Shown piece by piece: positions 1 through 43,823 of a stretch of DNA of 43,823 bases. Location: positions 1 to 43,823 of the forward strand of contig MHFI01000017.1 in NCBI GenBank assembly GCA_001804125.1, read 5' to 3'. The translations under genes and the position numbers were made by a program. This DNA is from Omnitrophica bacterium RIFCSPHIGHO2_02_FULL_51_18. Its GTDB lineage: Bacteria; Omnitrophota; Gorgyraeia; 2-02-FULL-51-18. Positions within the stretch are counted from its first letter, which is position 1. Each line of letters starts with the position of its first letter. The notes under the pieces are model-generated. The model did no database searches. It was not told the DNA's origin and saw only the letters and a list, made by a program, of their open reading frames with translations.

Positions 1-1678
1 CGCGCATGACTTCGGATACCGATGTCAAACCCTTGGCAATCTTCTCCCGGCCGGAATCCCGAAGAGCTTTCATTCCGGCCTTCACCGCCTCCTGGCGAAT
101 CACGGAGGCCGACGCTTTTTGGGTGATCAGGGATTTGATCCGGTCATTGGGCACCAAAAGCTCGAAAATACCCGTTCTTCCCGTGTAACCCAGATTTTTG
201 CATTTGGCGCAGCCGTTCTCCTTGAAAACATTCTTAGGCAAGTTCAACTCCTTCGACACTTCCGGCAAAGGCGCATAGGTTTCTTTGCAATGGGGACAAA
301 GTGTGCGTATGAGCCTCTGTGCCAGGATGCCGATCATCGACGACGCCACCAAAAACGGCTCGATCCCCATATCGATGAGACGCGCGGCGGCCGACGGCGC
401 GTCGTTGGTATGCAATGTGGAAAAAACAAGATGACCGGTGAGTGCCGCGTGGATCGCAATGTCTGCCGTCTCCTTGTCACGAATTTCACCGATCATGATG
501 ATGTCCGGGTCCTGGCGCACGATCGACCGCAAACCGTTCGCAAACGTCAGTCCCGCTTTCACGTTGATTTGCGATTGGCGGATATTGGGGAGCTCATATT
601 CTACGGGGTCTTCCAGCGTGATGATATTCTTCTCAAGCGTATTGATCTGGCTCAAAGCGCCGTAAAGCGTCGTGGTTTTACCGCTCCCGGTGGGGCCGGT
701 CACTAAAATCATTCCGTAAGGCCTGCGGATCAAATGCGAGAAAATATCCAAATGCTCCTTCGAAAACCCCAGATCGCTCAAGTGAATGAGGCCGCCGGAC
801 CTGTCCAGGATACGGATCACGAGGTTTTCGCCGTGAATCGAAGGAAACGTCGAGACTCTCAGATCCACATCACGCCCGGCCAAAAACATCCGGATACGTC
901 CGTCCTGAGGCAGGCGCTTCTCGGCGATGTCGATCTCGGCCATGATCTTGATGCGCGACACCACGGCCGCCTGCTCATCCAGCGGAATCGCCGGCATCGC
1001 GCGCAGGATGCCGTCGACGCGATAGCGGCAATTGAATTTTTCGCGCTCCGGCTCCAGATGGATGTCGGAGGCGCCCATCCCGATCGCTTGCTCGATGATT
1101 TGGTTGACCCGTTCAACGACCGACGCGATGCTGGCCGCCTGCCGCAAACTGGTGGTGGGTTCCGCGGGGGCGGGTTTTCTTCCGATGATGTCGCCGATGT
1201 CGACCGCGAGCCTGTTTGAAAGTCCTGACGCGTCGGCTTCGTCTTTTCCGTAATGTTTCTCTATCGCGCTGCGGATCGTGCTGGGGCAGGCAAACACCGG
1301 CCGCACACGCAGGCCGGACAAAGATTGGGCCCTGTCCACCGCCGGCATATCCAGCGCGTTCGCCATGGCCAGCGTCAGCATATTTTGGGAAATAAAAAGC
1401 GGGATCATCGTGTGCTTCAGGCAGACCTCCTTGGGTATCATCTCGATGGCCTGAGACTCGATCGTGATTTCAGCCGCGTCTACGTACGCAAAACCCAGCT
1501 GCTCGCTCAAGGAACGCGCGATTTCCTCTTCGGTCACTTCGCCGCGGCTCACGAGAATCTCGCCGAAAAAGCGGCCGGTGCTGCGTTGTTCGGCCAGCGC
1601 CTCTTCCAACTGCACCAGCGTGATGATGCCTTCATCAATCAGAATCTGTCCGAGTTTTCTTTGGTCAATCGCCGCCAT
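1..1678 (-). CDS. gspE: Type II secretion / type IV pilus assembly ATPase GspE (PilB-like), 3' end cut by window
   Basis: This cytoplasmic hexameric ATPase powers pseudopilus or pilus assembly. I translated about 559 codons from the ATG at 1678, which follows an AAGGAG site. The frame stays open to the window edge, so only the last few residues are missing. Residues 8-31 and 37-60 form two 24-residue MshEN motifs separated by five residues, the signature of the c-di-GMP-binding N-terminal domain of MshE-type ATPases. The first Arg of motif 1 is Lys here, and motif 2 begins Phe-Phe. The Walker A motif GPTGSGKT lies at about 328-335, followed by the Asp-box, Walker B and His-box regions. A tetracysteine zinc site (CPHC, then CAKC) is present near the C-terminus. 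It is the last visible gene of the operon, 98 bp after gspF. PilB is the alternative name; the family is certain. Confidence 0.95.
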   Translation of the reverse strand, partial: MAAIDQRKLGQILIDEGIITLVQLEEALAEQRSTGRFFGEILVSRGEVTEEEIARSLSEQLGFAYVDAAEITIESQAIEMIPKEVCLKHTMIPLFISQNMLTLAMANALDMPAVDRAQSLSGLRVRPVFACPSTIRSAIEKHYGKDEADASGLSNRLAVDIGDIIGRKPAPAEPTTSLRQAASIASVVERVNQIIEQAIGMGASDIHLEPEREKFNCRYRVDGILRAMPAIPLDEQAAVVSRIKIMAEIDIAEKRLPQDGRIRMFLAGRDVDLRVSTFPSIHGENLVIRILDRSGGLIHLSDLGFSKEHLDIFSHLIRRPYGMILVTGPTGSGKTTTLYGALSQINTLEKNIITLEDPVEYELPNIRQSQINVKAGLTFANGLRSIVRQDPDIIMIGEIRDKETADIAIHAALTGHLVFSTLHTNDAPSAAARLIDMGIEPFLVASSMIGILAQRLIRTLCPHCKETYAPLPEVSKELNLPKNVFKENGCAKCKNLGYTGRTGIFELLVPNDRIKSLITQKASASVIRQEAVKAGMKALRDSGREKIAKGLTSVSEVMR

Positions 1679-1693
1679 TTATTCTCCTTCCGC

Positions 1694-1762
1694 GTCATCC
1701 TGAGGCACAAAGTGCCGAAGGATCTCACTATAAATCAGATTCTTCGCTACGCTCAGAATGAC
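1694..1762. repeat. 69-bp palindromic intergenic repeat (family B)
   Basis: This imperfect inverted repeat fills most of the gap between gspF and gspE. It begins GTCATCCTGAG and ends CTCAGAATGAC. Internal pieces GCCGAAGGATCTC and AGATTCTTCGC give further pairing. Elements of this look are common in intergenic DNA of many bacteria. A half copy lies at 33021-33052. It sits upstream of the gspE Shine-Dalgarno site without destroying it, and could form an mRNA stem-loop between the two cistrons. Confidence 0.75.
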
Positions 1763-1776
1763 GGTATGAAACGAGA

Positions 1777-2994
1777 TCATGTTCTAAACACTTTCATCAA
1801 GTTAAATATCGGCAAGAGCACCGACAGCGCAATGAATGCCACCATGAGTCCCATGCAAAGAAGCATAAAGGGCTCCAAAAGCGATGTCAGGTTTTTGATC
1901 GTGTACTCAATTTCCGGATCGTAAAACCCGGCGACTTCTTCGAGCATCTCATCCAGTTTTCCCGATTTTTCACCTATGGAAATCATTTGAATCACCATCG
2001 GAGGGAAAAACCCGCTGGCCTTGAAAGGCTCGACGACGGAACTGCCTGCCGAAATGGCGGCGCGTATGCCTTCCACGGCTTCGCGCAATACCGTGTTCGT
2101 GATGGTTTTTTCAACTGTCATCAACGCCTGCAAAATCGGCACGCCGGTTCCTGTCAGCGTCGAAAGGGTTCTGGCAAAACGCGCTATCTGGATCTTCGTA
2201 TAAAGCTCTCCGAATACCGGTATTTTTAAAAGGAGGCGGTGAAAGCGTCTGCGGCCGCGGACGGTCTGGATATAACGCCGGAAGTAAAACCCGCAAACAG
2301 CCAACCCCAGCAAAATAGCCCACCAAAAGTTCCTGATAACCCAGCTCATGCCAAGCACGATCTGCGTAGGCAGAGGAAGCTGGGCCTTAGAGGCGTTAAA
2401 CACCGTTACAAACTTGGGCAAAACTCCCACCATGATGAAATTCACTATCACAAACGCGATCACCATCAGCACGATCGGATAGGTCATCGCGGAGCGGATG
2501 CGCGAATAAATCTCCATTTCCTGAGTGCTTAAAAGCGCCAGCCGGTTCAACACGTCGTCCATGATGCCGCCCGCTTCGCCGACACGCACCATGCTCACAA
2601 AAAGCTCCGGAAATACGGTCGGGTGCTTCACCAGCGAGTCTGAAAAGCTTTCACCCTCTTGCACCGATTGGCGCACGTCCTCGATGATCACGCGGAAACG
2701 CCTGTTTGTGGTCTGGTCGCAAATGGTGCTGAGGCTCGGCAGAAGCGGCATGCCGGACTTGATCAGGGTGGCAAGCTGTCGTGAGAACACAATGAGTTCC
2801 TGCTTGTCCAGGCGCTGAAAGCGCAGGAACCAGTCCCCGAATGAGACAAAATAGCGGTTGGGCCTTGTAATTTCGAGAACGCTGTACCCCAGCTTATCCA
2901 GGTTGGAACCGATGCTTTGCTCATTTTCCATTTCCATCGTGCCACTGACGAGCTCGCCCTGCTGATTTCTCGCCTTATAAATAAAAGTGGTCAT
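1777..2994 (-). CDS. gspF: Type II secretion inner-membrane platform protein GspF (PilC-like)
   Basis: The 405-residue polytopic platform protein works with the GspE ATPase to add pseudopilin subunits. It has the normal family length and the duplicated T2SSF architecture. An N-terminal soluble domain starts with the typical FIYKARNQQGELVSG. A first T2SSF repeat covers about 65-190 with membrane helices near 170-240, and a second covers about 270-395 and ends in a hydrophobic helix. The family glycines (GESFSDSL, VGEAGG, IGEKSG) are visible. Its ATG overlaps the gspD stop by four bases, which implies translational coupling. Confidence 0.95.
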   Translation of the reverse strand: MTTFIYKARNQQGELVSGTMEMENEQSIGSNLDKLGYSVLEITRPNRYFVSFGDWFLRFQRLDKQELIVFSRQLATLIKSGMPLLPSLSTICDQTTNRRFRVIIEDVRQSVQEGESFSDSLVKHPTVFPELFVSMVRVGEAGGIMDDVLNRLALLSTQEMEIYSRIRSAMTYPIVLMVIAFVIVNFIMVGVLPKFVTVFNASKAQLPLPTQIVLGMSWVIRNFWWAILLGLAVCGFYFRRYIQTVRGRRRFHRLLLKIPVFGELYTKIQIARFARTLSTLTGTGVPILQALMTVEKTITNTVLREAVEGIRAAISAGSSVVEPFKASGFFPPMVIQMISIGEKSGKLDEMLEEVAGFYDPEIEYTIKNLTSLLEPFMLLCMGLMVAFIALSVLLPIFNLMKVFRT

Positions 2995-4712
2995 TTTTTC
3001 TTGTTTTTTTCCTTGGATTTATCCCTATCGTCGTACCACCCGACGATTCCCCGGGCCGTCCCGGCAAAAGGACTTTCCGGATAATCCGATACGACTCTCG
3101 ATAAGGCATCCAGGCCTTTCTTTTTGTCCTTGTAGTAGTCAAGATAAATCATCCCCGCCCGGTATTTGGCTTCGGCCGCGCGGTTGCTTTCAGGAAATTC
3201 GTTGTAAATGAGATCGTAATGGTTCAGCGCCTGCGCCTTGCAATAGGACTCGCTCTTCCTTCGGCTTTCAAGCCCCTCGCAATTGTCCAGTCTCCTGGCC
3301 TTGATGAAGATTTGGTCCACCACCGAGAGCGGACCCGTCTGGTCAATCAGCGTCTGCTGTTCCGTCGGTTGGGTCTGCTTTTTGCCCAGCATTTTCATTT
3401 CTTCCTGAGAGTATAAAATTCTCACGGTTATAAATACCGCCAGCTCTTTCTGTTCCCTGTCGATGGCTTTCCGCCTGAACGCCTGGCCCAGAAAAGGCAC
3501 GTCCCCGAGCCCCGGGATTTTATCGCGGCTTTCTTCATCCTTTTGGCGTATCAAACCTCCGATCACGAGCGTCTCCCCTTGCCGGATGCGCACCGTCGTG
3601 TCCGCTTCGCGCGTTGAAATCCGGGGGCCCGCATCCAGGGCTTCTTGAAGGGATGAAACCTCAGGATGGACTTTAAGCGTGATGTAACCGTCATCGTTGA
3701 TCACCGGGCTGACTTTAAGCGTGGTGCCGATATCGACAAACTTGGTGGTTTCCGTGGTGCCGGTGGTTGTCTGCGTGCGTTCCTTAAACGGGAACCTTTC
3801 GCCGATGACAATTCTGGCTTCCTGGCCGTTGATCACGGCAATCGACGGCGAAGCCAAGAGATTCGCTTTTCCGTCCCGCACCAGCGCATCTACGGTAGCC
3901 GTTATGTTGATATTTTTCAGCGTGAGCGCGGTGAGCGCAATTTGCCCGCCGGTCAGTGAAGAGGCCTCGGCCATATTCACGGTGCTGTTCAACACCTCCG
4001 CGACCCTGGAACTGCGGTCAAAAAGACCTCGACCTGGCGAATAGTTTGTGCTCCATGTGACGCCGATCGCCTTCAAGTCGGACGAAGTAATATCCACGAT
4101 TTTTGCTTCAATCAACACCTGTTTGGGGGCCACATCCAACTGCCGGATAAGCTCCCTGACTTTTTCTATGTTCTCGGCGTAGTCCGTGACAATCAGGCTC
4201 GAGGCGGACTCGTTGATTTTCATGTCGCCCTTGCTCGAAAGAATCGAGCGGGACAGGTTTTGGGCCTGGGCCGCGGCCAGGTACTTGAGCTGAATGACCT
4301 CGGTCTTGATTTCCACGACGCTCGTGTCCCCGGCTGAAATATAGATCACGCCGCCGCGCCTCGAATAGACAAGCCCGTTGATCGTCAAAATCGCCTTGAG
4401 CGCTTCCTCAACCGGGATGTTCTGAAGGTTGATGCTTACTTTGCCCTTGATATCGGAACCTGTCACGATGTTGAGCTTATAGGTCCATGCCATCGAGCGC
4501 AAAACGCTCGATAAGTCGGCGTCCTTGTAATCGAGATTGATGAGTTTTTTAAGGTTGTCCGACATTTCACTGTTTTCTTCCGAAAGCAGATTCGGGCCGG
4601 CCTCCGTAAAAACGGGCTTCCAATCCGCCTCCGCCGCCATGGGAGCAGAGGGTCCGATCAAACTGAAACTAGTGAAAAATAGAGCGAAGCTTGTCAAAAT
4701 TTTTCTTTGCAT
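2991..4712 (-). CDS. gspD: Secretin GspD/PilQ with a C-terminal TPR-like tail
   Basis: This 573-residue protein forms the outer-membrane channel. A signal peptide covers about residues 1-27. An STN-type N0 domain follows (about 50-115), then a NolW/N1 domain with the typical IRQLDVAPKQVLIEAKIV, then the secretin domain, which contains IPGLGDVPFLG near residue 400. After the secretin core, about 105 residues form an unusual tail. It has the helix-turn-helix pattern and YNEFPESNRAAEAKYRAG / VVSDYPESPFAGTA phrases of TPR repeats found in BamD or PilF-like lipoproteins, and ends in a Lys/Glu-rich stretch. A pilotin-like function for the tail is my inference. The gene overlaps gspF by four bases and follows the PilO-like gene by 16 bp. 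Confidence 0.93.
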   Translation of the reverse strand: MQRKILTSFALFFTSFSLIGPSAPMAAEADWKPVFTEAGPNLLSEENSEMSDNLKKLINLDYKDADLSSVLRSMAWTYKLNIVTGSDIKGKVSINLQNIPVEEALKAILTINGLVYSRRGGVIYISAGDTSVVEIKTEVIQLKYLAAAQAQNLSRSILSSKGDMKINESASSLIVTDYAENIEKVRELIRQLDVAPKQVLIEAKIVDITSSDLKAIGVTWSTNYSPGRGLFDRSSRVAEVLNSTVNMAEASSLTGGQIALTALTLKNINITATVDALVRDGKANLLASPSIAVINGQEARIVIGERFPFKERTQTTTGTTETTKFVDIGTTLKVSPVINDDGYITLKVHPEVSSLQEALDAGPRISTREADTTVRIRQGETLVIGGLIRQKDEESRDKIPGLGDVPFLGQAFRRKAIDREQKELAVFITVRILYSQEEMKMLGKKQTQPTEQQTLIDQTGPLSVVDQIFIKARRLDNCEGLESRRKSESYCKAQALNHYDLIYNEFPESNRAAEAKYRAGMIYLDYYKDKKKGLDALSRVVSDYPESPFAGTARGIVGWYDDRDKSKEKNKKK

Positions 4713-4728
4713 CCTCTGTCTCCTTAAC

Positions 4729-5571
4729 TCATCGATTTAAAGTTAAAAGCTGGTCTTCCATGCCGTCCGTCAATATGACGGAGCCCGGCATGATCTTCTT
4801 CACACGGTAGCCTTTCACCTCCGAATCCACCCGAAACACCTCGCCGTTAATGATCACGGTCGGGGTGTCTTCAGTGAAGGTAATGCCTTCGAGCCTGAAA
4901 TCCTTTTCATTCAAGCTGGCCATCGGTTTGGCCGTGGAAGCGAGGATGTCTCGTTTGACCTCCGGCGTTTTCAGGCTTTCATCCGCCTTGAGCGCCTGCT
5001 CCAGCGGCGCTTCCCCCAGGATGCTGGAAACAACGATGCGCACGGGAGCGCCGCCTTCCTCGAAACTCTTGCCCTTGGTCTCGTTGATGTCCACCTCCTC
5101 CACCCGCAAAAAAGGAGAAATGGACTCCAGCCTCGAGATGTACGCGATCGCCGTCGGATACGGCGCGGCGAGTTTGATCTCGATAAATATCTTGTTGTAA
5201 CCGTCCTTGACCATCGACTTCTGCCGTATCGATAAAAGGCGCGCTTCCTTCGCCAATCGCGTGAACTCGCCGATCAACTGGGAAGTCCCCTTCTTCGGCG
5301 GGAGCTTTTTCTCGACTTCCGTGATTTGCTCGAGAAGCTTCTCACATTCGTTCTTCAGGGCCGATATCTTTTTCCGCTGTTCCTCGACCGGCGGAAACTT
5401 CGTCCGAATGTCCAGCAACTGCGATTCATACTTCTTGACCTTCGCGCTGTACCCATGGACCGTCTTGCTGAAAGGCTCGTGCACGGCCTTCAGGTAAACC
5501 ACGAGGACCGCCGTCACCAGGAACGCGGCCGCAATTGCTTTCTGCCGGGCGCTCAATTTGGAGAAGTCCAT
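4729..5571 (-). CDS. PilO/GspM-like alignment protein with GspC/PilP-like C-terminal domain
   Basis: This 280-residue bitopic inner-membrane protein has a short cytoplasmic start and one membrane helix at about 12-29. A coiled coil follows (about 38-95), then a ferredoxin-like PilO/GspM domain (about 95-190). The last ~50 residues contain VIINGEVFRVDSEVKGYRV and SVILTDG. That is the small beta-sandwich pattern of the GspC homology region and PilP, the part that contacts the secretin N0 domain. PilO and PilP are normally separate proteins, so this looks like a fusion. It starts one base after the PilM-PilN stop. In the operon it joins the inner-membrane platform to the secretin. Confidence 0.75.
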   Translation of the reverse strand: MDFSKLSARQKAIAAAFLVTAVLVVYLKAVHEPFSKTVHGYSAKVKKYESQLLDIRTKFPPVEEQRKKISALKNECEKLLEQITEVEKKLPPKKGTSQLIGEFTRLAKEARLLSIRQKSMVKDGYNKIFIEIKLAAPYPTAIAYISRLESISPFLRVEEVDINETKGKSFEEGGAPVRIVVSSILGEAPLEQALKADESLKTPEVKRDILASTAKPMASLNEKDFRLEGITFTEDTPTVIINGEVFRVDSEVKGYRVKKIMPGSVILTDGMEDQLLTLNR

Positions 5572-5572
5572 A

Positions 5573-7441
5573 TCACCCCACGTTCATCATTACTTCAAAA
5601 CGATACGTTTTGGCGTTGGTTTCCTTTTGCGTGTAATTAAACGTGACATCCTTGAAATTGTCCGACTTCGTCAATTGTTCCATGAAGTTCACAATCAGCT
5701 CATTCTTGAGCGTCAAGCCCACAATCGTCATCTTTCTTTCGTTGTACGAAAGTTTCGTGATCCAGACTTCCTCCGGCAGAAGCTCGGAAAGCTTGGCCAA
5801 AATCTCCGAAAACTGTTTCGAACCCTGACTGGATTCATGCAACACTTCGAGCTTTGTCTCCAGAAGTTTCTTTTTGTCCGAAAGCCGGCTCTCTTCCTCG
5901 GCGGATTGCAGCTGACCGGCCTGCAAGCGGCTGAGTTCCGATTTTGCGCTCTTCAGTTTCTTTTCGGCGCCGTCCAACTGCACCCTGTAATAGGAGGTCC
6001 TGGCAAATTGCGGGCCTAAAAACACCAGCGCCACGCACGCGGCGGCCGCAAGCGCCTTCCGGGGCTTTTTCCGCAGTTCTTTCCAAGCCGATTCGAGACT
6101 CATGCGATGCGGAGCTGAAAGCAGGTTTATGCGCATCGGTTTTGGGAGCACCTGTCCGAGCGACAACCCCAGTGAAATTGCAAAAGAAGAAGCGTTGCTC
6201 AAAAGCATGCTTTTTTCCGTCTTCAGGCCTTCCCGCACCCGAAAACCCAGAAGCGGATTGAGTGAATCCACCGGCACGTTGAGCCTCGCGCTTAAAAACC
6301 GGTCGAGGTTTCTTAAATTGGCGCCGCCGCCGGTCAGAATCACGCGGTCGAACTTGCTCATCTGCGATTGCGTGACCTGGTGGGAAAAATATTTGAACGA
6401 ATGTTCGATGTCGATGACGAGGTTCTCAAGCGAGGAGACGGTCCCATAATACACGGAGGCGGCCTCGTCCTCTTTTTTCTGCAATTTTTCCTCCTGCAGG
6501 ATGCCGGACGCTTCTTTTTCGGGCGACCAATAAATCAGGCCCTGACGGCGCTTAAGCTCTTCGGCGCGGGGCTCCTCGACGCGCAGGGACTGCGCAATCT
6601 GCCGGGTAAGCTGCCGGGCCGTGACCGCAAGATTCCTGAAAAAGAGCGCCGACCCGCCGCGCTCGAGGGCAATCGTGCTTTCTTCGGCGCCCAGATCCAG
6701 CCACAACGCCGTTTCGTCGGCCGCAAACGTGCTCGACCGGAATTTCTTTAAATTCATCATGCTGACCGGCGCCACCTCCACGGCCAGCGTTTTTAAACCC
6801 ATCTGACCCAAAAGCTCCACTTTTTTCAAGACCGACTCGGCCGGAGCGCAAACCACCATCACGCGTTGCTGGACCGGAGCGCTGGGCGCCGCCGAGCGCG
6901 ACGTCCAGCGCACGAAGCCGTATCTGATTTTTTCGATGTCCAGATCAAACGGCCGTGTTTGCTTGAGCTTCCAATTCACCGCTTCCCCAAGCTCTTTTTC
7001 CGACATCCCCGAAAACACAAAGTTATAAACCTGCACCTCCTTGGACGAAAGCGCGATCACCGCCGCGCGGCCGACGGAATTCCGGAGCAAAATCTTCCCA
7101 AGCGCTTCTTTCTGCTGCTGCCACAGGTCACGGCCGGCTGTTTTCTCGTAAAGTTCTTCGTCCAATAACGAAACTTCCACCTCACCCTTCGGCTCCCTGC
7201 CAAGCTGCAACAGCTTAATGCCGGAGCTTCCGAAATCGATTGCGGCCGGCAAAGGACTGAAAACCAAGGCACCGCGCGGGTCGGCCGCGGCCTTGATTTC
7301 CCCGCCCGGCAGCATTTTCTGAGTCTGTTTCTTATAGGTAAACAACGTGGAAACATGCTCACGCCCGGCGTCCCGGCGCCCAAACACCTTTTTGACGATG
7401 TTTGAGCCTTTTTTATCGTTTGGTTTATTCTCTTCAGCCAT
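5573..7441 (-). CDS. PilM-PilN fusion (GspL-like inner-membrane assembly protein)
   Basis: I chose the ATG at 7441 (622 aa) because it overlaps the ParA stop by 8 bp and removes an Arg-rich leader that is only read-through of parA. After a ~60-residue charged N-terminus comes an actin-like PilM domain with the phosphate-loop motif DFGSSG at 69-74 and an ILTGGGANL motif further on. Near residue 437 the INLL motif appears. In separate PilN proteins this motif is the N-terminal peptide that docks into PilM. It is followed by a membrane helix near 465-485, a coiled coil and a periplasmic ferredoxin-like PilN domain. This is the architecture of GspL. It likely carries the cytoplasmic platform that contacts the ATPase. 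Confidence 0.85.
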   Translation of the reverse strand: MAEENKPNDKKGSNIVKKVFGRRDAGREHVSTLFTYKKQTQKMLPGGEIKAAADPRGALVFSPLPAAIDFGSSGIKLLQLGREPKGEVEVSLLDEELYEKTAGRDLWQQQKEALGKILLRNSVGRAAVIALSSKEVQVYNFVFSGMSEKELGEAVNWKLKQTRPFDLDIEKIRYGFVRWTSRSAAPSAPVQQRVMVVCAPAESVLKKVELLGQMGLKTLAVEVAPVSMMNLKKFRSSTFAADETALWLDLGAEESTIALERGGSALFFRNLAVTARQLTRQIAQSLRVEEPRAEELKRRQGLIYWSPEKEASGILQEEKLQKKEDEAASVYYGTVSSLENLVIDIEHSFKYFSHQVTQSQMSKFDRVILTGGGANLRNLDRFLSARLNVPVDSLNPLLGFRVREGLKTEKSMLLSNASSFAISLGLSLGQVLPKPMRINLLSAPHRMSLESAWKELRKKPRKALAAAACVALVFLGPQFARTSYYRVQLDGAEKKLKSAKSELSRLQAGQLQSAEEESRLSDKKKLLETKLEVLHESSQGSKQFSEILAKLSELLPEEVWITKLSYNERKMTIVGLTLKNELIVNFMEQLTKSDNFKDVTFNYTQKETNAKTYRFEVMMNVG

Positions 7442-8384
7442 TCTCTTCCTGGATTTCAAGCACTGCGGAGCCCTCCGGCATCGGCGCCGCAAGCTCAGGC
7501 CGCGTAAGGCTGATGATCTCATTCACCAAAAAACTATAGTCCTTCGCGCCGTTGGAATAAGGATCATAATCGAAAATCGCGCGGCCGTGCGCCGACGCGT
7601 CCGCCAGCTTGATGTTCATGCGGATGATGCTCTTCAGGAGCTTTTCCTTAAAATATTCTCTGAGTTGCAGCAAAACCTCGCGGCTCATTCGGGTCCTCGA
7701 GTCGAAGATCGTGGGCAGTATCCCGAGAACGTCCAGCTCCGCGTTGATCCTTTCTTTCACGGTCTTGATCGTCGATAAAAGCTCCCTCATGCCTTCCAGC
7801 GAAAAATAATGCGCCTGGATGGGAACCAGCACCGATTGGGCCGCCACCAGGCCGTTGATCGTGATGAGGTTGAGCGACGGCGAGCAGTCCATGATCACGT
7901 AATCGTACTGGCGCACGTTCGTATTCAGCATCCGCCAGATACTTGTTCGGAGGAGGCTCTCGCGCCCGAGAAGATCTGCGATCTCAAGCTGGGCGCCGGT
8001 CAACAAAGACGTGGAAGGGGCGATGTCCAAATGCTCCAAGTACGTCGGCAGAATCACCTGGTCGAGCTCCTTGCTTTTGACAAGCACGTCGTAGATCGAG
8101 GCGGAAAGGCCGTACACATCGATGCCCAGCCCAAGCGAACTGTGTGCCTGCGGGTCGAGATCTACCACCAAAACCCTCAAGTTTTTCTTCGCAAGCCCCG
8201 CCGACAGATTGATACAGGTGGTCGTCTTGCCGCAGCCGCCCTTTTGATTCACCACGACGATTATTTTCGTATTCGGCCCGGAGCCGCTCCCGGGACTCGA
8301 AAAATCCCCGTGAAAACTGCCCGACTGACCCGGCCGCGCGCCGCTCGTTCCTTTTTTGAAGATGGATCTGAGATCATCAAACAT
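7434..8384 (-). CDS. ParA/Soj-family ATPase encoded in the secretion operon
   Basis: This 316-residue P-loop ATPase has the deviant Walker A motif KGGCGKTT at 48-55, including the signature first lysine. VDLDPQAHSSLG follows, and DCSPS marks the switch II region. Family members position DNA or protein complexes through ATP-dependent dimers on a surface. A ~38-residue Gly/Ser-rich extension precedes the fold. No ParB gene or parS site is seen nearby. The gene lies 29 bp after a MerR-like HTH gene and overlaps pilM-N by 8 bp. A role in placing the secretion machine, as for TadZ or FlhG, fits better than chromosome partition, but that is inference. Confidence 0.85.
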   Translation of the reverse strand: MFDDLRSIFKKGTSGARPGQSGSFHGDFSSPGSGSGPNTKIIVVVNQKGGCGKTTTCINLSAGLAKKNLRVLVVDLDPQAHSSLGLGIDVYGLSASIYDVLVKSKELDQVILPTYLEHLDIAPSTSLLTGAQLEIADLLGRESLLRTSIWRMLNTNVRQYDYVIMDCSPSLNLITINGLVAAQSVLVPIQAHYFSLEGMRELLSTIKTVKERINAELDVLGILPTIFDSRTRMSREVLLQLREYFKEKLLKSIIRMNIKLADASAHGRAIFDYDPYSNGAKDYSFLVNEIISLTRPELAAPMPEGSAVLEIQEENG

Positions 8385-8413
8385 GTTTTATCCTCCCGTG
8401 ACTGCCGTTTGAT

Positions 8414-8650
8414 TTAAATGCTATACCCTTTATCAAGCCTTTCCTGAATCACGCGCAATGAGTAGCCCTGTTTGCGTAGTTGGCGGATTTGCTCATGCAG
8501 TTTCTTCGCGATGTCTTTTTGATAAAGCCGCGCGTTGCCCCTTCGGTCCGTCACCTTAAACAGGCCGAGATTCGTGTAATAATTGATCGTGGCGGTGGAC
8601 ACGCCCAGCATTTTGGCGAGCTGTTCGATTGAAACTAAATTGTCATCCAT
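8414..8650 (-). CDS. Small MerR-type HTH protein, first gene of the secretion operon
   Basis: This 78-residue protein is a single winged helix-turn-helix of the MerR type (SIEQLAKMLGVSTATINYY, then LYQKDI and a short helix). It has no effector or dimerisation domain. I chose the ATG at 8650 because AAGGGG lies eight bases upstream; an in-frame GTG at 8668 is weaker. It probably binds DNA as an autoregulator of this operon or as a DNA-binding partner for the adjacent ParA. Neither role can be proven from sequence. A promoter and inverted repeats lie in the AT-rich upstream region. Confidence 0.8.
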   Translation of the reverse strand: MDDNLVSIEQLAKMLGVSTATINYYTNLGLFKVTDRRGNARLYQKDIAKKLHEQIRQLRKQGYSLRVIQERLDKGYSI

Positions 8651-8684
8651 GGTAAGACCCCTTGTCACAACTAGTTACGTAGAC

Positions 8685-8731
8685 ACCTGTTCCCTTCGGA
8701 ATGATAATAGTTAGAGCATATATTAACAGGT
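8685..8731. promoter_or_regulatory. Inverted repeat ACCTGTT/AACAGGT in the merR leader
   Basis: A perfect 7-bp inverted repeat (8685-8691 and 8725-8731) with a 33-nt spacer sits between the predicted transcription start and the merR-like start codon. It could be a binding site for the encoded HTH protein or a stem in the mRNA leader. The long spacer makes chance pairing possible. Confidence 0.3.
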
Positions 8732-8749
8732 ACTTTATCCTACTGAAAG

Positions 8750-8778
8750 ATTATATAAGAATATAAATAAAAAGTAAA
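8750..8778 (-). promoter_or_regulatory. Sigma70-type promoter of the secretion operon
   Basis: On the minus strand, TTTACT (8773-8778) and TATAAT (8750-8755) are separated by exactly 17 bp within very AT-rich DNA. The start would fall near 8743, about 93 nt before the merR-like ATG. Upstream of the -35 box lies an inverted repeat TTAGTTATT (8784-8792) / AATAACTAA (8823-8831), a candidate activator or repressor site. Confidence 0.6.
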
Positions 8779-8907
8779 CAATATTAGTTATTTACCCTAA
8801 GAAATAACATAGGATAGAGAGGAATAACTAAAGGGAACTACTGGCTATCTATTGGCAGGGATGCTGAAGAATGTGAAGAAAAGTAAGCGAAAGTCATGAT
8901 ACTGAAG

Positions 8908-9159
8908 TCACTTTTTAGTGTTCTCGAGCTTCGTATCCAGGATATCACGGATTTGCTTTAGAAGATCAATAATCTGTAAGTTTTGATAGTACAACGCCTT
9001 CAATTCGTCCTGAACGTAGATCACGTCGCTGGTAGCCAGCTCATGAATCTCCTGCGCTTTTCGTGCGGCATCGCCCATCGATTCTCCGGCGGACGCCGAA
9101 GAAACGTGGAGCCATGATCCCGCAAACAACAGGCCAAAAAACATCACTCCTTTTTTCAT
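8908..9159 (-). CDS. Small exported protein of unknown function
   Basis: I chose the ATG at 9159 (83 aa) because AAGGGGAG lies just upstream and a clean signal peptide begins there: Lys-Lys, then a hydrophobic core, with probable cleavage after ASA near residue 24. The mature part is about 60 residues and mostly helical, with heptad-like spacing (VQDELKALYYQNLQIIDLLKQI), so it is probably a short coiled coil. I do not recognise the family. It is the last gene of the pseudopilin operon, 17 bp after the GspI-like gene, so a periplasmic role in the filament system is plausible. Confidence 0.7.
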   Translation of the reverse strand: MKKGVMFFGLLFAGSWLHVSSASAGESMGDAARKAQEIHELATSDVIYVQDELKALYYQNLQIIDLLKQIRDILDTKLENTKK

Positions 9160-9176
9160 GCCACTCCCCTTCTTAC

Positions 9177-9620
9177 TTAAGTTGCCGATACCGGCTTGAC
9201 AAACTCCCACATCAAATCTTCCACCAGCGTGACCAGGCTTACCACGGGTTTTCCCAACTCATCCGCCTGATACACATGGATCCTGACTTCCAAAGGGTCT
9301 GTGCCTTCGATCACCTCCCGCTCAATGCGCCACGGCACCCCGTTGACGGCCAGCGGCGGCTCTTCGAGCGGCGGCAAGTAAACATTGCCCGTTTCCCTGA
9401 GACGCGTCTTGGATAGATTCAGGTTGATCATTCTCTCCATTTCAGATTTGGCCAAGTTCATTGCGGTGATGAGCTCCACCGAATCGGCGGTCGCGTAAAT
9501 CGAATGGTTGAAAAGCTGGCTCACCGGAATGAATAAAACGGCCACGACCGCCAGCGTCATCAAAATCTCTACGAATGTAAACCCACGGATGGAAAAACGT
9601 GTCATTCTGTTAAAATACAT
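9177..9620 (-). CDS. Type II secretion pseudopilin, GspI-like
   Basis: This 147-residue protein has a type III (prepilin) signal: a short basic leader ending in Gly, then FTFVEILMTLAVVAVLF with Glu at mature position 5. It should be cleaved by prepilin peptidase and assembled into the pseudopilus. The remainder is a small alpha/beta domain, in the size range of GspI or GspH. Its ATG overlaps the previous gene by 11 bp. A second in-frame ATG at 9605 would give a more typical 8-residue leader. The exact subunit assignment (I or H) is uncertain. Confidence 0.8.
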   Translation of the reverse strand: MYFNRMTRFSIRGFTFVEILMTLAVVAVLFIPVSQLFNHSIYATADSVELITAMNLAKSEMERMINLNLSKTRLRETGNVYLPPLEEPPLAVNGVPWRIEREVIEGTDPLEVRIHVYQADELGKPVVSLVTLVEDLMWEFVKPVSAT

Positions 9621-9957
9621 TGTACTGAAGTTGAAGTTTTTTCTTGATGCTGTTCACGGTCCCGATGGACGTTATCAGCGATTCCCTGAAATCAAACCAA
9701 ACCGTATAGGTGCCGTCTCCGAGCGGGACCGGCCCCAGTATTTCATCCAAGCTCTCCTCGGCGCCAGCCCTGGCCCTCAAAATATAAATGGCCTCCGCGA
9801 TTCCGGCCTCCGCGAGATACCGCGCCTTCGTCTCATCCAGCACTTTGTTGGTAGACAGGTTCACGGAAGAGACAAGCTCGATAAGGCTGGCACCTATCAG
9901 CGCAATCGTGAACATGATGATGACGACCGTGATGAGTGTGACGCCGCGCTCGTTCAT
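9610..9957 (-). CDS. Minor pseudopilin, PilX/GspK-like (no Glu5)
   Basis: This 115-residue protein has a 5-residue leader ending in Gly (MNERG), then VTLITVVIIMFTIALIG. Thr replaces Glu at mature position 5. Loss of Glu5 is characteristic of GspK, the tip subunit, and the N-terminus resembles PilX family proteins (ARYLAEAGIAEAIY is typical). It is much shorter than GspK (about 300 aa), so it may be a reduced tip pilin. It overlaps both neighbours, by 4 bp on the 5' side and 11 bp on the 3' side, which indicates coupling. Confidence 0.75.
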   Translation of the reverse strand: MNERGVTLITVVIIMFTIALIGASLIELVSSVNLSTNKVLDETKARYLAEAGIAEAIYILRARAGAEESLDEILGPVPLGDGTYTVWFDFRESLITSIGTVNSIKKKLQLQYNVF

Positions 9958-10457
9958 TCCACGAAAAATACGAGGCTGGGCTGGTTTGCGAGAATTTCTT
10001 CGGAATCCTTGTATTTCCCCCTTAAGACAACGGTGCCCGTCGAGCCCCGGAGCGTCAGCAAACCGTCGCGGCGGTTGTGTATGGCCAAATCGGAGCCCTC
10101 AGCCGGCGCCGCGGTGCCAAAGATGAGCGGGTCCACGGTCAATCGGGAGGCAATCGTACCGGCCAGCGTCAAGGATTTCACCTCAAAGGTTTGGGACACG
10201 TCGACGGCGGCATCTTGGGTATTGATCAAAACATCATCAGCGCTGGTCGGCACAGCCGTCGGCAGCCAGTTGTCCTCGTCAAACCAGCTTGCGCCGTCTC
10301 CGGAAGCGTTCCACGTCTTTTCAGCCGCTTGAACCGATACGCAGGAAAAGAGCACCCAGCACGTCATTCCCGCGAAAGCGGGAATCATGCAAAGTTTTGA
10401 TCCCCGCCTGCGCGGGGATGACAACGTTTGAGATTTGAAGCACCAACGCTCGCTCAT
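9954..10457 (-). CDS. Exported beta-rich protein whose signal peptide contains an in-frame REP repeat
   Basis: This 167-residue protein starts 3 bp after the GspJ-like stop and overlaps the next pseudopilin by 4 bp. The mature part contains TWNASGDGASWFDEDNW and a VPTSADDVLI phrase, like the start of parallel beta-helix surface proteins. Its family is not recognised with certainty. Residues 12-32 are the translation of a 60-bp repeat (10363-10422), giving the tell-tale peptides SPRRRGS and IPAFAGMT. Removing exactly those 20 codons leaves MSERWCFKSQTL joined to CWVLFSCVSVQA, a normal signal peptide. The present protein probably still enters Sec, because basic and hydrophobic stretches remain. 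It is likely cargo or a filament-associated protein. Confidence 0.7.
   Translation of the reverse strand: MSERWCFKSQTLSSPRRRGSKLCMIPAFAGMTCWVLFSCVSVQAAEKTWNASGDGASWFDEDNWLPTAVPTSADDVLINTQDAAVDVSQTFEVKSLTLAGTIASRLTVDPLIFGTAAPAEGSDLAIHNRRDGLLTLRGSTGTVVLRGKYKDSEEILANQPSLVFFVE
10363..10422. repeat. 60-bp double-hairpin REP-like repeat (family A), copy 1
   Basis: Two 8-bp hairpins lie in tandem: ATTCCCGC-GAAA-GCGGGAAT, then ATCCCCGC-CTGC-GCGGGGAT. The whole unit is bounded by GTCAT and ATGAC. The same unit recurs at 35019-35079. This copy is inside the coding sequence of the exported protein at 9954-10457 and is exactly 60 bp, so the frame is kept. Confidence 0.95.
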
Positions 10458-10460
10458 ATT

Positions 10461-11663
10461 TTACGGCCTCACAAAAAGACCGGCGCCTTTCATGGTCATC
10501 TCATTCACGATGAATTCCACGTCTCCCTCCAATAACACGGTATCTTCCACATCCTCATCATCGTCATAATCATAAATTCCTTCAGAATCCAAAATCTTGA
10601 GGTTCACGCCCAGGTCGACCGTCGTGCCCGGAGTGTCCGTATAAACAGGTGTCTGCGGCGGGTACTCGACGGTGACCCTCCTGACCTTCGGCTTGGTATC
10701 TCCAATCTTTTCAAACTCCACCCGGAGACGCCAAATCTTGCCCACGCGCGGCACCGCCATCACGTCTATTTCGTCATTGTTCGATACCCCCGAAATATTG
10801 GTGATTAAAAGCGTGTGAATATGCTTGCTGTCGGCGATCGGGATCTTCAGGCCTCTCTTCAGCATCAAATAGCCTGTCCTCATCGGCGCATTGCGCAGGC
10901 TCACAAAACTCTTGAGCACCTGGGTGCGCTCGTTCACGCGCGCTTCCAGCAGCACTTCAATCCCCGTAATGAGCTGAATGTCGCCGGAGTCCACCCAGTC
11001 ACGGTCCGTGAGAAGCTCATTTGAAGTTGTGAAATAGCTTAGCGCCATCTTGGTTATTTGGACACCAAAAAAATTTTGGGAAAGTGACTCTTTGCCCTCC
11101 GGGCCTTCTATAAAAACTTCTTTTGCGTCCGACTCCCAGTAAATCTTCCGGATCACATCCGGTTCGGCCTTGGCGTCCGGGTGATAAATAAACCTGAGTT
11201 CTCCTCCCGGCGATAGGGACAGGCCGAGCTTCACCTGTGAGGTATTCACGTCCCTGAACTCCACCAGGATCACCGGCGCCAGTTTCCAATCAGTGAGCCC
11301 CGAGGGCTTCGCCTGCGCAATAGGCACCGAAGCGCCCGGTTTCACGCGCCGCTCCAGCCCGTAAATAAAATTGGGTCCCTCAATCCTGTGCGTGTTGTCC
11401 ACCCACGGCGGCACAAATTCGATCCGTTCCTTGCCGGCGGCGATCATCTCCAAGCTGTCCTTCAACCCGAATTGTCCCGGGTTTCCCACAATGAGTTTGT
11501 CCATGGTATCCGATAACACCTTCTGTAAGCTAAGTTCGTCCCTTGAATAAGACCAGCTCTCGAGCGCGCTGTTCATGCAATAATAAATCGCGCCCGTGAT
11601 AATCACCACGATAACGATCGCGATCAAAAGCTCAAGGAGCGTATAGCCGCTATTTTTTGCCAT
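10461..11663 (-). CDS. Type II secretion pseudopilin, GspJ-like, with large C-terminal domain
   Basis: From the ATG at 11663 (400 aa) the protein begins MAKNSG, then YTLLELLIAIVIVVIITGAIYY with Glu5, a clear prepilin signal. The globular part is about 370 residues, roughly twice the length of typical GspJ (about 200). It includes beta-rich segments and an acidic run near the end (YDYDDDEDVED) that could bind calcium. The start overlaps the upstream gene by 14 bp; an in-frame start further upstream is less likely because it precedes the prepilin leader by 11 residues. It probably forms part of the pseudopilus tip complex. Confidence 0.8.
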   Translation of the reverse strand: MAKNSGYTLLELLIAIVIVVIITGAIYYCMNSALESWSYSRDELSLQKVLSDTMDKLIVGNPGQFGLKDSLEMIAAGKERIEFVPPWVDNTHRIEGPNFIYGLERRVKPGASVPIAQAKPSGLTDWKLAPVILVEFRDVNTSQVKLGLSLSPGGELRFIYHPDAKAEPDVIRKIYWESDAKEVFIEGPEGKESLSQNFFGVQITKMALSYFTTSNELLTDRDWVDSGDIQLITGIEVLLEARVNERTQVLKSFVSLRNAPMRTGYLMLKRGLKIPIADSKHIHTLLITNISGVSNNDEIDVMAVPRVGKIWRLRVEFEKIGDTKPKVRRVTVEYPPQTPVYTDTPGTTVDLGVNLKILDSEGIYDYDDDEDVEDTVLLEGDVEFIVNEMTMKGAGLFVRP

Positions 11664-13968
11664 GCTCCCGTTTTTCCGAAGGCGGCTCCAAATCATCTTT
11701 TGATTCGAGCAGCATCAGCGCGCCGATGCCGCTCTTGCCGACACGGCCGAACGTGACAGTGCCTGCCTTGATTTTAAATCCGGCGCCCGCGCTCGGCGCA
11801 ATCGTGACGGTTTCAGCTTCGGTATCGCCGATCACGAGCCTCGCCAAACCGTTGCGGAACAATATGGGTTTTCCGGGCGAGCTTAGGAAAACGCTGTTGT
11901 TCGGGTCCGACTCTTCAAAAAAGATTTGAATGATGAGACTGTTTTCTGAGATGATTCTCTTGCCTTTTTCGTCCACAAGCTGGATCTGCACTTCCGTCGT
12001 GCCTATCGGTGCCGCGCCGGAAATAACTTCGATCGTCGCCTGCTTCACCGGGAAAGGCTCACTCTCGGCCGCCAGGCTGTAAGCGGCGGAAGAAGTCTTC
12101 AAGACATAATTTCCGGCGGATTGCGCCGAGAAAAGAATCGACTTCTGCCCCGCATCCGGCTCGGCGAATGAGTAAGCGGAAGGAATGTCCAACGCGGGCG
12201 TCGAAATCAATTCCACGGCTCCTTGAAAATTTCTTATAGGCTGTTTATTCGCGTCGTTCACCGAAATCACGGCCTCAATCGACTCGCCCGTATAGTAAAA
12301 ATCCCGTCCCGAGGGCGGGGCTATGACTTTAACCGAAAGTGCGGAGGGGCCGAAGCTGATGTCGCCGCTTTCGCCTTTTTGAGTGGGCTTGGATGCGTCC
12401 TGCACTTCCATCCGGATCGAGCCCCAACGATCGTAACTGACGTCGACGGATGCCTGGCCGCCTTCAAACGCCGCCGCCTCAAGCTGGGCGGGTACCAGCG
12501 CGCCTGAGGTGTTTGCGGGGCTTACGGCGATCCTCTGGAGGGTCGCCGGTCCTTTGTAGTTAGGTGTCACGTTTCCACCGGCATCAAGCGCGGCGAACAA
12601 GACTGAAAAAGGCCTCGATACCACTTGCTGAAGCGCTTGGGGCTCCACGCTGAATTGAGCAGGCACAAATTCAATCTGGCCCGAGATGCCCTTCTTCGTG
12701 CTGTCGCTTTGGTCCTCCGCCATAATCTGGATGCTCCCGCAATCGGAATAGCTGACCGGCAAGTCCAAAATGCCCTCCGCGAATCCGGCCGCATGGGTGG
12801 GCGAAATCTGCCTTGAGCCCGCTGCGGGTTCTGTGTATTTGACGGATAGGTTGACAGCCCCGCCGTAAAAACGGTCCGGGTTCCCCTCGGCATCCTTCGC
12901 GATGATCTGAACGCTGAACGGCACGCCCGCCACCTGGGGCGATATCGCGGAAATCTCAAAAAACTGGCCTTCGCCCGCCACATTGAGCTGTTGCGAGGCA
13001 TCGTCCCAACCGCGATCGGGCGTTTCCTGAGCCGTGATCACAGGCTTGCCCTCACCGGAATCCTTGTAATAAAAAATGGCCTGCTGGGCATCTTTCGGAA
13101 TAATCACCTGTGTAACGGGATTCCAGTCATTCTTGTCCAGCGAGAACTGGCCGCCTTCGGAGCTGGATCGTAAATCTACACTCAGGTTTTCCCAGGCCGT
13201 TTGGGGTTCCGCGTCCGCATTCTGGATCTGCAGTGTGATGCTATTGGAAGCGACATTTTTCACGAGGTTTTGAGCGGCCGTAATAAATGCCAGGCGCTGC
13301 ACAAAATGCACGGTGATCTCGTCCACATAGGTATCGCCGGTTTGTGAAACCGCATAAACGCCGTCGAATCCCAGCTTATTGATCGAATTGACGGACGGAT
13401 CGATAAAGCGAAGGTTGTCCTTGTCCGGCACGAAAGGGATCTTGGGGGTGGAGGCAGGTGAGATATAAATCCCGTAAACATGGCCCGTGAAATCAACTCT
13501 CAACAGCACCCGGTACCAGGTGCCGGGATCGAATGTTTTTCCGGTTTGAATCCATGCGGTCCCGTCAGCGGCAAGGATATTTCCCGAAGTGTCAAAGCAT
13601 ACGGCGCCGACGCCTCCCGTAGGCGGGGCGCTCGCCTGATTTCCCAAGCCGGGCCTTACGACCATTTCAATCCAGGTGGGCGTCAAACCCCCGTAGGAGG
13701 CACTGCGGTTCACTTTTACAGGGACCGCGGCGTTCACGATCTTGAGGGACTTGCCTTCTCCGCTGAATGTCACATTGGATTTTGCGATCGCGTTTGAAGG
13801 ACTGCCGACGGCCACTTGCCAGGAATCAATGCCGTCAATCGTCACCCCATCCTGCCTGGCGTCAAAAGTTTCCTGAAACATGTCCGCCGACCAAACGTCG
13901 CGCACACCCGTCATCACAAGCCACAACCCCAGGCCGGCTAAAACGCATAAGCATCTCTTTCTTAACAT
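11650..13968 (-). CDS. Large exported protein with LamG-like and Ig-like repeat domains
   Basis: This 772-residue protein starts at the ATG at 13968; a TTG six bases earlier is possible. A signal peptide covers about 1-28. Residues 30-225 look like a concanavalin/LamG-type beta sandwich (WIEMVVRPG, GTWYRVLLRVD, VDEITVHF). At least three ~120-residue beta repeats follow, with recurring phrases such as PFSVQIIAKDAEGN, PFSVLFAALDAGGN and IEAVISVNDANKQ, each followed by a Tyr/Phe-x-Gly-x-Ala turn. A further beta domain ends the protein. It is first in the pseudopilin operon, so it is a good candidate for the secreted substrate or a surface adhesin of the machine. No enzyme motif is seen. Confidence 0.7.
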   Translation of the reverse strand: MLRKRCLCVLAGLGLWLVMTGVRDVWSADMFQETFDARQDGVTIDGIDSWQVAVGSPSNAIAKSNVTFSGEGKSLKIVNAAVPVKVNRSASYGGLTPTWIEMVVRPGLGNQASAPPTGGVGAVCFDTSGNILAADGTAWIQTGKTFDPGTWYRVLLRVDFTGHVYGIYISPASTPKIPFVPDKDNLRFIDPSVNSINKLGFDGVYAVSQTGDTYVDEITVHFVQRLAFITAAQNLVKNVASNSITLQIQNADAEPQTAWENLSVDLRSSSEGGQFSLDKNDWNPVTQVIIPKDAQQAIFYYKDSGEGKPVITAQETPDRGWDDASQQLNVAGEGQFFEISAISPQVAGVPFSVQIIAKDAEGNPDRFYGGAVNLSVKYTEPAAGSRQISPTHAAGFAEGILDLPVSYSDCGSIQIMAEDQSDSTKKGISGQIEFVPAQFSVEPQALQQVVSRPFSVLFAALDAGGNVTPNYKGPATLQRIAVSPANTSGALVPAQLEAAAFEGGQASVDVSYDRWGSIRMEVQDASKPTQKGESGDISFGPSALSVKVIAPPSGRDFYYTGESIEAVISVNDANKQPIRNFQGAVELISTPALDIPSAYSFAEPDAGQKSILFSAQSAGNYVLKTSSAAYSLAAESEPFPVKQATIEVISGAAPIGTTEVQIQLVDEKGKRIISENSLIIQIFFEESDPNNSVFLSSPGKPILFRNGLARLVIGDTEAETVTIAPSAGAGFKIKAGTVTFGRVGKSGIGALMLLESKDDLEPPSEKREHGKK

Positions 13969-13974
13969 ACCCAA

Positions 13975-14002
13975 AGTATATCATTTAAGTATTATTTTTC
14001 AA
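13975..14002 (-). promoter_or_regulatory. Promoter of the pseudopilin operon, possibly giving a leaderless mRNA
   Basis: On the minus strand, TTGAAA (13997-14002) and TATACT (13975-13980) are 16 bp apart. Only six bases separate the -10 box from the ATG at 13968, and no Shine-Dalgarno site precedes that ATG. A TATAGT further upstream would give a longer leader. Confidence 0.45.
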
Positions 14003-14054
14003 AACTATTCAACACTATAAATTAACATACATAAGTTAGCCCGTATCATTTCCA

Positions 14055-14109
14055 TGCACCCCTGGGGTGCATTAGGGGTGCATTATGGGGTACATTAGGG
14101 GGTATATAA
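14055..14109. repeat. 17-bp palindrome followed by four degenerate 11-12-bp tandem repeats
   Basis: TGCACCCC-T-GGGGTGCA is a perfect palindrome at 14055-14071. Its right arm begins a tandem array: GGGGTGCATTA (14064-14074), the same again (14075-14085), GGGGTACATTA (14087-14097) and GGGGGTATATAA (14098-14109). The array lies in the 163-bp gap between the UDP-sugar dehydrogenase stop and the pseudopilin operon start. It may be an operator cluster for that operon or a transcription end region. No protein can be assigned to it. Confidence 0.7.
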
Positions 14110-14131
14110 GTTAAAATTGGTTAATTTTTTA

Positions 14132-15436
14132 TTAAAGAAAGAAGAGGTGTTTTTTGGGGGAAAATTTTCGCAGCGCGTTTCGGGTGTCCAAAATAAGCCG
14201 AGAATGGTTGACAATTGAAACATAATCAAAATTGGAATGGTCCGTCAACACAACCACACAGTGCTGCCTCTTAAGGAACTGGGGTCCCAATTCCCTTGAT
14301 TTCAAATGCGTGTGCCCTGTCTCCAAAACGGGGCAATAAGGGTCGGAATAGGAAACCCACGAGCCCTCTTCCAACAAATGGTTGATCACTTCGACAGCCG
14401 GCGATTCGCGGACGTCGTCACTATTGCGTTTGTACGCGACACCGAGCACGAGAATGCGCGCGCCCTTCAAAGGAACGCCTTTAAGATTCAATAAATGCGC
14501 GATTCTTTCCACCACATAGCGCGGCATCGTCTTATTCACCGTAGCGGCAAGCTCTATCATCTTGGCTTCGTACCCGTGAAGGCGCGATTTCCAGGAAAGA
14601 TACAAGGGGTCTATCGGCAGGCAATGACCGCCAATACCGGGGCCTGGATAAAAAGGCATGAACCCAAAGGGTTTGGTCTTCGCGGCTTCGATGACTTCCC
14701 AGATATCGATGCCCAGATGATTGGCCATCACCGCGATTTCATTGATCAGCGCAATATTGACCGAGCGGAACGTATTTTCAAGAAGCTTCGTCATTTCCGC
14801 GGTCTTTGCCGAGGAGACTTCGACCACATTCTTTATAATCATGCGATAGAGCTCCTGGGCGGCCTTTGTCGAATGAGTCCCTACACCCCCCACGACCTTC
14901 GGGATCGTGACCGTATCAAATTGCTTGTTGCCCGGATCCACGCGCTCCGGGGAAAACGCCAGAAAAAAATCAGACTCGACCTCGAGCCCGGATTTTTCAA
15001 GAAGCGGCAAAAGCACTTCTTCGGTGGTGCCGGGATAAGTGGTGCTCTCGAGCACCACCAGTTGCCCGCGCCTCAAATATTCGGCGGTTTTCTTCGCGGC
15101 GTCAATTACGAAAGAAATGTCGGGTTCATGGGTCTTGCTCAAAGGGGTCGGCACGCAAATAATCACGGCATCCAGTTCCCTGACGGCCTTATAGTCGGAC
15201 GTTGCCTGAAACAATTTCCTTTTAAGAATCGTTTTCAGATCGCGCTCATGCACGTCCAAGATATACGATTGGGCGCGCATCAGCTTTTTTATTTTATCCG
15301 GATCAGTGTCAATGCCAATCACCGCAAAGCCGTTCTTGGCAAACGCCGCCGCCAACGGCAACCCCACGTAGCCCAGGCCGATGACGCCGATTTTCGCTTT
15401 TTTAGTTTTTATCTTTTTTCGTAACTTTTGAAGCAT
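14132..15436 (-). CDS. wbpA: Nucleotide-sugar dehydrogenase, WbpA/UDP-GlcNAc 6-dehydrogenase type
   Basis: This 434-residue NAD-dependent enzyme oxidises the C6 hydroxyl of a UDP-sugar to a carboxylate in two steps. The Rossmann motif GVIGLGYVGLPLA lies near residues 17-29. The catalytic Cys is in GPGIGGHCLPIDP near residue 270, and the C-terminal UDP-binding domain begins with VLGVAYKRNSDDVRESPA. GGHCLPIDP and DVRESPA favour the UDP-GlcNAc or UDP-ManNAc branch over UDP-glucose; the exact substrate is uncertain. It overlaps rfbD by 35 bp and ends the sugar-nucleotide operon. It probably supplies a uronic acid for surface polysaccharide. Confidence 0.85.
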   Translation of the reverse strand: MLQKLRKKIKTKKAKIGVIGLGYVGLPLAAAFAKNGFAVIGIDTDPDKIKKLMRAQSYILDVHERDLKTILKRKLFQATSDYKAVRELDAVIICVPTPLSKTHEPDISFVIDAAKKTAEYLRRGQLVVLESTTYPGTTEEVLLPLLEKSGLEVESDFFLAFSPERVDPGNKQFDTVTIPKVVGGVGTHSTKAAQELYRMIIKNVVEVSSAKTAEMTKLLENTFRSVNIALINEIAVMANHLGIDIWEVIEAAKTKPFGFMPFYPGPGIGGHCLPIDPLYLSWKSRLHGYEAKMIELAATVNKTMPRYVVERIAHLLNLKGVPLKGARILVLGVAYKRNSDDVRESPAVEVINHLLEEGSWVSYSDPYCPVLETGHTHLKSRELGPQFLKRQHCVVVLTDHSNFDYVSIVNHSRLILDTRNALRKFSPKKHLFFL

Positions 15437-16349
15437 GCTCTTCTTCTTTTAAATAGTCTTCGAGACTCTCCTGCCAGGAGCGCATCTTCACATTGAAAAA
15501 TCGCTCATAACGGTCTGTCGACATGACCCCATAGAGAGGCCGCAGTGCCCAGCGGTTTTTAATCTCCTCTTTATCCATTTTTTCCACGCGCACGTTTTCC
15601 AACCCCAGGACCTCCCTGATTTTGAGCGTCAGGCCGTAGCGCGTCGTGCTGCCGGCATTGCAAACATGAAACACGTCCTGGAACGGCTTCTGGGCCTTGT
15701 GAAGGAGCCAGTGGGCTCCTATCTTCTCAATCGCCTCCGAAAGGTCTTCGACGGACGTCGGCGAATCCTCCTGGTCCGCCAAAACACGGACGACCTTCTC
15801 GGTCTTAAGCCTTTGGGTGATCGCATTCACAAAGCTTTTGGGGTTGCCTTCCCCAAAAAGCCAGCTTGTCCTTACGACGGCACTCAGCGGCGCCAATTGT
15901 TTTGTGAAGTATTCGCCTTCCAGCTTCGTCAAGCCGTAAATATTAACGGGTCCGGTGGCATCGGTTTCCCGGTAAGGGCTCTTTTTTTGACCGTCAAAAA
16001 CGTAATCCGTGCTCACGTAAATAAACGGGACGCCTTTTTGTCCGCAAAGGGCGGCGAGATTTTTTGTGGCCAACGCATTCGCTTCGTGAGCAAGCTGGGG
16101 CTCTTTTTCGCAGCCATCCACGTCCGAATACGCGGCCGCATGAATCACCAAATCAAAATTCCTGGAAAAGATCTTTCCCACATCGGCGCCTTTGGCCAGA
16201 TCGCAGGCGAAGGCGCCTTCCCGGCCGCTTTTTGAAACCCCTGTGATTTGATTGGCGGGCGCGAGCCTTCTTATGAGCTTCCGGCCGAGCATCCCGGAGG
16301 CGCCGGTCACCAGAACCGAGGCGCCCTTTAAACGATCAGACCCTTTCAC
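15402..16349 (-). CDS. rfbD: dTDP-4-dehydrorhamnose reductase RfbD
   Basis: RfbD is the last enzyme of dTDP-L-rhamnose synthesis. I chose the GTG at 16349 (315 aa), which overlaps the rfbB stop by 14 bp; upstream starts would only add translated rfbB sequence. Visible motifs are the NAD(P)-binding VTGASGMLGRKL, the STDYVFDG strand, and the catalytic YxxxK in NIYGLTKLEGE. The C-terminal substrate-binding region (RPLYGVMSTDRYERFF) fits the family. It lies directly after rfbB and before the UDP-sugar dehydrogenase. No rfbC epimerase is present in this window. Confidence 0.88.
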   Translation of the reverse strand: MKGSDRLKGASVLVTGASGMLGRKLIRRLAPANQITGVSKSGREGAFACDLAKGADVGKIFSRNFDLVIHAAAYSDVDGCEKEPQLAHEANALATKNLAALCGQKGVPFIYVSTDYVFDGQKKSPYRETDATGPVNIYGLTKLEGEYFTKQLAPLSAVVRTSWLFGEGNPKSFVNAITQRLKTEKVVRVLADQEDSPTSVEDLSEAIEKIGAHWLLHKAQKPFQDVFHVCNAGSTTRYGLTLKIREVLGLENVRVEKMDKEEIKNRWALRPLYGVMSTDRYERFFNVKMRSWQESLEDYLKEEEHASKVTKKDKN

Positions 16350-17346
16350 GATAGGCTTTTTGATAATAACGCTTGAAATCCGGGCTTTTTTCCTTGATGG
16401 CCTTCCACCAATTCTCGTGGCCCCGGTACCACTCCACGGTTTCTTCAAACGCGCTGTCGAAAGAAAACTTTTCTCCCCAGCCCAGGCTCCTTAGCTTTTT
16501 AGAGTCAATCGCATAGCGCCGGTCATGCCCGGCGCGGTCTTTCACCTTTTGGACCAGACTCAGCGGTTTGTTCAGGATTTTAAGAATTCGCCGCGTGAGC
16601 TCCCGGTTGGTCAAGTAAGTTGAGGAGGAGAGGTTGTAGGCTTCGCCGCTTTTGCCTTTGTTAAACACGGCGATAATCCCGCGGCAATGGTCCTCCACAT
16701 AAAGCCAATTCCGGATCTGGAGGCCGTCTCCGTAGAGCGGCAGTTTCCGGTCCGACAGGGCATTGGACACAAAAAGAGGAATCACTTTTTCCGGGTATTG
16801 GTACGGGCCATAGGTATTGGATCCCCGTGTCACGAGCGCATGCGTGCGGTGCACACGCGCATGAGCCAGCACCATCAAATCCGCCGCCGTCTTTGAAACC
16901 GAATAAGGGCTTGTGGGATGCAGCGAGTCTTTTTCGGTGAAAAAACCCGTGGGGCGGCTTCCGTACACCTCGTCCGTACTGACATACAAAAACTTGCGTA
17001 TGTGTTTCCGGCGGGCCGCTTCCAGAAGCACATAGGTGCCGTAACTGTTGGTGTCAAAAAAAGTTTTGGCTTCAAGGAGCGAGCGATCCACATGGGTTTC
17101 CGCCGCCAGGTGAATGACCGCATCGCAGCGCGCCAGTGCCTTTTCAACGAGCGCGGGGTTACAAACATCCCCATGAATAAACTCGTAGCGCGGGTGGGAT
17201 TCGAGCCCTGCCAGCCTCGACAGATCGCCGCAATAAGTCAGCTTGTCCAGGTTGACGACAGAAAGACCGGGGTCGTTTTTCAGCCAAAATTTGATTAAAT
17301 AAGAACCGATGAACCCCGCCCCGCCAGTAATAAGAATTCTAGCCAT
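16336..17346 (-). CDS. rfbB: dTDP-glucose 4,6-dehydratase RfbB
   Basis: RfbB is the second enzyme of dTDP-rhamnose synthesis, an extended short-chain dehydrogenase. The ATG at 17346 (336 aa) gives the canonical start MARILITGGAGFIGS. The catalytic Asp/Glu pair is in YVSTDEVYG, and YxxxK is in YSVSKTAAD. RGSNTYGPYQYPEK and the NWLYVEDHCRGI motif are typical. The 5' leader is made of an inverted repeat element (17364-17486), and only a weak GGA site precedes the start. Confidence 0.93.
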   Translation of the reverse strand: MARILITGGAGFIGSYLIKFWLKNDPGLSVVNLDKLTYCGDLSRLAGLESHPRYEFIHGDVCNPALVEKALARCDAVIHLAAETHVDRSLLEAKTFFDTNSYGTYVLLEAARRKHIRKFLYVSTDEVYGSRPTGFFTEKDSLHPTSPYSVSKTAADLMVLAHARVHRTHALVTRGSNTYGPYQYPEKVIPLFVSNALSDRKLPLYGDGLQIRNWLYVEDHCRGIIAVFNKGKSGEAYNLSSSTYLTNRELTRRILKILNKPLSLVQKVKDRAGHDRRYAIDSKKLRSLGWGEKFSFDSAFEETVEWYRGHENWWKAIKEKSPDFKRYYQKAYRERV

Positions 17347-17363
17347 GTTTAAATCCGAAATTC

Positions 17364-17486
17364 GAAGCACGAAATCCGAAACAAATCCGAATATTCTAAA
17401 TCCAAATGATCGAAACACGTGTTTCGAATTTTGAACATTCTAACTTTGGATTTGTTTCGAGTTTCGGATTTCGGATTTCGTGCTTC
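17364..17486. repeat. 123-bp inverted-repeat (MITE-like) element between rfbA and rfbB
   Basis: The left arm at 17364-17388 (GAAGCACGAAATCCGAA and on) matches the right arm at 17448-17486 in reverse complement, except for a 14-nt insertion in the right arm. At the centre is a perfect 18-bp palindrome TCGAAACACGTGTTTCGA (17410-17427). The right end overlaps the rfbA stop codon TGA, and related sequence runs up to the rfbB start. It is probably a non-autonomous element or a stem-loop in the operon mRNA. Confidence 0.85.
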
Positions 17487-18231
17487 AACCATTACTACTG
17501 CCTTTTTTGACCTTCTCCGCCACAAGCTGATTGGCCCGAAGCAGGGAATCGTAGGTGCCGCTGTCGGTCCACCAACCCTTTAAGACGTCAAACTCAAGCT
17601 CATTCTTGCGGATATAAGCGTTATTGACATCGGTGATCTCAAACTCGCCGCGGCCGGAGGGCTTTAGGCTCTTGATGATCTCAAACACTTTCTCGTCATA
17701 CATGTAAACACCCGTCACCGCGTAACGCGACTTGGGGGTCTTGGGCTTTTCTTCGATCGCCAGGATTTTCCTGCCTTTTAAAGTCGCCACCCCGAAGCGT
17801 TCGGGATCATCCACTTCCTTTAAAAGCACCCGTGCGCCGCTTTTCTGCCGGCGGAAACGATCGACGTATTCCTTGATGCCGTTTTCCAAAATATTGTCGC
17901 CGAGCACCACCGCGATCCGTGAATTTTTTGCGAAATGCTGGGCCAAACCGAGCGCTTCGGCAATTCCCCCTTCGCCCTCCTGATACGCGTAATGGATATG
18001 GCTTAAGCCGAATTCATGGCCGTTGCCGAGGAGCCTCAGGAATTCCCCGGCATGATTTCCGCCGGTCACAATCAAAATGTCCTTGATGCCGGCCCTGACA
18101 AGCAGCGTCAGCGGATAATAAATCATCGGCTTGTCGTAAACCGGCAGGAGATGCTTATTCGTGATCTTGGTCAACGGCAAAAGTCGTTTGCCCAACCCTC
18201 CCGCCAATATCACCCCTCTTAAGTTACGCAT
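17485..18231 (-). CDS. rfbA: Glucose-1-phosphate thymidylyltransferase RfbA (short form)
   Basis: RfbA makes dTDP-glucose from glucose 1-phosphate and dTTP. The 248-residue protein has the nucleotide-binding loop GVILAGGLGKRLLPLT at about 7-22, KPMIYYPL, VLGDNI with the metal-binding Asp, EEKP, and GWWTDSGTYDSLLRA near the end. It is shorter than enterobacterial RmlA (about 290), as in the archaeal or short-type branch. The stop codon coincides with the edge of the repeat at 17364-17486, so the last few residues may have been altered by its insertion. It starts 9 bp after ugd. Confidence 0.9.
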   Translation of the reverse strand: MRNLRGVILAGGLGKRLLPLTKITNKHLLPVYDKPMIYYPLTLLVRAGIKDILIVTGGNHAGEFLRLLGNGHEFGLSHIHYAYQEGEGGIAEALGLAQHFAKNSRIAVVLGDNILENGIKEYVDRFRRQKSGARVLLKEVDDPERFGVATLKGRKILAIEEKPKTPKSRYAVTGVYMYDEKVFEIIKSLKPSGRGEFEITDVNNAYIRKNELEFDVLKGWWTDSGTYDSLLRANQLVAEKVKKGSSNG

Positions 18232-18240
18232 TTTGATTTT

Positions 18241-19533
18241 TCATGGTCTCCCCATCGAAAAATAGCGAAAACCCAACGCGCGCATTTTTTTGGGATCATA
18301 AATATTCCGGCCGTCCACCACCACAGGCTGTCTCAGCAGTTTCTTCACCTTCGCCAGGTCCAGCTCCTTAAATTCGTCCCATTCGGTCAAGACCAGAAGA
18401 CAGTCGCTTCCCCTGCACACGGCATAACTGTCCTTGCAAAACTCGACGTTCTTTAAATGGGTTTTTGCCTTCGCCATCGCATGCGGATCGTAGGCCCTGA
18501 TTTTGGCGCCGCGGGACTCGAGATCGGAGATGATGTCGAGGCTCGGCGCGTAACGCATGTCGTCCGTATTCGGTTTGAATGAAAGTCCGAGCACCCCCAG
18601 CGTTTTGGAACTGATATTCCAAAGCGCATGTTCCACTTTTCTGACGAAAACTTTTTTCTGGTCTTCGTTGATTTTCTGGACATTTTTCAGAAGTTCAAAA
18701 TCATGGCCCAGTTTTTCGGAAATCCGAATAAACGCGGACAAATCTTTCGGAAAGCAAAAACCGCCGAACCCGATGCCGGCATTCAAAAAGTCCCTGCCAA
18801 TCCGCCGGTCCAGGCCCATGCCAATCGCCACCTGTTCCACATCGGCGCCGGCCGCATCGCAGATATTGCTGATCGCGTTGATAAAAGAAATCTTAGCGGC
18901 CAAAAACGAGTTGGAGGCATGCTTGATGATTTCGGCGCTCTTAATGTCCGTGACCAGCACCGGGCACTTGAGCGGGCGGTAAAGATCCGTCAGGATTTCC
19001 CGCGCTTTTTTGGACTCGGCGCCCAGAATCACGCGGTCCGGATTCATAAAATCCCTCACGGCCGTGCCCTCGCGTAAAAACTCGGGGTTCGAAGCCACAT
19101 CAAAACGCACACCCTTTTTGGCGTGCATCTTGAGGGTCTCGAAAATCCGGTGCCCCGTCTGCACAGGCACCGTGCTTTTTTCCACGATCAGCTTGTAGGA
19201 ACGGATTTCTTTCGCGATCGTGCGCGCCACATTTTCCACGAAACCCAGATCCGCGTCGCCGTCCGGCTTTGGAGGCGTGCCCACCGCGATGAAAATCAAC
19301 TCGGAATTGCGGCAGGCGTTCTTGAGATCCACCGTGAACGAAAGATTTTTTTTGCGGACGGCCTCATCGACAAGCTCTTCGAGGCCCGGCTCATAGATCG
19401 GCAGTTGGCCTTTTTTAAGCATCGCTATCTTTTTCGCGTCGACGTCCACGCAGATCACGCGATGTCCCATGCCTGCAAAACAAGCGCCGGACACAAGCCC
19501 CACATACCCGCAACCAACCACCGCGATTTTCAT
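18241..19533 (-). CDS. ugd: UDP-glucose 6-dehydrogenase
   Basis: This 430-residue enzyme converts UDP-glucose to UDP-glucuronate with two NAD+. The start MKIAVVGCGYVGLVSGACFA is the canonical Rossmann motif. EKSTVPVQTG, NPEFLREG and the catalytic Cys in GFGGFCFPKDL (near residue 260) are all present, as is the C-terminal FKPNTDDMRYAPSL. These phrases identify the Ugd/TuaD branch and distinguish it from the WbpA-type enzyme at 14132. It starts three bases after the lptD stop. Two uronate-forming enzymes in one block imply an acidic surface polysaccharide. Confidence 0.92.
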   Translation of the reverse strand: MKIAVVGCGYVGLVSGACFAGMGHRVICVDVDAKKIAMLKKGQLPIYEPGLEELVDEAVRKKNLSFTVDLKNACRNSELIFIAVGTPPKPDGDADLGFVENVARTIAKEIRSYKLIVEKSTVPVQTGHRIFETLKMHAKKGVRFDVASNPEFLREGTAVRDFMNPDRVILGAESKKAREILTDLYRPLKCPVLVTDIKSAEIIKHASNSFLAAKISFINAISNICDAAGADVEQVAIGMGLDRRIGRDFLNAGIGFGGFCFPKDLSAFIRISEKLGHDFELLKNVQKINEDQKKVFVRKVEHALWNISSKTLGVLGLSFKPNTDDMRYAPSLDIISDLESRGAKIRAYDPHAMAKAKTHLKNVEFCKDSYAVCRGSDCLLVLTEWDEFKELDLAKVKKLLRQPVVVDGRNIYDPKKMRALGFRYFSMGRP

Positions 19534-19536
19534 GGC

Positions 19537-21672
19537 TCAGTCCCCACGCAATTCAGCGGGAGAGGTCTTGGGGCGGCCGTAAGTTTGGCTGAAACCAAAC
19601 GGAAGAGTCGGAAATGCCCTCAAGCGAAGCGCAAAATAAAACGCGTCTTCTTCTTCCCGGTGGTTGTAAGTCAGGTCCAGAATCACGCAATCGAAGTACT
19701 TGGACGCGCTCACTTCAAATTCCTTGGATTTATTTTCCTCAAATTCGTAACGCTCGTAAACTTTGAGTGCCAGGTCATTTTTCAATTGCCATTCCACCTG
19801 CGCCGTGGTCTGACTCGAGGAGTCCTGAACATAACGCTGACCCACGGCGAGCCGGGCATTGCCTTTGCTCAAGTAGAAATCAAAATTGGCGGTTTCCGCG
19901 CGGCCGGTCCGGGCATTGTAAGTCACGTCGGTCTCAATCCCCATCCACGAATAAGGCCTAAGCTCAACGTCCAGCCCCACGTTCTCAGGCCGGCCCGTGT
20001 GAACATCGTAACCAAAGAAAGGGATCACTCGGGCCAATTCCCTCGGCACCAGCTGCCCTAAGGCATCCCTATTCTTGGTCTGCAGTTTATTCTCAAAAGC
20101 AAAGCGAAAAAAATTCTGCTTGTCCAAAGCGTCGAGCGCGTCAAAGGGTTGAAGCGTGGTCCTGGAAACCGTCGGGTTGTGCCGGGTGTCATAACTGAAA
20201 GTCGGGGTAAAAACATGGCGGATCTGATTATAGTCGAGGCCGAAAGAGTTGATGTAAACGTCATACGTTTTATAAAAACGCGCGCTGACGTCGACGCCGG
20301 GATCAATCACGCTCCGCACCAAGTCCCGTTCGCCGGCATTGTCTCTGGAGTAGTAGGTTTCCCGAGCGCCGATGCGGGGAGTCACGGATACAGGCCCTGC
20401 GTGCCCCGCGTAAGAAACTGTGTGGTTCAAATCCAGCCTCACCGCGTCCAGGCTCCCGTGCGCTTCCGAGAATCTTCTGCTTAAATTGGAAAACTGCACT
20501 TCCTGCCTCAAGTAAAAAGGGGTGTCCAAAAACTGCCGGGTGTGGGTATCAAAACGCAGTTCGGGAGACCTTTCCACCACGGAAACGAAAGGGTCCACGC
20601 GTTTTCTCAAGAGCGCGCTGAACGTGTATTCGGGTTTTGACGTGATCACCGACACGTAATTGTCCGGAAACACGTCCCTTTCATACTCCTCCCTGAAAAA
20701 GAAATCTTTGACCACCTGGGAATCGCTCAATTTATTGAACTCCGTCGTGAGCGTCGTCGCTTCGCCGATCTTTGACTGATGCCGCCACTGCACACGATGG
20801 CGGTCGGAGCCTTCGCCGGCCGGAGGGTTGTCATCATCGACAAAATAGACCCTCGCCGCTCCGCGTCCGATGTTGTCGCCTTTGTAAAAATTTTCCGCCC
20901 CATATCCGAAACCCCGTTTCTCCCGGGTGTCCAAAAGAATATTACCTTTGTCCTGCAGCGACGGCCGATTCACGAGGTGATAACGCCATTTGCTGAGCAA
21001 AAAAGCGCCCCAGTCGGAATTTTTTCCGGGGATAAGCTGTACCGGAAAGCGGTCGAAATCGATAAAATAATGTACAAAATAGGGGATAAAGAGAACCGGC
21101 ACGCCCTGAATAAAAAGCACGGCGTTTCGTATTTCTATCCGGTCGTCCGGATAAATGTCGATCCGCTGCGATTGTATTTTGTAGAACGGACTGTCGCCGC
21201 AGCAAGTCGTGATGTAGCTCTTCGTCGCGCGGGTATGATTCTCGGATATACGCTCGACGCGATCGGCTTTGCCGTAGTAACTGGGCGCAATCTCGGCGCT
21301 CATCTTCGACACATTACCGACCTTCGTGCCGAAGTTATACTCGACTTTTTCTCCTTTAAAGACGCTTCCTTTTTGCGTTAACACCACGTGACCCTCGGCG
21401 AGGGCATCCTTCGCAGCCATGTACACGGTGACCCGATCGGCGGTCAGCTTCACCCCCTCGTACTCGATTGAAACATGGCCGGTGCCGACCGCTTTCTGAC
21501 CTTCCTGAAAATACTCGACGGTGTCCCCGCGCACTTGGATAGGGACATCCTTGGCGCTGTCTTGTTTAATGGGATCGGCGGAAGATTCTGCGAATGAAGC
21601 GGCGGAGGAAAAAAACATGAAAACCAGGAGACAAACAGAAAAAAAGGAAACCCTTTTGAAACTCCACTGCAT
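19537..21672 (-). CDS. lptD: LPS-assembly protein LptD
   Basis: LptD is the outer-membrane beta barrel that inserts lipopolysaccharide. From the ATG at 21672 (711 aa), a signal peptide covers about 1-28. An OstA/LptA-like jellyroll follows (about 40-160: VEYFQEGQKAVGTGHVSIEY, LTADRVTVYM). The barrel occupies the rest, rich in alternating aromatic strands and ending near FGFSQTYGRP. Cys-Cys in ITTCCGDSP sits at the domain junction, as expected for barrel disulphide formation. The start shares one base with the ROK kinase stop (TGATG), with AGGGAAG upstream. It shows that the organism makes an LPS-type outer membrane. Confidence 0.9.
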   Translation of the reverse strand: MQWSFKRVSFFSVCLLVFMFFSSAASFAESSADPIKQDSAKDVPIQVRGDTVEYFQEGQKAVGTGHVSIEYEGVKLTADRVTVYMAAKDALAEGHVVLTQKGSVFKGEKVEYNFGTKVGNVSKMSAEIAPSYYGKADRVERISENHTRATKSYITTCCGDSPFYKIQSQRIDIYPDDRIEIRNAVLFIQGVPVLFIPYFVHYFIDFDRFPVQLIPGKNSDWGAFLLSKWRYHLVNRPSLQDKGNILLDTREKRGFGYGAENFYKGDNIGRGAARVYFVDDDNPPAGEGSDRHRVQWRHQSKIGEATTLTTEFNKLSDSQVVKDFFFREEYERDVFPDNYVSVITSKPEYTFSALLRKRVDPFVSVVERSPELRFDTHTRQFLDTPFYLRQEVQFSNLSRRFSEAHGSLDAVRLDLNHTVSYAGHAGPVSVTPRIGARETYYSRDNAGERDLVRSVIDPGVDVSARFYKTYDVYINSFGLDYNQIRHVFTPTFSYDTRHNPTVSRTTLQPFDALDALDKQNFFRFAFENKLQTKNRDALGQLVPRELARVIPFFGYDVHTGRPENVGLDVELRPYSWMGIETDVTYNARTGRAETANFDFYLSKGNARLAVGQRYVQDSSSQTTAQVEWQLKNDLALKVYERYEFEENKSKEFEVSASKYFDCVILDLTYNHREEEDAFYFALRLRAFPTLPFGFSQTYGRPKTSPAELRGD

Positions 21673-22724
21673 CAACGCGCTTCCCTTGTCCCTTTATTCG
21701 AAAACACGAGCGCTGCCGCTCCCACAAGTCCGGCATCCACCCCCAGTTTTGCGGGGACTACTTTAACAGAACGCGCGGCGATCGGAAAGGCTTTTTTGCG
21801 GATCGTGGCAATCACCGGACCAAAAATAAGCCGGCCGTTCCCGGCCATGCCTCCACCCAAAATAATTTTCTCGGGATTTAAGACATTGCATAGCCCGGCG
21901 AGCGCGGTGCCCAGATGTTCACCGGTCTCGCGCCAGATCTTTTTCGAGAAAGGGTCCCCTCGCCTAGCGGCTTGCGCCACGAGGAGCGGTGTAAGCGCTG
22001 TGTTTCGTGTTCTAAGCCATGAGCTCAAGACGCTCTTGGCGCCTTTTTTTAAGCGCGCTTTCACCTCCCGAATAAACGAGCGGCCGCCGACGTAGGCTTC
22101 CACACAACCTCGGTTGCCGCAGGCACACAAACGCCCTTTTTCGTTGATGATTATGTGCCCGACTTCAGCGGCTGAAAATGCCGGACCTGAAAAGAGCTTT
22201 CCGTCGATCACGAGTCCCCCTCCAATCCCCGTCCCGAGCGTCAATGCAATCACGTTTCTGGAACCCCGGCCTGCGCCAAAAAAATACTCGGCAAGCGCCA
22301 TTACGCCGGCGTCATTATCCACCCATACCGGCAAATGGGTCCGGCTTTGCAGGATTTTCTTTAAAGGCGTGTTCCGCCAACCCGGTATATTGGGGAAAAA
22401 ATGGACGAGCCCCTTCCGGACATCGATCGGCCCCGGAGCGCCGATACCCACACCCAGTACCTTAAAGCCCGAGCGTGCCGCTTCTTTGCCGAAACGCCTG
22501 ATGTGACTGACCAAAAGATTAAGCAGCCCGGCGCGGCCGGGTGTGTGGCCTGTCAAAAATGAATCGCGCAAAGCCACTTGGCCCCGGGGGTTGACAAGAC
22601 CCAGTTTGACGCTGGTGCCTCCTATATCCACTCCTATCGCTGCTTTTTTCACCCCACCACGTGTTTCCAAAGATTGCAAAGCAATCAGTCCGCCTTCGGC
22701 GGACGAAACACGTGGTGGGGTCAT
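21672..22724 (-). CDS. ROK-family sugar kinase (glucokinase-like) with a 24-codon repeat insertion at its N-terminus
   Basis: This is a cytoplasmic ATP-dependent sugar kinase. The phosphate-1 motif AAIGVDIGGTSVKLGLV, the catalytic Asp in WVDNDAGVMALAE, LGTGIGGG and the zinc site CACGNRGCVEA define an active ROK enzyme. Glucokinase is most likely, but the specificity is not fixed. Residues 2-24 are encoded by a palindromic repeat (22651-22721). Removing the repeat plus one copy of a TGA duplication restores ATG-AAA-AAA-GCA, an ordinary kinase start, so I keep the ATG at 22724 as the ancestral start. A GTG at 22652 would give a 326-residue protein without the insert and may be used instead. TATAAT lies at 22734-22739, just upstream. 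Confidence 0.85.
   Translation of the reverse strand: MTPPRVSSAEGGLIALQSLETRGGVKKAAIGVDIGGTSVKLGLVNPRGQVALRDSFLTGHTPGRAGLLNLLVSHIRRFGKEAARSGFKVLGVGIGAPGPIDVRKGLVHFFPNIPGWRNTPLKKILQSRTHLPVWVDNDAGVMALAEYFFGAGRGSRNVIALTLGTGIGGGLVIDGKLFSGPAFSAAEVGHIIINEKGRLCACGNRGCVEAYVGGRSFIREVKARLKKGAKSVLSSWLRTRNTALTPLLVAQAARRGDPFSKKIWRETGEHLGTALAGLCNVLNPEKIILGGGMAGNGRLIFGPVIATIRKKAFPIAARSVKVVPAKLGVDAGLVGAAALVFSNKGTREAR
22651..22721. repeat. Palindromic three-hairpin repeat (family E) inside the ROK 5' end
   Basis: The outer arms ACCCCACCACGTGTTTC (22651-22667) and GAAACACGTGGTGGGGT (22705-22721) are perfect 17-bp inverted repeats. Between them lie two small hairpins: GATTGC-AAA-GCAATC (22672-22686) and GTCCGCC-TTC-GGCGGAC (22689-22705). 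TGA flanks a 69-bp core on the coding strand and looks like a 3-bp target duplication. The arm shares CACGTGTTTC with the centre of the rfbA-rfbB element. Confidence 0.92.
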
Positions 22725-22745
22725 AAGCCGCTTATTATACCAGAG

Positions 22746-24119
22746 TTAGAGAGTTGAAAGCCCAGTATGGAAACAAACCCTGTTTTTGCCCTCGCGTTTG
22801 GCCTGATAAAGTCCCGCATCGGCCGCATCGATTAAGACGGTGGCATCTTTCAGGGCATTCGACAAGGTCGTACAGCCGATGCTGAGCGTGACCTGCAAGT
22901 TTTCATCATAAGCGCGGATAATCCTTTCCTGCACGGCGCGCCGGATTCTCTCGGCCACGAAGAAAGCCACGGATTCGTCCGTTTCAATCAGAAGCACTGC
23001 AAACTCTTCCCCGCCATAGCGGCCCACCAAATCAATCTCACGGATGTTTTTTTTGAGGGTGTCCGCCACCTGTTTCAGCACCGCGTCGCCGACGAGATGC
23101 CCGTACAGATCGTTGAATTTCTTGAAATTATCGATGTCAATCATCAGAAGCGAAAGCTTGAGCCGCAGTTTCCTTGAACGCGCAAGCTCCCCTTCAAATC
23201 TTTCCATCCAATACCGGCGCACGGACACGCCCGTCAGGCCGTCCGTGATTGCCAGCGTCTGGATCTTCTGGTAAAGGCGGATGCGCTGCATTTCGGAAAT
23301 AAGGCGCTGGCTGAGGATCGACAAGGCTTGAAAATGTTCCTCGGTGACGCCGGACAAGACGAGGATCGAGAATATCCGCCCTTCGATGAATATCGGATAG
23401 GCCGCAAACGGCTTAAAGTCAGGCCACAACCGTATCGGTGAACGGGTGGTGTCACTCATGGGATCCACCGTATTGAGCGGCCGCTGGTCTTTGAAAACCG
23501 CTTCAAAGATCTTACGCTCAAAAGCCGCCGGGACAATCTTATACTTTTCCTTATCCTTTAAAAAAGCGGTTTTGTCAAACACCCCCGAAAAGTCGGGCGG
23601 GGCGAGCCGAAAAACCTCGGAGGGTTCCCGGGGATTCAAACTCTCGCCGTCAAAAAATGCTGCCGTAACCGCGCTGAATTCAAAGTGATTGTAAAGCGCC
23701 TGACCAAATACGACGAATGCCTCGAACGAATCCAGCGACTTGGATATCTCCTGGATCGTTTCGTACAAATGAGCGATCGCGTTCGCACGGCGGCGGATCT
23801 CGTCGGCTTCCTCTTTTTTCTCCTCGAGCACCGCTTCGGCGGATTTTACTTTCCGCGTGTACTGATCAAGTTCCTCGTCCATCGCGATGGATTCGGCCAA
23901 TGACCAGCGTCTGAACTGAAAAGCCCCCAGAAAAATAACCATCGAAAATACCGTGTAAAAAAACCACGCGAACGGATCCACCGCTTTCCCGAAGAGCGCC
24001 AGCGCGGCCCCGAGAACCATCAGACACAAAACGCCGATCTGGGCGGGCCTTCGGCCGAAAAGATGCACGGAGAAAATGATAAAAAACACCGCAGCGTTAG
24101 CGGTCAGGTACTTCCACAC
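22746..24119 (-). CDS. Membrane diguanylate cyclase (GGDEF, with I-site)
   Basis: I chose the GTG at 24119 (457 aa), which has GGGAG nine bases upstream and overlaps the previous cyclase by 16 bp. Membrane helices lie at about 8-25 and 30-70, followed by a coiled coil (about 80-130). A GAF-like sensor region comes next (about 135-290), then a GGDEF domain. The active-site motif is GGEEF near 370, preceded by REID, an RxxD inhibitory site for product feedback. It should make c-di-GMP from two GTP. The signal sensed is unknown. It is paired with a second GGDEF gene immediately upstream. Confidence 0.87.
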   Translation of the reverse strand: MWKYLTANAAVFFIIFSVHLFGRRPAQIGVLCLMVLGAALALFGKAVDPFAWFFYTVFSMVIFLGAFQFRRWSLAESIAMDEELDQYTRKVKSAEAVLEEKKEEADEIRRRANAIAHLYETIQEISKSLDSFEAFVVFGQALYNHFEFSAVTAAFFDGESLNPREPSEVFRLAPPDFSGVFDKTAFLKDKEKYKIVPAAFERKIFEAVFKDQRPLNTVDPMSDTTRSPIRLWPDFKPFAAYPIFIEGRIFSILVLSGVTEEHFQALSILSQRLISEMQRIRLYQKIQTLAITDGLTGVSVRRYWMERFEGELARSRKLRLKLSLLMIDIDNFKKFNDLYGHLVGDAVLKQVADTLKKNIREIDLVGRYGGEEFAVLLIETDESVAFFVAERIRRAVQERIIRAYDENLQVTLSIGCTTLSNALKDATVLIDAADAGLYQAKREGKNRVCFHTGLSTL

Positions 24120-25516
24120 ACTCGGTTTCTCCCGGAATGCTTGGCAGCGTAAAGATACTGGTCGGCCTTCCATAAAATTTCTTCGCGCGTGCGGCCCTCT
24201 CCGGGGAAAGAAGCCACGCCCAGCGAAGCGGTGACCCGGCTTTCCGAGCGGCGCAGCGAAAATTTCGCTATTTCTATTCGAGCGCGCATTTTTTCAGCCA
24301 CCTGCATGGCCTCCTTTTTGCCCCGGCCGGGCAACAACACCGCGAATTCCTCTCCGCCATAGCGCGCGACAAGCCCGTGGCTGCCGGCGGATTCCGAAAT
24401 GATGGCCGCCACGTTTTTAAGCACGATGTCTCCCACCACGTGCCCGTACTCGTCGTTCGTACGCTTGAAGAAATCAACGTCGAGAAGAATCACCGAAAAC
24501 AAAGATTTGCTAAAACCGGATTTTTGGATCTCGGCGGTCAGCTGTTCGTAAAAAAAACGGTTCACGTAAAGACCCGTGAGGCTGTCACGGACCGCCAGCT
24601 CCTGCATTTTTTGATAAAGAAGGATATTCCGAAGGTTCACGGCTGCGAGGCCGGCAAAAATATCCAAAAGCCTCAAATCATCGGCATGAAACGCGCCAGG
24701 GCCTGCGGCGCTCAAGCGGACCACGCCCAGCACCCTGTTTTCGCTCAACAACGGACTGGCGCAGATCGATCGGCGCACCGCTGCGCCGGGTCTCAAGTCC
24801 GCATGAAAGCGGTAATCGTTCCTCGCGTCTTCGATCACCAACCCTTGCGATTTTTTCATGACCCACTGGTCGTAAATGCTGCCTTTGCTGAAAATCAGGG
24901 ATTCATCGGCATACCCCGAAGCTGCCGCAAAAACAAGCGCTTCTTTGGATTCATCCACCAAATAGAGCACGCACTCATGCGCCACCCCCAGCAATTCACT
25001 CACTTCCTGCACCGTGCGATTGGCAAGTTTCGAAACCTCGCTCAGCTCCTTCAATTCCTCGGAGAAGCGCTGCAAATCGAGAAGGCGGCTGATCTTGGCT
25101 TCCAACGCTTTCTTTTTGGAACGCTTGGCCAAGAGGTCCTGTTCGGCAAGATCTATTCTTTCCAGCAAATTTTCTTTCAGGATCTTTTTATCATTCACGC
25201 TTTTTTGAATGCGCTGAAGATAAGAAACCACAAACAAAAAAAGCGCGCCGTAGAGAAACATCTGCAGAAAAAGCGCCGGCTCTTTGGCGCCAAGCCCCAG
25301 ATAGAGCGCAATCAGAGCCGACAAGAGGCTCAAAATCACCGCGGTCACGGCCCCCGAAAAGGCCCAGGCAAACACGAGGATAAGCCCCGAAATGAAAAAC
25401 TGCGCGGCCACGAGCGGATCGGCCAGGTAGAGGCCAAACTTGAGGACGGAAAAATAAGAGAAGACCGCCAAAGCCCAGACGATGAACGCCGCAATGGGGA
25501 TGAAAAAAGGGGGCAA
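24104..25516 (-). CDS. Membrane GAF-GGDEF diguanylate cyclase (no I-site)
   Basis: The 470-residue protein starts at a TTG at 25516, supported by a perfect AGGAGG seven bases upstream. About four hydrophobic helices fill residues 1-100, then a coiled coil (about 105-160) and a GAF domain (about 165-310, with ASPLLSENRVLGVVRLSA). The GGDEF domain has the motif GGEEF near 388. The RxxD inhibitory site is absent: the equivalent stretch is SAGSHG. It should therefore lack the usual product inhibition, unlike its downstream neighbour. It follows the ABC ATPase gene by 15 bp. Confidence 0.87.
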   Translation of the reverse strand: MPPFFIPIAAFIVWALAVFSYFSVLKFGLYLADPLVAAQFFISGLILVFAWAFSGAVTAVILSLLSALIALYLGLGAKEPALFLQMFLYGALFLFVVSYLQRIQKSVNDKKILKENLLERIDLAEQDLLAKRSKKKALEAKISRLLDLQRFSEELKELSEVSKLANRTVQEVSELLGVAHECVLYLVDESKEALVFAAASGYADESLIFSKGSIYDQWVMKKSQGLVIEDARNDYRFHADLRPGAAVRRSICASPLLSENRVLGVVRLSAAGPGAFHADDLRLLDIFAGLAAVNLRNILLYQKMQELAVRDSLTGLYVNRFFYEQLTAEIQKSGFSKSLFSVILLDVDFFKRTNDEYGHVVGDIVLKNVAAIISESAGSHGLVARYGGEEFAVLLPGRGKKEAMQVAEKMRARIEIAKFSLRRSESRVTASLGVASFPGEGRTREEILWKADQYLYAAKHSGRNRVCGST

Positions 25517-25531
25517 GGCGTTGCCTCCTAT

Positions 25532-26635
25532 CTATAAGATGGATTTTTCGGTGTGAGGATCAAAAAAATGCGCTTTGCTGATGTCAAACACGAGGTCCAA
25601 ATCCTGGTTGACACCGGGCCGCACATGGCCGGAAACACGCGCCACAAACGCATTGTCCCCCGTGCGCAAATAAAGATACGCTTCGGCGCCCATCGGCTCC
25701 ACCACTTCACAGGTCGCCCGCACCGTATTGTCGGGAGAGGCTTCCGAAGCGAATAATTTGTCGTAAATATCTTCGGGCCGGATGCCTAAAATAATTTCCT
25801 TATTTTCATAAGGAATGATCTTCGGAGCCATCGCCTCATGAGTGCGGACCCGGAAGGGGCCGTTCTGAAAATAGTATTTGTTGTCCAGATGGGCCACGAC
25901 GCCCTTCAGGAAATTCATCGGGGGACTGCCGATAAAACCGGCCACGAACTTATTGATAGGCCGGTCATAAAGCGTGATGGGGTCCGCCACCTGCTGAATC
26001 ACGCCTTCCTTAAACACCACGATCCGGTCTCCCATCGTGAGCGCTTCGGTCTGATCGTGAGTCACGTAAATGATCGTGGCCTGAAGCCGCTGATGGAGCT
26101 TCTTGATTTCCGTCCGCATCTGGACGCGGAGCTTCGCATCTAGATTGCTTAAAGGTTCGTCAAACAAGAACACGAGCGGCTTTCGGACAATCGCGCGGCC
26201 CAAAGCCACGCGCTGGCGCTGGCCGCCCGAAAGCTCCTTCGGCTTTCTGCCCAGAAGCTGTTTGATGCCCAGGATGTCCGCCGCTTCATTGACGCGCGTC
26301 ATGATTTCATGCTTCGGGTACTTGCGCAATTTAAGCGCAAACGCCATGTTTTCAAAAACAGTCATGTGCGGATAGAGCGCGTAGTTCTGAAACACCATCG
26401 CGATATCGCGGTCCTTCGGCGGCACGTCGTTGACAAGGCGGTTTCCGATGTAAATCTTGCCGCGGGTGATTTCTTCAAGACCGGCAATCATGCGAAGCGT
26501 CGTCGTCTTGCCGCACCCTGAAGGGCCGACGAACACGACAAACTCGCGGCGCTCGATACCGAGCGAGAAATCAACCACTGCCTGGATATTCGGCAGGTAG
26601 GTTTTGCTGACGTTCACCAAGCTGACTTGGGCCAT
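25532..26635 (-). CDS. ugpC: ABC transporter ATPase, MalK/UgpC/MsmX type
   Basis: This 367-residue ATPase energises carbohydrate importers. Walker A is GPSGCGKT at 37-44, the Q-loop Gln is at 83 in FQNYALYPH, the signature LSGGQRQR lies near 135, and Walker B plus the catalytic Glu are in FLFDEPLSNLD. The H-loop is in VTHDQTEA. A C-terminal TOBE/OB regulatory region follows (IGSPPMNFLKG, LGIRPEDIYD). No permease or binding protein is present in the window, so it may serve transporters encoded elsewhere, as MsmX does. It starts two bases after accD. Confidence 0.88.
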   Translation of the reverse strand: MAQVSLVNVSKTYLPNIQAVVDFSLGIERREFVVFVGPSGCGKTTTLRMIAGLEEITRGKIYIGNRLVNDVPPKDRDIAMVFQNYALYPHMTVFENMAFALKLRKYPKHEIMTRVNEAADILGIKQLLGRKPKELSGGQRQRVALGRAIVRKPLVFLFDEPLSNLDAKLRVQMRTEIKKLHQRLQATIIYVTHDQTEALTMGDRIVVFKEGVIQQVADPITLYDRPINKFVAGFIGSPPMNFLKGVVAHLDNKYYFQNGPFRVRTHEAMAPKIIPYENKEIILGIRPEDIYDKLFASEASPDNTVRATCEVVEPMGAEAYLYLRTGDNAFVARVSGHVRPGVNQDLDLVFDISKAHFFDPHTEKSIL

Positions 26636-26637
26636 GT

Positions 26638-27495
26638 TCAGTGGTTGTTCTGAAGGAGCAAATCGATGAAATGACCGATGGAGGATTTAAGCTGCTTGCG
26701 ATGAATGATCTTGTCAATCATGCCGTGCTCCAGCAAAAATTCCGAGGTCTGAAAGCCTTCGGGCAGCTTTTGGCGAATCGTCTGCTCGATGACCCGGGGC
26801 CCGGTAAAACCGATCAGCGCTTTGGGTTCGGCCACAATGAGGTCCCCGAGCGAGGCAAAGCTCGCCATCACGCCCGCCATCGTGGGGTTGGTGAGCACCG
26901 AAATAAAAAGCTGCTTTTTTTCGTGGTGGCGCGCAATCGCCTGGGAAGTCTTGGCCATCTGCATCAGCGACAGCATCCCTTCATACATCCGCGCGCCGCC
27001 GCCGGAACCTGAGACAATGATAAGCGGTAATTTTTCGTCGGTGGCCCTCTCAATCAAGCGTGTAAGCTTTTCTCCCACGACAGAGCCCATCGAACCCATG
27101 ATAAACCGGGAATCCGTAACGCCCAAAGCCACCTTCTTCTGCGACGAGAGCCCGAGACCCGTGATCACGGCCTCCGTCATATGCGTAGCTTCCTGATCTT
27201 CCTTGAGTTTCGCGACATAAGACTTGGGGCCCCGGAACTTCAAAGGATCCGCCGAACAAAGCTGCTTGTCCATTTCAATGAACGTATCCTCATCGATGAG
27301 CTGTGAAACTCTTTCGGGAGCCGACAGTAAAAAGTGGTGATCGCATTTCGGGCAGACTTTAAAATCTTCTTCGAGGGTCTTGTTGTAAATGATCTCGCCG
27401 CATTCTTCGCACTTGGTCCACAGCCCCTTGGGAATATCGCGGCGCTTGAGAATACGGATCGTGTTGACTTTGACTTTGGTGTCAAATGGAGACAT
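26638..27495 (-). CDS. accD: Acetyl-CoA carboxylase carboxyltransferase beta subunit
   Basis: AccD, with AccA, transfers carboxyl from biotin to acetyl-CoA in the first step of fatty-acid synthesis. The 285-residue length is normal. The N-terminal zinc ribbon uses Cys29, Cys32, Cys48 and Cys51. The crotonase-like core shows SGSGGARMYEGMLSLMQMAKTS and the conserved TNPTMAGVMASFASLGD and PKALIGFTGPRVIEQT. No accA is present in the window. It is close to the MalK-like gene and 78 bp after a glycosyltransferase gene. Confidence 0.95.
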   Translation of the reverse strand: MSPFDTKVKVNTIRILKRRDIPKGLWTKCEECGEIIYNKTLEEDFKVCPKCDHHFLLSAPERVSQLIDEDTFIEMDKQLCSADPLKFRGPKSYVAKLKEDQEATHMTEAVITGLGLSSQKKVALGVTDSRFIMGSMGSVVGEKLTRLIERATDEKLPLIIVSGSGGGARMYEGMLSLMQMAKTSQAIARHHEKKQLFISVLTNPTMAGVMASFASLGDLIVAEPKALIGFTGPRVIEQTIRQKLPEGFQTSEFLLEHGMIDKIIHRKQLKSSIGHFIDLLLQNNH

Positions 27496-27573
27496 TTAAA
27501 GATGCCTGTTGTTAAGCGGTTTTATACAAGCCCTGGATTCTAACACAAGAGGGCGGGCACCGTCCATCTTCGT

Positions 27574-28284
27574 TCAGTTGGATTTGATGTCCCAATAAAG
27601 CCCGGCGAGCTCTTTGAACGTCTTAAAAATAGACTTAAGCGCCGTCGCCGTGGCCTTGCCGGCCACCCTCGGATAATGAGGCACACCCACTTCCTCGATT
27701 TTATAACCTTTTTTCATGATTCTGGCCAATATTTCCGAATGGATCAGTAAGTGATTTGACTTTAACTCCAGTCCTTCCAATGTCTTACGGCGAAAAAGCT
27801 TGAAAGCGCAGTCCACGTCGCGGATCGGAAGCCCGAACAGAAGTTTGTTAAGCCGTGTCCATAAAAAACCGTTCAGCCGCCGGTGCGCTTTATCCTGACG
27901 CTCGAGCCGGTAACCCGTCACCACGTCGCAGCTATCAATCTTAAAGAACAGTTTATCGATGTCCGACAGATGAAATTGGTTGTCCCCGTCCGTCAGAAAT
28001 ACGATCTCTTTGGTGACGGACTTAAGCCCCGTGCGAAGCGCGGCGCCGTAGCCCAGATTCTTCGGGTGCTGCACGAGCCGCACGCGCGGGTTCTTCCCTG
28101 ACCACTCTTGGACAATCGCAGGCGACTTATCACGGCTGCCATCATCCACCACGACGACTTCATAATCCACGCCATAATCCTCGCCTACCTGGACCGCCTG
28201 CTCAATCATGCTTCCGACATTGAACTCTTCGTTGTAACAAGGGAAGAAAATGGACAGCGATTTGAGCGCTTTGGGTTTTATCAT
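27574..28284 (-). CDS. Family 2 glycosyltransferase, DPM1/polyprenyl-phosphate type
   Basis: The 236-residue GT-A enzyme has the start SLSIFFPCYNEE, the nucleotide-binding VVVDDGSRDKS, and the metal-binding DGDNQF. A ~50-residue segment after RDVDCAFKLFRR contains the acceptor region. There are no C-terminal membrane helices, which resembles soluble dolichyl/undecaprenyl-phosphate mannose synthases. It most likely transfers a sugar from a nucleotide donor onto a polyprenyl phosphate. Donor and acceptor are not determined by sequence. It lies 9 bp after the DUF1015 gene. Confidence 0.82.
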   Translation of the reverse strand: MIKPKALKSLSIFFPCYNEEFNVGSMIEQAVQVGEDYGVDYEVVVVDDGSRDKSPAIVQEWSGKNPRVRLVQHPKNLGYGAALRTGLKSVTKEIVFLTDGDNQFHLSDIDKLFFKIDSCDVVTGYRLERQDKAHRRLNGFLWTRLNKLLFGLPIRDVDCAFKLFRRKTLEGLELKSNHLLIHSEILARIMKKGYKIEEVGVPHYPRVAGKATATALKSIFKTFKELAGLYWDIKSN

Positions 28285-28293
28285 GTACGTGAA

Positions 28294-29577
28294 TTAATCG
28301 GCATCAAAACTATGAAACACAAGACCCGATAAGAGTTTCGGGTAAAAATAAGTCGATTTCTGCGGCATCCGCAGGCCCCTTTTTGAAATACGGATCATCT
28401 CCCCAAGCGACGCGGGACGCACGAAAATAGCCATGTCGAAATCTCCTTTTTTCACGGCAAGGGCGGCCGCTTCGGGATCGCGCTTAAAATCAATCGCTTT
28501 GGATTTTTCAACCGCTTGGATGTGGAAACAGGGCTCCAGGAGCCTTTGATGGAGCACGGCCACATCGAGCTTATCGGCCGGGTTTGAGCTTCGAGGCCTG
28601 GTCCGTTTCCTATCGAGCGTAAAAATGTAGAACCCGCCTTTTTTTGTGTAAATTCCGAACCGGTAGCGGCCGGGATCCTTGGTCCTTTCACGGATTTCGG
28701 AAAGCCGTGATAAGACCGCCCGGAGGCCGGAGACTTTCTCCAGAGCCCCGCGTTGTTTCAAAAGTGCGATCGGGTCTTTCAGAACCTTGGGCACAAGAAT
28801 CAACCGGTGCGTGGGAAAAATCGTGAAAGGATTGTGCAGCCAATCGGAGAAATACGTCATCACGTAATTCCAGCCGGCTTTCGCATCCCGGGGATTCCTT
28901 GAAAGCATGAGCCGCCTGAACTGGCAGGCCGCTTCAAAACGATGATGGCCGTCGGCAATATAAACGGGCTTTGCAGCCATCTCTTGTTTCAATTTCTCAA
29001 CAAGCTCAGGCCGCTTTTCGACAAATAGCCGGTGACGGACTCCCCGGACGGAAACGTCAACCGCCGCGGGGAGCTTCAGGGCCTGCTTCAAAATCCGGTC
29101 CACCCCGCCTTTTTTGTCCTCGATCAGGCCGAAGATGGGACTCAAATTGGTGCTCACTTTCTTTAAAAGGGCCAGGCGGTCTTTTTTGGGGCTCGCGAGC
29201 GTGTTTTCGTGCTTCAAGACGGCCTTTTCATCGATCTTCATCGCCGCCATAAAACCTAGGCGCGTTTTTGGCTTTTGGCCCTCTTTATAATTTTGGACAT
29301 ACACATACACGGCGGGAGTTTTTTCTTTGACGAGAATCCCGGAAGACATCCACGCTCTTAAAGCGCGGCCGGCCCTCGCGTATTTATTGTCCGCCGCATC
29401 GTCGCCGGCTTCTTCTTTGCCGAGAATCAAACGAATCACGTTGTAAGGACTGCGCTTATGGAGCGCCTCCTGCTCAACCCGGGAAATAACATCATAAGGA
29501 GGCGCCAGGACATCGGCAACCTCAGCAATTTTCAGCGGGTTGTAGCGCCAACCCTGAAACGCTTTGATCATTGGCAT
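28294..29577 (-). CDS. DUF1015 family protein
   Basis: The 427-residue protein matches the DUF1015 family by its start (KAFQGWRYNPLKIAEVADVLAPPYDVIS), where APPYDV is diagnostic, and by YIADGHHRFEAA in the centre. It also has HENTLASPKKDRLALLKKV and a conserved C-terminal MAIFVRPASLGEM and MPQKSTYFYPKLLSGLVF. The GHHR motif and ParB-like look suggest a nucleotide-binding or kinase fold, but I cannot assign a reaction. It is 17 bp after dnaJ and 9 bp before the glycosyltransferase, so co-transcription is likely. Confidence 0.85.
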   Translation of the reverse strand: MPMIKAFQGWRYNPLKIAEVADVLAPPYDVISRVEQEALHKRSPYNVIRLILGKEEAGDDAADNKYARAGRALRAWMSSGILVKEKTPAVYVYVQNYKEGQKPKTRLGFMAAMKIDEKAVLKHENTLASPKKDRLALLKKVSTNLSPIFGLIEDKKGGVDRILKQALKLPAAVDVSVRGVRHRLFVEKRPELVEKLKQEMAAKPVYIADGHHRFEAACQFRRLMLSRNPRDAKAGWNYVMTYFSDWLHNPFTIFPTHRLILVPKVLKDPIALLKQRGALEKVSGLRAVLSRLSEIRERTKDPGRYRFGIYTKKGGFYIFTLDRKRTRPRSSNPADKLDVAVLHQRLLEPCFHIQAVEKSKAIDFKRDPEAAALAVKKGDFDMAIFVRPASLGEMIRISKRGLRMPQKSTYFYPKLLSGLVFHSFDAD

Positions 29578-29594
29578 CTCTTAAACGCTTTTCC

Positions 29595-30707
29595 TTAAAC
29601 TCGTTTATTAAAAACTTTTCTCACCTTTTCCATGAAAGAGCGCGAAATCGGGTTCACTTTCTCGCCGCCAGCCGCGGCAAATTCCCTCAAAAGCTCCTTC
29701 TGTCTCTCCGTCAGGCGCGTCGGGGTCTCCACGGCAATCCGCACGTCTTCGTCGCCTGTCGCGCCGCCACGAAGCGACGGAAGCCCCTTGCCCTTCAGTT
29801 TAAAGAGCTTGCCCGATTGCGTGCCGGCGGGAATTCTTAAGGGCGTCGTGCCGGTCAATGTCGGCACTTCCATCTCGCAGCCGAGCGCGGCCTGCGCGAA
29901 ACTCACCGGCACTTCGCACAGGATGTTTTCCTGGTTCCGGATAAAAAATTCATGGGGCCTTACATGAATGTCCACGTAAAGATCGCCGCGCGGCCCGCCG
30001 CGGAGCCCCGCCTCGCCTTCGCCCGGCACCCGGAGCCGCAGTCCATTGTCCACGCCGGCCGGAATCTTGACGGAAAGCTTCCGCTGGGCGACCACACGGC
30101 CGTGGCCTGAACAGGCGCCGCAGGCGTGTTCCACCAGGCTGCCCTGTCCATGACAGCGATTGCAGGTTCTAGAGATGGAAAAAAATCCACTCGAGGCGAG
30201 AATCTGTCCTGTGCCATTGCAGGTGCCGCAGGTCTTCCGTGAAGTGCCGGGCTTGGCGCCATCCCCACGGCAAGCGGAGCAAACTTCTTCCCTTTTCAGC
30301 AGGAGCTCCTTTTCGACCCCAAACGCCGCCTCGTTAAAGCTGATCTCGACCTCATGCCCCAAATCATCGCCGCGCGCGGGCCTCGTGTGGCCGCGGCCGT
30401 GAGTGCCTCCGAAGAAATCCTCGAAAATATCCTGAAAGATATCGCCGAATCCGGCGGAAGAAAAACCGCCCCCATTGCCCAGGCCGGTCAGGCCCTCATG
30501 CCCGTAGCGGTCATACAATTCTTTTTTTTTCGGGTCTGACAGGACCTGATAGGCCTCAGTGGCTTCCTTAAAAAGCTCTTCTGATTTGTTGCTGCCGGGA
30601 TTCCGGTCCGGGTGGTGCTCCAGCGCGCACTTCCGATAAGCCTTCTTAAGCTCATCCGCCGTGACGACGCGCTTGACACCCAATATCTCGTAATAATCGC
30701 GTTTCAT
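29595..30707 (-). CDS. dnaJ: Chaperone DnaJ
   Basis: This 370-residue Hsp40 co-chaperone stimulates DnaK ATPase and delivers clients. The J domain carries HPD at 32-34. A Gly/Phe-rich linker follows, then the zinc-binding domain with four CxxCxGxG motifs ([32 protein letters not shown]), and then the two substrate-binding beta domains. It is complete. Unlike the usual grpE-dnaK-dnaJ order, it is separated from dnaK by a 2.4 kb island. The start codon has no recognisable Shine-Dalgarno site, because a short repeat hairpin (30714-30734) ends six bases upstream. Confidence 0.96.
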
Positions 30708-30713
30708 CTGGTT

Positions 30714-30734
30714 AAAAGGGGACAGCGCCCTTTT
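30714..30734. terminator. Short hairpin with T-tract (family C, copy 1) between antitoxin and dnaJ
   Basis: AAAAGGG and CCCTTTT pair around a 7-nt GACAGCG loop. It starts three bases after the antitoxin stop, so it looks like a bidirectional intrinsic terminator for toxin-antitoxin pair 1. It also occupies the place where the dnaJ ribosome-binding site should be. Related hairpins are at 31599, 32250 and 32993. Confidence 0.55.
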
Positions 30735-30736
30735 TC

Positions 30737-31066
30737 TTAAGCAATTTTAAAAACAGGGTTTTTTGAATGACTCTTAGGAAATGATATATTGATGTTTCTT
30801 CCGAGCGACTTCGCCAATTTAAACAAAGTATCCAGCGTAAGATTTGTCTCCTGGCCCGATTCAATTTGCGAGATAAATTGTTGGGAAACATGCATCTTTT
30901 TCGCCAAATCAGTTTGTCGTAAATGGGAATCTTGTCTAATCTCAGCGATTTTTTGCGCAACAGCTACCTTAGCCTTTTCTATTTCATAATTTTGATTAAA
31001 CTCAGGATTCTTGAGCTTTTCTTGCAAATAATGATCGAACTTTTCTAATTTAATTTTTTTATTCAT
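30737..31066 (-). CDS. XRE-family antitoxin (HigA-like), module 1
   Basis: This 109-residue DNA-binding antitoxin has a helix-turn-helix in the middle: [37 protein letters not shown] ~40-residue N-terminal segment probably wraps the toxin. I chose the ATG at 31066 because GGAG lies six bases upstream; an ATG at 31078 would add four residues and overlap the toxin gene by 10 bp. The toxin-first order is typical of HigBA. The coding DNA is AT-rich compared with dnaJ and dnaK, which suggests acquisition. Confidence 0.82.
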
Positions 31067-31068
31067 TT

Positions 31069-31416
31069 TTAACTCCATTCGGACAACGATTTTAATGAAG
31101 CGACTTCCGCTTTACGCCTCAGACACAGCGCCAGATCCTCCTTGGGGATCTTATCTGTTTTTTTCCTGATGGCATGCACCAAAACCACATTGTCTTTCAA
31201 GAAAAAGAAATAAAAGACCCGCCTATTTTTTGGCCTCAACTCATAAATCCCATCTCCCAAATAATCCGCCAAAGGTCTGCGCAAATTATGGCCTTGGATT
31301 TTTAATTCAGAGACATACGCCGCTACCTTAGCTTGCTCCTTGTCGGGTAAAGTTTCAATAAACTCCCTGACGGGGTTGCCGCCTTTTTCATCTACAAAGA
31401 AATAGACGTTTTTCAA
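31069..31416 (-). CDS. RelE/HigB-superfamily toxin (Gp49-like), module 1
   Basis: This 115-residue protein resembles phage-derived Gp49/HigB mRNA interferases: VYFFVDEKGGNPVREFIETLPDKEQAKVAAY, then LRRPLADYLGDGIYELRP, RRVFYFFFLKDNVVLVHAIRKKTDKIP. The Lys/Arg and Tyr residues of the ELR-(x)n-YRVFY type active surface are present. It should cleave mRNA at ribosomes unless bound by the antitoxin. The start is a TTG at 31416, a few bases after GGGG, and about 15 nt from a strong predicted promoter. Confidence 0.82.
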   Translation of the reverse strand: MKNVYFFVDEKGGNPVREFIETLPDKEQAKVAAYVSELKIQGHNLRRPLADYLGDGIYELRPKNRRVFYFFFLKDNVVLVHAIRKKTDKIPKEDLALCLRRKAEVASLKSLSEWS

Positions 31417-31437
31417 AATGCCCCTTTTACGCCACTA

Positions 31438-31466
31438 AGTATACAAGCTAAAACTTGTTTAGTCAA
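31438..31466 (-). promoter_or_regulatory. Promoter and operator of toxin-antitoxin module 1
   Basis: On the minus strand, TTGACT (31461-31466) and TATACT (31438-31443) are 17 bp apart. The spacer contains the inverted repeat ACAAG-TTTTAG-CTTGT, ideally placed for repression by the antitoxin complex. Confidence 0.72.
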
Positions 31467-31598
31467 TAGCTCCTTTGAACCCACTTCCCAGGGTAATTGT
31501 AACAGCTTGTAGTTTCCGCGCTGGATAATGTGATGAGCGACGTTGGGCAAAACTATTCTCGATTGACGGGATATAAGAAAATTATCCTGATTGTGTGT

Positions 31599-31618
31599 AA
31601 AAGGGCGCTGTCCTCTTT
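31599..31618. repeat. Family C short repeat, copy 2 (inverted orientation)
   Basis: AAAAGGGCGCTGTCCTCTTT is the reverse complement, with small changes, of the family C hairpin at 30714. It lies on the promoter side of module 1, so the toxin-antitoxin pair is bracketed by inverted copies. The rest of the 263-bp gap (31417-31679) holds the module 1 promoter and no other recognisable feature. Confidence 0.65.
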
Positions 31619-31679
31619 AATGACGCTTTAATGAAAACTGTCTAAACTGATGAACATATACGACGGTGATATTTTTAAA

Positions 31680-32228
31680 CTACAACTTTTTTTGAGTTAA
31701 AATTTCTCCGCTAGTTATATCAAATGTGTATTCAATTTTGTCCTCAGTAACAATTATCAATTGATTCTCAGATGATTTGAACACAGGAGCTTCTGACGAC
31801 CAAAAATAATGGCTTACGGTAGGTTTAATAGCAAAAGGATTCTTAATAAGATCCTTGGTGCTGTAGCTTTTTAACAAATTACCCTTTTTGTAAAAAGCGA
31901 CTGCAAGATGCCCAGCGGAAACTTCATGTCCACGTGGCCAATTACCCATTCTTACAAGATATTCTGCATCTTGTGAGAGATAAACTTGGTAAGAATACCA
32001 ACCAGTGGTTTGCCATAAAATTTTATCCGCTTCCCCTTCGGTAACTTCAAAACAAGTTCCCGATCCTTTATTTGTATCGTACGAAGGATCTGGAACCATT
32101 TTGAAATAAAAATGGCCGTACTCGGCTGTCGTTACATAGGGAAATAGAGGTGCTTCCGAATCTGCCCAAGACAAGGAGCTAATAAATATTGAAAAAACGG
32201 TAGCCACAATAATTTTACAAGTCTTCAC
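31680..32228 (-). CDS. Exported protein of unknown function, AT-rich
   Basis: This 182-residue protein has a clear signal peptide (MKTCKIIVATVFSIFISSLSWA, cleavage near residue 22). The mature domain is beta-rich with many aromatics (TAEYGHFYFKMVPDP, WQTTGWYSYQVYLS) and ends in VTEDKIEYTFDITSGEIL. I do not recognise a family. Its coding DNA is distinctly AT-rich for this window, and it sits alone between two toxin-antitoxin modules, so horizontal acquisition is likely. A location in the periplasm or on the surface is inferred from the signal peptide only. Confidence 0.65.
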   Translation of the reverse strand: MKTCKIIVATVFSIFISSLSWADSEAPLFPYVTTAEYGHFYFKMVPDPSYDTNKGSGTCFEVTEGEADKILWQTTGWYSYQVYLSQDAEYLVRMGNWPRGHEVSAGHLAVAFYKKGNLLKSYSTKDLIKNPFAIKPTVSHYFWSSEAPVFKSSENQLIIVTEDKIEYTFDITSGEILTQKKL

Positions 32229-32249
32229 AAAATAAGCCTCCGATTCAAT

Positions 32250-32272
32250 AAAAAGGGGACGGCTCCCTTTTT
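32250..32272. terminator. Short hairpin with T-tract (family C, copy 3) after antitoxin 2
   Basis: AAAAAGGG and CCCTTTTT form an 8-bp stem around GACGGCT. It begins three bases after the stop of the module 2 antitoxin, in the same relative position as copy 1 after antitoxin 1. It probably terminates module 2 transcription. Confidence 0.55.
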
Positions 32273-32275
32273 CAA

Positions 32276-32578
32276 TCAGGCCATCGCAATACGACCAAGT
32301 TCCTCATCCGGCACCAAGAGAAGGTGGCAACGTACGGCCTTGGCCGCCCGGAGAATCGAGGAAATTCTTGGGTCATGCCGTAAGCTTTCCGTCCGAGCAA
32401 CATGAGGCTGAGGGATTTTGAGCTTCTTGGCCAACGCGCGCTGGGATAGTTTTCTTCGGCGGCGCATGATCGCAAGCTGTGTCGCCAACGGCAGTTCGGC
32501 AAACAGCTTCGCGTGTTCCAACGCCGCCCCCGGATGGGCTTCCAAAAGTTCCTGTAAATGCTTGTCGAATCCTCTCAT
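32276..32578 (-). CDS. XRE-family antitoxin, module 2
   Basis: This 100-residue protein has a helix-turn-helix at about 33-65 (LATQLAIMRRRRKLSQRALAKKLKI, then PQPHVARTES). The N-terminal segment FDKHLQELLEAHPGA is typical of HigA-like antitoxins partnered with Gp49-type toxins. The C-terminus (LRAAKAVRCHLLLVPDEEL) is a short beta extension. It overlaps the toxin gene by four bases (ATGA). Base composition is close to the genome average, unlike module 1. Confidence 0.8.
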   Translation of the reverse strand: MRGFDKHLQELLEAHPGAALEHAKLFAELPLATQLAIMRRRRKLSQRALAKKLKIPQPHVARTESLRHDPRISSILRAAKAVRCHLLLVPDEELGRIAMA

Positions 32579-32916
32579 TGCCTCATGACCTCCTTGAGTC
32601 TTTTTCTTGCAAGTTCCAAATCATCTTTCGGAGTTTTGGCGCTCTTTTTCTCAAGGTTGTGCAAGAGCCACACAATCCCTCTTCGGATGCCGAAAAACAA
32701 TCGATATTGAATCCCATCATACTCCCGTTTTAATTCCCAAAGTTTACTACCAAGCGGCCGAACGGTAATTTGCTGTGACCGCCCTCCTTCGGCTGCCAAA
32801 ACCTCCAGGTCTAACGCCAACCGCGCAAACGCCTTTGGGCGATCCTTTGCCAGCCTGTCGAGGTATTCTCTGACCGGGCCGCGGCTTCCTTCCGGGTAAT
32901 ACAGGATTTCCAGCAC
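32575..32916 (-). CDS. RelE/Gp49-superfamily toxin, module 2
   Basis: The 113-residue protein shares the layout of the module 1 toxin: PEGSRGPVREYLDRLAKDRPKAFARL, then VRPLGSKLWELKREYDGIQYRLFFGI and LLHNLEKKSAKTPKDDLELARKRL. The C-terminal TPKDDLELA phrase is characteristic of this toxin group. The start is a GTG at 32916. Sequence similarity to the module 1 toxin is low, so this is not a recent duplication. It probably acts as an mRNA endonuclease. Confidence 0.8.
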   Translation of the reverse strand: MLEILYYPEGSRGPVREYLDRLAKDRPKAFARLALDLEVLAAEGGRSQQITVRPLGSKLWELKREYDGIQYRLFFGIRRGIVWLLHNLEKKSAKTPKDDLELARKRLKEVMRQ

Positions 32917-32933
32917 TTATCCAACCCTGCCAA

Positions 32934-32962
32934 ATGATACCATATCTGTTATCACGTATCAA
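32934..32962 (-). promoter_or_regulatory. Promoter and operator of toxin-antitoxin module 2
   Basis: On the minus strand, TTGATA (32957-32962) and TATCAT (32934-32939) are 17 bp apart. The inverted repeat TGATAC / GTATCA overlaps the two boxes, a likely site for autorepression. The leader to the GTG start is about 11 nt. Confidence 0.62.
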
Positions 32963-32992
32963 GCCCTTCTTCTCCTAGGAGATCACTTCAAC

Positions 32993-33015
32993 AAAATAGG
33001 GACGGCGCCCTTTTT
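32993..33015. repeat. Family C short repeat, copy 4
   Basis: AAAATAGGG and CCCTTTTT surround ACGGCG, matching the other family C copies with one stem mismatch. It lies about 30 bp upstream of the module 2 promoter, so module 2 is bracketed by copies 3 and 4. Confidence 0.6.
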
Positions 33016-33020
33016 CCTAA

Positions 33021-33052
33021 GATCCTTCGGCAACTACGCTGCCTCAGGATGA
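33021..33052. repeat. Half copy of the family B intergenic repeat
   Basis: GATCCTTCGGC and GCCTCAGGATGA are the complement of half of the element at 1694-1762. Together with the hairpin at 33065-33097, it fills the gap after dnaK. Confidence 0.6.
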
Positions 33053-33064
33053 AATTCGCGCAAA

Positions 33065-33097
33065 ATGATTTACGCTCCTTTCGGTTGCGTAAATCAT
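33065..33097. terminator. Hairpin downstream of dnaK
   Basis: ATGATTTACGC (33065-33075) and GCGTAAATCAT (33087-33097) form a perfect 11-bp stem with an 11-nt loop, starting 10 bp after the dnaK stop. The following T-tract is weak. It may end the heat-shock transcript or protect its 3' end. Confidence 0.4.
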
Positions 33098-33106
33098 GCG
33101 CTCATT

Positions 33107-34993
33107 TCACTTATCGTCCTCTACCTTATACTCCGCGTCCACAACGTCATCTTTGCCTTCGCCGCCGCTGTCTTGAGCCTTTGAGGAACTTGCGTTTTTA
33201 TACATCTCTTCCGCGATCTTGTGGGAGGCCTGCATCAAATCCTCGGAGGCCTTCCGAATCACCTCGGCATCCTTGCCGTCAAGCGCTTCCTTAGCCTTCG
33301 AGACGGCTTCCTCGGTGTTTTTCTTATCGGGCTCGGAGACTTTGTCTCCCAGCTCCTTGAGGGATTTTTCGACGGAATAGATTAAATTGTCGAGATGGTT
33401 TCTGGCCTCCACCCGTTCTTTCTTTTTCTTATCCTCCTCCGAATGCGACTGGGCCTCCTTGGTCATTTTTTCGATTTCTTCCTTCGAGAGGCCGCCGGAG
33501 CTTTCAATGCGAATCTTCTGCTCCTTGCCGGTGCCCATGTCTTTCGCTGACACGTGCACGATGCCGTTGGCATCGATGTCAAACGTGACCTCGATTTGCG
33601 GCACCCCGCGCGGCGCAGGCAGGATCCCCACCAAATCAAAACGCCCAAGCGTGCGGTTTCCTTCGGCCATCTCGCGCTCGCCCTGCAGTACATGGATTGA
33701 CACCGCGGTTTGATTGTCCGCAGCCGTCGAAAACACCTGGCTCTTCTTCGTGGGAATCGTCGTGTTCCGCTCGATAAGCTTTGTACAGACCTCTCCTAGC
33801 GTTTCGATGCCGAGCGACAACGGCGTCACATCCAAAAGAAGCACGTCCTTCACGTCCCCGACAAGCACCCCTGCCTGGATCGCGGCGCCCACCGCCACGA
33901 CTTCATCGGGGTTCACGCCCTTGTGCGGCTCTTTTTTGAAAAGTCGGCGCACCACCTCCTGCACTTTGGGCATGCGTGTCTGGCCGCCGACCAGCACCAC
34001 TTCATCGATATTTTCGGCTTTAAATTTTGAGTCTTCCAGCGCTTTTTTGCACGGTAGGATCGTCCTTTGAACCAGATCATCCACGAGTTGCTCAAGTTTT
34101 GCGCGCGTGAGTGACACCGTCAGGTGCTTCGGGCCGCTGGCATCCGCGGTGATAAACGGAAGGTTTATCTCCGTCTGCTCATTGGACGAAAGCTCGCACT
34201 TCGCCTTTTCCGCCGCCTCCTTCAAACGCTGAAGCGCCATACGGTCTTTTCTTAGATCAATTCCTTGAGACTTTTTGAATTCATCAGCCAGCCAGTCCAT
34301 GATGCGCTGGTCGAAGTCATCGCCCCCGAGATGCGTGTCACCGTTCGTGGAGCGCACTTCAAAGACACCGTCGCCGATTTCTAAAATGGAAATGTCGAAA
34401 GTGCCGCCACCCAAATCATAGACGGCGATCTTCTCGTTTTTCTTTTTATCCAAACCGTACGCCAGCGCGGCGGCCGTCGGTTCGTTGATGATCCTTAAGA
34501 CCTCAAGCCCCGCGATCTTGCCGGCGTCCTTCGTGGCCTGTCTTTGGGCATCGTTAAAATACGCAGGCACCGTGATCACGGCCTTCGTGACCTTCTGGCC
34601 CAGATAATCCTCGGCGGTTTGCTTCATCTTCTGCAGGATGGTCGCCGAGATCTCAGGCGGTGTGTACTCTTTTCCGCCGGTCTTCACGCGCAGATCACCT
34701 CCCGATCCTTCGATCACCTTATAAGGCACCAGTTTCTCCTCCGCCAGCACTTCCGCGTGCCTTCTGCCCATAAACCGCTTGATCGAGAAAACCGTGTTCT
34801 CGGGGTTCGTGATCGCCTGCCGCTTGGCCGCCTGTCCCACAAGCCGCTCGCCGGACTTCGTGAAACCCACCACCGAAGGCGTCGTACGGCCTCCGTCAGA
34901 GTTTGCGATCACGACCGGGTCCCCGCCTTCCATAATCGCCACGCAGGAGTTCGTCGTGCCTAAGTCAATGCCTATTACTTTTTCCGCAGCCAT
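33107..34993 (-). CDS. dnaK: Chaperone DnaK (Hsp70)
   Basis: This 628-residue ATP-dependent chaperone is full length. The ATPase domain has [32 protein letters not shown], and [13 protein letters not shown]. The linker [15 protein letters not shown] and the substrate-binding domain follow. The C-terminus ends in the conserved [13 protein letters not shown]. The start at 34993 has AGGAGG eight bases upstream. It follows grpE with a 91-bp gap occupied by a REP-like repeat. Transcription should come from the CIRCE-controlled hrcA promoter. Confidence 0.98.
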
Positions 34994-35018
34994 GTCATGA
35001 ACCTCCTAATATAAAATT

Positions 35019-35079
35019 GTCATTCCCGCGAAAGCGGGAATCTTATTTTTCACATGATCCCCGCCTACGCGGGGATGAC
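35019..35079. repeat. 61-bp double-hairpin REP-like repeat (family A), copy 2
   Basis: It has the same two hairpins as copy 1 at 10363-10422. One loop base differs (CTAC for CTGC) and the central linker is AT-rich. It lies between grpE and dnaK, where its stems could act as an mRNA processing or stability site. Confidence 0.95.
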
Positions 35080-35084
35080 ATGTT

Positions 35085-35555
35085 TTATTCTTTCTTCTTT
35101 GCGATCCTCACCCAGCTTGGCCGGATAAGCCGCCCATTTAAAAGGTAGCCTCTCTGAATCTCATCGACCACTTTTCCATCTTCCATCTCACTCGTTTCCA
35201 GGACCGCAACCGCTTCATGAAACTTCGGGTCAAAATCCTGCCCGACGCTTTTTACGACCTCAACACCGTGCTCTTCCAGTATCTTATGAAGCTCGTCCTG
35301 GGCGATCTTAAGCCCCTGCTTCACTTTTTCGGGGTCGTGACCTTCCGAGAGACTCGCCATCGCCCGGTCAAAGTTATCCACCACCGGCAAGATCTCGGCC
35401 AGCAGCGCTTCATTCGCGTACCTGATCGCGTCGAGCTTATCACGATCCAGGCGCTTCTTGGTATTTTCAAACTCCGCGCGCAACCGCAGAATCTGGTCCC
35501 AATAATCTTTCACTTTATTCTCAAGCGCCTCAATGGAACGCGGATCTTCGGTCAT
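35085..35555 (-). CDS. grpE: Nucleotide exchange factor GrpE
   Basis: GrpE releases ADP from DnaK. I chose the ATG at 35555 (156 aa): it overlaps the hrcA stop by four bases and follows GGAGAG, while upstream starts would translate hrcA sequence. Residues 1-60 form the long dimer helix (ALENKVKDYWDQILRLRAEFENTKKRLDRDK). The C-terminal beta domain has FDPKFHEAVA and VDEIQRGYLLNGRLIRPSWVRI. It lies in the order hrcA-grpE-dnaK. Confidence 0.95.
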   Translation of the reverse strand: MTEDPRSIEALENKVKDYWDQILRLRAEFENTKKRLDRDKLDAIRYANEALLAEILPVVDNFDRAMASLSEGHDPEKVKQGLKIAQDELHKILEEHGVEVVKSVGQDFDPKFHEAVAVLETSEMEDGKVVDEIQRGYLLNGRLIRPSWVRIAKKKE

Positions 35556-36367
35556 AATCTCTCCGCCACTTCGCTCATGCCGTCCGCGACACAATCCACG
35601 ACGGCCATCACCTTGGAATACCTCATGCGAGTCGGGCCGACCACGGCCACGCCGCCGATCGGCATTCCACCCAAATAACAATCCTTCACCACAAGGCTCA
35701 CGTCCTCAAGCTGATCCATGGAATTCTCGGTGCCGATATGAACGTGGACACCCTCCTCTTCCAGATCCTTCGAGAGAATCTGAAACAAGCCGTATTTTTC
35801 ATCAAACGCCTGCAACAGAAGCCTTATTTTCCGGGCGTTCTGAAATTCCGGTTGTTCAAAAATCCTGAAAGTGCCCTCGATAAAAAGCTCGGGCTCCTCT
35901 TCAAAGAAATCCATGAGCTTCTCGGCCTCCACAAGCTCCTCCAGCAAATAATTCAAAAATGACACGCGCCTCAGGCTTCGGATGTAAATCAACGCCGCGT
36001 TGGCGGTCAGTTCCGAGATGATCTTTGAAACTCTTCCTACCATCCCTTCAATGGTCTTGACTCTCAGAATCTCTTCCCGTATCCACTTCTTCTGGCGCAG
36101 CGGCAGTTCCTCTTTCTCCATAAGGCTGTCCACATAATACCGGTATCCCTTGTCCGTCGGCACACGGCCCGCCGACGTATGGGGCTGCTTAAGATAACCC
36201 TGTTCCTCAAGGTCGGCCATCACAGTCCGTATGGAGGCCGGGGAGAGTCCCAGATCATATTGCTTGGACAGGCTCCTGGAACCCACCGGTTCTGCCGTTT
36301 CGATGTAGGACTCGACGATATACTCAAAGATCTTATCTCTCCTTGAGTTTATCCCCTCCGTGTGCAT
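35552..36367 (-). CDS. hrcA: Heat-inducible transcription repressor HrcA, short form
   Basis: HrcA binds CIRCE and represses the class I heat-shock operon. The N-terminal winged helix is intact (VESYIETAEPVGSRSLSKQYDLGLSPASIRTVMADLEEQGYLKQPHTSAGRVPTDKGYRYY). The C-terminal GAF-like part has IGTENSMDQLEDVSLVVKDC and GGVAVVGPTRMRYSKVM. At 271 residues it is about 70 shorter than typical HrcA (about 340). The missing part lies in the middle, between LTANAAL and FRIFEQPEF. The reading frame is unbroken, so this is a deletion form and not a frameshift. A perfect CIRCE lies 14 bp upstream. Confidence 0.93.
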   Translation of the reverse strand: MHTEGINSRRDKIFEYIVESYIETAEPVGSRSLSKQYDLGLSPASIRTVMADLEEQGYLKQPHTSAGRVPTDKGYRYYVDSLMEKEELPLRQKKWIREEILRVKTIEGMVGRVSKIISELTANAALIYIRSLRRVSFLNYLLEELVEAEKLMDFFEEEPELFIEGTFRIFEQPEFQNARKIRLLLQAFDEKYGLFQILSKDLEEEGVHVHIGTENSMDQLEDVSLVVKDCYLGGMPIGGVAVVGPTRMRYSKVMAVVDCVADGMSEVAERL

Positions 36368-36380
36368 GAAAACCTCCGTA

Positions 36381-36407
36381 TTAGCACTCTATGCTACTGA
36401 GTGCTAA
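36381..36407 (-). promoter_or_regulatory. CIRCE operator of the heat-shock operon
   Basis: TTAGCACTC, nine bases, GAGTGCTAA: a perfect 9-9-9 CIRCE element and binding site of HrcA. It lies just upstream of the hrcA Shine-Dalgarno GGAGG, so repressor could block transcription and the element may also form a leader stem. A TATGAT at 36417-36422 and TTGAC-like boxes at 36437-36447 are nearby, but their spacing (14 or 19 bp) is not ideal. Confidence 0.95.
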
Positions 36408-36438
36408 ATTTAGTCTATCATAAACCACGGGCTCCTTG

Positions 36439-37704
36439 TCAAGTCAAAGAATCCGCCCGGCCCAGCCTGCTCACAAAAATTCTCTTGGCTTTATCGGTGA
36501 GACGAACCATAAAATGAGCGCCCAAAGCGGTGTTTCTCCGTTCCAACACCTGGCCTTCCTCATACAACCAGTGCGCCAGGCCCAAACGCTCTTTAGGAAC
36601 AAAGATCTCCGCGGTGTCCCTCCCTCCCGACAAGAAATCAGCTATTTTTAAACACAGTTCCTGAAGCGCCTCACCGGTCTTGGCGGAAACGAATGCGCTT
36701 TCGCCGCCGGCGTAATTCACAAGAGCGGACGTTTTTCCTGAAGACACCAAATCCGCCTTGTTCAACACTAAAATGACTTTTTCGTGCCGAATGCCAAGCT
36801 CGTCCAGCACGCAGTTCACCGCCTCCACCAAAAGCCCGGCATCCGGGCGGCTTGAGTCCACCACGTGAAGCAATAAATCAGCTTGTCTTGCCTCTTCCAG
36901 AGTGGCCTTGAAGGCCTCGACCAGAGTGTGGGGAAGCGCTCTCACGAACCCGACGGTATCCGCCAGAAATACCCTTTGGTTTCCCGGTAAAATCAGAAGC
37001 CGTGTCGTGGTGTCAAGCGTCGAAAAAAGCTGATCCCGGACCGTGACCGACGCTCGTGTCAACGCATTGAAAAGCGTCGATTTTCCGGAGTTTGTATAGC
37101 CCACAAGCGATACGAGCGGCAGCTCTTTTTCCTTTTTCTTCCGGATACTCTGCGAACGCCTTTCCTGGAGCTTGCTTAATTCGCGCGAAAGGCGCGCGAG
37201 GCGCTCACGGACCCTGCGGCGGTCCACCTCGAGCTTTTGTTCACCGGGACCGCGGGTGCCTACGCCGCCCCCGAGACGCGAAAGCGCGATTCCTTTTCCG
37301 GTGAGCCTCGGCAAAAGGTAGTTGAGCTGCGCAAGCTCCACCTGAAGCTTGCCTTCATTCGACCGAGCGCGCTGTGCGAAGATGTCCAAAATAAGCTGCG
37401 TCCTGTCAATCGTCTTTGCCTGGACAAGCGCTTCGATATTGCGCTGCTGCGTGGCGCTCAAGTTCATCCCGAAAACCACGACGTCGATCTTCTCCCCGGC
37501 AACCAGCGCCTTGATTTCCTGGGCTTTTCCCTCTCCCACGAGAAGCGCAGGGTTAGGCGCCTTCTGCCTGGCCTTTAGATTCTGGATGACCTGGAGTCCC
37601 GCCGATGAAGCAAGCGCCTCCAGCTCCTTTGCGAAATCCTCAAGCGGCGTCTGGCGCGGCATTGAGTGGAACTCGACTGTTACTAATAACGCTCGTTCTG
37701 TCAT
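36439..37704 (-). CDS. hflX: Ribosome-associated GTPase HflX
   Basis: HflX is a conserved GTPase that splits or rescues stalled ribosomes. I chose the ATG at 37704 (421 aa), 13 bp after miaA; earlier starts would run into miaA. The N-terminal HflX domain includes LVGEGKAQEIKAL, VFGMNLSATQQRNIEA and DIFAQRARSNEGKLQVELAQLNYLLPRL. Then GGGVGTRGPGEQKLEVDRRRVRERL precedes the GTPase domain, with G1 in GYTNSGKS near 200, the G3 DTVGF and the G4 NKAD. The C-terminal extension ends in KAKRIFVSRLG. Its stop lies about 30 bp upstream of the CIRCE. Confidence 0.93.
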   Translation of the reverse strand: MTERALLVTVEFHSMPRQTPLEDFAKELEALASSAGLQVIQNLKARQKAPNPALLVGEGKAQEIKALVAGEKIDVVVFGMNLSATQQRNIEALVQAKTIDRTQLILDIFAQRARSNEGKLQVELAQLNYLLPRLTGKGIALSRLGGGVGTRGPGEQKLEVDRRRVRERLARLSRELSKLQERRSQSIRKKKEKELPLVSLVGYTNSGKSTLFNALTRASVTVRDQLFSTLDTTTRLLILPGNQRVFLADTVGFVRALPHTLVEAFKATLEEARQADLLLHVVDSSRPDAGLLVEAVNCVLDELGIRHEKVILVLNKADLVSSGKTSALVNYAGGESAFVSAKTGEALQELCLKIADFLSGGRDTAEIFVPKERLGLAHWLYEEGQVLERRNTALGAHFMVRLTDKAKRIFVSRLGRADSLT

Positions 37705-37717
37705 AGACCGTGAAACT

Positions 37718-38647
37718 TTACCACCTAGAGAGTATCTTCTTTGCAATGTCCTCTGCCGTATCGCCCGCGGCCACGGCAATGTTCTGTACGTCCCGCTCAT
37801 GCCGGAACCACGAAATCTGGCGCTTGGCGTAGTTTCGCGTGTTTTTCTTAAGAAGCTCCTTGGCCTCGCGGAGCGTCAGCTCTCCTTGGAGATAAGCGGC
37901 GGTCTCGCGCACGCCGAGCGCCATGCCCGCGGTCTTACTTAACTTCCTTCGGATAAGTTTTTTCACCTCAGCGACCAACCCCGCGCGGAACATTTTGTCC
38001 ACACGCCGGTTGACGCGCGCATATAGGTCTGCCCGGTCACGATTGAGAAAAAAGACGCGGCAGTCATACTGGCCGCTGATGCCCTTCCGGTTAGACATCT
38101 GCCCGGACATCGGCCGGCCTGTCAAGGCATAGACTTCCAGCGCCCTGATAATTCTTCTGGCATCATTCGGGTGTATCTTTTTCGCCAAAATTTCGTCTAC
38201 CGCTTTAAGCTGGTCGTGCAGGTAAGGGGCGCCGTGAAGTTCGTGCTCTTTCACGAGCTTGTGCCTTAATTTTTCGTCTCCGGGCGCCGCGTTCCCGCCC
38301 GATTCAAACAGGCCGTCCAAAAGCGCGCGCAAATACAGGCCCGTGCCGCCGACCAAAAAAGGGATTTTCTTTTTCTTAAGAATCTTCGGAATGAGCGCCA
38401 GCGCGTTTTTGCGGAAAAGCGCGGCGTTGTATTCCTCGGTGGGTCTTAAAAATGAAACCAGATGCGTCTTGGATTTCAGGGCGGCTTGACGTGAAGGCGC
38501 CTGCGTCGTGACCGACATGCCGCGATAAACCTGCATCGAGTCAAATGAAATGATTTCGACCGGCAGCCTTTTGGAAATCTCGGACGCAACAGCCGTCTTG
38601 CCCGAAGCCGTCGGCCCTGAAAGAGTGAGAATTTTTAGCAAACTCAA
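37718..38647 (-). CDS. miaA: tRNA dimethylallyltransferase MiaA
   Basis: MiaA adds a dimethylallyl group to A37 of tRNAs reading UNN codons, producing the substrate of MiaB. The 309-residue protein has the P-loop GPTASGKT at 11-18, DSMQVYRGM, VGGTGLYLRALLDGL, and DARRIIRALEVY. The C-terminal RNA-contacting region includes NTRNYAKRQISWFRHE. The start appears to be a TTG at 38647, overlapping the SPOR-protein stop; no strong Shine-Dalgarno site is seen. Its placement in one operon with miaB, two genes upstream, matches the pathway. Confidence 0.94.
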   Translation of the reverse strand: MSLLKILTLSGPTASGKTAVASEISKRLPVEIISFDSMQVYRGMSVTTQAPSRQAALKSKTHLVSFLRPTEEYNAALFRKNALALIPKILKKKKIPFLVGGTGLYLRALLDGLFESGGNAAPGDEKLRHKLVKEHELHGAPYLHDQLKAVDEILAKKIHPNDARRIIRALEVYALTGRPMSGQMSNRKGISGQYDCRVFFLNRDRADLYARVNRRVDKMFRAGLVAEVKKLIRRKLSKTAGMALGVRETAAYLQGELTLREAKELLKKNTRNYAKRQISWFRHERDVQNIAVAAGDTAEDIAKKILSRW

Positions 38648-39474
38648 GGAACGATTTTCGTGGGATAACCTTCGCGATTAAGCCTCATTTCCGTCCTGGA
38701 CGCTTCTTGCTTGGAAGAAAACCGCCCGACACGAACACGGTTCATGCCGTGCGACTTGTCATCGGTGACATAGGCATCGTAGCCCTGGCGGGCGAGTTTT
38801 TTTACGAGCTCATTCGCGTTCTTGGGCTTCGAGAAAGAACCGACCTGTACCGTGTAAAAAGGCATTTCCTCAAAGGACATCTGTTGCAGATGGCTTGTCG
38901 GCGCGAGGTTCTTAGGGGAATTCGGAACTAAGGTATAGCCAAACTCCGAGGACAGCTCCAACAAGCGCGCACGCAAATAATCCTTTTGCTCGCTCACGGG
39001 ATATTTTTTCACCGTTTCCTTGTAGCTGTCATAAGCGCGCACGTGATTACCCTCGTAATAATAGGCGTCCCCTATCGACGCGGAGGCGGCGGCCTTGATT
39101 TCCCGGTTGGTTGCGGAACCTTCGAGCTGTTGGAATTTTTGCCGCGCCTCGTCGGAACGGTTCAGTTTCAGAAGACTCAGCGCCTGCAAATGCAGCGCGT
39201 CATTGGCGTCGGCGGCGCCCGGAGTCTGCGAAAGGTACCGCTCCGCGAGAATATCCACGCGGGAGTAGTTCCCCCTCAAAAAACTTTCATGAATATCCTG
39301 ATAAGCGATCTGCGCAGAGAACGCCGACGGGCTCGGACCGCGCGATGGGCGCTGAAGAGCCGCGCGTTCGCGTTTGGTGTGGATCTGCCCCACCATTTCT
39401 GCATGGGAAACGGAAAAAACCATATTCAAAAAAAGAATGCTCAGCCACAATATCCGATGATTTTTATTTTTCAT
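38644..39474 (-). CDS. Exported TPR-like protein with C-terminal SPOR domain
   Basis: I chose the ATG at 39474 (276 aa): it overlaps the miaB stop by four bases, follows GGGAGG and begins a signal peptide (about 1-26). Helical TPR-like repeats cover about 60-180 (AYQDIHESFLRGNYSRVDILAERYL, DALHLQALSLLKLNRSDEARQKFQ, ASIGDAYYYEGNHVRAYDSYKETV). A SPOR domain occupies the last ~75 residues (FYTVQVGSFSKPKNANELVKKLARQGYDAYV). SPOR domains bind septal peptidoglycan stripped of stem peptides, so a role in division or cell-wall remodelling is likely. The arrangement recalls tol-pal-associated YbgF-like proteins. Confidence 0.82.
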   Translation of the reverse strand: MKNKNHRILWLSILFLNMVFSVSHAEMVGQIHTKRERAALQRPSRGPSPSAFSAQIAYQDIHESFLRGNYSRVDILAERYLSQTPGAADANDALHLQALSLLKLNRSDEARQKFQQLEGSATNREIKAAASASIGDAYYYEGNHVRAYDSYKETVKKYPVSEQKDYLRARLLELSSEFGYTLVPNSPKNLAPTSHLQQMSFEEMPFYTVQVGSFSKPKNANELVKKLARQGYDAYVTDDKSHGMNRVRVGRFSSKQEASRTEMRLNREGYPTKIVP

Positions 39475-40784
39475 CCAAGCCTCCCAATCAATGTCTCGTC
39501 CGCCACGCCGGTGATCCGTACGGCATGAAATTCCCCACAAATACCTCCACTGGATGCGGCGACCACTCTTTTAAAAGTTCTCGTGCGGCCGGCATAACGA
39601 TTATCCCCCTTTTTGGTGCGCGATTCAAACAGGACCTCGATCGTTTTGCCGATCAGCGCCTGATTTTTTTTAAGATTCACGGCCTTCTGAGCGGCCAATA
39701 AAACCTGAAGGCGCCTGTTTTTTTCTTCGGAAGTGACGTCATCATCGAGCTTAAGCGCTGGCGTGCCGGGCCTGGGTGAATAGGTAAATATAAACGCGCT
39801 GTCGAACTCGGCTCTTTCGACCAGTGTGAGCGTTTCCAGAAAATCGACTTCAGTCTCGCCGGGAAAACCGACAATCAAATCCGTGGTCAGACTGCCTTCC
39901 GGCACAAAACGGCGGTATTCTTCGATCTGTTCAAGATACCACCGAATCGTATGCTCTCGCTTCATACGACGCAAGACCCTGTCGGAACCCGACTGCACCG
40001 GCAGATGTAGATGCTCGCAAACCATCGGCAAATCCCGCATGGCTGTAAAAAGCCGCGTGTGCGCATCCTTCGGGTGGCTTGTGATAAACCGGAGTCGGGA
40101 AATACCGGGCGCGTGTATTTGGATTTTTTCCAAAAGCGCCGCAAAATCAATCGGCTCATCCAGCCCTTTGCCATAAGAATTGACATTCTGGCCCAAAAGC
40201 ATCACGTCCTTGAAGCCGCGGCGGTCCAAATCCTTTATTTCCTTTAGAATGCTCTCGGATCTTCTTGAGCGCTCCACGCCGCGGGTGTAGGGCACAATGC
40301 AGTAAGTGCACCGGTGGTCACAACCCTTCATGATCGTGACATAAGCCTTCATTGCGTCGCCGCGGTGATGGATGTCCTCCAGAGAGTATTCCTCATCCAA
40401 ACGGTCTATCGCTAGACGCGGCGAGCGCCTTTCCTCGATGGATTCGACCAGGTCCGGCACCTGGTTCAGGTTGCCGGTGCCGCACACCAGATCAATCTCA
40501 GGATTTTTTTTGAAAAAATTGTCTCCGTGTTCCTGCGCCATGCAGCCGAGAATACCGATGATAAGGCGCGGGTTTTTCTCTCTTAGTTTTAGAAAATCGC
40601 CCATGCGCCCGAACACCTTCTGTTCGGCGTGGTCACGCACGCTGCAGGTGTTGTAGAGGACCACGTCCGCATCTTCGATGCTCGGCGTAGTCTGGAACCC
40701 TCGGCCGATCATGAGGCCTTCGACGGCCTCCGAATCGCGTTCGTTCATTTGACAACCAAAAGTCTGGAGAAACAGCTTTTTCAT
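39471..40784 (-). CDS. miaB: tRNA-2-methylthio-N6-dimethylallyladenosine synthase MiaB
   Basis: This radical SAM methylthiotransferase acts after MiaA on A37 of tRNA. The ATG at 40784 (437 aa) starts MKKLFLQTFGCQMNERDSE. The N-terminal cluster is held by Cys11, Cys47 and Cys81, and the radical SAM cluster by Cys155, Cys159 and Cys162 (CDHRCTYC). A TRAM domain closes the protein. Unusually, the DNA encoding LQTFGCQ recurs upstream in both orientations, and two partial copies of a MiaB N-terminus lie upstream (40858-40893 and 41641-41690). The start codon and its AGGA sit in the loop of a possible 15-bp hairpin. Confidence 0.96.
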   Translation of the reverse strand: MKKLFLQTFGCQMNERDSEAVEGLMIGRGFQTTPSIEDADVVLYNTCSVRDHAEQKVFGRMGDFLKLREKNPRLIIGILGCMAQEHGDNFFKKNPEIDLVCGTGNLNQVPDLVESIEERRSPRLAIDRLDEEYSLEDIHHRGDAMKAYVTIMKGCDHRCTYCIVPYTRGVERSRRSESILKEIKDLDRRGFKDVMLLGQNVNSYGKGLDEPIDFAALLEKIQIHAPGISRLRFITSHPKDAHTRLFTAMRDLPMVCEHLHLPVQSGSDRVLRRMKREHTIRWYLEQIEEYRRFVPEGSLTTDLIVGFPGETEVDFLETLTLVERAEFDSAFIFTYSPRPGTPALKLDDDVTSEEKNRRLQVLLAAQKAVNLKKNQALIGKTIEVLFESRTKKGDNRYAGRTRTFKRVVAASSGGICGEFHAVRITGVADETLIGRLG

Positions 40785-40876
40785 ACTATAAAATTCCTCA
40801 TTCCAGACTTTTGGTTGATCCTGAGCGATCGCCGAGCGCGAGAAGCGAGCCGAAGGGACAACCAAAAGTTTGGAGA
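40753..40876 (-). promoter_or_regulatory. Possible alternative-pairing mRNA leader of miaB
   Basis: Read on the minus strand, segment 1 (40857-40876, CTCCAAACTTTTGGTTGTC) can pair with segment 2 (40803-40817, CAACCAAAAGTCTGG) at 14 of 15 positions. Segment 2 can instead pair perfectly, 15 of 15, with segment 3 (40753-40767), which is miaB coding sequence. The second pairing would enclose the miaB Shine-Dalgarno site and start codon in a 35-nt loop. Between segments 1 and 2 lies a GC-rich repeat-like stretch. It may be a switch, or only the remains of a repeat insertion. Confidence 0.4.
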
Positions 40877-40893
40877 TAGGGGGTTTTACTCAT
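40858..40893 (-). pseudogene. Relic of a miaB 5' end (12 codons)
   Basis: An ATG at 40893, overlapping the stop of the 57-residue gene by four bases, opens MSKTPYLQTFGC, a very MiaB-like N-terminus. The frame then runs into the GC-rich repeat and stops after 31 codons. It looks like an earlier miaB start that was separated from the gene body. The match to the real miaB is 19 of 20 bases over LQTFGC. Confidence 0.5.

Positions 40894-43823: not shown

Follow-up and report, generated by a model that had tools for sequence, protein, structure and literature searches.

Introduction

REP sequences of the CGTC-1 family carry a CGTC tag, often TGTC, an 8-bp stem starting with AT, a 4-nt loop and an unpaired CCA tail (Di Nocera et al. 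2013, PMC3733652). According to what that paper says of these elements, CGTC REPs have no dedicated transposase, and intragenic CGTC REP dimers coding for 20-30 aa have already been described. The repeat RPE-6 of Rickettsia is also classed as CGTC-1.

The locus described here is located in a window of 43,823 nucleotides, the whole contig (C17) of a 1.53-Mb, 69-contig Omnitrophota MAG; the related genomes used for comparison are Candidatus Omnitrophota MAGs. A REP dimer of the CGTC type occurs in frame within the predicted signal peptide of a small gene. We propose, with a probability of about 0.75, that the dimer inserted in the leader of this gene, is translated, is cleaved off with the leader and is near neutral for the host.

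Structure and boundaries of the REP dimer

Two inverted 24-nt REPs of the CGTC-1 type, separated by a 12-nt spacer, occupy positions 10363-10422 of the window, in the signal-peptide region of the host gene. Read directly, the 60-nt element is GTCATTCCCGCGAAAGCGGGAATC-ATGCAAAGTTTT-GATCCCCGCCTGCGCGGGGATGAC, a head-to-head dimer of 24+12+24 nt in which ATGCAAAGTTTT is the spacer and GATCCCCGCCTGCGCGGGGATGAC corresponds to 10399-10422. The half-REP GTCATTCCCGCGAAAGCGGGAATC (10363-10386, plus strand) codes on the gene strand for ...IPAFAGMT, and the half-REP GTCATCCCCGCGCAGGCGGGGATC (10399-10422, minus strand) for SSPRRRGS. Both show a 4-nt loop and an 8-bp stem whose first two pairs are A-T (ATTCCCGC GAAA GCGGGAAT and ATCCCCGC GCAG GCGGGGAT). 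The tag is TGTC on one side and CGTC on the other; across copies, 94-96% of the ends have T or C before GTC. The tail begins with C, and CCA is frequent in other Omnitrophota copies, not in those of the own genome. As RNA, the dimer was predicted to fold into a single hairpin of -37.5 kcal/mol (z -7.4).

Four half-REP matches were observed in the window against none in 200 first-order Markov windows, and the own genome yielded approximately 40 against none for a reversed-pattern control; the pattern is therefore not attributable to chance. Judged from its sequence, the element matches a REP dimer of the CGTC-1 family: the stem, the loop of 4 nt, the tag (TGTC/CGTC) and the head-to-head arrangement of the halves all agree.

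The base just outside GTCAT is, at both ends, T (79-83%) or C in most copies. Given this conservation, the repeat unit may comprise 62 nt instead of 60, and the outer T/C base may be part of the element or of the target. The 60-nt core equals the net insertion only if this base belongs to the target.

The REP family and RAYT-like genes in the genome

Many of the half-REPs of the own genome occur as inverted pairs, and the majority lie outside genes. The dimers form two size classes, of about 53-61 nt and 129-142 nt; in the latter, further repeats of other kinds are nested between the REP ends, and among 99 relatives such long-spacer dimers were found in three genomes only. The second dimer of the window, 61 nt long (35019-35079), is intergenic, as a sequence-only reading of this DNA had stated: it lies between grpE (35085-35681, minus strand), with its stop at 35085, and dnaK (33107-34993, minus strand), with its start at 34993.

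Three RAYT-like genes occur in the genome, one of them within the window (41709-42401, minus strand). This REP-associated tyrosine transposase-like gene scored 76 bits against the NCBIfam model REP_Tyr_transpos, slightly under the cut-off of 80, and is flanked by inverted repeats of its own (AACTGGGACAGTTCACTTATTAAT and ATTAATAAGTGAACTGTCCCCAGTT), which are not CGTC-type REPs. No CGTC-type half-REP was found near the three genes when up to three substitutions were allowed, and no transposase dedicated to the CGTC-type dimer was found in the genome, the RAYT-like genes being without such a REP. The dimer is presumably mobile.

Other repeats were noted in the same DNA. Direct repeats GAATCGCGTTCGTTCATTTGACAACCAAAAGT at 40732-40887 and 41642-41673, 910 nt apart, lie near the RAYT-like gene together with a further GACAACCAAAAGT repeat, and three copies of a dispersed palindromic repeat of the AAAAGGGGACAGCGCCCTTTTTC type are located at 30714, 32251 and 32994. 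Elsewhere in the genome, an alanine racemase (L055, C69:25376) carries a single in-frame REP in its N-terminal domain (THDSRLRGNDN). A PyrK-like gene (L042, C38, 457-1590, plus strand) appears to have taken up repeats in frame at three places, belonging to two families or more (SRHSVATKSPKT...RFAQDDVS, DSRHSEATLRLRS and GSVIDPRLRGDD), and its protein includes a single in-frame REP.

The host gene and its operon

The dimer at 10363-10422 lies wholly within 9954-10457 (minus strand), a gene for a predicted exported protein of 167 aa for which Pfam and NCBIfam gave no family. Direct reading of the sequence confirmed the earlier statement that the repeat is in frame: on the gene strand it starts, at 10422, with the last base of codon 12, and its 60 nt make 20 codons free of stops. 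The predicted signal peptide covers codons 1-44, insert included, and the mature protein would begin at AEKTWN.

The gene is located in a minor-pseudopilin operon. Upstream from it lies a minor pseudopilin-like gene of 411 aa (10461-11696, minus strand) with an N_methyl / GFxxxE motif and orthologues in L010-L013 and L048-L052. Downstream are a PilX/GspK-like minor pseudopilin (9610-9957, minus strand), a weak assignment below curated cut-offs, which overlaps the host gene by 4 nt, and a prepilin-like gene (9177-9620, minus strand; GFTFVEIL).

The start codon ATG (10455-10457, minus strand) stands 3 nt past the stop of the upstream gene, and no other ATG occurs from the in-frame stop up to the insertion point; the stop-to-stop frame opens NMSERW..., one codon ahead of it. 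A Shine-Dalgarno-like GAGG (10467-10470, minus strand) precedes this ATG by 9 nt, and the relative L013 carries the same GTGAGGCCG Shine-Dalgarno sequence.

Homologues and the probable pre-insertion leader

Homologues of the host protein were found in other genera, in G011, G055, G002 and G012 (46-50% identity) and in BS750m-G14. A scan of genome contigs gave five orthologous loci, four on contigs already found and one new (L052). The sequence-only reading had suggested looking for the gene without the 20 codons, and all five homologues indeed lack these residues; the alignment covers the mature part, and the homologues keep the same upstream neighbour gene. Two of their leaders, MKKILCFFITLAVIFICARADA/APKTW in L052 and MKTMKKTLLMILGLILAGAFFSQAIA/ADKAW in L013 (a slash marks the predicted cleavage site), are ordinary and 22-26 aa long.

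In the host gene, 135 nt separate the upstream stop from the predicted cleavage site, and 75 nt once the 60 nt are removed. In relatives without the insert this distance is 83 nt (L013 and L052) and 91 nt (L011). This length argument is independent of the choice of start codon.

Without the element, the flanks rejoin as MSERWCFKSQTL-CWVLFSCVSVQA, the junction that had been given before, and the empty site would read MSERWCFKSQTLCWVLF.... The claim that the pre-insertion state can be read off directly is too strong: the length, 75 nt, is close to the 83-91 nt of the relatives, but the sequence itself is reconstructed and the unit removed may be 62 nt. Since no ATG lies past the insertion point, the start of the pre-insertion gene would have been ATG 10457. 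To call the rejoined leader a textbook signal peptide was an overstatement: its n-region has a net charge of +1, and its best 10-residue hydrophobicity is 2.17 compared with 2.85-3.54 in five relatives.

That the repeat is ancestral and was lost in the relatives, or that the leader was built de novo from the repeat and not interrupted by it, is scarcely credible. A precedent for a leader of repeat origin exists in the Yersinia gene YPO1552, where, as reported in PMC2229807, a new signal peptide is made up in part of a MITE. Against such an origin here, the repeat is missing from five of five homologues, two of them with ordinary leaders, and rejoining the flanks yields a plausible leader, similar in length.

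Probable translation through the repeat and predicted fate of the leader

The points that bear on the status of a translated REP are a start codon upstream, a frame that is kept and an insert that is absent from homologues, and all three were found here. Because ATG 10457, the only pre-insertion ATG, is intact and retains its Shine-Dalgarno sequence, translation from this ATG through the repeat is probable, and the added residues most likely belong to the signal peptide.

Initiation could have moved to one of two in-frame ATGs inside the repeat, at codon 24 (MIPAFAGMTCWVLFSCVSVQA) and codon 31 (MTCWVLFSCVSVQA), so that the element would be an untranslated 5'-UTR repeat and the open frame upstream accidental. 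Di Nocera et al. (PMC3733652) caution, in their treatment of N-terminal REPs, that many are extragenic, with the true start downstream. Leaders starting at codon 24 or 31, however, have no K/R ahead of the hydrophobic stretch, no well-placed Shine-Dalgarno sequence was seen before either codon, and codon 24 adjoins the loop of the -37.5 kcal/mol hairpin. ATG 10457, on the other hand, retains both its Shine-Dalgarno sequence and the operon spacing, and the ancestral gene had no other ATG to start from. An untranslated repeat is thus unlikely. The sequence-only reading had named a homologue start downstream of the repeat, which would make the region non-coding, as a finding that would overturn it; a start there or within the repeat is disfavoured, though the internal ATGs do exist.

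In the favoured reading, the CGTC-type dimer would have inserted in the predicted Sec leader of the small exported protein, at the n/h junction. With a net gain of 60 nt and the frame taken, no stop would arise, and the old start would read through, adding SSPRRRGSKLCMIPAFAGMT to give the leader MSERWCFKSQTL-SSPRRRGSKLCMIPAFAGMT-CWVLFSCVSVQA/AEKTW. In the host frame the REP would supply a basic stretch and then a mildly apolar one, a composition fitting the n-region of a signal peptide.

Leaders were scored for hydrophobicity, charge and an AxA motif only. By this scoring, the leader with the insert has the core CWVLFSCVSV, a predicted AxA-type site VQA/AEK and an n-region net charge of +5 instead of +1. 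Signal peptidase I would cut off the whole 44-aa leader and leave the mature protein unchanged, and the insertion would persist as near neutral. Since the added residues precede the predicted AxA-type site, the mature protein is expected to be as in the relatives. The earlier claim that the event altered an exported protein is thus not supported as worded: the mature part aligns with the homologues, and no alteration of the exported protein is visible.

Dimers in other predicted leaders

Within this genome there is one further case (L044, C49:18620-18760). A 141-nt in-frame REP dimer, equal to 47 codons, lies in the same phase in a predicted signal peptide, the leader MMWKR[47 aa]GLLSLLYLSPAFA/AGSDN, ahead of a protein matching a GH2 TIM-barrel.

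Exact dimers occurred in 18 of the 384 Omnitrophota genomes surveyed, and 52 loci were fetched and read through. Further leader cases were L115 (G033), L140 (G088) and L099 (G017). Outside leaders, nine translated dimers lie in protein bodies (e.g. histidine kinase L101 and M3 peptidase L137) and two at the N-termini of cytosolic enzymes (L089 and L026). Six loci (L107, L119, L125, L126, L131 and L138), with no start before the element or an obvious start after it, were counted as 5'-UTR and left out. Leader dimers make up 5 of the 16 judged translated, whereas leaders account for 3.3% of coding residues by a crude rule (binomial P about 1e-4), a small number of hand-called cases that includes the index case as given, from which selection removes body insertions and in which most body ORFs have no Pfam match. 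An empty site for two intragenic dimers of G140 was sought at the DNA level in same-family genomes; the flanks were unmatched and only other REP copies were found.

These data also bear on a less benign outcome, in which the insert weakens or blocks export, the gene is heading to inactivation and the open frame has survived by chance, one length in three keeping the frame. The pre-insertion leader was already weak, and some translated dimers depart from the length rule: multiples of three were found in 9/16 compared with 14/47 of the others (P = 0.056), only a marginal excess among translated dimers. The frame kept by 60 nt is a 1-in-3 event by chance. The mature part, however, is intact and conserved to the C-terminus, the 4-nt overlap with the next gene is retained, and the second leader of the same genome took its 141-nt dimer in frame. 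Decay of the gene is, in our judgment, highly improbable.

Pseudopilin-operon leader regions of the relatives (L010, L012 and L013) are lengthened by unrelated dispersed or tandem repeats. In G002 a dispersed repeat with 16 genomic matches lies in the leader regions of two genes downstream in the operon, in G012 a pseudopilin leader carries one with 45 genomic matches, and in G011 a tandem array of 7-nt units lies in a leader region of the pseudopilin operon. The prepilin start may possibly fall inside the repeat, e.g. MTNEQG/FTLLEL in L013, and for this reason these operon repeats are supporting, not decisive, for a leader bias. From the 5/16 dimers and the unrelated repeats of G002 and G012 we suggest, tentatively and at slightly less than even odds, that in Omnitrophota mobile palindromic repeats have repeatedly found an in-frame refuge in cleaved leaders (Sec signal peptides and perhaps those of prepilins).

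If coding sequence tolerates mobile palindromic repeats best in cleaved leaders, an insertion there would be invisible in the mature protein. This would help to explain the in-gene repeats kept by repeat-bearing small genomes and the differences in leader length between orthologues. As to annotation, start calls for exported proteins and prepilins in such genomes can run through repeats.

Comparison with known systems

Intragenic REPs and RPEs, and a MITE in a signal peptide, are already known, and the apparent excess in leaders is the part worth following. A literature search of limited reach found no report of REPs located within signal peptides and none of REPs from Omnitrophota, which is a weak negative.

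The element resembles CGTC-1 REPs, as the family is presented in PMC3733652, in its stem, loop, YGTC tag and head-to-head arrangement, in being mostly intergenic and sometimes intragenic, and in having no dedicated transposase adjoining it. It differs in its host, Omnitrophota not having been seen among those named in that presentation, in the own-genome tail, which is C and not CCA, and in the insertion in a predicted cleaved Sec leader.

With REPINs mobilised by RAYTs, which are built of GTAG REPs, it shares two inverted REPs with a short spacer, and RAYT-like genes are present in the genome. The features of a RAYT-mobilised REPIN were not found: the tag is YGTC, not GTAG, and no such REP lies beside the three RAYT-like genes.

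Rickettsia RPE-4/RPE-6 and RPE-1 are likewise small palindromic mobile repeats, tolerated in frame in many protein genes (PMC3733652, PMC2229807). Their host is a different one, and the descriptions in these two papers report RPEs from conserved protein genes and from N-termini, without singling out signal peptides. Closest as to location is the Yersinia RU-2/YPAL MITE of YPO1552 (Delihas 2007, in PMC2229807), also a mobile repeat that provides part of a predicted signal peptide. According to that account the MITE helps to form a new leader, whereas here the existing leader of a conserved gene appears to have been interrupted.
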